64,000 bases of DNA from Maricaulis alexandrii (lineage in GTDB: Bacteria; Pseudomonadota; Alphaproteobacteria; Caulobacterales; Maricaulaceae). The stretch covers positions 372,001-436,000 of the forward strand of contig NZ_SWKP01000005.1 in NCBI RefSeq assembly GCF_005871165.1, read 5' to 3'. The notes below the pieces were generated by a model. It saw only the letters and a list, made by a program, of their open reading frames with translations, was not told the DNA's origin and did no database searches. How positions within the stretch are numbered: position 1 is the stretch's first letter; every line of letters begins with the position of its first letter. A program made the position numbers and the translations under genes. Shown in pieces: positions 1 to 64,000 of the stretch.

Positions 1-1
1 G

Positions 2-437
2 GGTGACATTCTCGTCCTGGCACCGACCTCACCCTGCACGGACGGGTATTTTGGCGACTTGCTCGCGACTTCGGCCCAGGCTCGTGGTTGCCGGGGCCTG
101 ATTATTGACGCCGGGGTCCGCGATGTGGCCGACCTCAAGGAGATGGACTTTCCGGTCTGGTCCCGCGCCATCTGCGCCCAGGGAACGGTGAAGAACACGC
201 TCGGTTCGGTGAATGTACCGATCGTCTGCGCCGGTGCGGCCGTCAATCCGGGTGACATCATCGTCGCCGATGATGATGGCGTCTGCGTTGTCGCGCGCGA
301 CGAGGCGGAAGCCGTTCTGGAAAAGGCAAAAGCCCGCGAAGCGGCAGAAACCGAAAAGCGGGAACGCTTGGCCTCCGGCGAGCTGGGACTGGATATCTAC
401 AAGATGCGTGACCGTCTCAAGGAGATGGGATTGCGCT

Positions 438-445
<8 letters not shown>
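2..445 (+). CDS. ligK: 4-carboxy-4-hydroxy-2-oxoadipate aldolase (5' partial)
   Basis: The C-terminal 147 residues of an RraA-like class II aldolase; the 5' end lies outside the window. The enzyme splits 4-carboxy-4-hydroxy-2-oxoadipate into pyruvate and oxaloacetate, the last step of protocatechuate 4,5-cleavage and gallate catabolism (LigK/GalC/ProA). The fold signature is the stretch [14 protein letters not shown], whose Arg-Asp pair is the substrate/metal site in this family, followed by the [12 protein letters not shown] strand. The stop codon overlaps the galD start by 8 bases, so the two are translationally coupled. RraA itself has the same fold, but galD and ligI next door favour the aldolase. 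Confidence 0.85.
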
Positions 446-2374
<1,929 letters not shown>

Positions 2375-2478
2375 TACCCGCTGCCTGACCGGCGACCGGA
2401 GAGAGTCCCGACAGGCGGTTCCTTCAACTCTGACACCTGAATCCGGCCAGAGAGCCGGAGTGAATAATGAGAGACCGG

Positions 2479-2498
2479 GCCGGCAAAGGCCGGTTTTT
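2479..2498 (+). terminator. Putative Rho-independent terminator after ligI
   Basis: A 5-bp stem (CCGGC/GCCGG) with a four-base loop, followed directly by five T residues. It sits about 100 bases after the ligI stop and just before the ribosome binding site of the receptor remnant. A weaker hairpin with the same arms lies near 2446-2461 without a T run. Confidence 0.5.
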
Positions 2499-2514
2499 GC
2501 CAAGGGGAGTGAAA

Positions 2515-2856
2515 ATGACCAGAACCACCAAGATCTGGCTGCTCTGTGGGGCGGCCATGATGGGTGCCTTGTGCATCAATACGGCCGCTCATGCGCAGTC
2601 TGAAACGGGCGCCTCCGCGTCCACCGATGTCATCACCGTTACGGCGCGTCGCCGTGAGGAAAACCTGCAGGATACCCCGGTATCCGTGACAGCCTTCACC
2701 GGCGACATGCTGGAAGAAGCGCAGATCTTTAATAATGCGACGGACGAGGTCTATCCGATTGCGGGTAACTCCTCGCTTGGAACCGGTAGCGGTTACGCGG
2801 AAATCGCCTACGACCGCGGCCGGACCTGGTATATCGGTCTGGAGACCGACTTCTAG
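2515..2856 (+). pseudogene. TonB-dependent receptor remnant with large in-frame internal deletion
   Basis: An open frame of 113 codons that joins the two ends of a TonB-dependent outer membrane receptor. Residues 1-28 are a clean signal peptide ending AAHA. Residues 38-68 are the TonB-box/plug start DVITVTARRREENLQD, nearly the same as the start of the full receptor at 61488. From about residue 71, FNNATDEVYP to the terminal WYIGLETDF looks like the last strands of a receptor barrel, ending in the usual C-terminal Phe. About 600 to 700 residues of plug and barrel are missing, yet frame, ribosome binding site (AAGGGGAG) and downstream terminator are intact. It cannot form a normal channel. It lies between ligI and an aromatic-acid permease, so the ancestor probably imported an aromatic substrate. 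Confidence 0.8.
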
Positions 2857-2878
2857 CGGTCGCGGCAAACTCTGACGC

Positions 2879-2915
2879 GGCGCGCCCGGCGGTGACATCC
2901 ATCGCCGGGCGCGCC
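2879..2915 (+). terminator. Strong hairpin terminator after the receptor remnant
   Basis: A perfect 13-bp inverted repeat (GGCGCGCCCGGCG and its complement) with an 11-base loop, starting 22 bases after the remnant's stop. The tail is only weakly T-rich (CTGTCTTG). Its survival suggests the 3' end of the receptor gene is in its original place. Confidence 0.6.
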
Positions 2916-2983
2916 CTGTCTTGAAAATGGGGAGATGCATGGACGCCGGCGCGTGGTGGTCCTGCTGATGGAGAGGTCTAGAA

Positions 2984-4324
2984 ATGAGTCAGAATCCCAA
3001 AGAACTGATCGAGCAGTCACCCATGGTGACGGCCCAGATCATCGCCGTGAGCATGTGCGTCTTCCTGAACGCTTTGGACGGGTTCGACGTCTTGTCGATC
3101 AGCTTCGCGTCACCGGGAATTGCGGCTGACTGGGGTATCGACCGGGCCGCGCTGGGCGTGGTGCTCGCCATGGAACTTGTCGGCATGGCGATCGGCTCCA
3201 TCATCATCGGCAATCTGGCCGACCGGATCGGACGCCGTCCGGTCATTCTGGGCTGTCTGGTCATCATGGCGGCCGGCATGTTCGCCGCGGCCTTCGCGCA
3301 TGACATGAACACGCTTCTGGCCTTTCGTTTCGGCACCGGCCTCGGCATTGGCGGCATGCTGGCCGCGACCAATGCGATGGTTGCCGAATTCTCCAACCTG
3401 AAGAACCGGTCCCTGTGCGTCACCATCATGGCGGCAGGCTATCCGATGGGCGCCATTGTCGGCGGCTCCATCGCTTCGCTCCTGCTCACCGAATTTCACT
3501 GGCGCGCCATCTTCATCTTCGGCGGTGCCGTCACGGCACTCAGCATCCCGCTGGTGCTCGCCCTGCTGCCTGAGTCCGTCTATTTCCTGGAGGCGCGCCG
3601 CCCCAAAAAGGCGCTGGACAAGATCAATGCCGTGCTCAAACGCCTCGGCCGCGAAGCCGTTTCGGTCCTGCCGGACCTGACGGCGGACAATGCGCCGAAG
3701 GCCGGGTTGAGCACCCTGTTCGGGCCGCGCCTGATCTCGATCACCCTGATCCTGACCCTAGCCTATTTCTTCCATATCATGACTTTCTACTTCATCCTGA
3801 AATGGATCCCCAAAATCGTCGTCGACATGGGCTTTGCCGCACCGCTTGCCGGTGGTGTCCTGGTCTGGGCGAATGTCGGCGGCGCCATGGGGGCGGTCCT
3901 GCTCGGCATCCTGTCCCAACGCTTTGGCGTGAAGGGGCTGGTAATCGGTGCCATGGTGCTGGGGGCGATCATGGTGGCCGTGTTCGGACGCGGGCAGGAA
4001 GACCTTCAGCAATTATCCCTGATCGCGGCTGTCGCCGGCTTCTGTACCAATGCCGGTGTGGTCGGACTCTATGCCCTCTTTGCCCAAGGCTTTCCGACCG
4101 AGGTCCGGGCCGGCGGGACAGGTTTTGCCATCGGCGTCGGCCGGGGCGGGGCTGCGCTGGGGCCGATCATTGCCGGACTGCTCTTCGAAGCCGGCGCCGG
4201 CCTTCAGGTCGTGGCCATCATCATGGGCTCCGGCTCGCTGATGGCGGCCATCGCGCTGCTGTTCCTGCGGCTCAATCGGGCGCCGGATGCGGTTCCCTCC
4301 GAGGCCGACAAGAACGCGGCCTGA
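2984..4324 (+). CDS. Aromatic acid:H+ symporter, MFS (AAHS family)
   Basis: A 446-residue major facilitator permease with about 12 membrane segments, of the AAHS family that includes PcaK, BenK and GalT. The AAHS signature NALDGFDVL is in the first membrane segment and the MFS loop 2-3 motif LADRIGRRPVI is intact. Next to ligK-galD-ligI it most likely imports protocatechuate, gallate, vanillate or a related acid across the inner membrane. The ATG at 2984 follows a GGAGAGG ribosome binding site. The strong hairpin upstream implies its own promoter or readthrough. The exact substrate cannot be read from sequence. Confidence 0.85.
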   Translation: MSQNPKELIEQSPMVTAQIIAVSMCVFLNALDGFDVLSISFASPGIAADWGIDRAALGVVLAMELVGMAIGSIIIGNLADRIGRRPVILGCLVIMAAGMFAAAFAHDMNTLLAFRFGTGLGIGGMLAATNAMVAEFSNLKNRSLCVTIMAAGYPMGAIVGGSIASLLLTEFHWRAIFIFGGAVTALSIPLVLALLPESVYFLEARRPKKALDKINAVLKRLGREAVSVLPDLTADNAPKAGLSTLFGPRLISITLILTLAYFFHIMTFYFILKWIPKIVVDMGFAAPLAGGVLVWANVGGAMGAVLLGILSQRFGVKGLVIGAMVLGAIMVAVFGRGQEDLQQLSLIAAVAGFCTNAGVVGLYALFAQGFPTEVRAGGTGFAIGVGRGGAALGPIIAGLLFEAGAGLQVVAIIMGSGSLMAAIALLFLRLNRAPDAVPSEADKNAA

Positions 4325-4546
4325 TCGTCATCCCGACTATCGGGACGTGCCGTTCCGGACTTGGGCAGTGGAGCCAGGCCGCTCTTCTGTTCGGGTCCGG
4401 ACGGCCTTTTCGGGTGCATAGGCATGCCGGAAATGCTGTCGGCCGGCCGGTGGCGGGGGCGGGTGATGCGCCGTCTTCGTTGAAAACGCATAAAGCCGAA
4501 AGCCGCCACCCCCTAGACTGGCCCTCATGATTCAGGGAGGCCGGTG

Positions 4547-6106
4547 ATGGGTCAGTCGCGGACAGTGCTGAAATGGGTGGTCGCCCTCTTGTCGCTGGGC
4601 AGTCTGGCAGGCGGTGTGGCCCAGGCGCAGGTTCCCGACACTTCTGTCGCCTCACTTGTACAGGCGACCGGTCCGGTCGGGCCCGCCTACCGGCAGGAAA
4701 CCGAGCATCAGGTTCGTATTCGCGGTGAGCGCGTCCGCTATCGGGTGGTCGCTGGTGAAACTGTCCTGCGTGACATGGACGGGGCCGAGACCGGCCGGAT
4801 CTTTGCCTTTTCCTATCTGCGCAGTGATGTCAGCGATCCGGAGCGCCCGGTCCTGTTTGTGTTCAATGGCGGGCCGGGTTCGGCGTCGCTCTGGCTGCAT
4901 ATGGGTGTGATCGGTCCGCGTCGCCTGGTGCTCGACCAGGAAGTGAACCCGTCCAGCGTGCCGCCCTTCGGTCTCACGGATAATCCTTTTTCCGTTCTTG
5001 ATGTCGCCGACCTGGTCTTCATCGATCCGGTGGGCACCGGGTTCAGCCGGCCTGCGCCCGGTATCGATCCGGCCCGCTTCTGGGGGGTGGATGAAGATGC
5101 CGAGTCGATCGCGCAATTCATCGAGCTCTGGCTCAGCGAGCATGGGCGCTGGAATGCGCCGAAATACGTGCTGGGTGAAAGCTATGGATCGGTGCGGGCG
5201 GCGGTGCTGCCGCGCGCCCTGATGGGCAGTCCGATCTATAATGGGGTAATGCGGGGCATCACGCTGGACGGGGTCGTCCTGTTGGGCACGACACTGGGCA
5301 GTCGTGGAGCGGGCGGTGAAATCCCGGCCGCCGACATTGCGGCAGCGCAGGCGCGCAGCCTGCCCGGACTGGCCGTTACGGCCGCCTATCATGGTCGGGG
5401 CCGCACGGATGCGACAGACCCGGTTGCGGCCTATGCGGCGGCTTCGGACTATGCTGCGGGCCCCTATCGTGAGGCATTGATGGCCTTGCAGGCGGGCCGG
5501 CTGTCTGCCGCCGACCGGTCAGCGGTCATGGCGCAATTGGAAGCTTTCACGGGGCTGGATGCCGAAACCATCGGCGGGGACCTGTTTGTTTCCGAGCGCG
5601 AACTGGCCCGTGCACTCCTGGCGTCGGATGGGCTGGAAGCCGGTCTCTATGACAGCCGCTATACCCTGCCGCTGGATGGCTCGGGCCGCGATCCGGTCGC
5701 GGATGATCCGGCCATGGCGCAGTATGTCCCGGGTTTCGTGGCGGCCTTCAACCGGATGCTGTCCGAGGATCTGGGGGTGGAGACCGGCCGGGCCTATACC
5801 GCGATCCGCTGGCGTGACCTCCTGGCCAGTTGGAACTGGGCGCGGCGGGGCGTGGCACCGGGCCAGTCCTATGCTGTCGACCTGGCTTGGACAATGCGCC
5901 GGAACCGGGATCTGCGGGTCTTTGTGGCGTCGGGTTATTATGATCTCGTCACGACGCCCGCTGACGCGCGCGCGGAGATCGAAGCAGCGGGCCTGCCCGC
6001 AGACCGGATCCGGTTCGAGAACTACCCGTCCGGGCACATGCTCTATCTCGGCGGAACGGCGCAGGCCTTTGCAGACGACCTGCGCGCATTCCTGACAGAA
6101 GATTGA
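4547..6106 (+). CDS. Secreted S10 family serine carboxypeptidase-like peptidase
   Basis: About 519 residues with a signal peptide (hydrophobic stretch, ending GVAQAQ). The peptidase S10 hallmarks are present in order: NGGPGSASLWLHMG (oxyanion/substrate site), the catalytic Ser in GESYGS (about residue 212), a catalytic Asp in SGYYDLVTTP and the His in YPSGHMLY near the C terminus. The protein is expected in the periplasm, trimming peptides from the C terminus; such enzymes often accompany TonB receptors in related bacteria. An in-frame GTG precedes the ATG at 4547, but GGGAGG at 4535-4540 fits the ATG. It stands alone between the permease and the convergent sqr gene. Confidence 0.85.
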   Translation: MGQSRTVLKWVVALLSLGSLAGGVAQAQVPDTSVASLVQATGPVGPAYRQETEHQVRIRGERVRYRVVAGETVLRDMDGAETGRIFAFSYLRSDVSDPERPVLFVFNGGPGSASLWLHMGVIGPRRLVLDQEVNPSSVPPFGLTDNPFSVLDVADLVFIDPVGTGFSRPAPGIDPARFWGVDEDAESIAQFIELWLSEHGRWNAPKYVLGESYGSVRAAVLPRALMGSPIYNGVMRGITLDGVVLLGTTLGSRGAGGEIPAADIAAAQARSLPGLAVTAAYHGRGRTDATDPVAAYAAASDYAAGPYREALMALQAGRLSAADRSAVMAQLEAFTGLDAETIGGDLFVSERELARALLASDGLEAGLYDSRYTLPLDGSGRDPVADDPAMAQYVPGFVAAFNRMLSEDLGVETGRAYTAIRWRDLLASWNWARRGVAPGQSYAVDLAWTMRRNRDLRVFVASGYYDLVTTPADARAEIEAAGLPADRIRFENYPSGHMLYLGGTAQAFADDLRAFLTED

Positions 6107-6118
6107 GGGCCGTCCGGA

Positions 6119-7399
6119 TCAGGTCTTGGCTTTGACCTTGTGGATGCCGAGCATGTCAAAAACGGCCTTCTCGTAGAAGGGTTCGCCGACACCGCGTTTG
6201 ATCTTGCCGAGGAAATAGCTTTCGAAGGCCCCCTTCGCCATGTGGACCCAGCCGCCATCGGCGGACCAGTTCACATTGCGGGGCGGGATTTGCGGCATGG
6301 CTACGAAGGCCACGCCGCCATCGCCGAAATCGGCCAGGCAGACGGCGTTCCAGGTCGCCAGGTTTTCCGCCGGCTTGCCATCGAAGTCGGCACGCAGATT
6401 GCGGGCCGTGGCGACCACCATGGATTCGATCATGAAGCCGGTTTTCGGCACACCCACCGGGACCGGGTAATTCCCGACCGGCGGAATGGCGACACAAACG
6501 CCGATCCCGAAAATGTTCTTCCAATTCGGATTGCGCTGGTACTCATCGACCAGGATGAAGCCCCGCGGATTGACCAGGCCTTCGACGTCACGGACGGCAT
6601 CAATGCCCCGGAAGGCCGGCAGCATCATGGAATAGCCGAAGGGGAGTTCATGGGTCTTCTTGACCGAACCGTCCTCGGCGACTTCCTCGACATGCATCAC
6701 CCCGTCTTCGACCTTGGTGACACGGGCGGAGGTGATCCACTTGATGTGCCGGTTGCGCATTTCGCTTTCAAGCAAGCCCTTGGTGTCACCCACACCATCC
6801 AGGCCCAGATGGCCGATATAGGGTTCGGACGTGACAAAGGTCATCGGCACCTTGTCGCGGATTTTCCGCTTGCGCAGATCGGTCTCCAGGATCATCGCGA
6901 ACTCGTAGGCGGGACCGAAACAGGACGCCCCCTGAACGGCGCCGACTACGATCGGGCCCGGGTTTTTCACAAAGTCCTGCCAGCGCGTATTGGAGTCGGC
7001 CGCATGGTCGACATGGCAGATGGATTCGGTGAAGCCGCCATGCGGGCCGAGACCCTCGATCTCGTCAAAGGCGAGTTGGGGGCCGGTAGCGATGACCAGA
7101 TAGTCATAGGTCAGGCGCTCGCCGTTATCGAGTTCCAGGGCATTGTCCTGTGGCACCACTTTCGTGGCAGCCGCGTGGATGAAATCGATGCCCTTCTTCT
7201 TGAACATCGGGGCCAGTTCGACCTTGATCTGCTCCGGCTTGCGCCAGTCCACCGCGACCCAGGGGTTGGAAGGGGTGAAGTGGAAAGTCGCAGAATCCGA
7301 GACGACCGTGATGCGGTCTTCCTTCCGGAGTTCCTTGCGGGCCTCAAGGGCCATGGGGACGCCGCCGAGACCGGCACCGAGGACAACAATATGGGCCAT
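6119..7399 (-). CDS. sqr: Sulfide:quinone oxidoreductase
   Basis: A 426-residue FAD enzyme of the SQR/flavocytochrome c sulfide dehydrogenase family that oxidises sulfide to persulfide/sulfane sulfur and reduces membrane quinone. The N-terminal dinucleotide fold is IVVLGAGLGGVPMA, with a second site at VIATGPQLAFD. Cysteines at 128, 160 (GASCFGPAYEF) and 354 (AVCLADFGD) match the three-cysteine pattern known in Acidithiobacillus SQR (128, 160, 356). The gene lies 48 bases downstream of an ArsR regulator on the same strand and has a GGGAGGA ribosome binding site. The rhodanese across the divergent promoter is the likely acceptor for its persulfide product. Confidence 0.87.
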   Translation of the reverse strand: MAHIVVLGAGLGGVPMALEARKELRKEDRITVVSDSATFHFTPSNPWVAVDWRKPEQIKVELAPMFKKKGIDFIHAAATKVVPQDNALELDNGERLTYDYLVIATGPQLAFDEIEGLGPHGGFTESICHVDHAADSNTRWQDFVKNPGPIVVGAVQGASCFGPAYEFAMILETDLRKRKIRDKVPMTFVTSEPYIGHLGLDGVGDTKGLLESEMRNRHIKWITSARVTKVEDGVMHVEEVAEDGSVKKTHELPFGYSMMLPAFRGIDAVRDVEGLVNPRGFILVDEYQRNPNWKNIFGIGVCVAIPPVGNYPVPVGVPKTGFMIESMVVATARNLRADFDGKPAENLATWNAVCLADFGDGGVAFVAMPQIPPRNVNWSADGGWVHMAKGAFESYFLGKIKRGVGEPFYEKAVFDMLGIHKVKAKT

Positions 7400-7447
7400 T
7401 TCATTCCTCCCGTTATGTCCGGCGTCTCCTGATGGCGCCGATTGTGT

Positions 7448-7783
7448 TCAGGCCTTGCCCTCCAGGGCATCAGCGGCCGTACAGAATTGCGATTTCAGGT
7501 GATGCAGGATGCCGACACAGCGCGGGTCCGCGATGGAATAGTGGACCTGGAGCCCATCCTTGCGGCCGGAGACCAGGCCTTCGGTCCGCATCTTGGCCAG
7601 GTGCTGGGACATCGCCGACTGGGACAGGTCCGCAATCTCGCACAATTCGCTCACCGTGGTTTCGCCCATGGCGAGACGGCACAGGATGAGCAGGCGTTTT
7701 TCATTCGCCAGCTGTTTGAGAAAGCCGGCGGCTTCGCCAGCCTGGGACTGGAGGTCCTGGATTTGCGGGTCGGGCGAGGTCAA
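7448..7783 (-). CDS. ArsR family persulfide-responsive repressor (SqrR/BigR-like)
   Basis: A winged-helix repressor of about 111 residues with helix-turn-helix VSELCEIADLSQSAMSQHLAKM. In the longer reading from 7789, cysteines lie at 37 (LILCRL) and 103 (SQFC), the spacing of the redox pair in SqrR (41/107) and BigR, which form a tetrasulfide link and release DNA when sulfane sulfur accumulates. Cys50 and Cys91 are extra. A GTG at 7789 would start inside the ribosome binding site; AGGAGG followed by TGCGT points to the TTG at 7783, a rare start that may keep the level low. It is the first gene of an arsR-sqr unit and very likely controls both directions through the palindrome at 7802-7838. 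Confidence 0.85.
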   Translation of the reverse strand: MTSPDPQIQDLQSQAGEAAGFLKQLANEKRLLILCRLAMGETTVSELCEIADLSQSAMSQHLAKMRTEGLVSGRKDGLQVHYSIADPRCVGILHHLKSQFCTAADALEGKA

Positions 7784-7801
7784 ACGCACCTCCTGAATTA
7801 G

Positions 7802-7838
7802 TTGACACTAAATTAGTCTCTACTATATTAGGTGTCAA
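7802..7838. promoter_or_regulatory. Palindromic operator with both divergent -35 boxes
   Basis: An inverted repeat with identical 7-base arms, TTGACAC at 7802-7808 and GTGTCAA at 7832-7838, and partial symmetry further in. Each arm contains a perfect TTGACA -35 box: rightward with TATATT at 7824 (16-base spacer), leftward with TAATTT (17-base spacer). One repressor dimer here would shut off both arsR-sqr and the rhodanese-RND operon. The ArsR protein next door is the obvious ligand, by inference. Confidence 0.7.
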
Positions 7839-7868
7839 TCATATTGTTGAACACGGCAGGAGCCAGCC

Positions 7869-8219
7869 ATGAGCCTTCGCGAACTTGATCCGAAAACCGT
7901 GCATGACGCCGTTCAGGCCGGGAGTGCTGTTATCATCGACGTGCGTGAGCCGCGCGAGTTTGCAACAGAGCGGCTGCACGGGGCGTCTTTGCATCCCTTG
8001 TCCACCTTCGATCCCCAATCCATCCCCGTCGACAAGACGCGAGACGTGATCTTGCAATGCGGCTCCGGCAAGCGTTCCATGGACGCCCTGCAGCGTTGTG
8101 AAGCGGCCGGTGTCGCGATCACAGCCCATCTCAAGGGCGGACTCATGGCTTGGAAAGCGGCCGGCCTTCCCACCGTCACGATCGACCCGGCAACGGGTCA
8201 GGTCATTGACCCGAAATAG
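7869..8219 (+). CDS. Single-domain rhodanese sulfurtransferase
   Basis: A 116-residue cytoplasmic rhodanese domain. The active loop is CGSGKRS with the persulfide-carrying Cys64, and VIIDVREPREF carries the CH2A-type signature. It would accept sulfane sulfur made by SQR and pass it on to thiols or other acceptors. It resembles the catalytic half of E. coli YgaP; the membrane half of YgaP (DUF2892) is encoded separately at the end of this operon. It is the first gene after the shared operator and leads the adaptor/RND/DUF2892 genes by 8 bases. Confidence 0.85.
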   Translation: MSLRELDPKTVHDAVQAGSAVIIDVREPREFATERLHGASLHPLSTFDPQSIPVDKTRDVILQCGSGKRSMDALQRCEAAGVAITAHLKGGLMAWKAAGLPTVTIDPATGQVIDPK

Positions 8220-8227
8220 GTGATCTC

Positions 8228-9196
8228 ATGGCGACCGGTCTCATCCTCAGCCTCGTCCTGGCCACGGCCAGTCTGCAATCTGCCGAGACCCACACGGTAG
8301 AGCAGACCGAAATTTCCGACCGCAAGGCCGTGTTCGCGACTGTCGAAAGTGTCGACACGATCACGGCGCGGGCACGGATTGGTGGCACCATCGGTCAATT
8401 GCAGGTCGATGAGGGCGATTCCGTTGAGGCCGGTGATGTCCTCGCCGTTGTCGTGGACGACCGTCTCGCCCCGCAGATTGCGGCGGCCAATGCCACCGCC
8501 AATGCGCTGGCGGCCCAGTATGCCCAGGCCGAAACCGACCTGGAGCGGGCTGAAGACCTTTATGAGCGCGGGATTTACCCGCAGGCCCGCCTCGATCAGG
8601 CGCGCACGCAGGTGGATGTCGTTGAAGGCCAGCTCGCCGCTGCCCGGCGGTCCCGCGACGTGCTGGTCCAGCAGTCGCGGGAAGGCGATGTGCTGGCGCC
8701 GGCCAGCGGTCGCGTTCTCGCCGTACCGGTGACCTCCGGCAGCGTCATCATGCCGGGTGAGGCCGTCGCAACAATCGCGTCGGAGCTGTACCTGCTTCGC
8801 CTGCGCCTGCCCGAACGCCATGCCCGGAGCATTTCCGAAGGTGATCCGGTCGAGATCGGCATGTCCGCGCTTGGCAATGAAGTCGCGTCAACGGGCCGGA
8901 TCCGCCAGGTCTACCCGCGGATCGAGGACGGTCGGGTTGTGGCCGATGCCGTTGTGGACGGTCTGGGTGATTTCTTCGTGGGCGAGCGTGTGCGGGTGCA
9001 TGTCACCGTGGATGCCCGCCATGCCATCCTGATCCCCGCCGACTTCATCGATACGCGCTATGGCGTCGACTATGTCCGCCTTCAGCTGGGCAATGGTCAT
9101 GTGACGGAAATTGTCGTCCAGCGGGGCCTTGAAACCGCGCGGGGCGTGGAAATCCTTTCCGGCCTCTCCGCCGGTGATGTCCTGGTGCAGCCATGA
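8228..9196 (+). CDS. RND efflux periplasmic adaptor (membrane fusion protein)
   Basis: 322 residues with a short N-terminal signal sequence (about residues 1-19), then the lipoyl half VDTITARARIGGTIGQLQVDEGDSVEAGDVLAVV, a coiled-coil hairpin from about 90 to 150, the second lipoyl half VLAPASGRVLAVPVTSGSV and a C-terminal beta-barrel/membrane-proximal part. It bridges the RND pump to an outer membrane channel in the periplasm. The stop overlaps the pump start by 4 bases (ATGA). No outer membrane factor is encoded nearby, so the pump must borrow one. Its place behind the rhodanese suggests induction by sulfide or persulfide. Confidence 0.85.
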   Translation: MATGLILSLVLATASLQSAETHTVEQTEISDRKAVFATVESVDTITARARIGGTIGQLQVDEGDSVEAGDVLAVVVDDRLAPQIAAANATANALAAQYAQAETDLERAEDLYERGIYPQARLDQARTQVDVVEGQLAAARRSRDVLVQQSREGDVLAPASGRVLAVPVTSGSVIMPGEAVATIASELYLLRLRLPERHARSISEGDPVEIGMSALGNEVASTGRIRQVYPRIEDGRVVADAVVDGLGDFFVGERVRVHVTVDARHAILIPADFIDTRYGVDYVRLQLGNGHVTEIVVQRGLETARGVEILSGLSAGDVLVQP

Positions 9197-12100
9197 AGCT
9201 CGGTCTGTCGGGAAATCTCGCTCGCGCCTTCATCAGGTCGCCGCTGACGCCTCTCATCCTGATGGCTGCCCTGGCCATGGGTTTCCTGGCCCTGATGGTG
9301 ATCCCGCGTGAGGAAGAGCCGCAAATCTCCGTGCCGATGGTGGATGTCATGGTGCGGGCCGATGGCCTGCGCGCCACGGATGCGGTCGAGCTGATCACGG
9401 AACCGCTGGAAGCCATTGTCCGCTCCATCAACGCCGTCGAACATGTCTATTCCCAGACCGAGGATGACCAGGTCATGGTCACCGCGCGGTTCGAGGTCGG
9501 CACGGATGCCGATGATGCGATCCTGCGCGTGCATGAACGTCTTCGCGCCAATATGGACCGGATGCCGCTGGGTATTCCGGAACCCCTGGTCGTCGGCCGG
9601 GGTATCAATGATGTGGCGATCGTTGCCCTGACCCTGTCACCGCGCCCCGAACTGGCGGACCGCTGGGATGACAATGCGCTCTACAATATCGCCGAGGAGT
9701 TGCGGACTGCGCTGATGTCGGTCGAGGATGTCGGCCTGACCTATCTCACCGGCGGCCGGGCGGACCAGATCCGCGTCGAGCCGGATCCGGAGCGCCTTTC
9801 GCTTTATGGCGTGACCCTGCAGCAATTGGCCGGACGCATTGCCGAGGCCAACCGCGCCTTCCCGGCCGGGCGTGTTTCCGCGGTCGACCAGACCCGGACT
9901 GTCGTCGCCGGCCAGACCCTTCAGGGCCAGCCTGATATAGGCCTTCTCCTGCTGACCGCGCGCGATGGCCGGCCGGTCTATGTCCGGGATGTGGCCGATG
10001 TCGTGATCGGTCCGGAACCGGCCGACTCGCGCGCCTGGATGCTGACCCGTGACGGTCATGAAGGCGCCTGGACGCGGACCCCGGCCGTGACCCTTGCCAT
10101 TGCCAAGCGCGAAGGGGCCAATGCGGTCGTCGTTTCGGAGCACATCATCGAACGCCTCGAACTCTTGCGCGGCGGCCTGATCCCGGAGGGGATCGATGTG
10201 ACCGTGACGCGCAATTACGGCGAGACCGCGAACGAGAAGGCCAATGAGCTTCTCTTCCACCTCGCCCTGGCGACCGTGTCGATCGTTCTCCTGGTCACTT
10301 TCGTGATCGGTTGGCGGGAAGGCCTTGTGGTGTTCGTGGTCATTCCCACGACCATTCTCCTGACCCTGTTTGCCTCCAATCTGATGGGCTACACGATCAA
10401 CCGGGTCTCGCTGTTCGCCCTGATCTTCTCGATCGGTATCCTGGTCGATGACGCGATCGTGGTGATCGAGAATATTGCCCGCCACTGGGGCATGAAGGAT
10501 GGCCGCCCGCGCGTGCAGGCAGCTGTGGAGGCGGTGGCCGAAGTGGGCAATCCCACCATTGTTGCGACGCTGACTGTGGTGGCGGCCCTCCTGCCCATGC
10601 TTTTCGTGTCCGGTCTGATGGGCCCCTACATGGCGCCGATCCCGGTCAATGCGTCGGCCGCGATGATCTTTTCCTTCTTCGTCGCCATGGTGCTGACGCC
10701 CTGGCTGATGCTGGTCATTGCCGGACGCCGCAAGGGTGATGTTCATGGCCATGCCGAGGGCCATGAGGGTCCTTTGGGCAGGGCCTATCGCAAGGTCGCT
10801 GGCTGGGTCGTGAAGTCCCGGCGCAATGCCTGGATCCTGCTGCTGAGCGTGGGGGTGCTGACCCTGGGATCCATGTCCCTGTTCGGCTTCCAGGCCGTGA
10901 CGGTGAAACTCCTGCCGTTCGACAACAAGTCGGAATTCCAGGTCATTGTGGACCTGCCGGAAGGTGCCACGCTGGAGCGGACGGAGCGCGTGCTGATGGC
11001 CGCCGCCGACCGCCTGGCAGAACTGCCCGAGGCCACGCATATCCAAGCCTATTCCGGCACCTCCGCCCCGTTCAATTTCAACGGTCTGGTGCGCCACTAT
11101 TATCTGCGCAGCCGCCCGGAACAGGGCGATCTCCAGGTCAATCTGGAGGCCAAGCACCATCGGGACCGGTCCTCGCACGAGATTGCGCTGGAAGCCCGCG
11201 AGCTGCTGGCCGACCTCGACCTGCCCGCGGGCACCAGTATCCGGATTGCGGAAATCCCGCCGGGCCCGCCCGTGATCGCGACCCTGCTCGCCGAAATCTA
11301 TGGTCCCGATGCGGAAACCCGCCGGGCTGTGGCCCGCGAAGTGCGCGGCGTGTTCAACGAGATCGACTACATCGTCGACACTGACGACAGTTTCGGCGAG
11401 CCACGTCCGCGCCTGCGGATCGCGATCGACCAGGACAGTCTGGAATATTTCGGCGTCCAGCAATCGGATGTCTATGACACGATCGCGGCCCTGATCGGCG
11501 GCATGCCGGTGGGCTATTCCCATCGCGGTGAAGGCCGTAACCCGGTCGAAATCGCCGTGGCCCTGCCGCGCGGGGACCGCAACTGGACCGAACGTCTGGC
11601 CTCGACCCCGGTGCCGGCGAACACGCTGCCGGGCAACCGGACCGTGGTCGAATTGGGCGATGTTGTCTCGGTCAGCGAGGAGCCGGGCTCCTATCCGATC
11701 TTCCGCCGGGATGGCCGCTCACTGGAAATGGTGATGGGCGAACTGGCGGGCGCCTTCGAAGCCCCGATCTATGGCATGTTCGCTGTCCAGGATGCCATTG
11801 CCGGGCATGACTGGGGTGACCTGCCCCAGCCGCAGATCCGCATGTATGGCCAGCCTGAGAGCGATGAAGATGTCACCCTGCTCTGGGACGGCGAGTGGGA
11901 GATCACCTATGTGACGTTCCGTGACATGGGTGCCGCCTTCATGGTGGCCCTGTTGGGCATCTATGTCCTGGTCGTGGCCCAGTTCGGATCCTTCCGGGTG
12001 CCGCTGATCATCCTGACGCCGATCCCGCTGACCTTCATCGGCATCATGCTGGGGCACTGGATGTTCGGGGCCGCCTTCACGGCGACCTCCATGATCGGCT

Positions 12101-12462
12101 TCATCGCCCTCGCCGGCATCATCGTGCGGAACTCCATCCTCCTGGTGGACTTCATCCGGCACAGCGCCGGTCCGGGCGAGCCCCTGCGGGAAACCCTGCT
12201 GAATGCCGGGGCGATCCGTTTCAAGCCGATCCTGCTGACCGCCCTGGCGGCCATGATCGGTGCGGCGGTGATCCTGGGCGACCCGATCTTCCAGGGGCTG
12301 GCCATCTCGCTCCTGTTCGGGCTGGCCTCGTCCACCCTGCTGACCGTGCTCGTCATCCCGGCCATCTACATCGTCTTCAAGGACGGTGATGCCCCTTATC
12401 AACCCAAATCCTCGGACACCGAAACGGCGTCCGGTGGAGCCGAGCAAGGAGACCCCTCATGA
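9193..12462 (+). CDS. RND efflux pump permease, AcrB/HAE-like, sulfide locus
   Basis: A 1089-residue proton-driven RND pump with the usual two halves, each starting with a membrane segment (LILMAALAMGFLALMVIP at the N terminus) followed by a large periplasmic loop. The proton-relay pair Asp419-Asp420 lies in ILVDDAIVVIE of the fourth membrane segment, as in AcrB, and the pump ends with the usual late membrane block (GIIVRNSILLVDFIRH, FGLASSTLL). Heavy-metal CusA-type metal-binding methionines are not evident, so organic or sulfur-containing small molecules are more likely than copper. It overlaps its neighbours by 4 bases on both sides. The substrate is unknown. Confidence 0.85.
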   Translation: MKLGLSGNLARAFIRSPLTPLILMAALAMGFLALMVIPREEEPQISVPMVDVMVRADGLRATDAVELITEPLEAIVRSINAVEHVYSQTEDDQVMVTARFEVGTDADDAILRVHERLRANMDRMPLGIPEPLVVGRGINDVAIVALTLSPRPELADRWDDNALYNIAEELRTALMSVEDVGLTYLTGGRADQIRVEPDPERLSLYGVTLQQLAGRIAEANRAFPAGRVSAVDQTRTVVAGQTLQGQPDIGLLLLTARDGRPVYVRDVADVVIGPEPADSRAWMLTRDGHEGAWTRTPAVTLAIAKREGANAVVVSEHIIERLELLRGGLIPEGIDVTVTRNYGETANEKANELLFHLALATVSIVLLVTFVIGWREGLVVFVVIPTTILLTLFASNLMGYTINRVSLFALIFSIGILVDDAIVVIENIARHWGMKDGRPRVQAAVEAVAEVGNPTIVATLTVVAALLPMLFVSGLMGPYMAPIPVNASAAMIFSFFVAMVLTPWLMLVIAGRRKGDVHGHAEGHEGPLGRAYRKVAGWVVKSRRNAWILLLSVGVLTLGSMSLFGFQAVTVKLLPFDNKSEFQVIVDLPEGATLERTERVLMAAADRLAELPEATHIQAYSGTSAPFNFNGLVRHYYLRSRPEQGDLQVNLEAKHHRDRSSHEIALEARELLADLDLPAGTSIRIAEIPPGPPVIATLLAEIYGPDAETRRAVAREVRGVFNEIDYIVDTDDSFGEPRPRLRIAIDQDSLEYFGVQQSDVYDTIAALIGGMPVGYSHRGEGRNPVEIAVALPRGDRNWTERLASTPVPANTLPGNRTVVELGDVVSVSEEPGSYPIFRRDGRSLEMVMGELAGAFEAPIYGMFAVQDAIAGHDWGDLPQPQIRMYGQPESDEDVTLLWDGEWEITYVTFRDMGAAFMVALLGIYVLVVAQFGSFRVPLIILTPIPLTFIGIMLGHWMFGAAFTATSMIGFIALAGIIVRNSILLVDFIRHSAGPGEPLRETLLNAGAIRFKPILLTALAAMIGAAVILGDPIFQGLAISLLFGLASSTLLTVLVIPAIYIVFKDGDAPYQPKSSDTETASGGAEQGDPS

Positions 12463-12665
12463 CCCTCGGACGTGCTGTAATGATGTTTGCCGGTTTCATG
12501 GCCATGTTGTCGGCGGTCCTGGCCTGGCTCGTGAGCCCCTGGTTCCTGCTGCTGACCGGCTTTGTCGGTCTCAACCTGATGCAGACCAGCGTGACCGGCT
12601 TCTGTCCGGCCGCGATGATTTTCAAGGCGATGGGGCTGCAGGAAGGCCGTTGCGACTTCCGCTAA
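12459..12665 (+). CDS. DUF2892 inner membrane protein (YgaP-like transmembrane part)
   Basis: A 68-residue protein with two membrane segments (about 5-25 and 28-45), NLMQTSVTGFCPAAMIFKAMGL at the second segment's end and a closing cysteine (RCDF). This matches DUF2892, the membrane portion of YgaP, in which the rhodanese and this domain form one protein. Here they are separate genes with a pump between them. Cys49 in the GFCPA motif and the C-terminal Cys could relay sulfur or be persulfidated. It overlaps the pump stop by 4 bases and ends the operon. Confidence 0.8.
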   Translation: MTLGRAVMMFAGFMAMLSAVLAWLVSPWFLLLTGFVGLNLMQTSVTGFCPAAMIFKAMGLQEGRCDFR

Positions 12666-12669
12666 CCGT

Positions 12670-13614
12670 TCAATCCTGTTTGGGTTTGAGCACGGCGACG
12701 GCGAAAAGCTGACCGGCATCGGTAAGGAAATCGGCGATTTCCCACCCGCCCCGGTCGGCGATCGCGGCAAAGGCTTCGCGCGTGTATTTGCGGCTGTTCT
12801 CGGTGTGGATGCTCTCACCCGCCGCAAACGCGATGGGCGTGCCCGCCACGGTCACGGTCTGGTCCTTGTCACTGACCAGATGCATCTCGATCCGGCTGAG
12901 TTCGGCATTCCAGCGCGCCTCGTGATGGAAGGCTGACAGGTCGAAATCCGCGCCGATTTCCCGATTCATCCGGCGCAGGAGGTTGAGATTGAAGTTGGCG
13001 GTGACCCCCGCAGCATCATCATAGGCCTCGACCAGGGTCGTTGTGTCCTTGACCAGATCCAGACCCAGGATCAGCGCCTTGATCCCCGGCCAGTGGCGCA
13101 GCCGGTCCAGCATGGCCGCCGCCGTGTCATGCGGCAGGTTGCCGATCGTCGACCCCGGGAAAAATGCCGTCTTGGGCTCTGCATCAAGTGCGGCCGGCAG
13201 GCGGATGTCCTGCGTGAAATCCCCGACGACCGGCCGGATCGGCGTGCCGGGATAGGCCTCGCGGAGTCCCTTGGCCGTCTCCTCGAGGAAATCGGCAGAA
13301 ATATCAACCGGGACATAGGCCCCCAGCTGTGAGGCGGCATCCAGCAGGATGCGGGTTTTCACACTGGCACCACTTCCCAGCTCCACCAGAACCGTGCCGG
13401 GATCCAGAACCTGGCTCAGCGCGCTGATCTCGTCCTTGAGGATGCGGGTCTCGGTTCGGGTCGGGTAGTATTCGGGCAATTGCGTGATCTGTTCGAAGAT
13501 CGCGCTGCCTTCGGCATCATAGAGCCATTTGCTGTCCAGCCATTTCGGGTCGGCCTGCAGGCCCTCCAGGGCCGAGGCGGCAAAATCCCGGTCGCGGATG
13601 ATTGCGCTGTCCAT
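12670..13614 (-). CDS. egtD: L-histidine N-alpha-methyltransferase
   Basis: About 314 residues. EgtD trimethylates histidine with S-adenosylmethionine to give hercynine, the first step of ergothioneine synthesis. The SAM site is VLVELGSGASVKTRILLDA, with VPVDISADFLEE and FFPGSTIGNLPHDTAA, all characteristic of the EgtD/DUF2260 family; NFNLNLLRRMNREIGADF is the histidine-side region. Two starts are possible: ATG at 13623, overlapping egtB, or ATG at 13614, which has AAGGA eight bases upstream and is preferred. It is cotranscribed with egtB. Confidence 0.9.
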   Translation of the reverse strand: MDSAIIRDRDFAASALEGLQADPKWLDSKWLYDAEGSAIFEQITQLPEYYPTRTETRILKDEISALSQVLDPGTVLVELGSGASVKTRILLDAASQLGAYVPVDISADFLEETAKGLREAYPGTPIRPVVGDFTQDIRLPAALDAEPKTAFFPGSTIGNLPHDTAAAMLDRLRHWPGIKALILGLDLVKDTTTLVEAYDDAAGVTANFNLNLLRRMNREIGADFDLSAFHHEARWNAELSRIEMHLVSDKDQTVTVAGTPIAFAAGESIHTENSRKYTREAFAAIADRGGWEIADFLTDAGQLFAVAVLKPKQD

Positions 13615-13615
13615 C

Positions 13616-14869
13616 TCAGACATCCTTTGCCAGGCGAAGGCCCAGCATTTGCCAGCGTTGGTGGGGATAGAAGAAGGTGCGGTAGCTCGGGCGCATCTGC
13701 GCCTGCGGCGTGGCGCAGGATCCCCCGCGCAGCACCATCTGGTTGATCATGAATTTGCCATTGTACTCGCCGATCGCACCGGCGCTCGGCCGGAAGCCGG
13801 GATAGGGCGAATAGGCGCTCTGCGTCCATTCCCAGACATCGCCCCAAGCCCCCGTGCCGGGCAAGGGCCGGAACATGCCGTTATCGGCAAAGTTCCCGGA
13901 CATTGGCGTATCGCGGAAAGCGATCTCGTTCTCGGCTTCGGTCGGCAGGCGGGCCCCCGCCCAGCGGGCATAGGCGTCGGCCTCGTAATAGCTGACATGC
14001 ACCACCGGCGCGTCCAGCGCCACCGGTTGCGGTCCGCGCAGCGTATAGGACCAGTATTCGTCATCCTGTTGCCACCAGTAGAGCGGGCTGTCCCAGGCTT
14101 CGCGTTCGCGCACGGCCCACCCGTCCATCAGCCAGAGCTCCGGCGTGGCATACCCGCCATCGCGCATGAACTCGATCCAGTCGCGATTGGTCACCGCCCG
14201 ATTGGCCATCCGGAAGGCTGGCTGGAAGACCCGGTGCCGGGGCGTCTCGCAATCGAAGGCAAAACCGCGCCCGTCATGGCCGATTTCGGTGAGTTGTTCG
14301 TCATGCCGGACGAAGTCCAGCTCCGGCGCGCGCGTGACCCGGAGCGGTTCCGGGTCCTTGTAAGCTGGCAGGAGCGGATTGAAGGACAGGCCGTGCAGGA
14401 GGTCGGTCACCAGGAGTTCCTGGTGCTGCATCTCGTGGTGACAGCCCAGTTCGACCAGGGCGGTGATGGTGTCCAGATTGGCCGGAGTTTGATCCAGCAG
14501 CGCCATCAGCGCGTCTTCCACATGGTGCCGGTAATCCAGTACGGCCTGAAGGTCCGGCCGGGAGATCAGGCCCCGCTTGTCCCGGGCATGGCGGGGGCCG
14601 GCCTGGACATAATAGGAGTTGAACAGGATGGCGAAGCGCTCATCCGGCGAGACATAGCCCGGCTGATGCGGGCGCAGGATGAACTCCTCGAAAAACCAGG
14701 TCGTGTGGGCCAGATGCCATTTGGCCGGGCTCGCATCCTCCATCGACTGAAGCATCATGTCTTCCGCGTTCAGCGGTGCCACGAGCTCCAGGGTTCTGGA
14801 ACGCACGTTCTGGAAAAGCGGAATGACATCCTGCGGGGCCGGGCTGGTGGGGCTGGCGGCCAAGCTCAT
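13616..14869 (-). CDS. egtB: Ergothioneine biosynthesis sulfoxide synthase
   Basis: A 417-residue EgtB: an N-terminal DinB-like four-helix part with the iron-binding histidines in WHLAHTTWFFEEF (about 51-63) and HHEMQHQELL (about 144-153, His-x3-His-x-Glu), then a formylglycine-generating-enzyme/C-lectin-type domain ending near RPSYRTFFYPHQRWQMLGLRLAKD. It couples hercynine with cysteine or gamma-glutamylcysteine using O2. No egtA or egtC is nearby, which suits the cysteine-using type. It precedes egtD on the minus strand. The C-S lyase (EgtE) must be elsewhere. Confidence 0.9.
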   Translation of the reverse strand: MSLAASPTSPAPQDVIPLFQNVRSRTLELVAPLNAEDMMLQSMEDASPAKWHLAHTTWFFEEFILRPHQPGYVSPDERFAILFNSYYVQAGPRHARDKRGLISRPDLQAVLDYRHHVEDALMALLDQTPANLDTITALVELGCHHEMQHQELLVTDLLHGLSFNPLLPAYKDPEPLRVTRAPELDFVRHDEQLTEIGHDGRGFAFDCETPRHRVFQPAFRMANRAVTNRDWIEFMRDGGYATPELWLMDGWAVREREAWDSPLYWWQQDDEYWSYTLRGPQPVALDAPVVHVSYYEADAYARWAGARLPTEAENEIAFRDTPMSGNFADNGMFRPLPGTGAWGDVWEWTQSAYSPYPGFRPSAGAIGEYNGKFMINQMVLRGGSCATPQAQMRPSYRTFFYPHQRWQMLGLRLAKDV

Positions 14870-14958
14870 GGATCATCCTCGGGGTCGCTGCCATGAGAGG
14901 GTGGAGTCCCATTCCAACGCGAAACGTTGCCGAGGGAAACCTCTCTCACCAAAAAAAG

Positions 14959-14970
14959 AGACAAGTGTCT
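14959..14970. promoter_or_regulatory. 12-base perfect palindrome upstream of the DapA-like gene
   Basis: AGACAAGTGTCT is self-complementary with a two-base centre. It lies 79 bases before the DapA-like start and 90 bases before egtB, in the only gap between the divergent units. It could be a regulator site; no regulator gene is adjacent. Confidence 0.3.
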
Positions 14971-15048
14971 GAGTAGATGGCTTGCCACAGGCGGTGTGTC
15001 GACCTGAGATGCAGGGCAACGGTTTCAACTCCGTGTGAGGAGGGCGCG

Positions 15049-15990
15049 ATGACCCGATCTGTGTTTTCCGGCTGCATGCCGGCCCTGATGACGCCCTGCG
15101 ATGCGGACGGGAAGCCGGACTTCGATCAATTGGTGAAGACCGCACAAGCGCTCATTGCGGCCGGCATGGATGCCGTTGTCTATTGCGGGTCCATGGGAGA
15201 TTGGCCGCTCCTGAGTGATGAGCAGCGATGTGAAGGCACGGCGCGCCTGTGTGCGGCCGGGATTCCGGTCGTGGTGGGAACCGGGGCCCAGAACACGCAG
15301 CGGGCTGTGGCGATCGTGGAGCATGCCGCCCGCGCCGGTGCGGCCGGTCTCATGGTCATCCCCCGCGTCCTGTCGCGCGGGATTTCCCCGGCGGCCCAGC
15401 GTGCCCATTTTGCCGCGGTACTCGGTGCAGCGCCGGACCTGCCGGCCGTGATCTACAACTCGCCCTATTACGGGTTCGAGACCCGGGCCGATCTCTTTTT
15501 CGACCTGCGCAAGGACCATCCCAACCTGATCGGTTTCAAGGAATTCGGTGGCGCTTCGTCGCTCAGCTATGCCGCCGAACATATCACCAGTGGCGATGAT
15601 AATCTGACCCTCATGGTGGGCGTCGATACCCAGGTCTTCCATGGCTATGTGAATTGCGGCGCGACCGGCGCGATCACCGGCGTCGGAAACGCCCTGCCGC
15701 GGGAAGTCCTGCGCTTGGTCGAATTGTCAAAGCGGGCAGCGGCGGGCGATGCCGGGGCCCGGCGCCTGGCCCTGGAGCTGAGTGAGGCGATGATGGTGCT
15801 GGCGACCTTCGATGAAGGCCCGGACCTGGTCCTCTACTACAAGCGGCTCATGGTGTTGGAAGGGCATGAGGCCTATCGCCACCAGCTCTACGCCAGCGAT
15901 GCGCTGACCCCGTCCCAACAGGCCTTCGTGGATGACAGTTGGAGGCGCTTCCGTGCCTGGTGGGACAGCTGGCCCGGTGCGCAGGACTAG
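15049..15990 (+). CDS. Dihydrodipicolinate synthase family lyase/deaminase
   Basis: A 313-residue DapA-superfamily TIM barrel. The Schiff-base lysine is Lys164 in IGFKEFGG, and Tyr136 in YNSPYYG is the catalytic tyrosine. The next gene is a hydroxyproline-epimerase type protein; in hydroxyproline degradation a DapA homologue deaminates 1-pyrroline-4-hydroxy-2-carboxylate to 2-oxoglutarate semialdehyde, which is the most likely role here. The start at 15049 is chosen for the GAGGAGGG ribosome binding site. The D-hydroxyproline dehydrogenase and semialdehyde dehydrogenase of that pathway are not in the window, so other 2-keto acid lyase activities remain possible. Confidence 0.75.
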   Translation: MTRSVFSGCMPALMTPCDADGKPDFDQLVKTAQALIAAGMDAVVYCGSMGDWPLLSDEQRCEGTARLCAAGIPVVVGTGAQNTQRAVAIVEHAARAGAAGLMVIPRVLSRGISPAAQRAHFAAVLGAAPDLPAVIYNSPYYGFETRADLFFDLRKDHPNLIGFKEFGGASSLSYAAEHITSGDDNLTLMVGVDTQVFHGYVNCGATGAITGVGNALPREVLRLVELSKRAAAGDAGARRLALELSEAMMVLATFDEGPDLVLYYKRLMVLEGHEAYRHQLYASDALTPSQQAFVDDSWRRFRAWWDSWPGAQD

Positions 15991-15999
15991 GGCCCGGTC

Positions 16000-16941
16000 A
16001 TGCGGGTCATCGACAGCCATACGGGTGGCCAACCGACACGGGTGATCATAGAGGGCGGTCCGGATCTGGGGCGCGGCCCCCTGTGGGAGCGCCGCCGGAT
16101 CTTTGCCGAACGCTTTGATGCCTATCGACGCCGCTGTGTTCTGGAGCCGAAATGCTCGGACGCCATGGTGGGGGCCCTTCTGTGCGAGCCGGACGATCCG
16201 GAGGCGGCAGCAGCCGTCATCTTTTTCAACACGTCCGGCTATCTGGGCATGTGTGGACACGGCACGATCGGACTGGGGGTCACGCTGGCGTGGCTGGGCT
16301 TGATGAAACCCGGCGCGCATGTCCTGGAAACACCGGTGGGGGCCGTTGCCCTCGACCTGCTGGATGCCAACACGGTCCGCTTTGAGAATATTCCAAGTGA
16401 CTGCCTGGCCCTCGATGTGGCGCTGGAAGTCCCGGATCTGGGGCGGGTCATCGGTGATATCGCCTGGGGCGGCAACTGGTTCTTTCTCGTGGACGCCGCC
16501 CAATTGGGCGAGGACGGGCTGGACCCGGCCCGTATCGACATCCTGGCCCGCAAGAGCTGGGCGATCCGCAGGGCTTTGGCTGAACAGGGCTTCACGGGGC
16601 GTGACGGGGCCGAGATCGATCATATCGAAATCACCACGGCGCGAGCTGGATCGGGGGCGAACAGCCGGAACTTCGTCCTGTGCCCGGGCGGGGCCTATGA
16701 TCGCTCGCCCTGCGGCACGGGCACCAGTGCCAAACTGGCCTGCCTGGCCGCGCGGGGACAGCTGGCACCGGGCCAGGACTGGGTGCAGGAAAGCGTAATC
16801 GGCAGCCGTTTCCAGGCCCGCTACCGGCCGGGTGCGAGCGGGATCATTCCCAGCATTACGGGGCGGGCCCATGTCTTCGCCGACGCGCACATCCTGTCGG
16901 ACCCTGCGGACCCCTTCGGCCTGGGCATTCCGGCGCTCTAG
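16000..16941 (+). CDS. Proline racemase family, probable 4-hydroxyproline 2-epimerase
   Basis: A 313-residue member of the proline racemase family. Both catalytic thiols are present: Cys85 in YLGMCGHGTIG and Cys238 in DRSPCGTGTSAK. Two active cysteines indicate an epimerase rather than a trans-3-hydroxyproline dehydratase, which has a Thr/Ser at one position. It would convert trans-4-hydroxy-L-proline to cis-4-hydroxy-D-proline. It starts 9 bases after the DapA-like stop, so the two form an operon. The HTGGQPTRVI start is typical. Confidence 0.82.
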   Translation: MRVIDSHTGGQPTRVIIEGGPDLGRGPLWERRRIFAERFDAYRRRCVLEPKCSDAMVGALLCEPDDPEAAAAVIFFNTSGYLGMCGHGTIGLGVTLAWLGLMKPGAHVLETPVGAVALDLLDANTVRFENIPSDCLALDVALEVPDLGRVIGDIAWGGNWFFLVDAAQLGEDGLDPARIDILARKSWAIRRALAEQGFTGRDGAEIDHIEITTARAGSGANSRNFVLCPGGAYDRSPCGTGTSAKLACLAARGQLAPGQDWVQESVIGSRFQARYRPGASGIIPSITGRAHVFADAHILSDPADPFGLGIPAL

Positions 16942-17001
16942 CCATACCGACTACCGTAAAATCGAGGAAAGTTGGCTCTATCGCGAGACGTCGGGGCGAA
17001 C

Positions 17002-17041
17002 CCGGATTGCGGAAGGCCGCTCAAGAGGCTTGCCAATCCGG
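17002..17041. repeat. Inverted repeat between epimerase and hydrolase genes
   Basis: Perfect 8-base arms CCGGATTG and CAATCCGG, separated by 24 bases that can form a further short stem (AAGGCC/GGCTT). It has no T run. It could be a weak terminator for the epimerase operon or an mRNA leader structure for the hydrolase 50 bases downstream. Confidence 0.35.
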
Positions 17042-17091
17042 TCGGCGGACGCGCATCATCCGCGCCATAAAACAAGCCGGGGAGACAGGGT

Positions 17092-17979
17092 ATGCCGCAG
17101 GCGAGCGCCAACGGGATCACGATCGAGTACGACATTCACGGGCCGGACAATGGGGCTCCGCTGGTTCTGATCACCGGGCTGGGATCGCAAATGACGCGCT
17201 GGCCCCTGAGTTTTCTCGATGCACTGGCAGAGCGTGGTTTCCGGATTGTCTATTTCGACAATCGCGACATGGGGCTGTCGACGCATTTCACCTCCGCGGG
17301 CATCCCCGACTTCAAGGCGGTCGTGAAAACGGCGGCCGGCGGGCAGACGCCTGACGTGCCTTACCGGTTGGATGACATGGCCGCGGATGTCGTGGGCTTG
17401 ATGGATGCGCTGGGGCTGGAAAAGGCGCATCTGGCCGGAGCCTCCATGGGCGGCATGATCGGTCAGCTCGTCGCGGCGGATCATGGCCATCGGGCCCTGT
17501 CCCTCACCTCGATCATGTCGACGACGGGCAATCCCGACCTGCCGCGCTCCACCCCGGAAGCCCAGGCCATGCTGGCCACGCCGACCCCGGATCCGGTGTC
17601 GGACCGCGAGGCCTTCCTGGAACGGGCGGTGGAGTCGAGCCGCGTGATCGGATCGCCCGCCTATCCGATTGATGCGGACACCCTGAAGGCCCGCGCCGCG
17701 GCTGATGCAGACCGCTGCTACAATCCCGCCGGCTTTGCCCGGCAGTACGCCGCCATACTGGCCGCGCCGGATCGCCGGAAGAAGCTGGCCGGCATCGCCT
17801 GTCCGGTGATGGTTGTGCACGGTGCGGATGATCCGCTGGTCACAGTGGAGGGCGGAAAAGACACGGCTGCCTCGATCCCGGGATCCACGCTGGAAATCAT
17901 CGAGGGCATGGGGCACGACCTGCCGCCGCAAGTGCATGACCGGGTCGCGTCAGCCATTGCGCAGGTTGCAGGGCTCTAG
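17092..17979 (+). CDS. Alpha/beta hydrolase
   Basis: A 295-residue cytoplasmic alpha/beta hydrolase with no signal peptide. The triad can be placed: Ser in the nucleophile elbow GASMGGMIG, Asp in VVHGADDPLV and His in EGMGHDLP; the oxyanion region is ITGLGSQMTRW. YFDNRDMGLS is typical of the esterase/lactonase-like subgroup. The substrate is not predictable. It is preceded by a 150-base gap containing an inverted repeat and converges with kdgK, so it is probably a single-gene unit. The ribosome binding site is GGGGAGA. Confidence 0.75.
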   Translation: MPQASANGITIEYDIHGPDNGAPLVLITGLGSQMTRWPLSFLDALAERGFRIVYFDNRDMGLSTHFTSAGIPDFKAVVKTAAGGQTPDVPYRLDDMAADVVGLMDALGLEKAHLAGASMGGMIGQLVAADHGHRALSLTSIMSTTGNPDLPRSTPEAQAMLATPTPDPVSDREAFLERAVESSRVIGSPAYPIDADTLKARAAADADRCYNPAGFARQYAAILAAPDRRKKLAGIACPVMVVHGADDPLVTVEGGKDTAASIPGSTLEIIEGMGHDLPPQVHDRVASAIAQVAGL

Positions 17980-18912
17980 CTAAACCTCCGGCATGGCCTC
18001 GGCCGGCATGATCGCGCCGTGATGGCCGACCACGAGACGCGCCAGTTCGCCGCCCCGCCGCGCGGCTTCATCCAGGCTTGCCCCTTCGATCAGGCCCGCC
18101 AGGGCGCCGGCATTGAAACTGTCGCCCGCCCCGGTCGTGTCGACGACCCGCTCGGCGGGTGTGACCGGAAAGGCCTGGCAGGTCTCGCCGTTTGAAATCC
18201 AGCCGCCTTTCGCGCCCTGCTTGGCGATGACATGCGGCGTTCCGGCTTCGTGCCAGCGTGAGATATGCGCCTCAGGCTCCGCCGCGCCGAACAGAAGATC
18301 TTCATCGTCCAGCGAGGGCAGGACGAGATCGATCTGGCGCGCGAGCGCGGTGAAGAGCTGGCGGGCCTCGTCGCGATCCGGCCAGCCGCGCGGGCGGAAA
18401 TTGGGATCGAACACGATCTGGCCGCCCCGGGCCCGGACGGTGCCGATGAGATCGATCAGACGGCCTCGCCCTGCGGCATCCAGGATCGACAGGGTGATCC
18501 CCGAGAAATAGAGCCAGTCTGCGGACGCGGCGGCCTCGATCGCGGCGTCGCTTTCCGGCAGGGCGAACATGTCGCGCGCTGCGGATTCGCCGCGCCAATA
18601 CTGGAAGCTGCGCTCGCCGCTGGCATCGGTCTCGATGGCGTAGAGGCCGGGGATGCGCACCGGGTGGCGCAGGACGAGGTCTGTTTTCATCCCTTCCGCC
18701 TGCCAGGCTTCGATCATCGCCTCGGAATAGGGATCCTGACCCAGAGCGGTGAAATAGGCCGGTGCGTGACCCAGACGGCTCAGATAGACCGCCGTATTCA
18801 GCGTGTCGCCGCCCTGGCGGAGCGTGAAGCTGGAGCCGAGCGCCGACACTCCGGACTGGCCGGAGAGTTCCAGCATGGCTTCGCCGAGGATGACGATACG
18901 GGGTCCGGACAT
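17980..18912 (-). CDS. kdgK: 2-keto-3-deoxygluconate kinase, PfkB family (locus A)
   Basis: A 310-residue ribokinase/PfkB kinase that phosphorylates KDG to KDPG. The sugar-side signature is LRQGGDTLNTAVYLSRLG; the anion hole and catalytic Asp are in VVDTTGAGDSFNAGALAG. It matches the KdgK subgroup (GEAMLELSG start, FDPNFRPRGW). It is divergent from uxuB, and eda, which uses its product, is 4 kb away. A second, more distant KdgK is encoded at 49807-50874. Confidence 0.85.
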   Translation of the reverse strand: MSGPRIVILGEAMLELSGQSGVSALGSSFTLRQGGDTLNTAVYLSRLGHAPAYFTALGQDPYSEAMIEAWQAEGMKTDLVLRHPVRIPGLYAIETDASGERSFQYWRGESAARDMFALPESDAAIEAAASADWLYFSGITLSILDAAGRGRLIDLIGTVRARGGQIVFDPNFRPRGWPDRDEARQLFTALARQIDLVLPSLDDEDLLFGAAEPEAHISRWHEAGTPHVIAKQGAKGGWISNGETCQAFPVTPAERVVDTTGAGDSFNAGALAGLIEGASLDEAARRGGELARLVVGHHGAIMPAEAMPEV

Positions 18913-18994
18913 GGGGCGTGGCTCCAGTTTTCAGATCGGCGCGGACTTTAGGCGGGTTTCGCGTCCGGCGTGAAGCGGGCTGACAGTGATTGCA

Positions 18995-19007
18995 GGTGAA
19001 GACTTCA
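18995..19007. promoter_or_regulatory. Perfect palindrome between kdgK and uxuB
   Basis: GTGAAGACTTCAC, with 6-base arms around one central base, lies between the divergent kdgK and uxuB starts. It is a candidate operator for the hexuronate regulon, perhaps for the GntR protein at 20538-21230. The assignment is inference. Confidence 0.35.
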
Positions 19008-19065
19008 CTCGCCTGCCGTCCATGTCATGCTGCGCCGCATCTGCTTCGTGTTTGTGATGGCCCCG

Positions 19066-20556
19066 ATGAGCTTGCCCCGCCTGTCTCCCGATTGTCTTGA
19101 AGCGCTCGACGCATCGATCCAGCGTCCGGCCTATGCCCGTGACGCAGCGGCGGGGATTGTCCATCTCGGCGTGGGAGCCTTCCATCGGGCGCACCAAGCG
19201 GTCTATTTCGACCAGCTCATGGCGCAGGGCGAGGCCGGCTGGCAGATCCGCGGTGCGTCCCTGCGATCCCCCCGCGTGGCGGAGCAGCTCAATCCGCAGG
19301 GCGGGCTCTATACCGTGGTGGAGCGCGACGGGCCGTCGACGCATTTGCGGGTGATCGGGTCGCTGTGCGATGTGCTGGTCGCGCCGGAAGATCCGCAGGC
19401 TCTCATCGAAGCATTGGCCGAGCCCTCGGTCGCCGTGGTCACGCTGACCATCACGGAAAAGGGTTATCATCTCGATCCGGATACGGGCGCCCTGCGTCTG
19501 GATGATCCTGCCATTGCGGACGATCTGCAGCATCCGTCCCGTCCGGCGACGGCACCGGGCTTCCTGGTGGCCGGTCTGGCGGCCCGGCGCGCGGCCGGAC
19601 TGCCACCCTTCACCGTCCTGTCCTGTGACAATCTTCCCGACAATGGACCAAGGACGCGGGCGGCGGTCCTGGGCTTTGCGCGTGAGGTCAATCCGGACCT
19701 GGCCGACTGGATCGAGGCCAGTGTGGCTTTCCCGGCCTCCATGGTCGACCGGATCGTACCGGCGACCACGCCGGAGGATGTGGACGCGCTGGCCGAAATG
19801 GCGGGCTATCGGGACGCCGCCATGGTCAAGACCGAACCCTTCACGCAATGGGTCGTGGAGGACCATTTCTGCCATCGCCGCCCTTCGCTGGAGACGGTCG
19901 GCGTGCAGATGACGGATGATGTCGCCGGCTGGGAACGGGCCAAGCTGCGCCTGCTCAACGGCTCCCATTCGGCACTGGCCTATCTGGGCGCGCTGGGCGG
20001 CTATGCCTATGTCCACGAAGCTATTGCCGACCCGGTCTATGCGGGATTTGTCGAACAGCTCTGGGATGAGGTCGAGCCCGTGATCGAGGCACCGGCAGGG
20101 TTTGACGCCAAGGCCTACCGGCGAGCTCTGACAGGGCGCTACGCCAATTCCGCGCTCAATCATTCCCTGGTCCAGATCGCCATGGATGGCTCCCAGAAGC
20201 TGCCGCAACGCCTGCTCGCCAGCTTGCGGGCCCAGCGGGCTGCCCGCCGGCCGATGGACGCGACCCTGCTGGCCGTGGCCGCCTGGATACGCTGGCAGTT
20301 TGGAGAGAGCGAACAGGGCGAGGCTTTCACGGTGGATGACCCGTTGGCCGAAATGACCGCGTCGGCGCTGCGCGATGCCGGGCCGAAACCGGGGGATCGG
20401 GTCAATGCACTTTTGTCGATCGAGGCCATATTCGGCCGGGACCTGAAAGCCGACCCGGCCATCGTGGAGGGCCTGACCCTGAACCTGACTGATTTGATGC
20501 AGAACGGCGCACGCAATTGCCTGGCGCGGCGTTTCGGTCAGCGCGAAGACGGATGA
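19066..20556 (+). CDS. uxuB: Mannitol dehydrogenase family oxidoreductase, probable fructuronate reductase
   Basis: About 496 residues of the long-chain mannitol dehydrogenase family. The N-terminal NAD fold is GIVHLGVGAFHRAHQAVYFDQLM, and the catalytic region is KLRLLNGSHSALAYLG with Lys and the NGxH motif. Family members are fructuronate reductase (UxuB), tagaturonate reductase and mannitol dehydrogenases; kdgK on one side and a GntR regulator on the other favour UxuB, reducing fructuronate to mannonate. ATGs at 19027, 19057 and 19066 all lack a clear ribosome binding site; 19066 best fits family length. Its end overlaps the convergent GntR gene by 19 bases. No mannonate dehydratase is in the window. 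Confidence 0.78.
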   Translation: MSLPRLSPDCLEALDASIQRPAYARDAAAGIVHLGVGAFHRAHQAVYFDQLMAQGEAGWQIRGASLRSPRVAEQLNPQGGLYTVVERDGPSTHLRVIGSLCDVLVAPEDPQALIEALAEPSVAVVTLTITEKGYHLDPDTGALRLDDPAIADDLQHPSRPATAPGFLVAGLAARRAAGLPPFTVLSCDNLPDNGPRTRAAVLGFAREVNPDLADWIEASVAFPASMVDRIVPATTPEDVDALAEMAGYRDAAMVKTEPFTQWVVEDHFCHRRPSLETVGVQMTDDVAGWERAKLRLLNGSHSALAYLGALGGYAYVHEAIADPVYAGFVEQLWDEVEPVIEAPAGFDAKAYRRALTGRYANSALNHSLVQIAMDGSQKLPQRLLASLRAQRAARRPMDATLLAVAAWIRWQFGESEQGEAFTVDDPLAEMTASALRDAGPKPGDRVNALLSIEAIFGRDLKADPAIVEGLTLNLTDLMQNGARNCLARRFGQREDG

Positions 20557-21230
20557 AGTGTCTCACGGATGAGCTGACCCATCGCTTCGCGGGCAGCGTC
20601 CGGGCCTCCGGCGGCGATGGCGTCGAAGACCGGCCAGTAGTCCGGTAGCGGTCGTGACCGGTCGGACAGGCCGCACAAGGCTGTCAGACTCTCCAGGGCC
20701 GGATTGCGCGTCGCGGCCAGCAGCGTGCTCCGGAAGCGCCCGATCGCGGTCAGCCGCAAGGCGTCATCATCACCGGCCCGCTCCGAGGCCATCAGGGCTT
20801 CCCGAAGCGCTGTCAGATCGGCCGGAGTGCGGTGTTCGGCGGCCAGGGCGGCGGCGGCCGGTTCGATGATCAGCCGCAAAGACTGCAGGGCCTGCAACAG
20901 GTCCGATGAGGCGTCTCCCGCCTCCAGGCACCAGTCCAGCACATCCGGATCTGTCAGGGTCCAGTGGCGCGGTTCCAGCACCCGGGTGCCAGCACGGGGG
21001 CGGGCATCGACCAGCCCCTTGGCGGACAGTGTGTGAATGGCTTCGCGCAGGGCGCTGCGCGACACATCGAGCCGGCGCGACAGATCGATTTCATTGGGCA
21101 GGAGGTCGCCGGGTCGATACCGGCCGGAGACAATCGCGAGACCCAGATCGCGCGCCAGACCGGTCTGGCGCCGCCTTGTTCCATGCGGCTGCGACGTGTC
21201 GGACGGCGATGCTGGAGGCGTGGGCGCCAT
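20538..21230 (-). CDS. GntR family regulator with FCD domain
   Basis: About 230 residues (239 if the upstream ATG at 21257 is used). The N-terminal winged helix-turn-helix (PGDLLPNEIDLSRRLDVSRSALREAIHTLSAKGLVDARPRAGTRV region) is of FadR type, followed by a C-terminal all-helical FCD effector domain with metal-binding type histidines/acidic residues. FCD regulators of this kind (UxuR, ExuR, DgoR) sense hexuronates or aldonates. It lies between uxuB and glk and is divergent from glk. The ATG at 21230 has GGGAAG upstream and is preferred. Confidence 0.82.
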   Translation of the reverse strand: MAPTPPASPSDTSQPHGTRRRQTGLARDLGLAIVSGRYRPGDLLPNEIDLSRRLDVSRSALREAIHTLSAKGLVDARPRAGTRVLEPRHWTLTDPDVLDWCLEAGDASSDLLQALQSLRLIIEPAAAALAAEHRTPADLTALREALMASERAGDDDALRLTAIGRFRSTLLAATRNPALESLTALCGLSDRSRPLPDYWPVFDAIAAGGPDAAREAMGQLIRETLHPSSR

Positions 21231-21345
21231 GAAATCTTCCCGGACAGCCAGCCTCATCCGGCTGATCGGCCGGGTTTACTGGCCGGGCACAGGCCTGTCC
21301 ACTTGAGGTGAGGCCGTGACTGGCGTACGGGGTGGATTTCCGATC

Positions 21346-21363
21346 CATGTTAGGGGTAACATG
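21346..21363. promoter_or_regulatory. Operator-like palindrome upstream of glk
   Basis: CATGTTAGGGGTAACATG: perfect 7-base arms around GGGG, 51 bases before the glk start and 116 bases before the GntR start. The position in the divergent gap suits a repressor site for glk-eda. Which regulator binds it cannot be told from sequence. Confidence 0.45.
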
Positions 21364-21413
21364 AAACAACCGTGAGGGCTGCCAAACAGGTGGCCGCCGG
21401 GGAATGGGGAGCC

Positions 21414-22388
21414 ATGACAGACGCGCCGCGCTATCTGGTCGCCGACATTGGCGGCACGAATGCCCGTTTCGCGATGGCGTGCGGATCGGTGACGGAGGGA
21501 TTCCGTCTGGAACATGTCCGCCGCTTCCGGAATGAGGACTTCGACCAGCTGCGCGATGCCGCCCTGGCCTATCTGGAAACCTGCCCGTCCAACCCGCCGC
21601 AACGGGCCTGTTTCGCGATTGCCTCGCCGATCACGCCTGGGCGGATCCAGCTGACCAATTCGGCCTGGAGTTTCAGTCCGGAAACCCTGTCCGGCGTTCT
21701 CGGTCTGGACGATCTGCTCGCCGTGAATGATTTCGCGGCCCAGGCCCGGGGGGCGCCTTTGACCCCGGCCGAAGACCTGGTCCTGATCAATGATGGCGAT
21801 GCGCGGCCGGGAACCCCCCAGGCAGTGCTCGGGCCCGGAACCGGGCTGGGGCTCGGACTGCTGGTGCCCGATGGCGAACGCTTGCGGGTCGTGGCGACTG
21901 AGGGTGGTCATGCCGGCTTTGCGCCGCGCACGGCGCTGGAGATCGAGATCCTGCGAGAGCTCCAGCGCGAATACGGTTTCGTGTCCTGGGAGCGTCTGCT
22001 GTCCGGGCGGGGGCTGCTGAACCTGCACCGGGCCGTGTGCCGGATCGAGGGTGTGGAGTGGACCGGCGAACGTCCCGAACACATCACCCAGACCGCCCTC
22101 GAAAACCCCGACTCCCTTTCGGCCCGCGTGGTGGAACTCTTCTGCACGCTGCTGGGCGGTTATGCCGGGGATGTCGCCGTGCTGACCGGTTCGCGCGGCG
22201 GAATCTATCTGGGCGGCGGTATTCTGCCGAAAATCCGCCCCATGCTGGAGCAAAGCGGTTTCCTGGAGCGGTTTGCCGACCGGGAACCCATGTCGGACTA
22301 TGTCCGGAAGATTCCGGTCCATCTCATCTGCAGCGATGGCGCTGCCCTGCGCGGGGCTGCCGCGCTGGCTGAACAAGGATATCTGTAA
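21414..22388 (+). CDS. glk: Glucokinase
   Basis: A 324-residue glucokinase of the bacterial Glk (ROK-unrelated) family that phosphorylates glucose with ATP. The phosphate-binding start LVADIGGTNARFAMA, the NDFAAQA region with catalytic Asp/Asn, VLGPGTGLGLGLL, and GGIYLGGGILPK at the C-terminal side are all present. The ATG at 21414 follows GGGGAATGGGGAG. eda begins 2 bases after the stop, so glk-eda form an Entner-Doudoroff pair; edd and zwf are not in the window. Confidence 0.9.
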   Translation: MTDAPRYLVADIGGTNARFAMACGSVTEGFRLEHVRRFRNEDFDQLRDAALAYLETCPSNPPQRACFAIASPITPGRIQLTNSAWSFSPETLSGVLGLDDLLAVNDFAAQARGAPLTPAEDLVLINDGDARPGTPQAVLGPGTGLGLGLLVPDGERLRVVATEGGHAGFAPRTALEIEILRELQREYGFVSWERLLSGRGLLNLHRAVCRIEGVEWTGERPEHITQTALENPDSLSARVVELFCTLLGGYAGDVAVLTGSRGGIYLGGGILPKIRPMLEQSGFLERFADREPMSDYVRKIPVHLICSDGAALRGAAALAEQGYL

Positions 22389-22389
22389 G

Positions 22390-23016
22390 ATGGCTGTTAG
22401 CATGACGGAACTGGTCGAGGCGGCCAGCGTGATCCCGGTTCTCACTGTGGGCGAAGTCTCCCAGGCGGCGCCGCTGGCCAAGGCGCTGAAGGCGGGCGGT
22501 CTGCGTGTGGTCGAAATGACCTGGCGCACCGAGGCGGCGCTGGAGGTCATGCAGGCCATGAAATCGGCCGAGCCCGACCTGATTGTGGGCATGGGCACAA
22601 TCCGCACGCCGGACCAGGCCCGGGCCAGCATGGATGCCGGGGCGGACTTCCTTGTCTCGCCCGGCCTCACGCCGAGCCTGTCCAGCTTTCTGCCGAGCTG
22701 TGGCGTCCCGGTCCTGCCGGGCGTCGCGACCGCCGGCGAAGCCATGTCCGCGGTGGAGGCCGGCTTCGAAGTGCTGAAATTCTTCCCGGCCGAACAGGCG
22801 GGCGGGCGCTCCTATCTGAAGTCCCTCTACGGCCCGCTACCGGATATCCGGTTCTGCCCGACCGGCTCGATCTCGGCAGAAATGGCGACGGACTATCTGG
22901 CCCTGCCCAATGTGGTCTGTGTCGGCGGGTCCTGGATCGCGACCAAGGCCATGGTCGAGGAGGGTGACTGGGCGACGATTGAGGCAAATGCCCGGCTTGC
23001 CGCGGCCATGGGCTGA
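22390..23016 (+). CDS. eda: 2-keto-3-deoxy-6-phosphogluconate aldolase
   Basis: A 208-residue class I aldolase that cleaves KDPG to pyruvate and glyceraldehyde-3-phosphate, the common end of glucose and hexuronate catabolism in this window. The catalytic Glu42 lies in RVVEMTWRT and the Schiff-base Lys130 in EVLKFFPAEQAGG; GMGTIRTPDQ and the phosphate site near FCPTGSIS are also present. The start is the ATG at 22390, directly after the glk stop. Confidence 0.92.
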   Translation: MAVSMTELVEAASVIPVLTVGEVSQAAPLAKALKAGGLRVVEMTWRTEAALEVMQAMKSAEPDLIVGMGTIRTPDQARASMDAGADFLVSPGLTPSLSSFLPSCGVPVLPGVATAGEAMSAVEAGFEVLKFFPAEQAGGRSYLKSLYGPLPDIRFCPTGSISAEMATDYLALPNVVCVGGSWIATKAMVEEGDWATIEANARLAAAMG

Positions 23017-23144
23017 CCGGCTCAATTCGAACCGGAGCTTCGGTCACTCTTCCACCGGTTTAATTTGACAGTCTTGAGTCGGCATACCCAGTATTGGAAA
23101 CGCGCCCACAAAAATAATTGGCGCAACCATACTGGGAGGACAGC

Positions 23145-24641
23145 TTGCAGACAGATGCGAACGTGGCGCCAACGGCGCCGCGCCTGAAACAGTCGACCAT
23201 TTTCCTGCATGGATCCCTGGCCTTGCCGCTGGCCGTGTACGGCTATCCTCTCGCGATCTGGCTGCCCGCCCACTACGCCGGTCATCTGGGGCTCTCCCTG
23301 TCGGTGATCGGCCTGATCATCATGCTGGCCCGCTTCACCGACGTGTTTACCGACCCGCTGATGGGGGAAATCTCTGACCGGGGCCGGACCCGGTTCGGCC
23401 GTCGCAAACCCTATATCGTTCTCGGGGCGCCTTGTTTGATGGCGTCCACCTGGTTCCTGTTCGTGCCGCCGGAAGGCGCCGGTCTGGTCTATTTCCTGAT
23501 CTGGCTGACCCTCTTCTTTGCCAGCGCCACCATGATCCAGATCCCGTTCCGGGCCTGGGGCGCGGAATTGTCGTCCGACTATCACGCCCGCAGTCAGGTG
23601 ACGGCCGCGCGCGAGCTCTACTATCTCGCCGGCCTCCTGTTGGCTGCGGCCGTCCCCATGGCGATCGAAATTCTCGCCGATGGCGGGGCGGTCAGCCAGA
23701 TATTCGCGTCCATGTGGCGCGATATAACGGGTGCCTTTACCGGCGGCATCATGGACCGGACACCGTCCAACCGGGCGGCGCTGACGGGGCCGGTCATGAT
23801 GGGGCTGGCCGTAACGATCGCTGTCCTCGTGCCCTTGCTGACCATCCTGATCGTGACCTGCGTCTCGGAACCGCCGCCCGCCCGGCGTGAACGGGTGCCG
23901 ATGATCGAGGGTTTCCGGCACCTCTGGCGCAATGGCCCGATGCGGCGTGTCCTGATCATCGCCTTTCTGGTGATCGGCGGGGAGAGTTTGCGCAACGCCG
24001 TGTCTCTCTTCTTCATCCGCGACATTATCGGCATACCGACCATTGGCGCGGCCTATTTCCTGTATTTCATCTCCGGCATTGCCGCGATCCCCTTCTGGCT
24101 CTGGCTGGGTCGAAAGGTCGGCAAGCATCGCGCCTTCATGGTGACGCTGGGGTTTGTCAGCCTGGTCAGCGCCTGCAATTTGCTTCTGGGCCGGGGGGAT
24201 TATCTGGCCTTTTTCTGCCTTTTCCTGCTCAAGGGCTTTGCCTTCGGCGGTCTGCAATTCCTGCCCCTGGCCATGTTGGCTGATGTGGTGGACATCGACA
24301 GTGCGCGGTCCGGCGGGCGCCGGGCCGGGACGTATTTTGCGGTTCTGGGTCTGGCCGAAAAGCTCGCCGTCGCGATCTTCACGGGCGTGGCCCTGAATAT
24401 TGTCGGCCTGCTCGGTTATCACGCATCGGCTGGTGTCGACGGGTCCACCGAGATCGGGGTTCTGTCCCTTCGCCTGGTCTATTGTCTGGGTCCGATTGTC
24501 TTCTACGGCCTCGCGGCCCCCCTGATCTGGTCCTACCCGCTGACACCCCTGCGTCATGCCCGGCTGCATGAGCGTCTGGAGCGGAAAAATGCCCGCCTGG
24601 CCCGGGCCGGACAGGACGAAGCCGGGCATCCGGTAACCTGA
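23145..24641 (+). CDS. GPH-family sugar:cation symporter (MFS)
   Basis: About 498 residues and 12 membrane segments. The glycoside-pentoside-hexuronide signature is clear: RFTDVFTDPLMGEISDRG followed by RTRFGRRKPYI after the second membrane segment. It likely imports a sugar, hexuronide or oligosaccharide with Na+ or H+ to feed the adjacent eda/glk/kdgK set. The reading frame has no suitable ATG; GGGAGGA at 23134-23140 places initiation at the TTG at 23145. A 128-base gap with a TTGACA box precedes it, so it may have its own promoter. Confidence 0.85.
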   Translation: MQTDANVAPTAPRLKQSTIFLHGSLALPLAVYGYPLAIWLPAHYAGHLGLSLSVIGLIIMLARFTDVFTDPLMGEISDRGRTRFGRRKPYIVLGAPCLMASTWFLFVPPEGAGLVYFLIWLTLFFASATMIQIPFRAWGAELSSDYHARSQVTAARELYYLAGLLLAAAVPMAIEILADGGAVSQIFASMWRDITGAFTGGIMDRTPSNRAALTGPVMMGLAVTIAVLVPLLTILIVTCVSEPPPARRERVPMIEGFRHLWRNGPMRRVLIIAFLVIGGESLRNAVSLFFIRDIIGIPTIGAAYFLYFISGIAAIPFWLWLGRKVGKHRAFMVTLGFVSLVSACNLLLGRGDYLAFFCLFLLKGFAFGGLQFLPLAMLADVVDIDSARSGGRRAGTYFAVLGLAEKLAVAIFTGVALNIVGLLGYHASAGVDGSTEIGVLSLRLVYCLGPIVFYGLAAPLIWSYPLTPLRHARLHERLERKNARLARAGQDEAGHPVT

Positions 24642-24710
24642 CAAAAGTGATTGAGAATTTATCGCAGTCTGGAAAGACGGATTTTCTGTCCTAAGTCGTG
24701 CAAGCAAGAT

Positions 24711-24740
24711 ACGGAAACGCTAGAAACGCCGTGTTTCCGT
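24711..24740. promoter_or_regulatory. Inverted repeat just upstream of RND operon 2
   Basis: Arms ACGGAAACGC and GTGTTTCCGT pair over 10 positions with one G-T, around a 10-base centre that repeats GAAACGC. It ends 16 bases before the GTG start of the adaptor gene. It could be a repressor operator or a leader hairpin hiding the ribosome binding site. No regulator gene is adjacent. Confidence 0.45.
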
Positions 24741-24756
24741 GCGCTGGGAGGCTTGT

Positions 24757-25863
24757 GTGACGCTGCGATTGTCCAAATGGGGTGCCGTGCTCACCTGTGC
24801 CTGTGCTCTGGTCCTGTCTGCTTGCGGGTCGGATGAGGCCGCATCGGGGGCGGGTGCCCGTGGCGGAGAAGACCGGATCCGCGTCGTCACCCAGTCCGTC
24901 CGGTTCGAGCGCGAGCGCACGGATGTGGAATCCGTCGGCACGGCCCGGGCCCGCGCGACAGCCCAGGTTTTCCCGGAATCGGGCGGTGTCGTTACGGCCG
25001 TTCCGTTCAGCGCCGGACAGGCAGTTGAGGAAGGCGACCTTCTTTTGCAGTTGGAAGACCGCGAAGAGCGTCTGGCCGTCAATCTGGCGCGGGTCGCCGT
25101 GCAGGAAGCCGAGCAATTGCTGGCCCGCTATCGCCGCATCGAGGATACGGGGGCCATTTCCGCCAGCCAGATCGATGAGGCCCGGACCGCCCTGGACTCT
25201 GCGCGCATTCAGCTGGAACAGGCCGAGATCGCCCTGGAAGAACGTGCCGTGCGGGCGCCTTTCGCCGGCAATGTCGGTCTGACGGATGTCGATCCGGGCT
25301 CCCGCGTCACCGCCTCCACCGTCATTACCCAGATCGATGATCGCAGCGTGCTGTACGTCGATTTCGAGGCCGCCGAACAGGTGTTCGGTTTCCTGCGCGA
25401 GGGCGACACGATTTTCGCAGCTCCCTTTGCCAATCCCGATGCCGCCGTCGAGGCAGAAGTCGTCGCCGTCGACAGTCACATCAATCCGACGCGCCGGACC
25501 TTTACCGTGCGGGCCCAGCTGGACAATGCGGCCGACATGTTGCGTCCGGGCATGAGCTTCCGGGTGAATTTCACCCTGCAGGGCCAGTCCTATCCGCGCA
25601 TCCCGGAATCCGCGATCATTTGGGGGTCGTCTGGCTCCTATATCTGGTCGGCCGTCGATGATCGGGCTGTCCGCGTCCCGGTCAACATCATTTCCCGCGT
25701 CGACGGGCATGTCCTGGTCCGTGCCGAGATCGATGCGGATGATCGCATCATCACCGAAGGCGTGCAGAAGGTGCGCGAAGGCAGCCTGCTTCAGGACCTG
25801 TCATCGGACCGGACCTCGGTCGGTGCCGGCGGCGGACCGATCTCGGCGGATGAAACGCGATGA
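24757..25863 (+). CDS. RND efflux adaptor lipoprotein
   Basis: About 368 residues. It starts with a lipoprotein signal and lipobox LSAC, so the mature protein is anchored by lipid at Cys. The order is that of membrane fusion proteins: lipoyl half GVVTAVPFSAGQAVEEGDLLLQLED, coiled-coil hairpin about 100-160 with EDTGAISASQIDEART, second lipoyl half AVRAPFAGNVGLTDVDPGSRV, beta barrel and membrane-proximal domain. The GTG at 24757 fits GGGAGG; an upstream GTG in frame would include the ribosome binding site. It overlaps the pump gene by 4 bases. Confidence 0.87.
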   Translation: MTLRLSKWGAVLTCACALVLSACGSDEAASGAGARGGEDRIRVVTQSVRFERERTDVESVGTARARATAQVFPESGGVVTAVPFSAGQAVEEGDLLLQLEDREERLAVNLARVAVQEAEQLLARYRRIEDTGAISASQIDEARTALDSARIQLEQAEIALEERAVRAPFAGNVGLTDVDPGSRVTASTVITQIDDRSVLYVDFEAAEQVFGFLREGDTIFAAPFANPDAAVEAEVVAVDSHINPTRRTFTVRAQLDNAADMLRPGMSFRVNFTLQGQSYPRIPESAIIWGSSGSYIWSAVDDRAVRVPVNIISRVDGHVLVRAEIDADDRIITEGVQKVREGSLLQDLSSDRTSVGAGGGPISADETR

Positions 25864-28800
25864 GCCTGGAGCGCAATGACCTTCCGGCTCTGGCGGTAAA
25901 ACGGCCGGTCCTGGTGGCCGTGCTCAACCTGCTTATCATTATCGGTGGACTGGCGGCCCTGTTCGGGGTCGAAGTGCGCGAACTGCCCGATGTCGACCGA
26001 CCGGTCGTCTCCGTGACCGCGCAATTCCCGGGCGCGGCGCCGGAAACCGTCGATGCGGAGGTCACCGCCATCCTAGAAGGCGCTGTCGCCCGCGTCTCAG
26101 GCGTTCGGGAAATCGATGCGCAAAGCGAGGAAAACGGTTCGCGCGTCCGGATCGAGTTCAATCCGGGCACCGATCTGGATTCCGCCGCAGCCGATGTCCG
26201 CGAGGCCGTCAGCCGGGTCACCCGGGAACTGCCCGACCGGGTCGAGCAGGTCCGTGTGGTCAAGGCGGATGACAATGCCGATCCGATCGTCCGCCTGGCC
26301 GTTCTGTCCGAAACGCTCGACGAGGAAAGCCTCACGGCGCGGGTTGAAAATGACATCATTCCCGAATTCCTCTCCATTGACGGAGTGGCCAGTGTCGATG
26401 TGTCCGGCGAGCGTCAGCGCCTCTTGCGCGTGGTCATCGACCCGCTCCGCCTGAGCCGGTTCGGTCTCACGGTCGGCGATGTCGCCGATGCCCTCACGCA
26501 GGCGCCCTTTGATGTCCCGGTCGGCAGTTTCCGCTCCGACGAGCAGCAATTGATCGTGCGTGCTGAAGCGACGGCGGCGACACCGGACGGCGTGAAAGAC
26601 GTGATCATCTCGGGCACGACCCGGGTCGGTGATGTGGCCGAGGCCTATTTCGCGCCCGCGGATGCCACGAGTTTCGTCCGGCTGGACGGCCAGCCCATCA
26701 TCGGGCTGGGCATTGTCCGCCAGGCCCAGTCCAACACGATGTCGATCTCTGACGGTGTCGGCGCAGTGGTGGAGCGACTGAACAACCGGTTCGATGATCT
26801 GGAAATCCGGATCACCTCGGACGACGCCGTCTTCATCCAGGGATCGGTGCGGGAGGTCCTGACCAGCCTGATGATCACCGTGATCATCGTGGTCGCGACG
26901 ATCTGGCTGTTCTTCGCCCGTTTCCGCGCTTCGCTGATCCCGTCCACGGCCATTCCGGCCGCCCTGATCGGCGCTCTGGCCGGCATCTGGATTCTGGGAT
27001 TTTCCATCAATCTCCTGACCCTCCTGGCGCTGGTCCTGGCCACCGGCCTCATCGTTGATGACGCGATTGTGGTGATCGAGAACATCCAGCGCCTGCAGAA
27101 GAAGGGTTTGGGTCGTCGGGCCGCCGCCGTTCTGGGAACGCGGCAGGTTTTCTTCGCCGTTGTGGCGACCACGGCGGTTCTGGTCTCGGTCTTCGTGCCG
27201 ATCTCCTTCCTGCCCTCCACGGCGGGCCGTCTGTTCCGGGAATTCGGCTTTGTGCTGGCTCTGGCGGTCGTGATCTCGTCCTTCGTGGCGCTGTCCATCG
27301 TGCCGGCCCTGGCCGCGCGGCTCTGGCTGCATAATGACGGCGCCGCGCCGGGACCGCTGGAGCGGTTCGGCAAGGTCGTTTCGTCACTTTATGCCGGGGC
27401 CTTGCGCTGGGCGTTGAACCATCCCTGGATATCGGCTGGCCTGATGGCCCTGTCGGCTTTGGGCGCGGTGGCGGCTTTCACCGCGCTGGAACAGGAATTG
27501 GTGCCGCAGGAAGACCGCGGCCGGGTTCTCATTTTCGCCACGGGACCGGACGGGGTCGGCATCGACTTCATGGAGCGTCAGGCGGACTATATCGAAGCCG
27601 TGCTACAGCCCTATCGGGATAGTGGCGAGATCACCTCGCTGGAAACGATTGTCGGGCGCTGGGATCCGAACCGCATCTTCGTGACCGCGACCCTGGCGGA
27701 CTGGTCCGAACGCGAGCGCAGCCAGCAGGACATCATCAATGAATTGCGGGGCCCCCTGTCGGACATTCCCGGGGTGCGCGCCTCGGTGTTCGGGCGCGGC
27801 AGCCTCAATATGCGCGGTCGCAGCCGCGGGGGCATCCAGGTCGCTCTGACCGGTCGGGACTATTCGGAAATCTATGAGGCGGCGCTTCTGATGGAGCGGG
27901 AAATCGACATGAATTCCCGTGTGTTTGCGAATCCGGAAATCTCCTACCAGCCGACCCAGCCGCAATTGTCGATCCGCATTGACCGGCGCCGTGCCGCCGA
28001 CTTGGGCGTACCGCTCAGCGAGCTGTCGATGACGTTGCGGGTGATGGTCGGCGGGGATGAACTGGTTGATTTGAATGTCGGGGACCGCTCGATCCCGATC
28101 TTTCTTGAGTCGATGAATGATGCGATCGCCGATCCGGCCGATCTGCAAAACCTCTATGTCCGGTCGAATGATGGCGAACTCATTCCGATGTCCGCCCTGA
28201 CCACGATTGTCGAGGAAGGTGTCGCTGCGGAGCTGAACCGGACCGAACAGCGTCGGGCCATCGAGTTGGAGGCCGATATCGCGCCGGATGTGGCCCTGGC
28301 CGATGCCGTGCTCGAGATGGAAAGACTGGCGGATGAAATCCTGCCCGAGGGGATCGAGATCATCATGCAGGGCGAGGCCCGCACGCTGAACGAAACCTCG
28401 CGAGACATGACCATCACCTATCTCTTCGCCCTGGTGATCGTCTTCCTGGTTCTGGCGGCCCAGTTCGAGAGTGTGACCAGTCCGGTCGTGGTCATGCTGA
28501 CCGTTCCCTTCGGCCTGGCCGCGGCGGTCTATGCGCTCTTCCTGACGGGTGTGTCGCTGAACATCTTCTCCCAGATCGGCCTTGTCATGCTGATCGGCCT
28601 GATGGCCAAGAACGGGATCCTGGTGGTCGAGTTCGCCGACCAATTGCGGGCTGAGGGCAAGTCGGTACGCCAGGCGATCGAGGAAGCGGCCATCATCCGC
28701 CTTCGCCCGATCACGATGACGCTGATCTCGACCATTCTCGGCGCCTTGCCGCTGATCCTGTCTTCCGGTGCCGGGGCAGAGGCGCGCTCTTCGATTGGCT

Positions 28801-28973
28801 GGACCGTGTTCGGCGGGCTGGCCCTGTCGGGCCTGTTCACACTGTTCCTGACGCCGGTCATCTATTTGGGCATCGCCCGCTTCGGCAAGCCGCGCTCGGT
28901 CAATCTGGCCGAGCTGGAAGCGGAGCTGGCGCGGGCCGAGGCCGATCCCGAAACCGGACATCCGGCGGAATGA
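25860..28973 (+). CDS. RND efflux pump permease (tripartite pump 2)
   Basis: A 1037-residue HAE1-like RND permease. The N-terminal segment VLVAVLNLLIIIGGLAALFGV, the proton-relay Asp400-Asp401 in LIVDDAIVVIENIQR, and late membrane blocks (LVMLIGLMAKNGILVVEFADQLR) give the canonical layout. With the lipoprotein adaptor before it and the NodT-type channel after it, joined by 4-base overlaps, it forms a complete multidrug-type pump. The substrate is not predictable; there is no regulator gene in the cluster. Confidence 0.88.
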   Translation: MSLERNDLPALAVKRPVLVAVLNLLIIIGGLAALFGVEVRELPDVDRPVVSVTAQFPGAAPETVDAEVTAILEGAVARVSGVREIDAQSEENGSRVRIEFNPGTDLDSAAADVREAVSRVTRELPDRVEQVRVVKADDNADPIVRLAVLSETLDEESLTARVENDIIPEFLSIDGVASVDVSGERQRLLRVVIDPLRLSRFGLTVGDVADALTQAPFDVPVGSFRSDEQQLIVRAEATAATPDGVKDVIISGTTRVGDVAEAYFAPADATSFVRLDGQPIIGLGIVRQAQSNTMSISDGVGAVVERLNNRFDDLEIRITSDDAVFIQGSVREVLTSLMITVIIVVATIWLFFARFRASLIPSTAIPAALIGALAGIWILGFSINLLTLLALVLATGLIVDDAIVVIENIQRLQKKGLGRRAAAVLGTRQVFFAVVATTAVLVSVFVPISFLPSTAGRLFREFGFVLALAVVISSFVALSIVPALAARLWLHNDGAAPGPLERFGKVVSSLYAGALRWALNHPWISAGLMALSALGAVAAFTALEQELVPQEDRGRVLIFATGPDGVGIDFMERQADYIEAVLQPYRDSGEITSLETIVGRWDPNRIFVTATLADWSERERSQQDIINELRGPLSDIPGVRASVFGRGSLNMRGRSRGGIQVALTGRDYSEIYEAALLMEREIDMNSRVFANPEISYQPTQPQLSIRIDRRRAADLGVPLSELSMTLRVMVGGDELVDLNVGDRSIPIFLESMNDAIADPADLQNLYVRSNDGELIPMSALTTIVEEGVAAELNRTEQRRAIELEADIAPDVALADAVLEMERLADEILPEGIEIIMQGEARTLNETSRDMTITYLFALVIVFLVLAAQFESVTSPVVVMLTVPFGLAAAVYALFLTGVSLNIFSQIGLVMLIGLMAKNGILVVEFADQLRAEGKSVRQAIEEAAIIRLRPITMTLISTILGALPLILSSGAGAEARSSIGWTVFGGLALSGLFTLFLTPVIYLGIARFGKPRSVNLAELEAELARAEADPETGHPAE

Positions 28974-30367
28974 GTGCGATGATGAAGCGTGTCTGTCTGG
29001 CCCTGCCCCTGTTGGCCTTGGGTGCCTGTGTGGTCGGTCCGGATCATGTGGCTCCGGACCCGGTACTTCCGGCCGCCTATTCCGCGCCGGCTTCGCCGCT
29101 GCCTGTCTCAGGCGGGCTGTGGTGGCAGGGGTTCGAGGATGCCGCGCTGGACGGGTTGATCGGCGAGGCGCTCTCCGGAAACATCGATCTGGCGGTTGCC
29201 CGTGAACGCCTGGTCGAGGCGAATGCACTGGTCGAGGCAGAGGCGGCGGGTCTGCGTCCTTCGGTGGGTGCCGAGCTGGACGCCAGCGGCACCAGCGTGA
29301 TCTCCGGCAGTGGCAATGCCGGAACCGGGGCCTCGGCCGGTCTGGTCTTCGGCTTCGTGCCGGATCTCTTCGGTGGCCAGCGACGCCGGATCGAGCGGGC
29401 CGAGGCGCAGCGTGACGCGGTGGCTTTCGACGAGACCGATATCCGCCGCACCACCGTCGCCACGATTGCCGAACGCTATATCGACTGGCAGCGCAGCCGC
29501 GCCCGCCTCGAATTGCTGGATACATCCCTGGCCCTGCAGCAGCAGACACTGGATATCGTCGAGCGCCGGGCCGAAGCCGGTCTGTCGGCGGATCTGGACG
29601 TGCAGCGGGCCGCCGCCGATCTGGCAACGACGCGTGCCCAGAAGGGCAATCTGGACATCGCCCTGGCGTCAGCCCGGCACGACCTCGCCATTCTGACTGG
29701 ACAGGCCCCGACCGGGTTTGCGGCGCTGGACGACGTACCGGTCCTCTTGCCAGATTTCAGGGGCGGACCGGCGAGCGGTGTGCCGGCGGACCTGGTGCGT
29801 CAGCGGGCGGATCTTCGGGCCGCCGAGCGTGATCTGGCCGCGGCGTCGGCCGGGATTGGTGTCGCGGAAGCGGACCTCTATCCGGCGCTCTCCATCCCGG
29901 GACGGTTGACCGGGGATATCGGTGCGGCGGACCGGATCGTGGACGATGTCGTGGACCAGCTCGGTATCGCCCTGTCGCTGAGCCTCACCGATGGCGGGGA
30001 ACGCCGCGCCAATGTGCGGGCCGCCGAGGCCCGGGCCCGTCAGGCCGCCCTCGTCTATCAGGGCGTGCTTCTGGATGCGCTGGGCGAGGTCGAGACCGCC
30101 CTGGTCACGATCGACGCCATCGAAGCGCAATCCATTGAATTACAGACCGCCGTCACCGCGTCGGAACAGGCCTTTGACCAGCTCAACGCGCTGTACCGCG
30201 AAGGCCTGGCGAGCTTCATCGACATCCTGGACGCCCAACGCACCCTGATCTCCAGTCGCCAATCGCAGCTGGAAAGCCGGGCCAATCATGCCAAGGCGAT
30301 CATCGGTCTGTACCGGGCGCTCGGCGCTCCGGTCACTCCTGCGCCGGATCCAGCGTCGCCGACTTGA
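28970..30367 (+). CDS. NodT-family outer membrane efflux lipoprotein
   Basis: A 465-residue TolC-like outer membrane factor. The signal ends at the lipobox LGAC, giving a lipid-anchored channel. Two structural repeats with long helices (ALVEAEAAGLRPSVG, RVAAADLATTRAQK-like region, and LRAAERDLAAASAGIGVAEADLYPALSI) match the NodT/OEP family, and YREGLASFIDILDAQRTL near the C terminus is typical. It completes the tripartite pump. Its 3' end overlaps that of modC by 35 bases on the opposite strand. Confidence 0.87.
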   Translation: MSAMMKRVCLALPLLALGACVVGPDHVAPDPVLPAAYSAPASPLPVSGGLWWQGFEDAALDGLIGEALSGNIDLAVARERLVEANALVEAEAAGLRPSVGAELDASGTSVISGSGNAGTGASAGLVFGFVPDLFGGQRRRIERAEAQRDAVAFDETDIRRTTVATIAERYIDWQRSRARLELLDTSLALQQQTLDIVERRAEAGLSADLDVQRAAADLATTRAQKGNLDIALASARHDLAILTGQAPTGFAALDDVPVLLPDFRGGPASGVPADLVRQRADLRAAERDLAAASAGIGVAEADLYPALSIPGRLTGDIGAADRIVDDVVDQLGIALSLSLTDGGERRANVRAAEARARQAALVYQGVLLDALGEVETALVTIDAIEAQSIELQTAVTASEQAFDQLNALYREGLASFIDILDAQRTLISSRQSQLESRANHAKAIIGLYRALGAPVTPAPDPASPT

Positions 30368-31409
30368 TCAGCGCGATCACGGACTGCCCCGTCTCCAGTG
30401 ACAGGCTGTCGGCTGCGGCCCGGGTGATCCGTGCGGTGAGGACTTGCCCATCCAGAGCCAGATCCAGATCGCAATAGGCCGTGCCGGGCTGCGGGCGGAT
30501 CCCTTTGATCCGGACCGGGATCTGGTTGCGGATCGACAGGCCGGGCACGGGGTCGAGGGCCAGGGCGACATCGCGGGCCCGAACGATCAGGCGAAGGGAC
30601 GCCCCCGCCGGCACTTCACCCAGTCCAGGCAGAACCAGGCTGGCTTCGCCCAGTCGGACCGTGCTGAGCCCGTTCTCCGTGTCATGGCCGGCCAGGTGTC
30701 CTTCCAGCAGCGAAAACGGATGGCTCGCATCCTGTGCCGCGAGCCAGTCATTCAAGGGGTGGCACGCGCCGCATTGACCGTCCCGGACCGGCAGGACGTG
30801 ATCGGCAAGCTGTGCGATCTCGGCCCTGGAATGACTGACATGCAGGGCGGGAATGCCGTGGTCCAGCAAGAGCTGGCGCAGGTCAGGCAGAAGCCGGTTT
30901 CGCCGTGCTGTATCGACGGCCGACAGGGGCTCGTCCAGCAGGAGAAGGCGCGGTCGTGACAACAGAGCCCGCCCCAGAGACACCCGCTGGCGCTCACCGC
31001 CGGACAGTCCCGCCACCGCCCGTTTGAGCAGGGGGTGAAGGTCCAGAAGCGCGATGATTTCGGCCCGGTCCGGCCCGGGCGTTCCGGCCGGTGCCCGCGC
31101 CGCACCATAGGCCAGATTGCCGGCGACGCTTTGATGCGGGAAAAGCCGGGTGTCCTGGAAGGCGATGCCGATGCGGCGGCGGTGCACCGGCATGCGGCAG
31201 GTCCCGTCATGCCAGGTTTCGCCAGCGAAACGAACCTGGCCGGACAGGCCGGAATCCAGCCCTGCGATCGCCCGCAGGAGCGAGGTCTTGCCGGCACCGG
31301 ATGACCCGCTGACCGAAACAATGCCGCAGGCCGGGAGGCTGGCCCGGCCGCGCAGGATGAAGCCCCCGATCCGGCGCGTGAGGTCGAATTCCAGGCCGCT
31401 ATCCGTCAT
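30333..31409 (-). CDS. modC: Molybdate ABC transporter ATPase
   Basis: A 358-residue ABC ATPase. Walker A is GSSGAGKT (35-42), the signature LSGGERQ (135-141), Walker B LLLLDEP (155-161), and a C-terminal TOBE/Mop domain from about 290 (IPVRIKGIRPQPGTAY) binds oxyanion and identifies ModC over other importer ATPases. It powers molybdate (or tungstate) uptake with ModB and ModA. The start overlaps modB by 11 bases. The C-terminal codons overlap the end of the efflux lipoprotein gene. Confidence 0.88.
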   Translation of the reverse strand: MTDSGLEFDLTRRIGGFILRGRASLPACGIVSVSGSSGAGKTSLLRAIAGLDSGLSGQVRFAGETWHDGTCRMPVHRRRIGIAFQDTRLFPHQSVAGNLAYGAARAPAGTPGPDRAEIIALLDLHPLLKRAVAGLSGGERQRVSLGRALLSRPRLLLLDEPLSAVDTARRNRLLPDLRQLLLDHGIPALHVSHSRAEIAQLADHVLPVRDGQCGACHPLNDWLAAQDASHPFSLLEGHLAGHDTENGLSTVRLGEASLVLPGLGEVPAGASLRLIVRARDVALALDPVPGLSIRNQIPVRIKGIRPQPGTAYCDLDLALDGQVLTARITRAAADSLSLETGQSVIALIKSATLDPAQE

Positions 31410-32073
31410 GGCGCGGGCTCCGGCGATTCAGCCAGTAAACCAGGCTGAGCACGATGAGGGAGAGAATGACCAGTCCGGCGGCGAGGGCGTGGGCCTGGTC
31501 ATAGCGCAGCGCCTCGACATGGTCGTAGAGCGCGATGGAGAGGGTTCGGGTCCGGCCGGGAATATTGCCTCCGACCATCAGGACCACGCCGAACTCGCCG
31601 ATCGTGTGGATGAAGGTGAGAATGCCCGCCGTCAGAAAGCCGCGCGCGGACAGTGGCAGGACCAGGCTGAAGAACCGGTCCAGGGGCGAGGCGCCAAGAC
31701 TGGCCGCGGCCTCGATCTGGTCCCGGCCGATCCGGTCAAAGGCCGTCTGGAGCGGCTGCACCATGAAGGGCAGGGAATAGAGGATGGAAGCGATCACGAG
31801 CCCCGCGAAGGAGAAGGTCAGCGTGTCGCCGGTCACCGTCACCCAGAACCGCCCGATCGGGGCGGTCGGGTTGAGCAGAATGAGAAGATAGAAACCGATC
31901 ACGGTTGGCGGCAGGATCAGGGGCAGGGCCGTGATGGCCTCGATGAAAGGCCGGACCCGGCTGCGCGTATTGGCCAGCCACCAGGCAAGCGGCGTGCCCA
32001 GCACAAACAGGATCAGGGTTGTGACGGCCGCCAGGTTCAGGGTGAGGAGAATGGCCGGAACGGATCCGCTCAT
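31399..32073 (-). CDS. modB: Molybdate ABC transporter permease
   Basis: A 224-residue inner membrane permease with about five or six membrane segments. ASLGASPLDRFFSLVLPLSARGFLTAGILTF is the cytoplasmic EAA loop that docks on ModC. GNIPGRTRTLSIALYD is typical of ModB. It overlaps modA by 4 bases and modC by 11. Confidence 0.87.
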   Translation of the reverse strand: MSGSVPAILLTLNLAAVTTLILFVLGTPLAWWLANTRSRVRPFIEAITALPLILPPTVIGFYLLILLNPTAPIGRFWVTVTGDTLTFSFAGLVIASILYSLPFMVQPLQTAFDRIGRDQIEAAASLGASPLDRFFSLVLPLSARGFLTAGILTFIHTIGEFGVVLMVGGNIPGRTRTLSIALYDHVEALRYDQAHALAAGLVILSLIVLSLVYWLNRRSPRHDG

Positions 32074-32816
32074 TCCGCCGCCCCATAGCCATAAGCGTCG
32101 AGGATGTCGGTGGCTGTCGGGCTGATCAGAAAATCCATCCAGGCCCGCGCCGCCTCATTGTCCCGGGCCTGAAGCAGAAGCACAGCATCCTGCCGGATCG
32201 GGTCGTGCCAGTCAGCGGGGATCAAGGACGCAGAGGACGGTCCGATCCCGCCGAGTTGGGCGCGGGCAATGAAGGCGAGGTCGGCATTGCCGGTGGTGAA
32301 CATGGCCAGTGTCTGCGCCACATTCTGGCCGCGCAGGCGCTGGCGTTCGGGCAGACATACATCGAGCCGGTCCAGAACCTGCTCTGCCGCGCGGCCATAA
32401 GGGGCCAGGTCGGCATTGGCGAGCGCCAGTCTTTGCACATCGCCGGCGCGCAGTCTGTCCAATGGCGGCAGGTCTGCGGTGTCGGCTCCAACCAGGACCA
32501 GCCGGCCCATGGCATAGGGGGTCAGCGTATCTGCATCGGCCAGTCCATCCGCGACAAGCCGGGCCGGTCGCTCGGTATCGGCGGCGAGAAAGACATCATA
32601 GGGCGCGCCCTGCCGGATCTGGGCATAGAGGGCGCCCGTGGAACCGGTGGCGATGCGGATTGTGTGACCGGTCTCGGCCTGGAACGCTGCGGCCAGATCC
32701 TCGGCCGGACGGGTGAAGTTCGCGGCCACGGCGATGAGGGCCTCCTCTGCGGCTGCAGAGGCCGGAGCCGTCAGGCCAAGGCCGGCGGCGAGAAGGAGGC
32801 GGGCAAGCGCGATCAT
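32070..32816 (-). CDS. modA: Molybdate-binding periplasmic protein
   Basis: A 248-residue substrate-binding protein with a signal peptide (about 1-23, ending ASAAA). The ModA pattern is visible: IAVAANFTRPAEDLAAAF, IATGSTGALYAQIRQGAPYDVFLAAD and the oxyanion-binding serines within these. It is the first gene of modABC. No ModE box was recognised in the 65 bases upstream. Confidence 0.87.
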   Translation of the reverse strand: MIALARLLLAAGLGLTAPASAAAEEALIAVAANFTRPAEDLAAAFQAETGHTIRIATGSTGALYAQIRQGAPYDVFLAADTERPARLVADGLADADTLTPYAMGRLVLVGADTADLPPLDRLRAGDVQRLALANADLAPYGRAAEQVLDRLDVCLPERQRLRGQNVAQTLAMFTTGNADLAFIARAQLGGIGPSSASLIPADWHDPIRQDAVLLLQARDNEAARAWMDFLISPTATDILDAYGYGAAE

Positions 32817-32881
32817 GCGGGCAGATGAGCCCAGTCGTCAGACCGGTGCAAGTCCCGACATCGTGCGGGAAATGTGATGGG

Positions 32882-35011
32882 TCAGGCGGCCATCCGGTCT
32901 TGCAGGGCGCGGGCGGTCATGGGTGGCCCGTAATACCAGCCCTGCAGATAGTCGAAGCCGAGCAGGCAGAGCATGGAGGCCTGGGTCTCCGTTTCCACGC
33001 CCTCAGCGACCATGTCGAGATTGAGGGCATCGCCCAGAAGGGCGAGGGCCTGCAGCATCTTGTTCGGGCCGTCGCCCTTGCCGATCGACGCGACGAAGGT
33101 CCGGTCCACCTTGATCTTGGAGAAGGGCAGCATGTGCAGATAGCCCATGGAGGCGAAACCGGTCCCGAAATCATCCAGATTGACGCGGAAGCCGGCCTCG
33201 TGGAATTCCATCAGGCGCTGCTTGGCCTGTTCGAAATCATCCACCAGAACGGTTTCGGTCAGTTCCAGTTCGATCTGGCTGGAGCTCATGCCGGCGGCGG
33301 CAAAGCTCTCCAGATAGCGCGCGCACAATTCCGGATCATGCAATTGCACCGGGGACAGGTTGATCGAGACGGAATAGTCCGCGCTTGGGCCGATATCGGC
33401 ACACACGGATTCAACCACGAAGTCACCAAGCGACCGGATCAGGTGGGAGCGTTCGGCCACTTTGATGAAGACGTCCGGCGGAACAGCACCGCGGGACGGG
33501 TGCTCCCAACGCAGCAGGGCTTCGACCGATGCGATACTGCCATCGTTGGCGCGGACGATCGGCTGGTAGACAACGCGGAATTCCCGGCGTTCCAGCCCGG
33601 CTTCGATATCAGCTTCCAGCGCCTGGTGTTCGGCCTGTTCCAGGCCCAGGCTGGCGTCATAGCACAGCGGGTGATCGAGCTGATCGGACTTGGCGCGGTA
33701 CATGGCCAAGTCGGCATCGCGGATTAGTTCGCTGAAGGGTTTGATGGCGTCGGGCCGTGACCAGGCGATGCCGATCGCCGCGCCGATTTCGAACTGGCGG
33801 CCATTGAATTCGAACCGCTCTTCCAGACTGTCCGTCAGGGCGCGCGCAATCGGCAGGGCCTGGCTGGCATGCGCCTGTCCGATGAGGGCACAGGCGAACT
33901 CGTCACCGCCAATGCGGGCGATGTGAACACCGTCCGGCAGCGCGGCCTGGAATTTCTCGGCGACCCCACGGATCACGGCATCCCCGGCATCATGTCCGGC
34001 CTTGTCATTGACCGATTTGAAGCCGTTCAGATCGATATAGATGATGGCGGCCGCGCCCTCGTCGGCGGCCTGCCGGGCCGCCGGGCTTTCGGTGTAGCGC
34101 GTGAAGCCCAAACGGTTGGGCAGGCCGCTCAGACTGTCCGTCGTGGCCGCATGCACCGCCCGCTGCTCATTGCGTTCTGCCCGTCGCGCCAGAGAGCGCG
34201 CCTTGTGGACGATGAACTGTGCCGCGATGAAAAAGGCGGCGATGTAAAGGATGAGCGGCAAGAAGGTGAAGCGCAGCGTATCCATGCCGGGTCTAGAAGG
34301 CGTCCAGGTCACGGCAGCAACGGAGTGTCCGAAATGGTCGCCCACTTCCATGATCGGTCCGCTGAACTCGTGACTATCGTCGACGAGCGTAATGGCATCG
34401 ACCAGAAAACGGGACGACATGTCATCCATGAAGGCTTGGTCAAGCCGTGTGCCGATGATCAGGAGTGGGTCATTCATCGGATCTGTCGCGGCTCGGTCAT
34501 CGTATTCACCGACAACCGTGCCGGAGGCGATATAGGCAAATCCGTTGTGTTCGAGCATGTGGCTGCCGATGAATTCTGAATTCTCATAGGCCGAAGCGAG
34601 GTCGGACCGGATGGCGAGCAATTGCTCTTCCGTCAGAAGCTTGGGGATGGGGGTTTCCCCATTATCCCGGTGCCAGGAGATGGAGTAGGCATCGTCCTTT
34701 GACACCATGACAACAAAGTCGAAGCCCAGATGGTCAGAGAAGGAAGACGCCATGCTGACCGAAAGCTCGTCCACAGCGCGCTCTTCCAGCAGGTCCCGGG
34801 CATAGCCCCACCAGCCATAGTCGGTGACCCAGGTTTCGTTGTGGTGGATGGCGGTCTCGATGCCGGCCGACAGGAGTTGGCGGTCATTCTGCGCGGCATT
34901 GCGATTCAGGGCGCCGACAAAGAAATAGATCATCAGGACAGACGCGATCAGGCTGACCAGCGCTGCCACATTGATGAAGCGTCCCAATTGTGTGTCGAGC
35001 GTACGACGCAT
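32882..35011 (-). CDS. Membrane c-di-GMP protein: CHASE4-GGDEF-EAL
   Basis: 709 residues. Membrane segment 1 at about 12-35, a periplasmic CHASE4-type sensor (36-247, with the typical NETWVTDYGWWGY start), membrane segment 2 at 248-268, GGDEF domain from about 285 with intact GGDEF at 368-372, and EAL domain with EALLR at 497-501, DDFGTG at 613-618 and EGVETE near the end. Both catalytic signatures are intact, so it could make or break c-di-GMP. An RxxD inhibitory site five residues before GGDEF is absent. It is a single-gene unit with an AT-rich 149-base upstream gap containing an 11-bp hairpin. Confidence 0.88.
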   Translation of the reverse strand: MRRTLDTQLGRFINVAALVSLIASVLMIYFFVGALNRNAAQNDRQLLSAGIETAIHHNETWVTDYGWWGYARDLLEERAVDELSVSMASSFSDHLGFDFVVMVSKDDAYSISWHRDNGETPIPKLLTEEQLLAIRSDLASAYENSEFIGSHMLEHNGFAYIASGTVVGEYDDRAATDPMNDPLLIIGTRLDQAFMDDMSSRFLVDAITLVDDSHEFSGPIMEVGDHFGHSVAAVTWTPSRPGMDTLRFTFLPLILYIAAFFIAAQFIVHKARSLARRAERNEQRAVHAATTDSLSGLPNRLGFTRYTESPAARQAADEGAAAIIYIDLNGFKSVNDKAGHDAGDAVIRGVAEKFQAALPDGVHIARIGGDEFACALIGQAHASQALPIARALTDSLEERFEFNGRQFEIGAAIGIAWSRPDAIKPFSELIRDADLAMYRAKSDQLDHPLCYDASLGLEQAEHQALEADIEAGLERREFRVVYQPIVRANDGSIASVEALLRWEHPSRGAVPPDVFIKVAERSHLIRSLGDFVVESVCADIGPSADYSVSINLSPVQLHDPELCARYLESFAAAGMSSSQIELELTETVLVDDFEQAKQRLMEFHEAGFRVNLDDFGTGFASMGYLHMLPFSKIKVDRTFVASIGKGDGPNKMLQALALLGDALNLDMVAEGVETETQASMLCLLGFDYLQGWYYGPPMTARALQDRMAA

Positions 35012-35021
35012 CCTGCCAGTC

Positions 35022-35052
35022 GTCCCGGTTCAATTCGATCGAACCGGGACGA
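35022..35052 (-). promoter_or_regulatory. Long perfect hairpin in the leader of the GGDEF-EAL gene
   Basis: Perfect 11-base arms CGTCCCGGTTC and GAACCGGGACG with a 9-base loop, ending 11 bases before the ATG at 35011, next to the ribosome binding region. No T run follows. It is either a dyad operator or an mRNA structure able to affect initiation. An AT-rich stretch with TATACA on the minus strand (35088-35093) may hold the promoter. Confidence 0.45.
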
Positions 35053-35160
35053 TGGCAGACGTTGGTAAAGAGGCCGTCAGCAAGCCTGTATAAAATTTAT
35101 GGAAGACGGAATTCTTCTTGTGTATCCAATTAAATCAATGGGATAGAATTTTACTGGGTG

Positions 35161-36396
35161 TCAGCTTTCCGGCTTTTGATAGGTGAATTGGCCTACATCG
35201 ATGCGGCCGGTATCAAATCCGGCTTCGCAATAGGCCAGATAGAAGCGCCAGGTCCGGTCGAAACGATTGTCGAAACCGAGGGGCTCGATGGTTGGCCAGG
35301 CTCGGGCATAGCGGGCATGCCAGGCCTCCAGCGTTCGGGCATAGCTCTTGCCGAACATGTGCACGCCCGCCGGTGTCAGCCCGGCGCGCCGGGCTTCGGC
35401 CTCCAGACGGCTGGGGGGCGGCAGGATTCCGCCCGGGAAAACGTATTTCTGGATGAAGTCGACGGAGCGGTAATACTGGTCGAAAATATCCTCGCGAATG
35501 GTGATGACCTGGAGCGAAGCCCGCCCCCCCGGTTTCAGGCAGGCCATGAGCTGGTCGAAATAGATCGACCAGTGCGCCTCACCCACGGCCTCGAACATCT
35601 CGATCGAGGCGATCGCATCGAACTCTTCCCGCACATCGCGATAGTCCTGAAGCCGGATATCGGCTTGGTCCGCAAGGCCGGCGCGGCGCAGACGCTCGAC
35701 CGCGAAATCATGCTGTTCCTGGGACAGGGTCAGGCCTGTCACGCGGCAGCCATATTCCCGGATGGCGATTTCCGCGAATCCGCCCCATCCGCAGCCGATT
35801 TCCAGCACATGATCACCCGGTTTGAGGCCGAGATTCTCGCAAATGCGCCGGTATTTGCGGTTCTGTGCGGCGTCCAGCGCATCATCGGCCTGGTCGAAAA
35901 TGCCCGACGAATACGTCATCGAGCGATCGAGCCACTGGGCATAGAACTCATTGCCCAAGTCGTAGTGGAAGGCGATGTTGCGCCTGCTTCCCTTGCGGGT
36001 GTTGGCGTTCATCCAGTGCTGGACGCGGCCCAGGATCCGGCTGGGGCCGCGATTGGAAGTGGCGGCATCGATATCGTCCAGTTCATGGGCCAGTGCGGTC
36101 AGCAGGGTGCGAAGATCCTTGGTGTCCCATTCGGCGTGGATAAAGCCCTCCGCAAAGCCGAGCGCGCCGGAACTCGCGATCCGGAGCAGGGCATTCCATT
36201 TGTGGATCGTCCAGTCGGCCCGAAGCTCCGCATCGCGCGGACCGCACTCGATCCGGTAGCCTCCCGGCAGGGTGATGCGCAAATGGCTCTGGGTGAGCGA
36301 GGCTAGCGCAGAGCGCAGGCGGTCACCCGCGAACCGTTGCAGCCGGCTGGGCGTTGTCTGGATGGAGGTCGTCCCCCCGGACTGGTATGTCATCAC
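35161..36396 (-). CDS. cfa: Cyclopropane-fatty-acyl-phospholipid synthase family
   Basis: A 411-residue SAM-dependent methyltransferase of the CFA synthase family, which adds a methylene bridge to (or otherwise modifies) unsaturated membrane lipids. The SAM motif is VLEIGCGWGGFAE (about residues 205-217); RRNIAFHYDLGNEFYAQWLD is the family N-terminal signature, and IEMFEAVGEAHW and PGGRASLQVITI follow. It is the third gene of an operon with the DUF1365 and amine-oxidoreductase genes (4-base overlaps), the set controlled by RpoE-ChrR in Rhodobacter and relatives under singlet-oxygen stress. Confidence 0.87.
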   Translation of the reverse strand: MMTYQSGGTTSIQTTPSRLQRFAGDRLRSALASLTQSHLRITLPGGYRIECGPRDAELRADWTIHKWNALLRIASSGALGFAEGFIHAEWDTKDLRTLLTALAHELDDIDAATSNRGPSRILGRVQHWMNANTRKGSRRNIAFHYDLGNEFYAQWLDRSMTYSSGIFDQADDALDAAQNRKYRRICENLGLKPGDHVLEIGCGWGGFAEIAIREYGCRVTGLTLSQEQHDFAVERLRRAGLADQADIRLQDYRDVREEFDAIASIEMFEAVGEAHWSIYFDQLMACLKPGGRASLQVITIREDIFDQYYRSVDFIQKYVFPGGILPPPSRLEAEARRAGLTPAGVHMFGKSYARTLEAWHARYARAWPTIEPLGFDNRFDRTWRFYLAYCEAGFDTGRIDVGQFTYQKPES

Positions 36397-37163
36397 AAAC
36401 TCTCCGGCATCGTATCTGGAATTCCCCGGCGCGGTGCGAATGTGGGCAAGCCCTTCAGTCGAAGGCGCATAGCCTCAAAGAGTATACCACCAATTGTACT
36501 GATTGTATTCGCCGGGATGGCTTGCAGGGCCTGACATGTGGCCTGCGTGGTCAAGGGTTTGGCCTCGGCCAGGTGAACGGCGCCCATCACGCACTGACCG
36601 TCACGGTAGAGCTGGATGCCCAACCGCAGGCGGGTTTCGTCGCGCTCCAGGCGGAAACGATACTCCCCCTCGACCGGATTGAAGGGCGAGACAAAAAACG
36701 CTTTGGGGCAGCGAAAGCGCAAGGGTCCGGTCTCGTCCGGATCAACGGCAAAGGCGTAGGTGTGGCGACCGCTGTGGAAATTGGACACTTCAAACAGGAC
36801 GGCGGCCAGGCGGTCTTCGCTGTCATGGCAGAAATAGACACAGACCGGATTGAAGACGAGGCCGAGCCAGCGCGGCGCGGCCAGCAGCTGGATCCGGCCC
36901 GGATTCAGCGCGATCCCGTCCCGCTCCAGGATGGTTTTCACCCAGGCGCGCAGGTCATTGCTTCGGGCACCATGGTCGCGGACATGATGGCTGAGCAGGT
37001 TGAACCGGTCGAAGGCGAACAGGCGACTGTCCTTCGCCAAGCGGGCAGGCCCGTCAATGTCAGCCAGGATGCTCATCACGCGGTAGCGCAGGGCATGGCG
37101 GACCGGATGATGCCGCATGTGAGCGACATCACCGACATAAAGGGAGGCGGGAAGTGGCGTCAT
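36393..37163 (-). CDS. DUF1365 family protein
   Basis: A 256-residue protein of DUF1365, found together with an amine-oxidase-like flavoprotein and CFA synthase homologues. SLYVGDVAHMRHHPVRHALRYRVMSILADID is the usual start, and WLGLVFNPVCVYFCHD with the later SPFNPVEGEYRF are family motifs. Biochemistry is unknown; membrane lipid modification is suggested by association. It overlaps both neighbours by 4 bases. Confidence 0.85.
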   Translation of the reverse strand: MTPLPASLYVGDVAHMRHHPVRHALRYRVMSILADIDGPARLAKDSRLFAFDRFNLLSHHVRDHGARSNDLRAWVKTILERDGIALNPGRIQLLAAPRWLGLVFNPVCVYFCHDSEDRLAAVLFEVSNFHSGRHTYAFAVDPDETGPLRFRCPKAFFVSPFNPVEGEYRFRLERDETRLRLGIQLYRDGQCVMGAVHLAEAKPLTTQATCQALQAIPANTISTIGGILFEAMRLRLKGLPTFAPRRGIPDTMPESL

Positions 37164-38515
37164 TCCGCCGCCACGCGCAGCGAATTCACCAGGGGGGCGG
37201 CGGCTTCATCGCACCAAGGAATGCGGCCGGTGGCCCCGTCGCGGCCCCAGGGGCGTTCCGGGGCGCCCAGGGCTTCAGCCACGGCCAGGCCGGACTGGAT
37301 GCCGTCTTCATGGAAGCCGGACCCGAGCCAGGCCCCGGCATACCAGGTGTTGCGATGACCCTGCAGCGCGCCGAATTCCTGCTGCGCCTGCACGGCGGCG
37401 GCGTCGAAGACCGGGTGATCATAATGGTCGGTCTTCAGGACCAGCGCCGGATCCGGTTCGACCTCCGGATTGAGGGTCACCAGGACCGGGGTCGTCGTCG
37501 GAAGCGGCTGGAGGACATTCATCCAGTAGGTCAGGCTGATCCGGGCCGTCTTGTCGGCTTCGCGCCGGGCTTCCAGATAATTCCAGGCGGCCCAGGCCTT
37601 GCGGCGGCGGGGCATGAGACGGGTATCCGTGTGCAGCACGGCCGTGTTCGGCCGATAGCGGATGGCGCCCAGCAGACTGGTCTCAAGCCCGTCCGCATCC
37701 TCCAGCAATCCCAGGGCCTGATCGCTGTGGCAGGCGAGCACGACCTGGTCGAACCTGGTCTCATCCTGGTCAGTGAAAACGGTGGCGCCGCTGTCGTCGC
37801 GGCGGATCTTGCGGATTGGCGTGCCGGTCCGGATCTCGCCGCGGATCTGGTCGGCGAGGGCCTTCACATAGGTCTGGCTGCCACCCTGCACGGTGCGCCA
37901 GAGCGGGCGGTTGGTCAGCTGGAGCAGGCCGTGATTGACGAAGAAGCGGAAGAAGGCGCGGGCCGGATAGGCACGCATCTGTTCCACGGGGGATGACCAG
38001 ATCGCGGCGCACATCGGCAGGATATGGTCTTCCCGGAAGCTCGCCGAATAGCCTTCGGCGCGCAGGAATTCGTCGAGCGAGCGGACCTCGGTCTCCGGGT
38101 CGAGGCGCCGGGCCTGCTCATGCAGGCGCAGAAGGTCGCTGAGCATGCGCCACATGCGGGGGCGGACGAAATTGCGCTTCTGGGCGAACAGGCCGTTTGG
38201 ATTGGAGGAGTATTCGAAGGCGCCGCCATCCAGGGAGGCCGAGAAGGACATGTCCGACGGCGCACTGGCGACACCGAGATGCGCCAGCATGGGCGTGAAA
38301 TTGGGATAGTTGGGCGGGTTGAAGACGATGAAGCCGGTGTCAACATCGACGTCTGTTCCACCGATCCGGGTCGAGACCGTATTGGCGTGCCCGCCCAATC
38401 GCGGTGCGGCTTCATAGAGCGTCACATCATGCGTCTGGGACAGGCGCCAGGCTGCTGACAGGCCAGCGATGCCGGAGCCGATGACGGCGATCTTCTGGAC
38501 GGCGAGAGGTGACAT
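37160..38515 (-). CDS. FAD-dependent amine oxidoreductase-like protein
   Basis: A 451-residue flavoprotein with the FAD dinucleotide fold KIAVIGSGIAGLSAAWRLSQ and the following GG motif YEAAPRLGGHANTV. It belongs to the amine oxidase/phytoene desaturase-like proteins always seen beside DUF1365 and CFA synthase. It probably acts on lipid acyl chains, by association. It is the first gene of the operon; a matching ECF promoter starts 35 bases upstream (see 38550-38579). Confidence 0.83.
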   Translation of the reverse strand: MSPLAVQKIAVIGSGIAGLSAAWRLSQTHDVTLYEAAPRLGGHANTVSTRIGGTDVDVDTGFIVFNPPNYPNFTPMLAHLGVASAPSDMSFSASLDGGAFEYSSNPNGLFAQKRNFVRPRMWRMLSDLLRLHEQARRLDPETEVRSLDEFLRAEGYSASFREDHILPMCAAIWSSPVEQMRAYPARAFFRFFVNHGLLQLTNRPLWRTVQGGSQTYVKALADQIRGEIRTGTPIRKIRRDDSGATVFTDQDETRFDQVVLACHSDQALGLLEDADGLETSLLGAIRYRPNTAVLHTDTRLMPRRRKAWAAWNYLEARREADKTARISLTYWMNVLQPLPTTTPVLVTLNPEVEPDPALVLKTDHYDHPVFDAAAVQAQQEFGALQGHRNTWYAGAWLGSGFHEDGIQSGLAVAEALGAPERPWGRDGATGRIPWCDEAAAPLVNSLRVAAE

Positions 38516-38549
38516 GGCGGCTCCGATCCGGATGGTGGGCTTGTGGACG

Positions 38550-38579
38550 GGATACGCCCCTGGGCCGGGGCCGGATCAC
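38550..38579 (-). promoter_or_regulatory. ECF (RpoE/ChrR type) promoter for the lipid operon
   Basis: On the minus strand TGATCC (38579-38574), an 18-base spacer and TATCCC (38555-38550). This resembles the TGATCC-N18-TA pattern of Rhodobacter RpoE promoters. Transcription would start about 28 bases before the amine-oxidoreductase ATG. Confidence 0.65.
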
Positions 38580-38603
38580 CCAAGACTTATTTCACCTGTG
38601 TAC

Positions 38604-38633
38604 TGATCCGGACCGGTACTGGCGTCGTAGGAG
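38604..38633 (+). promoter_or_regulatory. ECF (RpoE/ChrR type) promoter for the sigma gene
   Basis: TGATCC at 38604-38609, an 18-base spacer and TAGGAG at 38628-38633, the same pattern as the divergent promoter 24 bases away. Transcription would start near 38640, which rules out the in-frame ATG at 38639 as start and supports 38708. It implies autoregulation. Confidence 0.65.
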
Positions 38634-38707
38634 CAAACATGTACGCTGCCGCTTCCATCCTGCCCGTTAGGGCCCGCGAGGATTTGCTCGAGAACAGAAG
38701 GGCTCGA

Positions 38708-39292
38708 ATGACGCATGACAGCGAGCGCGCACGGCCGAACACACAGGCCCGGCTCTTCGCCACGCTGATGGGGCGGGTCGGGGCTGACCGCGACCGTGAG
38801 GCTTTTGCAGCCCTGTTCGAGCATTTTGCGCCGCGCATCCGGTCCTTCCTGATCAACAGGCGGGTTCCGCCGGCGCTTGCGGATGATCTCACCCAGGATG
38901 TGATGCTGGCAGTCTGGCGCCGGGCGGCGAGTTTCGACCCGGCCAAGGCGGCCGTTTCGACCTGGGTCTACACGATCGCCCGCAACCTCCATATCGACCA
39001 TTTCCGCAAACAGGTGCGGGCCGGCAAGATGGATGAGCAGGATCCCTACCTGCAGCCGGAACCGGCCCCGGAAGCCGAGGAATTGGTCAGCCGTTCGGAA
39101 GACGTCGACACCGTCGCCCGGGCGCTGGCCGGCTTGCCGGCCGATCAGAAATCCGTGCTGGAATTGGCCTTCGTGGAAGGCCTGTCCCACAGCGAAATAT
39201 CAACCCGTTTGGATCTGCCACTGGGCACGGTGAAATCCCGTGTCCGGCTGGCCATGACCAAGCTGAGACTATCCCTTGGAGATGACGCATGA
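38708..39292 (+). CDS. rpoE: ECF RNA polymerase sigma factor, RpoE type
   Basis: A 194-residue ECF sigma factor. Region 2 includes FAALFEHFAPRIRSFLINRRVPPALADDLTQDVMLAVWRRA and the -10 recognition stretch VSTWVYTIARNLHIDHFRK; region 4 has LPADQKSVLELAFVEGLSHSEISTRLDLPLGTVKSRVRLAMTKLR. It fits the ECF11 group paired with ChrR. I take the ATG at 38708 (GAAGGG upstream); the frame is open further upstream but includes the promoter. The stop overlaps the anti-sigma start by 4 bases. Confidence 0.87.
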   Translation: MTHDSERARPNTQARLFATLMGRVGADRDREAFAALFEHFAPRIRSFLINRRVPPALADDLTQDVMLAVWRRAASFDPAKAAVSTWVYTIARNLHIDHFRKQVRAGKMDEQDPYLQPEPAPEAEELVSRSEDVDTVARALAGLPADQKSVLELAFVEGLSHSEISTRLDLPLGTVKSRVRLAMTKLRLSLGDDA

Positions 39293-39954
39293 CCCGGCGT
39301 GGAAACGTGCTGGACGATAGTTGGTATCTGGACTACGCGGCCGGCAATCTGGAAAGCAAGGCGCATGATGTGATCATGGCGTCGCATGTGGAATTGTCTG
39401 ACGAGGCACGTCAGCGCGTCGACACGCTTGAACGCGTCGGGGCTGCCCTGATGGGCCAGAAGACCGCGTCCGGCGAGACCTTGGGCTTCGACGTGGACGA
39501 CATTCTGCGTCGGGACTGGGAAGAGGTCGTGGACGCTGTGCCGGTGCCGGCCAATGACACCGACCCGGACCTGCCGCTGCCGGCGCCGCTCACCGACTGG
39601 ATGGGCGAGACCGGAACGAAGGTGAAGTGGAGCTTCCTCGGCCCGGGCCTGTCCAAGGCCGTCCTGTGGCGCGGTCCGCGCGGCCAGCGCCTCTGGCTGC
39701 TGCGGGCCCAGCCCGGCGTGTCGATCCCGCATCACGGCCATAACGGCTCCGAACTGACGCTCGTACTCAAAGGGTCCTTCTGGGACGGTGAGACGCAATA
39801 CAAGCCCGGCGATCTGGAAGAGGCCCACGCCGGTGTGGCGCATGACATCCGGATCGATGAGGCCGGGGAGTGTGTCTGCCTGGCCCTGACCGAAGGCAAG
39901 TTGCGCTTCGATAATCCGCTCTTGAGGGTCTTCCAGCTGTTCACAGGCCTGTAG
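39289..39954 (+). CDS. ChrR-like cupin anti-sigma factor lacking most N-terminal zinc ligands
   Basis: A 221-residue partner of the sigma factor. The C-terminal cupin is intact: PHHGHNGSELTLVLKGSF gives His149, His151 and Glu155, and His185 completes the site, matching ChrR His141/His143/Glu147/His177. The N-terminal domain (YLDYAAGNLESKAHDVIMASHVEL) keeps the helix pattern that holds sigma, but of the ChrR zinc ligands His6/His31/Cys35/Cys38 only the His (His33) is seen; the cysteine positions are Ser37 and Ala40. Sigma binding must therefore work without that zinc site. The gene order sigma then anti-sigma, with 4-base overlap, is standard. Confidence 0.8.
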   Translation: MTRRGNVLDDSWYLDYAAGNLESKAHDVIMASHVELSDEARQRVDTLERVGAALMGQKTASGETLGFDVDDILRRDWEEVVDAVPVPANDTDPDLPLPAPLTDWMGETGTKVKWSFLGPGLSKAVLWRGPRGQRLWLLRAQPGVSIPHHGHNGSELTLVLKGSFWDGETQYKPGDLEEAHAGVAHDIRIDEAGECVCLALTEGKLRFDNPLLRVFQLFTGL

Positions 39955-40067
39955 AATCCCGACCGGTGCGACATGACGCAGTTGTGCCCTAGCGCCATGC
40001 GTCTATTCTGCGTTTGCGCTACCATCGCGGCAGCCAAGCGTCGTCAACAACCGGATCGCCCCTCGAC

Positions 40068-41135
40068 ATGAGTGTGAAGACACGGGCCAACAAGCAAACA
40101 GGCGCCACCATCAAGGACGTCGCCCAGCATGCTGGCGTGTCGGCGATGACCGTGTCCCGGGTGCTCAATGCCGAGCCGAATGTCCGCGAGGAAACCCGCG
40201 AACGCGTGCAGGCGGCGATCCGCGAGCTGAACTACCGGCCCAACCTGTCGGCCCGCAGCTTGGCGCGCGCCAACACGTATTTCATCGGACTGCTCTACGA
40301 TAATCCCAGTGCGGGCTATATCAGCGAGCTCCTGATCGGGGCCCTCAATCGCTGTCGCAAGGCGGGCTACCATCTCGTGGTGGAAAGCTGTGGCGCGGCC
40401 GAACAGGACTGGGAAAGCGCGATCGGCGACATGCTGCGCACGTCGAATTTCGACGGCGTGATCATCCCGCCTCCAGTCTGTGACAATGCAGCCGTTCTGG
40501 CTGCGGTCGAAGCGGCCAGCCTTCCGCATGTGCGAATTTCTCCGGATCTGGAGAAGGCGGGCTCACCGCGGATCGAGACCGATGACCGGGCAGCGGCGCG
40601 CCGGATGACGGAATATCTGCTGGAACTGGGGCATCGCCGCATCGCCTTCATCCGCGGCCCGGAATCCCACGGAGCCAGCCGCAAGCGCTTCGAAGGCTAT
40701 TGCCAGGCGATGGAGGCAGCCGGGCTGGCGCGGGACCCTGACCTGATCGCCGAGGGCGAATTCACCTACCGGTCCGGCCTGGAGGCAGCCGACACCCTGC
40801 TGAAATCGGATCCGCGTCCGACGGCGATCTTCGCCTCCAATGATGACATGGCCGTGGCCGCCATTGCCATGGGACACCGCCACCATCTCGATATTCCCAC
40901 CGATCTGACCGTCGTCGGCTTCGATGACACCCAGACCGCCACGGCCATCTGGCCGCAACTGACCACGGTGCGCCAGCCGATCGCGACCATGGCGGCACAG
41001 GCGGTCGACATGCTGGCCGACCGGCTCGACCGGATCCGCACGGGCGAGGCGGGCGAAGCCAGCCTCTGCCAGGAAATCGGTTCGGAGATCATTGTCCGGG
41101 ATTCTTCGGCCGCGCCGGGGCCTGCAGGGCGCTAG
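40068..41135 (+). CDS. LacI family regulator
   Basis: A 355-residue LacI/GalR regulator: helix-turn-helix TIKDVAQHAGVSAMTVSRVLN (about 14-34), hinge RPNLSARSLARA, and a sugar-binding effector domain with FIGLLYDNPSAGYISELLIGA and IFASNDDMAVAAI. The effector half resembles the LacI protein at 52551, so it may sense a uronate or related sugar. No catabolic gene is next to it; it is flanked by the anti-sigma gene and the Hpt gene, and its target is unknown. Confidence 0.83.
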   Translation: MSVKTRANKQTGATIKDVAQHAGVSAMTVSRVLNAEPNVREETRERVQAAIRELNYRPNLSARSLARANTYFIGLLYDNPSAGYISELLIGALNRCRKAGYHLVVESCGAAEQDWESAIGDMLRTSNFDGVIIPPPVCDNAAVLAAVEAASLPHVRISPDLEKAGSPRIETDDRAAARRMTEYLLELGHRRIAFIRGPESHGASRKRFEGYCQAMEAAGLARDPDLIAEGEFTYRSGLEAADTLLKSDPRPTAIFASNDDMAVAAIAMGHRHHLDIPTDLTVVGFDDTQTATAIWPQLTTVRQPIATMAAQAVDMLADRLDRIRTGEAGEASLCQEIGSEIIVRDSSAAPGPAGR

Positions 41136-41230
41136 CAGACCGCCCTTGCCGCCGTGCGAAGGGCACGACTAGATTGGCATCCATCAGAATATCCGCGCAG
41201 GGAATGCGCGTCAGACGGGGATGAGAGGGC

Positions 41231-41557
41231 ATGAGCGATTGGCAAGGTCAGCCTGAACTGGACATGGTGGCGGTTTCCACTTTGGTGGCCGCTGTCGGCA
41301 AGCCGGTTTTTGACGACATGAAGGGCCAGTTCGTGTCCGACCTGGAACGCCTTGTGAGCGAATATGGTGAGGCGCGCGCCCGCAATGATTCCGAGGAAGC
41401 CAAGGCCCTGGCCCACGCCCTGAAAGGGGCCGCCTCCAATATCGGCCTGAAGCGCCTGTCAGCCCTGGCCGCGGATCTGGAGCGCGGCGAATTGGGCGAT
41501 GCCGACGCGCTGCCGGATGTTCTGGATGTCTCTGTCCGTCATTTGCAGGCCGCTTGA
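41231..41557 (+). CDS. Histidine phosphotransfer (Hpt) protein
   Basis: A 108-residue four-helix Hpt domain. The phosphorylatable His62 is in ALAHALKGAASNIG, the textbook Hpt motif. No kinase domain is attached, so it receives phosphate from a histidine kinase elsewhere and passes it to a receiver, most plausibly the REC domain encoded 0.3 kb downstream. It is the first gene of a four-gene signalling cassette and has a GAGAGGG ribosome binding site. Confidence 0.83.
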   Translation: MSDWQGQPELDMVAVSTLVAAVGKPVFDDMKGQFVSDLERLVSEYGEARARNDSEEAKALAHALKGAASNIGLKRLSALAADLERGELGDADALPDVLDVSVRHLQAA

Positions 41558-41584
41558 ACCCCGACAGGCCGGCAGGAGAAGACC

Positions 41585-41887
41585 ATGGAATTCAAGACGC
41601 ATGAGGATGCCGACCGGCTGACATTGTCATTCTCCGGCATGCTGACTTTCGACGACCACGAAACCTTTCGCAGCGTCGTTACCTCGATCGTCGACAGCCC
41701 GGCCCCTACCACGGTGCTCGACCTGTCCGGTCTGACCATGATCGACAGTGCCGGAATCGGCATGTTGCTGCTGGCCAATGACCGGGCGTCCAAACAGGGC
41801 AAGCAATTGCGCCTCCGCGGTGTGACCGGTCATGTGGCCAAGGTCGTGGAATTGTCCCGGCTGGAACAACTCATCCCGATCGATTGA
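41585..41887 (+). CDS. STAS domain anti-sigma factor antagonist
   Basis: A 100-residue STAS protein of the SpoIIAA/RsbV/HsbA type. TVLDLSGLTMIDSAGIGMLLLAND contains the phosphorylatable Ser in DSAG. When unphosphorylated, such proteins bind an anti-sigma or other target; kinase (HATPase) and phosphatase (PP2C) partners switch them. Both partners are encoded directly downstream. The stop is a single base before the next start. Confidence 0.85.
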   Translation: MEFKTHEDADRLTLSFSGMLTFDDHETFRSVVTSIVDSPAPTTVLDLSGLTMIDSAGIGMLLLANDRASKQGKQLRLRGVTGHVAKVVELSRLEQLIPID

Positions 41888-41888
41888 G

Positions 41889-43073
41889 ATGATGTCTCCG
41901 GCACATGTCGCGGACCTGGCGCCCGAGGCGGGTATCGCATCCGCCCGCATCCTGATCGTGGACGATCTGGAATCGTCGCGTCGCCTGATCGGGACTGTTC
42001 TGGAAAGCGCCGGCTTCACCAATCTGGACTTTGCGGCGGACGGTGAGGCCGCGCTGGCCCGCATGGCCTGCAAGCCGGACATGGTTGTGCTCGACATTGT
42101 CATGCCCGGCCCGGACGGGTTCAAGGTCTGCGAGCGGATCCGGAGCGAATTCAGCCCGGATGTCCCGGTCCTCATGCAGACCGGCATGCAGGAGGATGAC
42201 TACCGGCTGCGGGCCTTCCGCGCTGGCGCGTCGGATATCGTCTCCAAGCCCATCGATGCCGGCGAGCTGGTGTCACGGGTTCGCCTGCACCTTGAACGCC
42301 GTCGGCTCATGTCCAGCCTGCAGATCTACCGGCAGCGCATGGAAGAGGATTTGCGCGTGGCGCAGGCCATGCAGCACTCCCTGCTGATGTCCGCGGAGCA
42401 GGTGGACGCGATTGCCGGCCCGCGCGGGGCCCGTCTTTCGACTTTCTACCAAGCCTCCAACACGCTGGGGGGAGACCTCTGGCAGGTCTTCGCCGTCGAC
42501 GAGACCCGGTTCGGGATTTTCATGGTGGATTTGTCCGGGCACGGCGTTTCTGCGGCGATCAACGCCTTTCGGGTCCACATGCTGGTCACCGGGATGACGG
42601 CGCTGGCGGATCGTCCCGGTGTCTGGATGCAGGCGCTCAATCGCGCCCTCGTGGACATGTTGCCGGTCGAGCAATTCGCCACCGGTTTCTACGGTCTGGT
42701 CGACCGGGCGGCGGGCACGCTGACCTACGCGTCAGCCGCCACGCCGCCGCCCTTGCATTTCCGGGCTGATGGAAGCTGGTCGGCCCTCGATGGCTCTGGC
42801 GTGCTTCTGGGCTGCAATGCCGCGGCGGACTACCCGGTCCGCACCTGCCCGCTGGGGGCGGGAGACCGGGTCTTTATTTACAGTGATGCGCTGTACGAGA
42901 ATTTCCGGGATCCGGAGGCGTCCTTGGAGACCCCGGACCTGGCGGCCCATGTCCAGGCTGCCCTGCAATCCCGGGATGATTTCCAGGCCGCGCTCCTGTC
43001 CCGGGTCTTCGGTCCCGACCAGGCGCATCCGCATGATGACCTGACCTGGGTGATGCTGGAGGCGGGCGAATGA
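41889..43073 (+). CDS. Receiver-PP2C phosphatase (RsbU/HsbR-like)
   Basis: 394 residues. An N-terminal receiver (about 20-135) has acidic Asp25-Asp26, the phosphoacceptor Asp69 (VVLDIVMPG), Thr98 and Lys120. A coiled-coil linker runs about 133-170, then a SpoIIE/PP2C phosphatase with metal-binding Asp196 (GGDLW), Asp214 (MVDLSGHGVSAA) and a late Asp in HDDLTWVML. Phosphorylation of the receiver would set phosphatase activity on the STAS protein encoded just upstream. In Pseudomonas HsbR the same two domains are fused to a third, HATPase domain; here that domain is in the next gene, overlapping by 4 bases. Confidence 0.87.
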   Translation: MMSPAHVADLAPEAGIASARILIVDDLESSRRLIGTVLESAGFTNLDFAADGEAALARMACKPDMVVLDIVMPGPDGFKVCERIRSEFSPDVPVLMQTGMQEDDYRLRAFRAGASDIVSKPIDAGELVSRVRLHLERRRLMSSLQIYRQRMEEDLRVAQAMQHSLLMSAEQVDAIAGPRGARLSTFYQASNTLGGDLWQVFAVDETRFGIFMVDLSGHGVSAAINAFRVHMLVTGMTALADRPGVWMQALNRALVDMLPVEQFATGFYGLVDRAAGTLTYASAATPPPLHFRADGSWSALDGSGVLLGCNAAADYPVRTCPLGAGDRVFIYSDALYENFRDPEASLETPDLAAHVQAALQSRDDFQAALLSRVFGPDQAHPHDDLTWVMLEAGE

Positions 43074-43921
43074 ACCGCCGCAAGAAGGACAGGATCTGGC
43101 TGGCCCTGGCACCCGGTCGCCTGACCGACGCGCTGGTCGCGGCCTTCGAGCTGGAGGCGGGAGACCGTCTGGTCTGCGGCCCCGATCTGCCGGTCGAGGG
43201 GGATATCGGGATTGTTGTGGCCGATCAGGCTCATGCCCACGCCATTGCCCTGGCCCGGACGCGCGCCTCCGATGCCTTTCAGTCGGTCCTGCTGGGCGAT
43301 CGCCCGGATGAGGCGGAGCCGGCAGACTATGTCCTGTCTCCCGATACCGATACGGCTACGCTGGTCGCGGTTGTCCGGATCGCCCGGGATTTCCAGGAGG
43401 AAGTCGCCAGCTTGCGGGCCGATGTGGCGTCGCGCCGGTCCGCGGTCGGCACGATCATGTCGGGACAGTTCGAGTTCCGGACGCTGGACGAGGCCCGAAA
43501 CCTCGCCACCATGCTCGCCCTGGCCTGCCCCAATTCCGATCTCGTGGCCGTGGGTCTGCAGGAATTGCTCGTCAATGCGGTGGAGCACGGCAATCTGGAG
43601 ATCGGCGCGCAGGAAAAGCAGGACCTGCTCCTGTCGGGCCAGTGGCGGGCCGAGATCGAAAAACGCCTGCAGGATCCGCGCTATTCCGAACGCCGCGTGA
43701 TCGTCAATTTCAAGCGCGGACGCCGGATGATTTCCCTGACGGTCCAGGATGACGGGGCCGGTTTCGACCATGCGGCCCTGGACGTGGACGACAGCGGCGG
43801 AAGCGGGTATCGGGGGCGGGGCGTCGCGCTGGCGCGCTCCCTGTCCTTTGCCTCTGTGACCTTTCTGGGATCTGGCAATCTGGTGGAGGCAACCCTACTG
43901 CTCGACCCGGCGGCTGCATAA
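43070..43921 (+). CDS. HATPase (anti-sigma kinase-like) protein with receiver-like N terminus
   Basis: 283 residues. The C-terminal half is a GHKL ATPase of the RsbW/SpoIIAB kind: N box ELLVNAVEHGN (Glu165, Asn169), G1 DDGAGFD (227-233) and GRGVALAR (249-256). Between N box and G1 there is an unusually long helical insertion (about 178-205). The N-terminal 100 residues look like a receiver fold (LVCGPDLPVEGDIGIVV, alternating strands) without a clear phosphoacceptor Asp, followed by a short coiled coil. It probably phosphorylates or captures the STAS protein. It is the last gene of the cassette; no sigma factor is adjacent. Confidence 0.78.
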   Translation: MNRRKKDRIWLALAPGRLTDALVAAFELEAGDRLVCGPDLPVEGDIGIVVADQAHAHAIALARTRASDAFQSVLLGDRPDEAEPADYVLSPDTDTATLVAVVRIARDFQEEVASLRADVASRRSAVGTIMSGQFEFRTLDEARNLATMLALACPNSDLVAVGLQELLVNAVEHGNLEIGAQEKQDLLLSGQWRAEIEKRLQDPRYSERRVIVNFKRGRRMISLTVQDDGAGFDHAALDVDDSGGSGYRGRGVALARSLSFASVTFLGSGNLVEATLLLDPAAA

Positions 43922-44007
43922 GCCGACAGGCGACGCGAAACTTTCATTGGCAATCCCGAACGGCCGCCATTAGGCCATGCAGGCTGACTGCAAAGAGGAT
44001 CCGCCCG

Positions 44008-45501
44008 ATGAAAACCCTGTCTGTCCTGACTTCCGCCCTGACCGTATTGCTGCTGTCTCCGTCCGCGCTGGCCCAGCCGGACCCGATGGTGGCCAGCCAG
44101 GACAGCTGGACGCGGGCCCGGGCCGAGGCGGCTCGCCGTCAGGCCGTCGAAGTGCGGCCTCAGGAGGCGCGCAATGTCATCCTTTTCATTGCCGACGGGA
44201 TGAGCATCCCCACCATTTCCGCGGGCCGTATTTTCCAGGGCGAACAGACCGGTGCAGGTGAAACCGAGACCTATGTCTTCGAAGGGTTTGACCAGACCGC
44301 CCTGGTGCGCACCTACAATACCGATGCGCAGGTTGCGGACTCGGCCAGCACGGCCACCGCCCTGGTCACGGGTTACAAGACGCGGACCGGTGCGATCAGT
44401 GTGGCGGCCAATCAGGGGTTCGAAGCATGCGCGGCGGACGCGACGTTTCCGGCGACCCTGGCTGAACTGGCCGGGCGCAACGGACAGGCGACCGGTATTG
44501 TCAGCACGGCCCGCCTGACCCACGCCACGCCGGCAACAATGTACGCCCATTCGCTCAGCCGGAATTGGGAAAGCGATGCGGACCTGCCCGACATGGCCCG
44601 GGCGGCCGGCTGTCGGGACATTGCCGCCCAGCTCATCAGTTTTGCGCAGGACGAGGGAATCGACCTGGCCATGGGGGGCGGCCGCCGCAATTTCCTGCCG
44701 GACGGCGCCGGGGGTGAGCGAGCCGATGGCCGCGACCTGACGGCCGAGTGGCAAGGTGTCGTGGTGCAGGACCGGACGAGCCTGCTCGCCCTGCCGGCTG
44801 ACGGTCCGGAACCTGTTCTGGGCCTCTTCAATGACGACCATATGTCCTATGAGGCGGACCGGGCCGGTACGGATGAGCCGTCCCTGGCCGAGATGACGGG
44901 CTTTGCCATTGACCGTCTGTCGCGCCATGAGGGCGGTTATGTGCTGATGGTGGAGGCCGGGCGCGTGGATCATGCCCACCACTCGACCAATGCCTATCGG
45001 GCGTTGACCGACATGGAGGCGTTTGATGCCGCGATCGAAACGGCTCTGGCCCGCGTCGATCTGGACAATACTCTGGTGATCGTGACGGCCGATCACGGGC
45101 ACGTCATGACCTTTGCGGGCTATCCGGCCCGTGGCAATCCGATTCTGGGCCTGGTGCGCCGGTCCGACCCCTATCGGCCCGGCAGCGCCCCCAGCCTCAC
45201 CCTGGACGAGAGCGGCCGCCCCTATACGACGCTCGGCTATCGCAATGGCCAAAATGTGCGCACGCCCGACAGTCCGGCCTTGGATGAGGCCGACACGCTG
45301 GACCCTGATTACCGTCAGGAAGTCCTGGTCGAACTGGAGGATGAGACCCATTCCGGCGCCGATGTCGCGCTTTACGCAACCGGTCCCCGGGCGCACTGGT
45401 TTTCAGGCTCGCTGGAGCAGAACACGATCTTCCATCTGATCACCGCTGCCCTGGGGTGGGAGGATGATGCCGAAGGTCGGGGCGGATCGTCGCAGGAATA
45501 G
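44008..45501 (+). CDS. Alkaline phosphatase, PhoA family, periplasmic
   Basis: 497 residues with a signal peptide (about 1-22, ALAQ). The nucleophile is Ser112 in VADSASTATAL; Asp63 in ILFIADGMS and the C-terminal TADHGHV and HSGADVALYATGP blocks supply the three metal sites. It removes phosphate from organic esters in the periplasm. No Pho box (CTGTCAT repeats) was found in the 86-base upstream gap, so control by PhoB is not evident. It is a single-gene unit. Confidence 0.88.
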   Translation: MKTLSVLTSALTVLLLSPSALAQPDPMVASQDSWTRARAEAARRQAVEVRPQEARNVILFIADGMSIPTISAGRIFQGEQTGAGETETYVFEGFDQTALVRTYNTDAQVADSASTATALVTGYKTRTGAISVAANQGFEACAADATFPATLAELAGRNGQATGIVSTARLTHATPATMYAHSLSRNWESDADLPDMARAAGCRDIAAQLISFAQDEGIDLAMGGGRRNFLPDGAGGERADGRDLTAEWQGVVVQDRTSLLALPADGPEPVLGLFNDDHMSYEADRAGTDEPSLAEMTGFAIDRLSRHEGGYVLMVEAGRVDHAHHSTNAYRALTDMEAFDAAIETALARVDLDNTLVIVTADHGHVMTFAGYPARGNPILGLVRRSDPYRPGSAPSLTLDESGRPYTTLGYRNGQNVRTPDSPALDEADTLDPDYRQEVLVELEDETHSGADVALYATGPRAHWFSGSLEQNTIFHLITAALGWEDDAEGRGGSSQE

Positions 45502-45627
45502 AATTATTATGCTGTTCAGCTAGGGTTCAGCGGCCCCTTCGTCTAATCTTCTGGAAACTGACCGGAAATGAGGGAGCGCAGGGGGCGTTCCCGACCGGCC
45601 AGGCAGGCTCTGGGAGGGGTCCTGAAA

Positions 45628-46971
45628 ATGAAAACTCTACTCGCAGCTCTGGTGTCTGTGGCCGCCGTGTCCGTGCCGGCCATGGCGCAGGATTACAGTG
45701 CCCCGCCAACCTATGGCAGCGTCAATCTCAATGCCGGTTTCACGCCGGACCCCTACACGGTCCAGCTGACCTCGGGCGGGGCCCGTCCCGCCAGCAATGT
45801 CTCCTCGTCCTGCCGGGGGTGGATCGCCAATGCGCCCGATTTCTCGGTGACCTATTCGGCCGGCTCCACTTTCGACCTGACCATCGGAGCCGTGTCGGAC
45901 AGCGACACCACGCTCGTGGTGAACGGTCCGACCGGCCGCTGGTATTGCGATGATGACAGCGGTGAGGGTCTCAATCCCTCTCTGACCTTCGCCAATCCGA
46001 GCTCGGGCCGTTACGACATTTGGGTCGGCTCCTATCGCGAAGGCGATTACGCTTCGGCCACGCTGGCGATTTCCGAGCTGGGCCTGACCAGCGGCGGCGG
46101 GGGCGGTGGCTCCTATGGCGGGATCGACTGGTCCCTGCCGGCCAATTTTGGCAGCACCTCCCTGCGCGGCGGTTTCTCGCCGGATCCCTATACGGTTGAT
46201 GTCGTGTCCGGCGGTGCGTATGCGGCGTCGAGTGTCGACAGCAGCTGCCGGGGCTATGTTTCGGGGGCTCCGGACTTCGAGTTGAGCTTCTCCGCGGGTT
46301 CCTTGCCGCTGACGATCGCAGCCGTCGCCAGTGGTGACACCACGCTTCTGGTCAATGACCCGAACGGCAACTGGTATTGCAATGATGATGGCGGTGAGGG
46401 GCTCAACCCGCTGCTGACCTTCTCCAATCCGCGTTCGGGCACCTATGACATCTGGGTCGGGTCCTACAGCGAAGGCCGAAACATCAATGCCACCTTGTCC
46501 TTCTCCGAGCTGGGCCTCACGGCCGGCAGCAGCGGTGGTGGCGGGGGCGGCGGCTCCTATGGCCAGATCGACTGGTCCCTGCCCGCCAATTTCGGCAGCG
46601 TCTCCCTGCGCGGCGGCTTCACGCCGGACCCGTATCGCGTGGATATCGTGTCCGGGGGCACCCACCGGGCCTCCGAAGTGCGCAGTGGTTGCGCTGGCTG
46701 GGTGTCGGCCGCCCCGGACTTCGAACTCAGCTTCACCGCCGGCTCGCTGCCGCTAATCCTCTCGGCCGCGTCCAGCAGTGACACGACCATTCTGGTCAAT
46801 GACCCGAATGGCAACTGGCACTGCAATGATGATGGCGGCAATGCGGGTCTGAACCCGGCGCTGACCTTCAACAATCCGGCCTCGGGTACGTATGACATCT
46901 GGATCGGTTCCTATCGCCAGGGCCAGAATCCAAGTGCCACCCTGTCGATCTCCGAGATCTACAGCGAATAG
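45628..46971 (+). CDS. Secreted protein with three tandem PPC-like beta domains
   Basis: 447 residues: a signal peptide (1-20, AMAQ), then three repeats starting at about residues 29, 174 and 322, each 145-148 residues. Each repeat has a start like FGSxSLRGGFxPDPYxVD, a conserved Cys in SSCRGW/SGCAGW, and DTTLxVNxPxGxWxCxDDxxxxLNP followed by LTFxNPxSGxYDIWxGSY. Two cysteines per repeat probably form a disulfide. Poly-Gly/Ser linkers (GGGGGG) join the domains. The domain resembles the bacterial pre-peptidase C-terminal (PPC) fold, but no enzyme domain is attached. The function is unknown; ligand binding outside the cytoplasm is likely. The Asp-rich turns suggest Ca2+. Confidence 0.75.
   Translation: MKTLLAALVSVAAVSVPAMAQDYSAPPTYGSVNLNAGFTPDPYTVQLTSGGARPASNVSSSCRGWIANAPDFSVTYSAGSTFDLTIGAVSDSDTTLVVNGPTGRWYCDDDSGEGLNPSLTFANPSSGRYDIWVGSYREGDYASATLAISELGLTSGGGGGGSYGGIDWSLPANFGSTSLRGGFSPDPYTVDVVSGGAYAASSVDSSCRGYVSGAPDFELSFSAGSLPLTIAAVASGDTTLLVNDPNGNWYCNDDGGEGLNPLLTFSNPRSGTYDIWVGSYSEGRNINATLSFSELGLTAGSSGGGGGGGSYGQIDWSLPANFGSVSLRGGFTPDPYRVDIVSGGTHRASEVRSGCAGWVSAAPDFELSFTAGSLPLILSAASSSDTTILVNDPNGNWHCNDDGGNAGLNPALTFNNPASGTYDIWIGSYRQGQNPSATLSISEIYSE
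45712..46963 (+). repeat. Three tandem coding repeats of about 440 bases
   Basis: The repeat units begin at 45712, 46147 and 46591 (spacings 435 and 444 bases). Units 2 and 3 are most alike, including identical NDPNGNW and GIDW/QIDWSLPANFGS linkers, so the newest duplication is probably between them. This is a domain duplication inside one gene and not a DNA-level repeat array. Confidence 0.85.
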
Positions 46972-46996
46972 GCTGACACAGGCCTGACAGGAAACG

Positions 46997-47027
46997 GGAC
47001 CGCCGGTTTGCGCCGGCGGTCCTTTTT
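46997..47027 (+). terminator. Rho-independent terminator
   Basis: A perfect 10-bp stem GGACCGCCGG/CCGGCGGTCC, a 6-base loop and five T residues. It ends transcription of the triple-repeat gene. Confidence 0.9.
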
Positions 47028-47086
47028 CATGGACGGAAAGCGCGCTAAGCCTGTTGGCATAATCACAAGATTTCGGGGACGGTCAC

Positions 47087-48247
47087 ATGCGAATTTTCCT
47101 GGGTATCCTGGCGGCGGTTCTGGCCCTCGCCGGTCTCGCCTTCTTCTACATCATCCCGGTTCGCGTCGATGCCGGACGCAATGTCGTTGTCGAGCACGCG
47201 CCTTATGCGATCTCCGCTGAAGCCCGGGCCCTGCACGATGATCTGCGCGTCGGTGATCTGCATTCCGACATGCTGCTCTGGATGCGCAATCCGGCGCACC
47301 GGAATGACCGGGGGCACACCGACCTGCCGCGCCTGCGCGAAGGCCGGGTCGCGCTCCAGGTGTTCGCCAGCGTAACCAAGACACCGTCTTCGATGAATTA
47401 CGAGGCCAACTCGGCGGATAGTGACAACATCACCCCGCTTGCCATTGCGCAGCGCTGGCCGATCGACACCTGGGGATCGATCCGGAACCGGGCGCTGTAC
47501 CATGCGGATCGTCTCAATCGGTTGGCGCAGCGCGACGATGCTTTCACCGTGATACGCTCACGGGCCGATCTTGATGCTGTTCTGACCGCACGGGAGTCCG
47601 ATCCTGATGCCCTGGCGGGCCTGTTGGCGACCGAAGGCGCACACCCTCTGGAAGGGGATATCGCGAATATTGCCCCCCTGTGGGATGCGGGATATCGCAT
47701 GGTCGGTTTGCAGCACTTCTTCGACAATGAACTCGGTGGATCGCTTCATGGCCTCAGCGGGGCGGGCCTGTCCGACTTCGGTCGTGAAGCGGTGCCGGCC
47801 CTGATCGAGCAGGGCTTCATCATCGATGTCGCCCACTCCTCGCCGCAAGTCGTGCGGGATGTGCTGGCGATGACGGACCGGCCGCTCATCGTGTCCCATA
47901 CCGGTATCCATTCGCACTGTCCGGTGACCCGCAATATTCCCGACGAATTGATGCAAGCCATTGCCGCAGAAGGCGGATTGATCGGGATCGGCTTCTGGGA
48001 AGACGTCACCTGCGACGACAGTCCGGAAGGCGTCGCCGCAGCCATCCTGGCGGCGATTGATCTGGTCGGCGTCGAACATGTGGCGCTGGGTTCGGACTAT
48101 GACGGCACGATCACGACCACGTTCGATGCGTCGGAATATGCCGTGCTGACGGACCGCCTGCTCGACGCCGGGCTCGGCGAAGCCGATATCCGCGCCGTCA
48201 TGGGCGAGAACCTGATCACCTTCTTTCGCGAGAACCTGCCGGAATAG
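47087..48247 (+). CDS. Membrane dipeptidase, peptidase M19
   Basis: 386 residues with an N-terminal membrane anchor or signal (IFLGILAAVLALAGLAFFYIIP). M19 zinc ligands can be followed: HSDM after GDL, Glu in LLATEGAHPLEGD, His in IDVAHSSP, His in VSHTGIHSHCPVTRN and the Asp in LGSDYDGT. The renal-dipeptidase-like enzyme hydrolyses dipeptides (often with D residues) in the periplasm. It is a single-gene unit after a strong terminator and converges with the esterase gene. Confidence 0.88.
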   Translation: MRIFLGILAAVLALAGLAFFYIIPVRVDAGRNVVVEHAPYAISAEARALHDDLRVGDLHSDMLLWMRNPAHRNDRGHTDLPRLREGRVALQVFASVTKTPSSMNYEANSADSDNITPLAIAQRWPIDTWGSIRNRALYHADRLNRLAQRDDAFTVIRSRADLDAVLTARESDPDALAGLLATEGAHPLEGDIANIAPLWDAGYRMVGLQHFFDNELGGSLHGLSGAGLSDFGREAVPALIEQGFIIDVAHSSPQVVRDVLAMTDRPLIVSHTGIHSHCPVTRNIPDELMQAIAAEGGLIGIGFWEDVTCDDSPEGVAAAILAAIDLVGVEHVALGSDYDGTITTTFDASEYAVLTDRLLDAGLGEADIRAVMGENLITFFRENLPE

Positions 48248-48256
48248 TCTTTCCGG

Positions 48257-49810
48257 TCAGGTGCCTGGCTGGACGTAGGGCACGGTGGCGAACAGGGCCC
48301 GCTCCTCGCCGCGCGGATCATTCTCCAGGCGCGGCGGCCAGTCGAAGACCATCGTCTCCCGGTTCTCCATCGTATAGGGCTGCCAGTCCGGCAGGGCCGT
48401 GTGCTGCGGTGTGCCGGTCCGCGCCAGGGCGATGAAGGCTTCGCTCAGCAGGGCCGCCATGTTCCTTGCCGTCTCGCTATTGCCGGTCAGGCTGCCCTCG
48501 ACGGCGGTATTGTCGAAAGCCAGCGGGATATCAAAGGTATGCGGGGCGTAAGGATTGCCCCAATCCATCTGGTAGACATAGGCCGGAGCTCCGGCCTTGG
48601 CCCGCTCCTCCGCCTCGATCACCGCTGCCCGCCAGGACCGCGCGGCCGTGGTCGCCGTGTAGAAAACCTCTTCCGGCGAGCGCTCGGGATGGAGTTCGCG
48701 ATAGCGCGCGATGACCGTTTCCGGGCGGATATCGACCCGCATGTTGGGGATCAGCAGGTCCGGCAGGTTGTCCCAGCTGATATTTTCATACCGCTCGCCG
48801 CGCAGGAAGGCGCGGGTTTCGTCATGCGTATTGCCGATAATCATCGGAATATGCAGCGATTGCGGCGCCGCATCCGGATAAAACGGATGCCGCATCATCA
48901 CCGCATCATCCTTCACCGGCCCGAAATAGACCGAGCCAAAGGGCAGGACCGGATCCGGGGCGGACAAGGCCTCGACCAGGGTCTCAGCCGGCATGTCGAG
49001 CACGGAAGCGGCATGGCTATCATCCAGACCCAGTTCGGCGAGATAGGCGCGGGAGCGGGCGGTGGCGTTGGCCGGGCCGGAGGCGGTGACCTGCTGGCCG
49101 CTCATGCTGGCAGCGCGGTGGAAGAGACCCGCCGCGGCCGGCGTGGCCATCAGGCTGGCGATCTTGGCGCCGCCGCCGGACTGGCCGAACACCATGACCC
49201 GGTCCGGATCGCCGCCAAAGCGCGCGGCATTCTCCTGCACCCATTGCAGGGCGAGGATGAGGTCGAGCTGACCGGCATTGCCCGACTGGGCAAAGTCCGG
49301 GCCGAGCAGGCGCTGCAGATAGAGATAGCCGAAGGCATTGAGCCGGTGATTGACCGTGATGACGACGACATCGCCCCGCGTCGCCAGGCGCGTCCCGTCA
49401 TACAGGGGGTGCGAACCCGAGCCGGTCGCATAGGCCCCGCCGTGGAAATAGACCATGACCGGACGGCGGGCCGCTTCCTCCAGGCCCGGTGTCCAGACAT
49501 TGAGAAACAGGCAGTCTTCCGACGTGTTGGGCTCGCTGCCGCGTTGCGGGCAGGCCGCACCGTATTCCACCGCCGGGCGTGTCTCCGTCCAGGCGTCTGG
49601 TCGCCGCGGGGCCCGGAAGCGGGCACGGCCGGTATCGGCGCCAAAGCGCACACCCAGGAAGCGATGGATGCCGCCTTCGACGACACCACTGACCGGTCCG
49701 TTGGACGTCTGCACCACGGGGTCAGATCCCTGCGTGCGGGCCTGGGCCGTGGAGCTGGCCAGCAAGGCGGCGCCTGTGCCGGCGAGAAGGGTGCGACGGG
49801 TTGGGGTCAT
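48257..49810 (-). CDS. Type B carboxylesterase, exported, in the hexuronate operon
   Basis: 517 residues of the carboxylesterase type B family. The nucleophile Ser is in VMVFGQSGGGAKI; EDCLFLNVW and VYFHGGAYATGSG (oxyanion hole) are family signatures. The N terminus TPTRRTLLAGTGAALLASSTAQA looks like a twin-arginine export signal, so the folded enzyme may go to the periplasm. Its start overlaps the kdgK stop by 4 bases, placing it third in a uxaA-kdgK-esterase operon. This suggests it removes ester groups (methyl, acetyl or acyl) from uronate-containing substrates, but the family is broad. Confidence 0.83.
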   Translation of the reverse strand: MTPTRRTLLAGTGAALLASSTAQARTQGSDPVVQTSNGPVSGVVEGGIHRFLGVRFGADTGRARFRAPRRPDAWTETRPAVEYGAACPQRGSEPNTSEDCLFLNVWTPGLEEAARRPVMVYFHGGAYATGSGSHPLYDGTRLATRGDVVVITVNHRLNAFGYLYLQRLLGPDFAQSGNAGQLDLILALQWVQENAARFGGDPDRVMVFGQSGGGAKIASLMATPAAAGLFHRAASMSGQQVTASGPANATARSRAYLAELGLDDSHAASVLDMPAETLVEALSAPDPVLPFGSVYFGPVKDDAVMMRHPFYPDAAPQSLHIPMIIGNTHDETRAFLRGERYENISWDNLPDLLIPNMRVDIRPETVIARYRELHPERSPEEVFYTATTAARSWRAAVIEAEERAKAGAPAYVYQMDWGNPYAPHTFDIPLAFDNTAVEGSLTGNSETARNMAALLSEAFIALARTGTPQHTALPDWQPYTMENRETMVFDWPPRLENDPRGEERALFATVPYVQPGT

Positions 49811-50874
49811 CGGATCACTCCTGCGTCCTGGTTCTCGAGAGCCCGCTCGACTTCGGCCAGCGACGCCATGGACGCGTCGCCGGGTGTCGACATGGCGAGC
49901 GCGCCATGCACCGTGCCGTATTCCACGGTGGCAGAGTGGGGTTTGCCGGTCAGGAGCCCGTAGGCAATGCCCGACGCGAAGGCGTCGCCGCCTCCGACAC
50001 GGTCGAGGATATCGAGACCGTCAAAGGCCCGCGAGGCATGAACGCGGTCACCGCCCGCCCAGAGAAAGCCTTGCCAGTCATTGATGTTGGCCGTGTGCGC
50101 CTTGCGGGTCGTGGTCGCGATGACTTTCAGATTGGGAAAATCGTTCCGGACACTCTCGATGACGTCTTTCGGGGTGCCGGTCAGTGCCGGTGTGCCCAGC
50201 CCGTCGGCGCCGAACAGGATGTCGACATGGGCGGCAATGCGCCGGTTCAGCGCGCGCGCGCCCTCTGATCCGCCCCGCTCGGCCCACAGTGAGGGGCGGT
50301 AATTGAGGTCATAGGACACCAGCGTTCCGTGTCGCCGGGCGGCTTCGATGGCGTTGAGAGTCATTTCGGTGGTGCTGTCGGACAGCGCCGCGAAAATCCC
50401 GCCGGTGTGGAACCAGCGCACACCGCAGGTGCCGAAAACATGGTCCCAGTTGATGTCACCCGGTCGCATTTGGGAGGCGGCTGAATGGCCCCGGTCTGAC
50501 ACGCCCAGGGCCGGCCGGATGCCAAAGCCGCGTTCCACGAAATTCAGCCCGACGCGGGTATTGCGTCCGATGCCGTCGAACTCCCGCCAGAGAATATTGG
50601 ATGTATCGACCCCGCCCTGCAGGATCAGGTCCTCGGTCAGGGCACCGATATCATTGCGCGGCAGAGCCGTTGCGATACTGGCGCGCAAGCCGAAGCATTT
50701 CCGGGCCGCCCGGGCGAGATTGTATTCGCCGCCGCCCTCCCAGACCTGGAAAGTCCGGCTGTTGCGGATCCGGCCCTCGCCGGGATCGAAGCGCAGCATG
50801 ACTTCACCAAGGGCCAGGATATCCCATTGGCAGTCGGCTTCCGGGCGGAAGGGGAGTGGGGTCTCGCTCATCAA
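49807..50874 (-). CDS. kdgK: PfkB sugar kinase, probable 2-keto-3-deoxygluconate kinase (locus B)
   Basis: A 355-residue PfkB-family kinase. The catalytic region reads LDRVGGGDAFASGIAYG, with the usual DTxGAGD replaced by DRVGGGD, as in many KdgK/KdgK-like proteins. VMLRFDPGEGRIRNSRTFQVWEGGGEYNLARAARKCFG carries the sugar-binding signature. It lies 6 bases after uxaA, whose product is KDG, so KDG kinase is the natural role. It is distinct in sequence from the kinase at 17980. Confidence 0.83.
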   Translation of the reverse strand: MMSETPLPFRPEADCQWDILALGEVMLRFDPGEGRIRNSRTFQVWEGGGEYNLARAARKCFGLRASIATALPRNDIGALTEDLILQGGVDTSNILWREFDGIGRNTRVGLNFVERGFGIRPALGVSDRGHSAASQMRPGDINWDHVFGTCGVRWFHTGGIFAALSDSTTEMTLNAIEAARRHGTLVSYDLNYRPSLWAERGGSEGARALNRRIAAHVDILFGADGLGTPALTGTPKDVIESVRNDFPNLKVIATTTRKAHTANINDWQGFLWAGGDRVHASRAFDGLDILDRVGGGDAFASGIAYGLLTGKPHSATVEYGTVHGALAMSTPGDASMASLAEVERALENQDAGVIR

Positions 50875-50880
50875 ACCGGC

Positions 50881-52389
50881 CTAAAGCGTCACGCCGCCCT
50901 TCCACAGGGCAATTTCACGCTCATCATAAAGCTCGTTGCGGGCATGGCGGCCCGAGGCCGTGTCCAGGATCAGGCGCCAGAGCCGCTCGGCCGCGGCATC
51001 CAGGCTTTCGCCTTCGGCCACTGGGCCGGCATCGAAATCGATCCAGTGCGGCTTGCGATTCGCCAGATCGGAATGGGTCGAGAGTTTCAGCGTGGGCACA
51101 CTGGTCCCAAGGGGCGTGCCGCGTCCGGTCGTGAAAAGGACCATCTGGGTGCCTGCCGCTGCCATGGCTGTTGTCGAGACGGCGTCATTGCCAGGTGCTT
51201 CCAGCAGGCTCACCCCCGTCGTGCGGACCCGGTCACCGTAGTTGAGCACATCGGTGACCGTAGCTGTTCCTGCTTTTTGGACGGCGCCGAGGGATTTCTC
51301 CTCCAGCGTCGTGATGCCGCCGGTGATATTGCCGGGTGAGGGATTGGCGTGGACGACTTCGCCATGGTCCAGGAAATAGCGCTTGAACCGGTTCATCATC
51401 ACACCGATGCGGGACTGGACATCCTCATTGGCCGCCCGCTGCATGAGCAGATGTTCGGCGCCGAACATTTCCGGCACTTCCGTGAGAATGGCGCTGCCGC
51501 CCATCGCCGTCAGACGGTCGGTGATGCGGCCGAGCAGCGGGTTGGCGGTGAGGCCGGAGAACGCGTCGGACCCGCCGCATTTCAGGCCGATGACCAGATC
51601 GGAGACCGGGCAGGCTTCGCGGCGGTCCATGTCGGCCATGTGGCTGGCAATGTCGGACACGGCAGCGATGCCGGCATCCAGTTCATCACCCATGTCCTGG
51701 CAAGCAAAGGCACGCACGCGCAGCGGGTCGGTGTCCGGCATGGCGTCGAGCAGGGCGCGGTACTGGTTGGACTCACACCCCAAGCCGACCAGTAGGACGC
51801 CGCCCGCATTCGGGTTCTGGGCGAGGCCGGCCAGAATGGCCCGGGTCCGTTCCAGATCATCACCCAGCTGCGAACAACCAAACGGGTGGGTGACGGCATG
51901 GACTCCATCGACCCGGCCCCGGACCTGGTTGCTGGCCATGCGGGCAATCCGCTCGGCGATCCGGTTGACGCAACCCACTGTCGCCACGACCCAGATTTCA
52001 TTGCGGATGCCGACGCGGCCGTTGAAGCGGCGATATCCCATGAATTCATCGGCCCGGCCCGGCTTGGTGTTGCGGGTGGGCGTGTCCAGGGCCACGGCAT
52101 AGTCGACCTCACCGGACAGTGCAGAGGCGAGATTGTGGCTGTGGACATGATCGCCCGGTTGGATACGGGCCAGGGCCCGGCCAATCGGTGCGCCGTACTT
52201 GGTCACAGGGGCGCCAGCCGACACGATCGAAAGCGCGAACTTGTGGCCACGCGGGATGTCGGATCGCACGGCCGGAAAGCCGGGACCGGGAATTGTGCCG
52301 GCGGTCAGGGGGGCCAGCGCCACGGCGACATCATCGTCGGGGTGAAGCATGAGGGCCGATTGGACGGCCGTTTTCTCGGCTACGGTCAT
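50881..52389 (-). CDS. uxaA: Altronate dehydratase
   Basis: 502 residues. UxaA dehydrates D-altronate to KDG in galacturonate breakdown. The N-terminal SAF domain (MLHPDDDVAVAL, GHKFALSIVSAGAPVTKYG) is followed by the catalytic part with GRVGIRNEIWVVATVGCVN, HPFGCSQLGDD, GLGCESNQ and GLKCGGSDAFSGLTANPLLG, whose cysteines bind the metal. Length is standard for the full-length enzyme. It is the first gene of the minus-strand operon and has the LacI-type operator at 52418-52431 upstream. The altronate-forming tagaturonate reductase (UxaB) was not seen. Confidence 0.9.
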   Translation of the reverse strand: MTVAEKTAVQSALMLHPDDDVAVALAPLTAGTIPGPGFPAVRSDIPRGHKFALSIVSAGAPVTKYGAPIGRALARIQPGDHVHSHNLASALSGEVDYAVALDTPTRNTKPGRADEFMGYRRFNGRVGIRNEIWVVATVGCVNRIAERIARMASNQVRGRVDGVHAVTHPFGCSQLGDDLERTRAILAGLAQNPNAGGVLLVGLGCESNQYRALLDAMPDTDPLRVRAFACQDMGDELDAGIAAVSDIASHMADMDRREACPVSDLVIGLKCGGSDAFSGLTANPLLGRITDRLTAMGGSAILTEVPEMFGAEHLLMQRAANEDVQSRIGVMMNRFKRYFLDHGEVVHANPSPGNITGGITTLEEKSLGAVQKAGTATVTDVLNYGDRVRTTGVSLLEAPGNDAVSTTAMAAAGTQMVLFTTGRGTPLGTSVPTLKLSTHSDLANRKPHWIDFDAGPVAEGESLDAAAERLWRLILDTASGRHARNELYDEREIALWKGGVTL

Positions 52390-52417
52390 GGGGTCTCTTC
52401 GTCTTTCTGGCCTTGAT

Positions 52418-52431
52418 GGTAACCGGTGTCA
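52418..52431. promoter_or_regulatory. LacI-type operator copy 1 (uxaA side)
   Basis: GGTAACCGGTGTCA with an ACCGGT palindromic core, 29 bases before the uxaA start. The reverse complement of this site, extended to AATGACACCGGTTACC, is repeated exactly upstream of uxaC. The LacI gene at 52551 lies between the two copies. Confidence 0.65.
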
Positions 52432-52550
52432 TTTTTTGGACAAGTGGGAAAATTCACGCGCAGGGTCCAAGCGCTCTAAAAGCATGACAAGCAAGGAAAT
52501 GTCCTATAGGAGACATTTTTCGTGTTAACGCGAACGGGGGATGGTCGCGG

Positions 52551-53636
52551 ATGTCGGACGAGGAAAATCCGGAACAGTCGGAGCCGAAATCGTCTCTGCG
52601 CGACGAGTTCCGAAACCGCCGCCCCACGATCAATGATGTCGCTCGCCTGACCGGGGTCTCCAAGAAGACGGTGTCCCGGGTGATCAACAAATCGCCGGCG
52701 GTGCGCGAAGACACGCGCGAAGCCATTCTCCGCGTGATGCACGAAATAGGCTATGCACCGGATCCGCAGGCGCGTGGTCTGGCCTTCCGCCGGTCCTTCC
52801 TGGTCGGCATGATCTATGACAACCCCAACCCGCAATATGTCGTGAACATGCAGCAGGGCCTGCTGGACGGTATACGTGGCACCGGGTTCGAGCTGGTGGT
52901 GCATCCGTGCGACCGGGCCAGCGAGACCTTCCTCACCGATCTGCGCAATTTCGTGGAACGCCAGAAACTCTATGGCGTCGTGCTGACTCCGTCCGTATCG
53001 GAAGATGAGCGCATCCCGCCGGTCCTGCGAGAGATCGGTTGCGAATTCATCCGCATTGCCTCGGTCTCGCTGGACGAGCCCGAGCACATGATTGTCACGC
53101 GCGACCATTTGGGCGGTGAAGCGGCCGGGCGTCATCTGGCGGAGTTGGGACACAAGCGGGTCGGCTTCATTTCCGGTCGACCAACCTTCCGGTCCTCGCA
53201 TGAACGCCGGCGCGGTTTCGAGGCCGGTTTGGCCAGTGCCGGTGTGACGCTGGACGAGGCCAATGTGGCCCAGGGCGCCTACACGTTCGAGTCCGGATAT
53301 GACTGCGCACGGGAACTGCTGAGCCGGGTGGACCGGCCGACGGGCATTTTTGCGGCCAATGATGAAATGGCGGCCGGCGTCCTGCAGGCGGCTCGGTCGC
53401 TGGATATCCCGGTCCCTGCGGAACTCTCCGTTGTGGGTTATGACAATTTCCAGCTGGCGGAGCGTCTCTGGCCGCGACTGACCACGGTGAACACGCCGAC
53501 GCGGGAAGTCGGGCGCCGGGCGTCGACAAAGCTGATCAACCAGTTCAATGCGGCCGAGATCGACACGGATGATGATCGCGCCAAGCCCAGCCTGGTGATC
53601 CGGGAAAGTTCCGCGCCGCCTCCCGCCGTTTCCTGA
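52551..53636 (+). CDS. LacI family regulator of the hexuronate locus
   Basis: 361 residues: helix-turn-helix TINDVARLTGVSKKTVSRVIN (about 24-44), hinge with PQARGLAFRRS, and an effector domain (SFLVGMIYDNPNPQYVVNMQQG, GIFAANDEMAAGV, VVGYDNF). It is divergent from uxaA and followed by uxaC, with matching operator copies in both promoter gaps, so it very likely represses both units until a uronate intermediate or KDG binds. The upstream gap also has the palindrome TCCTATAGGA at 52502-52511. Confidence 0.85.
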   Translation: MSDEENPEQSEPKSSLRDEFRNRRPTINDVARLTGVSKKTVSRVINKSPAVREDTREAILRVMHEIGYAPDPQARGLAFRRSFLVGMIYDNPNPQYVVNMQQGLLDGIRGTGFELVVHPCDRASETFLTDLRNFVERQKLYGVVLTPSVSEDERIPPVLREIGCEFIRIASVSLDEPEHMIVTRDHLGGEAAGRHLAELGHKRVGFISGRPTFRSSHERRRGFEAGLASAGVTLDEANVAQGAYTFESGYDCARELLSRVDRPTGIFAANDEMAAGVLQAARSLDIPVPAELSVVGYDNFQLAERLWPRLTTVNTPTREVGRRASTKLINQFNAAEIDTDDDRAKPSLVIRESSAPPPAVS

Positions 53637-53692
53637 ACCCTTAGATCGGACAGCCGGTCCGGATTCATGACGGGACCGGTTGATGTTCGAAA

Positions 53693-53706
53693 TGACACCG
53701 GTTACC
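53693..53706. promoter_or_regulatory. LacI-type operator copy 2 (uxaC side)
   Basis: TGACACCGGTTACC, the exact reverse complement of the site at 52418-52431; identity extends two bases further on the 5' side. It lies 36 bases before the uxaC ATG at 53743. Because it sits inside the longer possible reading from 53680, it also argues for the shorter start. Confidence 0.65.
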
Positions 53707-53742
53707 TTCCGGCCAGGATTTAGCCAGAAACGGTCCGTTTCA

Positions 53743-55167
53743 ATGCCTGCAACCCCGCAGCTTCATGAAGACCGGTTATTCCCGGCCGACCCGGCGACCC
53801 GTGCCATTGCGCGGAGCCTGTATGCGGGCGTGAAATCCCTGCCGATCATTTCGCCCCATGGTCATACGGACCCGCGCTGGTTCTCCGGGAATGAAGCCTT
53901 CGACAGTCCCGCCGATCTGTTTCTGGCCCCGGACCATTATTTGTACCGCATGCTTTACAGCCAGGGGATAAGCCTCGATGCGCTGGGGGTTCCATCCAAG
54001 GCCGGCAAGCCGGATTGCGACCCTCGCGAGGCCTGGCGCCTGTTCGCCCGGCATTTCTACCTGTTCCGCGGAACCCCCTCTGCCATGTGGATGAATCACG
54101 TGCTGGGCGATGTGTTCGGAATTGGCGAGCGGCTCAATGAAGACACGGCAGACGCCATCTATGATGCCATCGATGCGGCACTGAAGACCGAGGGCTTCCG
54201 TCCGCGCGCCCTGTTTGACCGGTTCAATATTGAGCTGTTGGCGACAACGGAATCGCCGACCGACACACTTGACCACCATCATGCCATTGCGAGCAGCGGT
54301 TGGTCGGGGCGTGTGGTCACGGCCTATCGGCCGGACCCGGTCGTGGATGCGGATCACGAGGATTTCCGCGCGGCGCTGGAACAGTTCGGCGATGTGACGG
54401 GCGAAGACACCTTCACTTGGCGGGGCTATCTGGCCGCGCACCGTCAACGCCGGGTCGACTTCATGGCCGCCGGGGCCACTTCGACGGACCATGGTCATCC
54501 CACGGCGGCGACGGCGGACCTGGATCCGGGCGAGGCAGAAGTTCTGTTCGACCGCATCGTGTCAGGCAAGGCCGGGGCGGGGGATGCGGAGTTGTTCCGG
54601 GCCCAAATGTTGACCGAAATGGCGGCGATGAGCCTGGAAGACGGGTTGGTCATGCAGATCCATCCCGGCTCCTTCCGCAATCACAATGCCGCCCTGTTCG
54701 CCTCCCACGGCCGCGACAAGGGCGCCGACATTCCGGCGCGCACGGACTATGTCCATGCACTGAAACCCTTGCTGAACCGGTTCGGCAATGAACGCGGTCT
54801 CGATATCATCCTCTTCACCCTGGACGAGACCAGCTACACGCGTGAACTCGCGCCGCTGGCGGGTCACTACCCGGTCCTGAAACTGGGCCCGGCCTGGTGG
54901 TTCCATGACAGTCCGGAAGGCATGATGCGTTTCCGCAAGCAGACCACGGAAACAGCCGGCTTCTACAACACGGTCGGGTTCAATGATGACACCCGCGCCT
55001 TCCTATCAATTCCGGCCCGGCACGACATGGCCCGGAGGGTGGATTGCGCCTTCCTGGCCGGACTGGTCGCGGAGCACCGTCTTACCGAAGACGAAGCCGC
55101 CGACCTCGCCACCGACCTCGCCTACACTCTGGCGAAAAAAGCCTACAAACTCGACGCTGCAAACTGA
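53743..55167 (+). CDS. uxaC: Glucuronate/galacturonate isomerase
   Basis: 474 residues. UxaC converts glucuronate to fructuronate and galacturonate to tagaturonate. Metal-site motif SPHGHTDPRWF near the N terminus, FDRFNIELLATTESPTDTLDHH in the middle and GPAWWFHDSPEGMMRFR toward the C terminus are diagnostic. The start at 53743 gives the usual length and leaves the operator outside the gene. It leads a three-gene unit with the RpiB-like isomerase and kduD. Confidence 0.92.
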   Translation: MPATPQLHEDRLFPADPATRAIARSLYAGVKSLPIISPHGHTDPRWFSGNEAFDSPADLFLAPDHYLYRMLYSQGISLDALGVPSKAGKPDCDPREAWRLFARHFYLFRGTPSAMWMNHVLGDVFGIGERLNEDTADAIYDAIDAALKTEGFRPRALFDRFNIELLATTESPTDTLDHHHAIASSGWSGRVVTAYRPDPVVDADHEDFRAALEQFGDVTGEDTFTWRGYLAAHRQRRVDFMAAGATSTDHGHPTAATADLDPGEAEVLFDRIVSGKAGAGDAELFRAQMLTEMAAMSLEDGLVMQIHPGSFRNHNAALFASHGRDKGADIPARTDYVHALKPLLNRFGNERGLDIILFTLDETSYTRELAPLAGHYPVLKLGPAWWFHDSPEGMMRFRKQTTETAGFYNTVGFNDDTRAFLSIPARHDMARRVDCAFLAGLVAEHRLTEDEAADLATDLAYTLAKKAYKLDAAN

Positions 55168-55181
55168 GACAGGATACTCCC

Positions 55182-55820
55182 ATGAAGATCGCGCTCATCA
55201 TCGAAAACAGCCAGGCCGCCAAAAGCGACATCGTCCATGACGCCCTGAAAACCGTGGTCGAACCGCTGGGCCATGAAGTCCACCACTACGGCATGTACAC
55301 GCCGGACGACAAAGCCTCCCTGACCTATGTCATGAACGGCCTGCTGACCGGCCTCCTGATCAATTCCAAGGCTGCCGATTTCGTGGTCACGGGCTGTGGC
55401 ACGGGGATGGGTTCCAACCTCGCCGCCAACTCCATGCCGAACGTGTTCTGCGGCCTCGTCATCGATCCGACCGATGCTTTCCTGTTCGGCCAGATCAATG
55501 CCGGCAATGCCATCTCCATGCCCTACGCCAAGGGCTTCGGCTGGGCTGCCGAGCTGAACCTGCAGGACTGCTACCGCAAGATCTTCGAATACAAGGCCGG
55601 CGAAGGCTATCCCAAGGAGCGCGCCGAGATCATGGCGAAGAACCGCGGCATCCTTTCCGAGCTCAAGGCTGTGACCTGCCATGACATGCTGACGGTCCTC
55701 AAGACGGTCGACCAGGACCTGCTCAAGGCCTCCATCGCGGGTGAGAAGTTCCAGGAATACTTCTTCGCCAACTGCCAGGACGAGGCGATCGCCGACTATA
55801 TCCGCGGCGTGCTGGCTTAA
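55182..55820 (+). CDS. RpiB/LacAB-family sugar isomerase, probable 4-deoxy-5-hexosulose-uronate isomerase (DhuI-like)
   Basis: 212 residues, longer than ordinary RpiB (about 150). FVVTGCGTGMGSNLAANSMP with Cys72 is the RpiB active-site segment; GQINAGNAISMPYAKGFG and the C-terminal extension match longer RpiB-like isomerases. In streptococcal glycosaminoglycan loci a protein of this family and size (DhuI) isomerises 4-deoxy-L-threo-5-hexosulose uronate and is paired with an SDR reductase (DhuD). Here the next gene is kduD, which uses the product of that reaction, and no KduI is present. I therefore infer the DhuI/KduI role. The start is the ATG at 55182. Confidence 0.75.
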   Translation: MKIALIIENSQAAKSDIVHDALKTVVEPLGHEVHHYGMYTPDDKASLTYVMNGLLTGLLINSKAADFVVTGCGTGMGSNLAANSMPNVFCGLVIDPTDAFLFGQINAGNAISMPYAKGFGWAAELNLQDCYRKIFEYKAGEGYPKERAEIMAKNRGILSELKAVTCHDMLTVLKTVDQDLLKASIAGEKFQEYFFANCQDEAIADYIRGVLA

Positions 55821-55861
55821 GCGGCACGAACAGGCGCCGAGAGGCTGAAACGGAGACATTC

Positions 55862-56617
55862 ATGAGCAATCCATTCAACCTTGAAGGCAAGGTGGCCCTG
55901 GTGACTGGCGGCAATACGGGGCTGGGCCAGGGCATGGCTGTGGCGCTGGCGGAAGCCGGTGCCGACATCGTCGTGGCCGGTCGCTCCAGCGCGGCTGACA
56001 CGGGCAAGGCTGTCGAGGCGTTGGGCCGTCGCTTCTTCGAAGTGAAGGCTGACTTTTCCGATCCGTCCTGCGTCGACGGTGTGGTCGCGGAGACGGTCGA
56101 GAAGGCGGGCTCCATCGACATTCTCGTCAACAATGCCGGCATCATCCGCCGCAATGACGCGATCGATTTCACCGAAGACGACTGGGACAGCGTCATGGAC
56201 GTGAATATCAAGTCGGCCTTCTTCCTGTGCCAGGCCGCGGCCAAGCGGATGATCCCGGCCGGCGGCGGCAAGATCATCAATATCGCGTCCATGCTGTCCT
56301 TCCAGGGCGGTATCCGGGTGGCCTCCTACACCTCGTCCAAGAGCGCGATCGCCGGTCTGACCAAGCTGCTGGCGAATGAGTGGGCCGCCAAGGGCATCAA
56401 TGTGAATGCCATTGCGCCCGGCTATTTCGCCACCAACAACACGGCGGCCCTGCAGGCGGATGAGGATCGCAACAAGCAAATCCTAGAGCGAATCCCGGCC
56501 GGGCGCTGGGGCGATCCCAAGGATCTGGGCGGCGCTGCCGTCTTCCTGGCGTCTTCGGCTGCCGATTATGTCCAGGGCACGGTTCTGGCCGTCGATGGCG
56601 GCTGGCTGGCCCGCTAG
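55862..56617 (+). CDS. kduD: 2-dehydro-3-deoxy-D-gluconate 5-dehydrogenase
   Basis: A 251-residue short-chain dehydrogenase. Cofactor site VTGGNTGLGQGMA, structural NNAG in ILVNNAGIIRRNDAIDF, catalytic Ser in NIASMLSFQGG and YxxxK in ASYTSSKSAIAG. The IRRNDAIDF and LSFQGGIRVASYT stretches are typical of KduD, which reduces 3-deoxy-D-glycero-2,5-hexodiulosonate to KDG. It starts 41 bases after the RpiB-like gene and is followed by a clear terminator. Confidence 0.87.
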   Translation: MSNPFNLEGKVALVTGGNTGLGQGMAVALAEAGADIVVAGRSSAADTGKAVEALGRRFFEVKADFSDPSCVDGVVAETVEKAGSIDILVNNAGIIRRNDAIDFTEDDWDSVMDVNIKSAFFLCQAAAKRMIPAGGGKIINIASMLSFQGGIRVASYTSSKSAIAGLTKLLANEWAAKGINVNAIAPGYFATNNTAALQADEDRNKQILERIPAGRWGDPKDLGGAAVFLASSAADYVQGTVLAVDGGWLAR

Positions 56618-56643
56618 ACGCAAACAGCTTTCTTTCCCCTGAT

Positions 56644-56675
56644 GGCCGGGCAGGTTTCCTGTCCGGCCTCTTTTT
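56644..56675 (+). terminator. Rho-independent terminator after kduD
   Basis: A 10-bp stem GGCCGGGCAG/CTGTCCGGCC with one G-T pair, a 5-base loop and tail TCTTTTT. The T run overlaps the end of the convergent oxidoreductase gene. Confidence 0.88.
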
Positions 56676-58305
56676 ACCGGCGCCAGCGCTTTCCGAAATC
56701 ACGCAGGATTTCCCGCGCGGCATTGTGGCCGGGCGCGCCCGTCACCCCACCGCCGGGATGGGTGCCGGCACCGCATTGGTAGAGCCCCTTGATGGGCGAG
56801 CGGTGGTCGGCATGGCCGAGCACGGGGCGGGCCGAGAAGAGCTGGTCCAGGCTGAGAGCCCCGTGGAAAATGTCCCCGCCGACCAGGCCAAATTTGCGTT
56901 CCAAGTCCTTGGGCGAGTGGATCTGGCGGCCCAGAACCAGGTCCCGGAAGCCCGGCGCCCAATGATCCACCGTGTCGATCATCAGGTCGGCCACCTCTTC
57001 GCGATGATCATCCCAATCCCGGCCATCGGGCAGTTCTGGCGCGACATGCTGGCAGAACAGGCTGGCGACGTGCTGCCCTGGCGGGGCGAGGGTGTCGTCC
57101 AGGGTCGAGGGGATGAGCATTTCGATGATGGGCTCGCGCGACCAGCCATCGCGCCGCGCGTCGAGCCAGGCGCGGTCCATATAGTCAAGGCTGGGCCCGA
57201 TGATGATGCCGGCAGTGAGGTGGTCTCCCGGTTCCGGCTTGCAGGTGAAGCGGGGCAGGTCCCTGAGGGCGAGATTCATCCGGAAAGTACCGGACCCGCA
57301 ACGGTAGTGGTCGATCCGTTCGCGGAAATCCTCCGGCAGGTCGCCCGGGTCCACCAGGCCGGAAAAGAGGAGTTTCGGATTCAGGTTGGACACGACCGCC
57401 CGTGCGGACAGCGTGGAGCCGTCTTCCAGAGTGACGCCGCAGGCGCGCCCTTTTTCGGTCAGGACTTCACGCACAGGGGCGTCGGTCCTGAGAGTGACGC
57501 CAGCCTCGCGGCAGGCGGCAGCCATGGCCTGGGTAACGGCACCCATTCCGCCGATGGCATGTCCCCAGGCGCCCTTCTTGCCATTCACCTCACCAAACAG
57601 ATGGTGCAGCAGGACATAGGCGCTGCCGGGCGTGTAGGGGCTCGCATAATTGCCGACGATACTGTCAAAGCCGAACAGGGCCTTGATGGGCGCGCTCTCG
57701 AACCAGCCGTCCAGCCAGTCGCCGGCGGATTTGGAGAACAGGTCCAGCAGGTCGCGCTTGGCGGTCATGGAGAGGCCGCCCAGTTTCGAGCCCAGCCCGG
57801 CGGTCTTGAGCAGGTCGGGCAGGGCGCGGGCCCATCCGCCTTCGTGCAGATTGGGCGGGCTCTCCAGGACGAGGCGGCGCAGCGTGTCCGCAACGGCCTC
57901 AAGGCGTGCCTCATAGTCGGCCAGGCGTTCGGCGTCGCGGGCTGAAAAGCGGGCCACTTCCGACCGGGTCAGTCCCTCGCCAGCCAGCAGGTAATCCTCC
58001 TCCAGCGGCAGGAAATTGCCGACCTTTCGCTCCACGATTTTCAGCCCGTGCCGGGCCAGATCGAGATCGGCGATGACTTGCGGATTGAGCAGGGAAACCG
58101 TGTAGGCGGCGACGGAGTTTCTGAAGCCGGGATGGAATTCCTCGGTCACGGCGGCGCCGCCGAGAACCGGTCGCTTTTCCAGCAGCGTGACCGAGAGGCC
58201 GGCCTTGGCCAGATAGGCCGCGCAGACGAGGCCATTATGGCCGCCGCCGATGAGGATGATGTCGGTGTCGACCGCCTGACGGGCGGTCCTGAACGGGGTT
58301 GTCAT
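56674..58305 (-). CDS. FAD-dependent oxidoreductase, PYROXD2/phytoene dehydrogenase-like
   Basis: About 543 residues. FAD fold DIILIGGGHNGLVCAAYLAKAG and LLEKRPVLGGAAVTEEFHPGFRNS match the CrtI-like PYROXD2 group; the C-terminal GLYQCGAGTHPGGGVTGAPGHNAA is the second FAD motif. Substrates of this bacterial group are not established; desaturation or oxidation of hydrophobic compounds is typical of the wider family. The ATG at 58305 has GGGAGA upstream and is preferred over 58341. It lies downstream of the acyl-CoA ligase and TetR genes on the same strand. Confidence 0.82.
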   Translation of the reverse strand: MTTPFRTARQAVDTDIILIGGGHNGLVCAAYLAKAGLSVTLLEKRPVLGGAAVTEEFHPGFRNSVAAYTVSLLNPQVIADLDLARHGLKIVERKVGNFLPLEEDYLLAGEGLTRSEVARFSARDAERLADYEARLEAVADTLRRLVLESPPNLHEGGWARALPDLLKTAGLGSKLGGLSMTAKRDLLDLFSKSAGDWLDGWFESAPIKALFGFDSIVGNYASPYTPGSAYVLLHHLFGEVNGKKGAWGHAIGGMGAVTQAMAAACREAGVTLRTDAPVREVLTEKGRACGVTLEDGSTLSARAVVSNLNPKLLFSGLVDPGDLPEDFRERIDHYRCGSGTFRMNLALRDLPRFTCKPEPGDHLTAGIIIGPSLDYMDRAWLDARRDGWSREPIIEMLIPSTLDDTLAPPGQHVASLFCQHVAPELPDGRDWDDHREEVADLMIDTVDHWAPGFRDLVLGRQIHSPKDLERKFGLVGGDIFHGALSLDQLFSARPVLGHADHRSPIKGLYQCGAGTHPGGGVTGAPGHNAAREILRDFGKRWRR

Positions 58306-58364
58306 GGTCTCCCAGTGTCCACAGGAGCGCGAATAAGGCAATCAACCCAAGCGTTTGGGCGCCG

Positions 58365-59876
58365 CTACTCCGACCGGCTGGCCGTTTGGGGCAAGGGCAG
58401 AAGGTGTTTGCGGACCTTGCCGGCCGAAGTGCGGGGCAGGTCGTCACAGATCAGCACGTGCCGCGGAATCTTGTAGCTCGCCAATCGGTCGCGACACCAG
58501 CGCGTGACCTGGTCGCTGGTCAGACCGGAGCCGGGCCGGATACGGAGATAGGCACAGCCGACCTCACCCCATTTGGCGTCTTCGATCCCGCGCACGGCGG
58601 CTTCCAGAATGTCGGGATGGGATTCGAGAACCTGTTCGACCTCGATCGGATACACATTCTCGCCACCGGAGATGTACATCTCCTTGATCCGGCCTACGAC
58701 ATAGCCGTGCCCGTCGGCGTCGATACGGCCGAGATCGCCGCTGCGCAGCCAGCCATCCTGGGTGAAGAGGGCGGCGGTTTCGGCCGGGCGTTGCCAATAG
58801 CCCGGCGTCAGGCCGGGGCCGAAGAACTGGACTTCCCCAACTTCGCCCGGCGGGAGGATGGTGCCGTCCGGTGCGGCGATGCGGGCATCGACAAGGAGCT
58901 GGGTCTTGCCGACCGAGCCGATATGGTCGAGCGCGTCTGCCGGATCGGCGAGAAAGGCCGTGGGGCCGGTTTCCGTCATGCCGAACCCATTGCACAGCCG
59001 GGCGCCACGTTCCGCAAAGGCGGTCACGATGGCATCCGGCAAGGGCGCCCCGCCGCTGGCCCAGTGGCGGGTCCGGTTCAGATCGGTCGCGGCAAAGTCC
59101 GGGTGCAGGATCAGTTCGCGGAACACGGAGGGTACGGCGAGAAGGATGTCGAGCTCGCCGGACTGGACCAGGGCGAGAAGCGGGCCCGGGTCGAAGCCGG
59201 GGAGAATGTGCACCCGTCCGCCGGCGATCAGGGTCGGCAGGGTGTGCAGATTGATGCCGGCCGTATGGAAGAGCGGCAGGAAGTTCAGCGTGGAATCGTG
59301 GGCGGACAGACCGGTCGCCTGGGTGATGTTGAGATAGTTCACCATCGCCATGCGGTAGGTCTGGATCACGCCCTTGGGGCGGCCCGTCGTGCCGGATGTG
59401 TAGATGAGATACCAGGTCTCGTCCCCGGGCCAGGCCGGGCGGCCGGGGTGTGGATCGGCAGTATCGCGACCGGTCGGGTAGGCTTCTTCCAGGTCGACCA
59501 GCCGGGTTTCACTGCCGGCTACGGCCTGTTCGGCCAGGGCGCGATCCTCCTGGCCGGTCAGGCAAAGGCGGGGCGTGCAGTCCTCAATCAGCTCTCGCAG
59601 CTCGCGGCCGGTCATCCGCCAGTTCAGAGGCACCAGGATGGCGCCCAGCTTGGCGCAGGCGAAGAGAAGCTCGAAAAACTCGATCCGGTTCCGGCACAGG
59701 ACCCCGATCCGGTCGCCGGGGCGGATGCCCTCGCTGGCCAGGAAGCCGGCCGCCTTGCGGCTGTTTTCGTCCAGTTGGGCATAGGTCAGGGCCCGCCCGG
59801 TTGGCACATCGTGCAAGGCGGTCCGCCGGGGGGTCAGCACCGCTCGGCGCGCGGTAATGTCGGTGATGATGTCCAT
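58365..59876 (-). CDS. AMP-forming acyl-CoA synthetase
   Basis: 503 residues of the ANL adenylating family. The phosphate loop is YTSGTTGRPKGV; GFGMTETGP, GYWQRPAETAALF and LRSGDLGRIDADGHGYVVGRIKEMYISGGENVYPIEVE follow in order, and the late catalytic Lys is in RTSAGKVRKHLL. It activates a carboxylic acid, probably a medium/long-chain or aryl acid, to its CoA ester. It is 18 bases after the TetR gene stop, so they form one unit. Confidence 0.87.
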   Translation of the reverse strand: MDIITDITARRAVLTPRRTALHDVPTGRALTYAQLDENSRKAAGFLASEGIRPGDRIGVLCRNRIEFFELLFACAKLGAILVPLNWRMTGRELRELIEDCTPRLCLTGQEDRALAEQAVAGSETRLVDLEEAYPTGRDTADPHPGRPAWPGDETWYLIYTSGTTGRPKGVIQTYRMAMVNYLNITQATGLSAHDSTLNFLPLFHTAGINLHTLPTLIAGGRVHILPGFDPGPLLALVQSGELDILLAVPSVFRELILHPDFAATDLNRTRHWASGGAPLPDAIVTAFAERGARLCNGFGMTETGPTAFLADPADALDHIGSVGKTQLLVDARIAAPDGTILPPGEVGEVQFFGPGLTPGYWQRPAETAALFTQDGWLRSGDLGRIDADGHGYVVGRIKEMYISGGENVYPIEVEQVLESHPDILEAAVRGIEDAKWGEVGCAYLRIRPGSGLTSDQVTRWCRDRLASYKIPRHVLICDDLPRTSAGKVRKHLLPLPQTASRSE

Positions 59877-59894
59877 CGCCTTGCCGTTCGCGCG

Positions 59895-60503
59895 CTAGTG
59901 GTTGAGGCCGCGGGCGATCAGGTCGGCAGCGGTTCGGGCCACTTCTTCCGCACTGCGTTCCTGATCCCAGATGCCATAGCGAAGACCCAGGAAGACGCTC
60001 ATCCCGATCAGGGCCCAGGCCCGGGTCGACTGGTCGCCTTCGCTGATCTCGCCGCGTCCGGCCGCATCGGACAGATTGCGCTCATAACGGGCGGCGAAAC
60101 TGTCATAGTGTAGCCGATACGCATCAGGTGCCACGAATTGCGACTCCTCGATGATGCGGTAGAGATTGGGGTGGGCGCGGGCAAATTCGATATAGGCAAG
60201 AAGGCCGAGATATTCGGCATCCAGCCGGTCGTTTGCCGTCTTGACCCGGTCCGCGATCCAGCTTCGGGTCATCTCCCCCATATGGGCCACAAGGGCCCGG
60301 AATATTTCATCTTTCGAATCGAAATAGACGTAGAATGTGCCCAGAGCGACAGACGCGCGGCGGGTAATATCGCCGATGGAAGTGGTGTGGAATCCGTTCT
60401 CGCCGAACGCCCCTTCTGCCGCCTCCAGCAGTTTGTTCCGCGTTCGCTCCCCACGAGCCGTTTTCGGCTTTTTAGACGCCGGTTGTGTTTCCAAAGTTGA
60501 CAT
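59895..60503 (-). CDS. TetR family repressor
   Basis: 202 residues: helix-turn-helix GENGFHTTSIGDITRRASVALGTFYVYFDSKDEIFRA (about 33-70), then an all-helical ligand domain. It is divergent from the hydrolase-receptor pair and leads the acyl-CoA ligase gene, so it likely controls both sides from the 82-base gap at 60504-60585. By analogy with other TetR proteins beside acyl-CoA ligases, an acyl-CoA could be the ligand (inference). Confidence 0.85.
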   Translation of the reverse strand: MSTLETQPASKKPKTARGERTRNKLLEAAEGAFGENGFHTTSIGDITRRASVALGTFYVYFDSKDEIFRALVAHMGEMTRSWIADRVKTANDRLDAEYLGLLAYIEFARAHPNLYRIIEESQFVAPDAYRLHYDSFAARYERNLSDAAGRGEISEGDQSTRAWALIGMSVFLGLRYGIWDQERSAEEVARTAADLIARGLNH

Positions 60504-60585
60504 ATGATTCAGTTTTCACAAGATTGCCGTCAAAGCAATATGACACACTAAGGCCGAAAACAAACGGCCATCGGGGAGAGAGCAC

Positions 60586-61491
60586 GTGTTGCACGTCCGA
60601 CAGGACCGAGCGATGGAGCGTGACAGCGTCGGACAGGTCGTCCTTCGCGATGGAACCCCCATGGCCTTTTCGGACACTGGTGCCGGTCCTGTCATCCTGG
60701 CCATTCACGGTTGGGCCGCGAGCCGCGGCTTCTTTACGGACCTGGCGGACCGGCTCGGTGATCGCTACCGAGTGATCATACCGGACCTGCGCGCCCACGG
60801 GGATACGCCGGCCGGCAGCCTGCCGCTCGACATGGATACGCTGGCGGACGACATCACCGAATTGATGGACAAGCTCGACCTGGACCCGGTGGTGCTGATC
60901 GGCTGGTCGATGGGCGCGATGGTCGCCTGGGCCATGATCCGCCAGAACGGGACGGACCGGTTGAGCGGGCTGGTGGTCGAGGACATGACCCCGCGCGTAC
61001 TCAATGACGCCGATTGGGATCTGGGCATGTCACGCGGGCTGACGGAAACCTCCAGCGTGCGCGCGACGGATTTGATGCGGGCCGACTGGCCCGCCTATGC
61101 CGCGGGCTTTGCGCCGCGCCTGTTTGCGGCCCGTCATGCCGACCACGCCCTGGTCCGCGAAGCGGCCGAGGAATTGTCGCGCCGCGATGGCGAGGCGATG
61201 GCGGCCCTTTGGACCTCGATGACATCACAGGACATGCGACCGGTGCTGGGCGAGATGCGCCTGCCCATCCTGGTGGCCCATGGCGCCGAGAGCGCCGCTT
61301 ACGGACCGGAGACGAGCCGGTATCTCGTCGACACCCTGCCTCAGGCAGACCGCCTAGAGTTTGCCCATTCCGGGCACACGCCGCACCTCGAGCAAGCTGA
61401 AGACTTTGCCCGTGCGGTCGACCAGTTCGTCTCCCGCCAGTGTGCCGGAGCGGAACCACAACAAAACACCGAGGGGAGTTTCTCACCATGA
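60586..61491 (+). CDS. Alpha/beta hydrolase coupled to a TonB receptor
   Basis: 301 residues, cytoplasmic, beginning with GTG at 60586 (GGGGAGAG six bases upstream); an ATG at 60613 is the alternative. Nucleophile elbow GWSMGAMVA, oxyanion loop IHGWAASRGFF and His in HSGHTPHLEQ are clear. At the usual acid position the sequence is AHGAESAAYG rather than HGxxD, so the catalytic acid is displaced or is the Glu. The stop overlaps the receptor start by 4 bases (ATGA), an unusually tight link between an enzyme and an outer membrane importer. Confidence 0.8.
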   Translation: MLHVRQDRAMERDSVGQVVLRDGTPMAFSDTGAGPVILAIHGWAASRGFFTDLADRLGDRYRVIIPDLRAHGDTPAGSLPLDMDTLADDITELMDKLDLDPVVLIGWSMGAMVAWAMIRQNGTDRLSGLVVEDMTPRVLNDADWDLGMSRGLTETSSVRATDLMRADWPAYAAGFAPRLFAARHADHALVREAAEELSRRDGEAMAALWTSMTSQDMRPVLGEMRLPILVAHGAESAAYGPETSRYLVDTLPQADRLEFAHSGHTPHLEQAEDFARAVDQFVSRQCAGAEPQQNTEGSFSP

Positions 61492-63794
61492 TCCGCACCA
61501 TGACCAAAACCGCGCTCCTTCTGAGCACGGTCGCCAGCACGGCGCTTGTCGCTGCGCCGGCTCTTGCTCAGGACGAGGGCGTCAACGAAACCCGTGACGT
61601 CATCACCGTCACGGCCCGCCGCCGCGAAGAAACCATCCAGGACGTCCCGATGTCGGTGACGGCCATGTCTGGCGACATGCTGGAAGACATGGGCGCCGTC
61701 GACATCACGGCCATCGCCGAGACCACGCCGAACGTGACGCTGGAAGTCTCGCGCGGCACCAATTCCACGCTGTCCGCCTTCATCCGTGGCGTCGGCCAGC
61801 AGGATCCGGTCGCTGGTTTCGAAGCCGGTGTCGGCATCTATGTCGATGACGTCTATCTCAACCGTCCGCAGGCTGCTGTCCTGGACATCTATGATGTCGA
61901 GCGCATCGAAGTCCTGCGTGGCCCGCAAGGCACGCTGTACGGTCGGAACACGATCGGTGGCGCCGTGAAGTACGTCACCCGCCGCCTCGACCCGGATGCG
62001 CCGACCTTCAACGCCCGGGTCAATGTCGGCTCCTACGGCCAGTTCGACCAGATCGTCTCCGGCTCCATGCCGGTGACCGACAGCTTCCGCATTGGCGGCG
62101 CTGTGGCGAACCTGCAGCGCGATGGCTTCGGCGACAATCTCTTCACCGGCGAAGACAATGCCAACAAGGACCTGCTGGGCTATCGCGTTTCGGCCGAGTG
62201 GGAGCCGACCGACGGTCTCTTCTTCCGCTTGTCCTATGACAATATCCAGGACGACTCGACGGCCCGCGGCGGCCATCGTCTGACCCCGGGTGCCCTGTCC
62301 GGCGCTCCGGTCCTGGACAACGTCTTCGACACCCGAGCCGGCCTGAATGTGGTCGACCAGGAAATCGAGGCCGAAGGCCTGTCGCTGATGGCCGAATGGC
62401 AGCTCAACGAAAACTGGACGATCCGCAACATCCTGTCGGACCGCAGCGACACCTCGGTGACGCCGATCGACTTCGACAACCTGCCGTCCGGCGACCTGGA
62501 CGTGCCGGCGATCTACGAGAACGAGCAGTTCTCCGAAGAATTCCAGCTGCTCTACACCGGCGACCGCCTGAGCGGTGTGATGGGCTATTTCTACATGGAC
62601 GCGAACGCCCTGACGGTGTTTGACGTGCTGCTGGAAAACACCGGCGCCCTGCTCAGCCTGCCGGGCCTGAACGCCCAGACCTACGGTGATGTCGACACCA
62701 AGACCTGGTCGGTCTTTGCCAACTTCACCTATGACCTGACCGATGAGTGGAGCATCACCCTGGGTGGCCGCTACACCGAAGACGAGCGGACCTCGCAGGT
62801 CCTGCGCCGCACTTATGTCGGCGGCTTCTCGGAATTCTTCGGCGGTGCGGGTGTCCCGATCGCGACGACGTCGGACTTCAACGGCACCAATTCCTGGGAT
62901 GACTTCTCCCCGACGGTGACCCTGGCCTGGCAGCCGAGCGACCAGCACAACTTCTATGCAACCTTCAGCCAGGGCTTCAAGGGCGGCGGTTTCGACCCGC
63001 GCGGCCAGACTTCCGCGGCCCCGGACCTGGACGGTTCGGGCACCGTGGACGCGGATGACGTCTTCAACTTCATGGCGTTCAACCCGGAAACGGTGGACAG
63101 CTTCGAGCTGGGCTGGCGTTACCAGAATGGCCGCTACCGTCACGCCCTGGCGATCTTCGCCATGGATTACACCGACATCCAGGTGCCGGGTTCCGTGGGT
63201 GTGGATACCGACAATGACGGCATCAATGACACCTTCACCGGTGTCACGACCAATGCCGGTGCCGCCACCATTCGCGGTATCGAGTATGAAGGTAATCTCG
63301 ACCTGGTCAGCGGTCTCTTCAACGACACCGACAACCTGTCCTTCTCCTGGGCCGTTGGCCTGCTGGACGGCGAGTACGACCAGTTCATCAACGCCTTCGG
63401 TGTCGATGTCTCCAATGATGTCGTGATCCAGAACACGCCGGACGCGACGGGCTCGCTGACGGCGGTCTACTCGACCGGTCTGGCCGGCGGTGATCTGCGC
63501 GTGCTCAACACGCTCAGCTATCGCGGCGACTCCAGCCAGTTCGAATTCCCCTTCCCGCTGCTCGACCAGTCGGCCTACACGCTGTGGAATGCGTCGGTTG
63601 TCTGGAGCAGCGAGGATGATCGCTGGGAATTCGGCGTGCACGGCCGCAACCTGACGGACCGCGAGTACAAGGTCTCCGGCTATGACTTCGTGAACAACCA
63701 GACCCTGGCGCCTGAGCTGGGCCTGGAAGGCACGCTGGTCGCCTATTACGGCAATCCGCGCACCATCACGGCAACGGCGGCGTTCCGCTACTGA
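61488..63794 (+). CDS. TonB-dependent outer membrane receptor
   Basis: 768 residues. Signal peptide 1-28 (PALAQ), TonB-box/plug start RDVITVTARRREETIQDVPMSV, plug motifs IRGVGQQDPVAGFEAGVGIYVDDVYLNRP and VERIEVLRGPQGTLYGRNTIGGAVKYVT, then a 22-strand-type barrel with NFYATFSQGFKGGGFDPR and the terminal strand ending AFRY. It imports a substrate too large for porins, using TonB energy. Coupling to the hydrolase, and the divergent acyl-CoA ligase, suggest an ester, lactone or lipid-like compound rather than a siderophore. Its N terminus matches the remnant at 2515. Confidence 0.9.
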   Translation: MIRTMTKTALLLSTVASTALVAAPALAQDEGVNETRDVITVTARRREETIQDVPMSVTAMSGDMLEDMGAVDITAIAETTPNVTLEVSRGTNSTLSAFIRGVGQQDPVAGFEAGVGIYVDDVYLNRPQAAVLDIYDVERIEVLRGPQGTLYGRNTIGGAVKYVTRRLDPDAPTFNARVNVGSYGQFDQIVSGSMPVTDSFRIGGAVANLQRDGFGDNLFTGEDNANKDLLGYRVSAEWEPTDGLFFRLSYDNIQDDSTARGGHRLTPGALSGAPVLDNVFDTRAGLNVVDQEIEAEGLSLMAEWQLNENWTIRNILSDRSDTSVTPIDFDNLPSGDLDVPAIYENEQFSEEFQLLYTGDRLSGVMGYFYMDANALTVFDVLLENTGALLSLPGLNAQTYGDVDTKTWSVFANFTYDLTDEWSITLGGRYTEDERTSQVLRRTYVGGFSEFFGGAGVPIATTSDFNGTNSWDDFSPTVTLAWQPSDQHNFYATFSQGFKGGGFDPRGQTSAAPDLDGSGTVDADDVFNFMAFNPETVDSFELGWRYQNGRYRHALAIFAMDYTDIQVPGSVGVDTDNDGINDTFTGVTTNAGAATIRGIEYEGNLDLVSGLFNDTDNLSFSWAVGLLDGEYDQFINAFGVDVSNDVVIQNTPDATGSLTAVYSTGLAGGDLRVLNTLSYRGDSSQFEFPFPLLDQSAYTLWNASVVWSSEDDRWEFGVHGRNLTDREYKVSGYDFVNNQTLAPELGLEGTLVAYYGNPRTITATAAFRY

Positions 63795-63801
63795 TCAGCC
63801 C

Positions 63802-63831
63802 CGGGCGAGCCGGCCCTCCCTGGCTCGCCCG
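63802..63831 (+). terminator. Hairpin after the TonB receptor gene
   Basis: A perfect 10-bp stem CGGGCGAGCC/GGCTCGCCCG with a 10-base loop, no T run. It starts 8 bases after the receptor stop and is followed by a canonical terminator, so the two act in tandem or the first protects the mRNA end. Confidence 0.55.
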
Positions 63832-63846
63832 AAACGGCTACACTGG

Positions 63847-63878
63847 ACCGGCGCTTTGTCATGAAGCGCCGGTCTTTT
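63847..63878 (+). terminator. Rho-independent terminator after the TonB receptor
   Basis: A perfect 10-bp stem ACCGGCGCTT/AAGCGCCGGT, a 7-base loop and the tail CTTTT. Confidence 0.85.
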
Positions 63879-63908
63879 CATGACAGGTCCATGCTTGAGG
63901 ATTGAACG

Positions 63909-64000
63909 ATGAAGTTTTTTGCCGGCCTTCTGGCCCTGGTACTCCTGGTTGCCGGTGTGGTCGCCTGGCTGGTCTTCGGGTCGGGCGATGATGCGGGCCA
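63909..64000 (+). CDS. Start of an unidentified secreted or membrane-anchored protein (3' partial)
   Basis: The first 30 codons only. ATG at 63909 with TTGAGGA upstream; the product begins MKFFAGLLALVLLVAGVVAW, one hydrophobic segment followed by GSGDDAG. This is a signal peptide or a single membrane anchor. Nothing more can be said because the window ends. Confidence 0.6.
   Translation, partial: MKFFAGLLALVLLVAGVVAWLVFGSGDDAG

Follow-up and report, generated by a model that had tools for sequence, protein, structure and literature searches.

A four-gene partner-switch cassette of Maricaulis alexandrii, probably what is left of an F7-like chemosensory operon

Several described systems share parts with the locus analysed here. 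HptB/HsbR/HsbA of Pseudomonas aeruginosa consists of an Hpt protein with an active-site His, a receiver, a PP2C phosphatase, a HATPase kinase and a STAS substrate with a conserved Ser, and HsbR has the domain order receiver-PP2C-HATPase (PMC6482189). RbaV, RbaW and RbaY of Rhodobacter capsulatus are a STAS protein, a HATPase and a separate receiver-PP2C protein (PMC3999984). In the che1 locus of Shewanella oneidensis, to which CrsR/CrsA belongs, a partner switch is found inside a chemosensory locus (PMC9855816). The F7 chemosensory systems of Vibrio cholerae and P. aeruginosa have cytosolic Aer2-like and membrane-bound McpA-like receptors, and the function of the F7 'stage 1' cluster has been called unclear by its authors (PMC7184735). 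In the same source, the F7 tree includes an alphaproteobacterial clade, but gene order is said to have been analysed in gamma- and betaproteobacteria.

We analysed a window of 64,000 nucleotides from the genome of the marine bacterium M. alexandrii, in which a sequence-only reading had described a cassette of four consecutive genes for Hpt, STAS, receiver-PP2C and HATPase proteins, with kinase and phosphatase as separate proteins. The open reading frames and their Pfam domains bear out this description (Table 1). For the phosphatase, the start at 41889 is preferred over 41832, as it lies one base past the STAS stop and is the choice of the gene caller; the phosphatase gene overlaps that of the kinase, here called KIN A, by 4 bases.

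Table 1. Cassette genes and upstream sigma/anti-sigma pair, in window positions
Feature	Position	Strand	Domain match
ECF sigma gene (38708-39292) and ChrR-family anti-sigma gene (39289-39954)	38708..39954	+	
Stand-alone Hpt phosphotransfer protein, 108 aa, His62	41231..41557	+	Pfam Hpt E 2.4e-13
Hpt-STAS junction, 27 bp; nine chemosensory genes there in 5 sister genomes	41558..41584	+	
STAS protein (100 aa); Ser55 of DSAG is the predicted phosphosite	41585..41887	+	STAS_2 E 1.9e-16
Receiver-PP2C (SpoIIE family) phosphatase, 394 aa, receiver Asp69	41889..43073	+	Response_reg E 1.5e-26, SpoIIE E 3.1e-34
Kinase KIN A, 283 aa: degenerate receiver (~1-110) and HATPase, N-box Glu165/Asn169	43070..43921	+	HATPase_c_2 E 9.2e-8

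Residues expected at the active sites are invariant among the orthologues. This holds for His62 of Hpt, Asp54 and Ser55 of the STAS protein and the N-box residues Glu165 and Asn169 of the kinase (19 of 19 each), and for Asp25, Asp26, Asp69 and Lys120 of the phosphatase receiver and Asp196, Asp214, Asp333, Asp383 and Asp384 of its PP2C domain (18 of 18). A length filter removed G010 from the phosphatase rows. Values of dN/dS range from 0.03 to 0.24 across 32 gene-pair comparisons, with many of the synonymous distances near saturation, and the switch genes are under purifying selection. The phosphatase is the sole SpoIIE match in the window genome, and each of the 18 cassette-bearing Maricaulis genomes has one such match. 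Among short frames of the genome, PF13466 matches the STAS protein alone.

The larger chemosensory context of the cassette is not visible from the window alone. In five of the 18 cassette-bearing Maricaulis genomes (G002, G004, G005, G007 and G009) and in one genome of another genus (G027), nine genes in the order STAS-cheY-cheA-cheW-MCP-cheR-cheD-cheB-McpA-like are present between Hpt and STAS, and the full operon reads Hpt-STAS2-CheY-CheA-CheW-MCP-CheR-CheD-CheB-McpA-like-STAS-receiver/PP2C-kinase. In all six genomes the operon opens with the Hpt orthologue, upstream of the che core. That Hpt might be a stray P1 domain of CheA was ruled out, as in the full operons it coexists with a CheA bearing its own Hpt domain. 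The other 13 Maricaulis genomes have a core-less cassette, and that of the window keeps the first gene of the operon and the last three. The gap between Hpt and STAS measures 26-60 bp in 12 core-less genomes and 444 bp in G011, where a search for a che relic in the gap recognised none. Upstream of Hpt, an ECF-ChrR-LacI flank is found in all five full and in 12 of the 13 core-less genomes (only ChrR and LacI in G012, on a short contig), G011 being without it; downstream, at least one of the window's neighbours follows the kinase in 17 of 18. G027 has the identical operon order within different flanks. One full-operon genome, G005, carries a disrupted kinase frame. In G003, both phosphatase and kinase are absent. 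Because of this synteny with the full operons of relatives, we read the cassette as the remainder of a chemosensory operon. Most likely, the two ends of the full operon are what the window has kept, the core being lost and the switch retained, and the cassette is probably the output half of an F7-like system that has lost its sensing core.

The likeness to F7 stage 1 lies in the order anti-sigma antagonist-cheY-cheA-cheW-receptor-cheR-cheD-cheB-McpA-like-anti-sigma antagonist-serine phosphatase (PMC7184735), which is found in the full operon of the sister species; since the window itself is without the core, the match comes from the five Maricaulis relatives and G027. However, these genomes have one cheW where F7 has two, and the Maricaulis operon adds Hpt in front and a separate kinase behind. 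A C-terminal tether pentapeptide, x-[HFYW]-x2-[HFYW], is present on 17 of 17 complete MCPs of the relatives, the 18th set (G315) having no complete MCP on its contig. Crude hydropathy analysis found a membrane-like stretch in all three MCPs tested and none in the one McpA-like protein tested, so that these features are reversed with respect to the V. cholerae and P. aeruginosa F7 receptors as described in PMC7184735. The F7 assignment takes in gene order and the tether only. As for the che1 locus of S. oneidensis, CrsR is one protein (PMC6482189) and acts on RpoS, whereas no RpoS over the cut-off was found in the window genome.

A class-level survey matched 41 of 385 genomes, the window's own included, and 20 loci were fetched. 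Seven of the 20 have a cluster of che genes, McpA-like, STAS, phosphatase and kinase (that of G315 begins at cheR), and the same che-to-kinase cluster is present in at least ten named loci among the best 80 of 387 matches: two of Maricaulis, one each of Hirschia and Oryzibacter and six of Kiloniella. In G315, G269 and Kiloniella, the opposite strand encodes the kinase. Such a gene-neighbourhood survey had been proposed by the sequence-only reading. Thirteen other che regions, those of Caulobacterales and that around the window genome's second CheA, gave no STAS-PP2C-kinase tail with the queries used; some of them are cut by contig ends. Only in Maricaulis and G027 did a stand-alone Hpt accompany the che core; the six distant genomes with readable upstream sequence had none there. 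Downstream of the kinase in G175, G227 and G323, at a distance of 2-4 kb, there is a frame of 874-1251 aa that contains an Hpt domain, which suggests that an Hpt input near the module recurs.

Loss of the core, as the direction of change, was inferred from the cassette tree and a single-gene species tree (without G012) with weak deep nodes (67-73), and the core may instead have been lost twice or gained by recombination. It is also conceivable that the four-gene cassette came first and later received the che core between its Hpt and STAS genes, both in the che+ clade and in other lineages. Core-less clusters elsewhere, namely the STAS-PP2C-kinase sets without che genes in L159 and L171 and the cluster in G111 (L173) of STAS, receiver-PP2C, receiver-kinase and a weak Hpt match, indicate that the core-less form could be older. 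G011, the deepest genome in the genus, is core-less too, and the che core of G014 is relocated to another contig, which argues that cores are mobile. However, insertion would have had to hit the identical point with the identical gene order in both Maricaulis and G027, and the STAS-phosphatase-kinase tail follows che genes in distant alphaproteobacteria as well; we consider an insertion rather improbable. In the che-core tree, the G014 core branches outside the che+ clade (78), as would be expected if the core was ancestral. Beside this moved core lies a 72-aa ORF, presumably a transposase piece from its appearance, for which a Pfam search gave no match.

The sequence-only reading had likened the cassette to HptB/HsbR/HsbA with HsbR split in two. 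The comparison is fair as to parts and fails for the known sigma outputs, as the window genome has no match to FlgM and no FliA, RpoS or SigB-type sigma over the cut-off among the sigma-70 proteins scanned, and the origin from a chemosensory operon differs. As history, a split is not borne out: separate phosphatase and kinase genes are the usual state among the loci seen, and the fusion of the homologous proteins in Hirschia maritima, one 692-aa receiver-PP2C-HATPase protein, looks exceptional. The domain order of this fusion is that of HsbR in PMC6482189 and, with the same Pfam parts, would fit a genuine homologue of HptB/HsbR/HsbA in which HsbR is divided and whose target is a diguanylate cyclase, like HsbD, or a sigma/anti-sigma pair of the flagellum. 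Set against this are the missing sigma outputs, the synteny that links the cassette to a chemosensory operon, and a likeness to HsbR drawn from description and not from sequence. Compared with the system in PMC6482189, the window genome has its phosphatase and kinase apart, no FlgM and a different gene neighbourhood, and we regard such homology as very unlikely.

The window genome encodes eleven sigma-70 proteins. Nine of these were scanned and none matched FliA, RpoS or a SigB/SigF-type sigma over the cut-off; the other two were judged from their ORFs. These searches make FliA/FlgM, RpoS and SigB-type sigmas improbable as the downstream partner. The earlier statement that no sigma or anti-sigma gene is adjacent was almost correct. 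Genes for an ECF sigma and a ChrR-family anti-sigma factor occupy the stretch 1.3-2.5 kb upstream, and a LacI-type gene separates them from the cassette. The pair is found in all five che+ and in most core-less genomes and is probably a conserved flank, not part of the switch. It is an unlikely target, because ChrR-family proteins are already the anti-sigma factors for such ECF sigmas, with which the NCBIfam name agrees.

The N terminus of KIN A is a degenerate receiver. It had been called receiver-like without an obvious phosphoacceptor, and this description holds: the window protein has no Response_reg match there, yet the best PDB fold match of its AlphaFold model (mean pLDDT 83.6) is the Leptospira response regulator LvrC (9qih; E 7.9e-12, 315 columns). 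The TM score of 0.43 and rmsd of 22.9 indicate that the two domains are differently arranged. The model thus resembles LvrC-type proteins in its predicted receiver fold and RsbW-like HATPase, from which the Maricaulis receiver differs in having neither a Response_reg match nor the conserved phospho-Asp. The long insertion in the ATPase is real but no special feature, as sequences show it throughout the receiver-HATPase family; the kinase alignment of 36 rows is without G005 (frame disrupted) and copy B of G012, and the kinase tree also lacks G005. In L168, a kinase stands without che neighbours and its receiver looks degenerate by eye. The predicted RsbW/SpoIIAB-like fold, together with STAS, RsbW-like kinase and PP2C phosphatase encoded side by side in the window and the eleven sigma-70 proteins, would also suit an Rsb/Rba-type switch, in which the HATPase, as anti-sigma factor, holds back an ECF or RpoH sigma until unphosphorylated STAS sets this sigma free. 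RbaV/W/Y is such a set without an adjacent sigma gene and with its target unknown, and PMC3999984 reports that no interaction of RbaW with a sigma factor was found. This, and the lack of a SigB/SigF-type match among the nine sigma proteins scanned, makes such a switch unlikely in our view. Compared by description, the two-gene operon rbaV-rbaW is also unlike the Maricaulis arrangement.

For the remainder of a chemosensory operon, the following scheme can be drawn from the domains. KIN A would phosphorylate Ser55 of the STAS protein, and the activated phosphatase would remove the phosphate; the phosphorylation state of STAS would then determine which partner it holds. Input is expected to come through the phosphatase, since the kinase's own receiver is degenerate: a hybrid histidine kinase would pass phosphate to the stand-alone Hpt and from there to the phosphatase receiver, a pairing suggested by adjacency. 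In the full operons, CheA could phosphorylate this receiver directly.

If the Maricaulis operon is F7-like, the genus offers a natural experiment, with species that have an array, species with the switch and no array at that place, and G003. Should the switch function on its own, its output would become a candidate for that of the ancestral system, readable where the genome has only one SpoIIE-family phosphatase. As a probable remnant, the four genes are a natural route to asking what such chemosensory systems control. The first concrete candidate for a partner of the switch, proposed from sequence, is KIN B, a second kinase-like protein with the architecture of KIN A, which is present in all 19 Maricaulis genomes searched (C7:101245-102066 in that of the window) and lacks the catalytic N-box Glu in every one. 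It does not belong to a second cassette, since the 19 stretches around it, several of them short, gave no further match to any of the four cassette queries. It is possible, though we hold it only tentatively, that the output is this pseudokinase and not a sigma factor, with STAS toggling between the phosphorylating KIN A and a binding-only KIN B. If so, the ancestral chemosensory core would have been discarded and the partner switch rewired to a home-made STAS receptor. KIN B is most diverged in G003, the sole genome without phosphatase and kinase.

The four genes lie where the sequence-only reading had placed them and encode the domains it named, as judged from open reading frames and Pfam (table). 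One base separates the STAS stop from the phosphatase start, and the phosphatase and kinase genes overlap by four bases. The phospho-histidine, the serine of the DSAG motif, the aspartates of the receiver, the metal-binding residues of the PP2C domain and the N-box Glu and Asn of the kinase are invariant in every orthologue compared (18 or 19; the kinase row of G005 is a partial piece), and dN/dS is 0.03-0.24 in 32 comparisons. The G005 kinase gene is disrupted into two overlapping match stretches in different frames, by sequencing error or in reality.

Cassette genes and related features discussed in the text
Feature	Sequence	Position	Remark
Hpt	window	41231-41557	+
STAS	window	41585-41887	+
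Receiver-PP2C phosphatase	window	41889-43073	+; start best placed at 41889
HATPase kinase (KIN A)	window	43070-43921	+
Secreted-looking repeat protein	window	45658-46971	three similar repeats
KIN B, window genome	C7	101245-102066	L035:9195-10091
Longer CheA, window genome	C7	148629-150584	32% identity
Che core of G014	C11		L084:7172-17011
Disrupted kinase gene of G005	L071	9389-10241	full operon
Fusion, Hirschia maritima DSM 19733	L188	8747-10825	692 aa

A kinase search of 61 genomes (the window genome and 60 relatives) gives matches in 20, namely 19/19 Maricaulis, 1/18 in the rest of the family and 0/24 in the rest of the order. The cassette with its kinase, KIN A, is present in 18 of the 19 Maricaulis genomes. 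The gene-neighbourhood survey proposed earlier finds the four genes together in 13 of these, and it reveals a larger setting, a chemosensory core, which was invisible from the window. In the other five (G002, G004, G005, G007 and G009; che+) nine genes stand between Hpt and STAS, in the order STAS2-cheY-cheA-cheW-MCP-cheR-cheD-cheB-McpA-like. The upstream flank ECF-ChrR-LacI is shared by 5/5 full and 12/13 core-less genomes; on the short contig of G012 it is without ECF, while all three genes are missing upstream in G011. On the downstream side, 17/18 genomes (G004 being the exception) have an alkaline phosphatase, repeat protein or dipeptidase gene, or more than one of these. The repeats of the window protein are about 140 residues each by eye, and its homologue, often of about 300 aa, follows the cassette in 15 of the 18 genomes, the window included. 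A separate, longer CheA (933-969 aa) is found in all 19 Maricaulis genomes.

Outside Maricaulis, G027, of another genus, carries the same operon between other flanks. The order che-McpA-like-STAS-phosphatase-kinase recurs in distant alphaproteobacteria: it is seen at 7 of 20 class-level loci, and Hirschia, Kiloniella and Oryzibacter are among the 10 of 80 named loci (the best 80 of 387) that show it; at several further loci of those 80, L209, L210, L237 and L263 among them, the flank also contains some che genes. Because of the full operon in G027 and this distant gene order, one or two losses of the che core would be the simplest reading, and the cassette is probably the output half of an F7-like chemosensory operon from which the sensing core has been lost. 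In both the cassette and the ppdK trees the deepest Maricaulis lineage is the core-less G011, the che+ genomes form one clade (support 98 and 95) and the remaining sampled core-less genomes another (99 and 94), the nodes uniting the three being weak (67-73). Less probably, the core may instead have been gained by a four-gene form: no che relic is seen in the gap between Hpt and STAS of G011, and STAS-PP2C-kinase sets without a core occur elsewhere (L159, L171 and L173). G014, whose cassette is core-less, has on another contig a core with its own STAS gene and without Hpt, phosphatase or kinase, placed outside the che+ clade (support 78, che-core tree), a position that would suit an ancestral core.

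Hpt is the first gene of the full operon in Maricaulis and G027. Beside the che core no Hpt gene was seen in the six distant full operons whose upstream sequence could be read; in three of them (G175, G227 and G323) the kinase is followed, 2-4 kb further downstream, by a long frame that contains an Hpt domain. At L173 (G111), which has no che core, the genes for STAS and receiver-PP2C are oriented towards one for a receiver-HATPase and towards a weak match to Hpt; judged by domain content, these are the same four functions differently arranged. In Hirschia maritima the receiver, PP2C and HATPase form a single protein at the same operon position, and this fusion therefore supports the suggestion that phosphatase and kinase act together. 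The receiver of the fusion scores low (Response_reg, 33.6 bits), and its phospho-Asp is apparently Asn in our reading.

The receiver-like N terminus ascribed to the window kinase is borne out by its predicted fold. Pfam detects HATPase_c_2 above cut-off and no receiver, and the best PDB match of the AlphaFold model (36-row alignment, mean pLDDT 83.6) is LvrC, a Leptospira response regulator (E 7.9e-12), followed by RsbW and SpoIIAB. Superposed as a whole, the model fits LvrC poorly (rmsd 22.9), which is what a different setting of the two domains would give. The helical insertion in the ATPase is also present, but common to the whole family rather than special. The kinase adjoins a che cluster in 7 of the 20 class-level loci fetched; none of these seven, nor the G027 kinase, reaches the Pfam Response_reg cut-off, two giving weak matches (E 0.01-0.02) and one, L162, having most of its N terminus gone. 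A Response_reg match is given by each of the 12 non-che kinases scanned, and thus receiver decay largely tracks the che-linked branch. A further non-che kinase, L168, has a receiver that is degenerate by eye and falls, with KIN A and KIN B, inside that branch of the kinase tree.

KIN B, a paralogue present in all 19 Maricaulis genomes (none was seen in G027 by the kinase search), is 34-42% identical to the window kinase and lies in the ppdK/glyS neighbourhood wherever the sequence is long enough. Its N-box Glu is replaced in every genome (Val in 17, Cys in 2); the N-box Asn is replaced by Ser or Ala in the five che+ genomes, and in those alone, the other 14 retaining it. With dN/dS of 0.04-0.13 (8 pairs), indicating purifying selection, KIN B is, on its sequence, a conserved orphan pseudokinase paralogue; it is sister to KIN A with weak support (71). 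In G003, where no KIN A (kinase search) and no SpoIIE match is found, KIN B shares on average 46% identity with its counterparts in nine core-less genomes; the corresponding values for G011, G004 and G009 are 60-61%. Since conservation of ppdK is much the same in these genomes (0.87, compared with 0.82, 0.88 and 0.89), this one genome suggests a dependence of KIN B on the cassette. It is conceivable, though rather unlikely, that KIN B is the output of the switch, the STAS protein toggling between KIN A and KIN B. Confidence in this idea, and in core loss, is slightly lowered by the mismatch in receptors and by the clusters without a core that occur elsewhere.

That mismatch concerns F7 stage 1 clusters, for which passages of PMC7184735 give a gene order almost equal to that of the full Maricaulis operon but a different receptor topology; the F7 tree there includes an alphaproteobacterial clade, and what the system does at stages 1 and 2 is called unclear. 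If the Maricaulis operon is of this kind, the cassette offers a way to test what the ancestral F7 system controls. Partner switches coupled to chemosensory loci are already on record: excerpts of PMC9855816 describe CrsR/CrsA, controlling RpoS, at the Shewanella che1 locus. In excerpts, HsbR is a receiver-PP2C-kinase with branches to FlgM, HsbD and RpoS (PMC6482189), and RbaV/W/Y of Rhodobacter is a partner switch of unknown sigma target (PMC3999984). An alphaproteobacterial operon with Hpt and a separate pseudo-receiver kinase, or a core-less remainder, was not found among the open PMC papers that the literature searches listed.

A single SpoIIE match is present in the window genome, whose PF13466 matches besides the cassette STAS lie in frames of 415-632 aa (a genome-wide search with this one STAS family). 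FlgM gives no match there. Eleven sigma-70 region-2 matches were obtained (the search covering the sigma-70 family), nine of which NCBIfam assigns to RpoD, two sigma-32 (RpoH-type) and six ECF factors; the remaining two (L266 and L272) are ECF-like as judged from their ORFs. With no FlgM match and a sigma set of these types, the sigma outputs of Pseudomonas and Shewanella seem not to be available here. The likeness to HptB/HsbR/HsbA proposed earlier is a fair analogy, but membership by output finds no support.

CheS, in part of PMC12654446, is a CheA-binding STAS protein of alphaproteobacterial che clusters, and by analogy STAS2 may be of this kind. CheD and the McpA-like protein of full operons (e.g. 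L068, L072, L188 and L158) have a C-terminal tail in common, [IV][ED]LF in 18/18 McpA-like proteins and 17/18 CheD (AELF in the remaining one), with 1-5 residues beyond it in three CheD; it is possible that this tail is a shared docking signal. The MCPs of full operons end in W-x-E-F.
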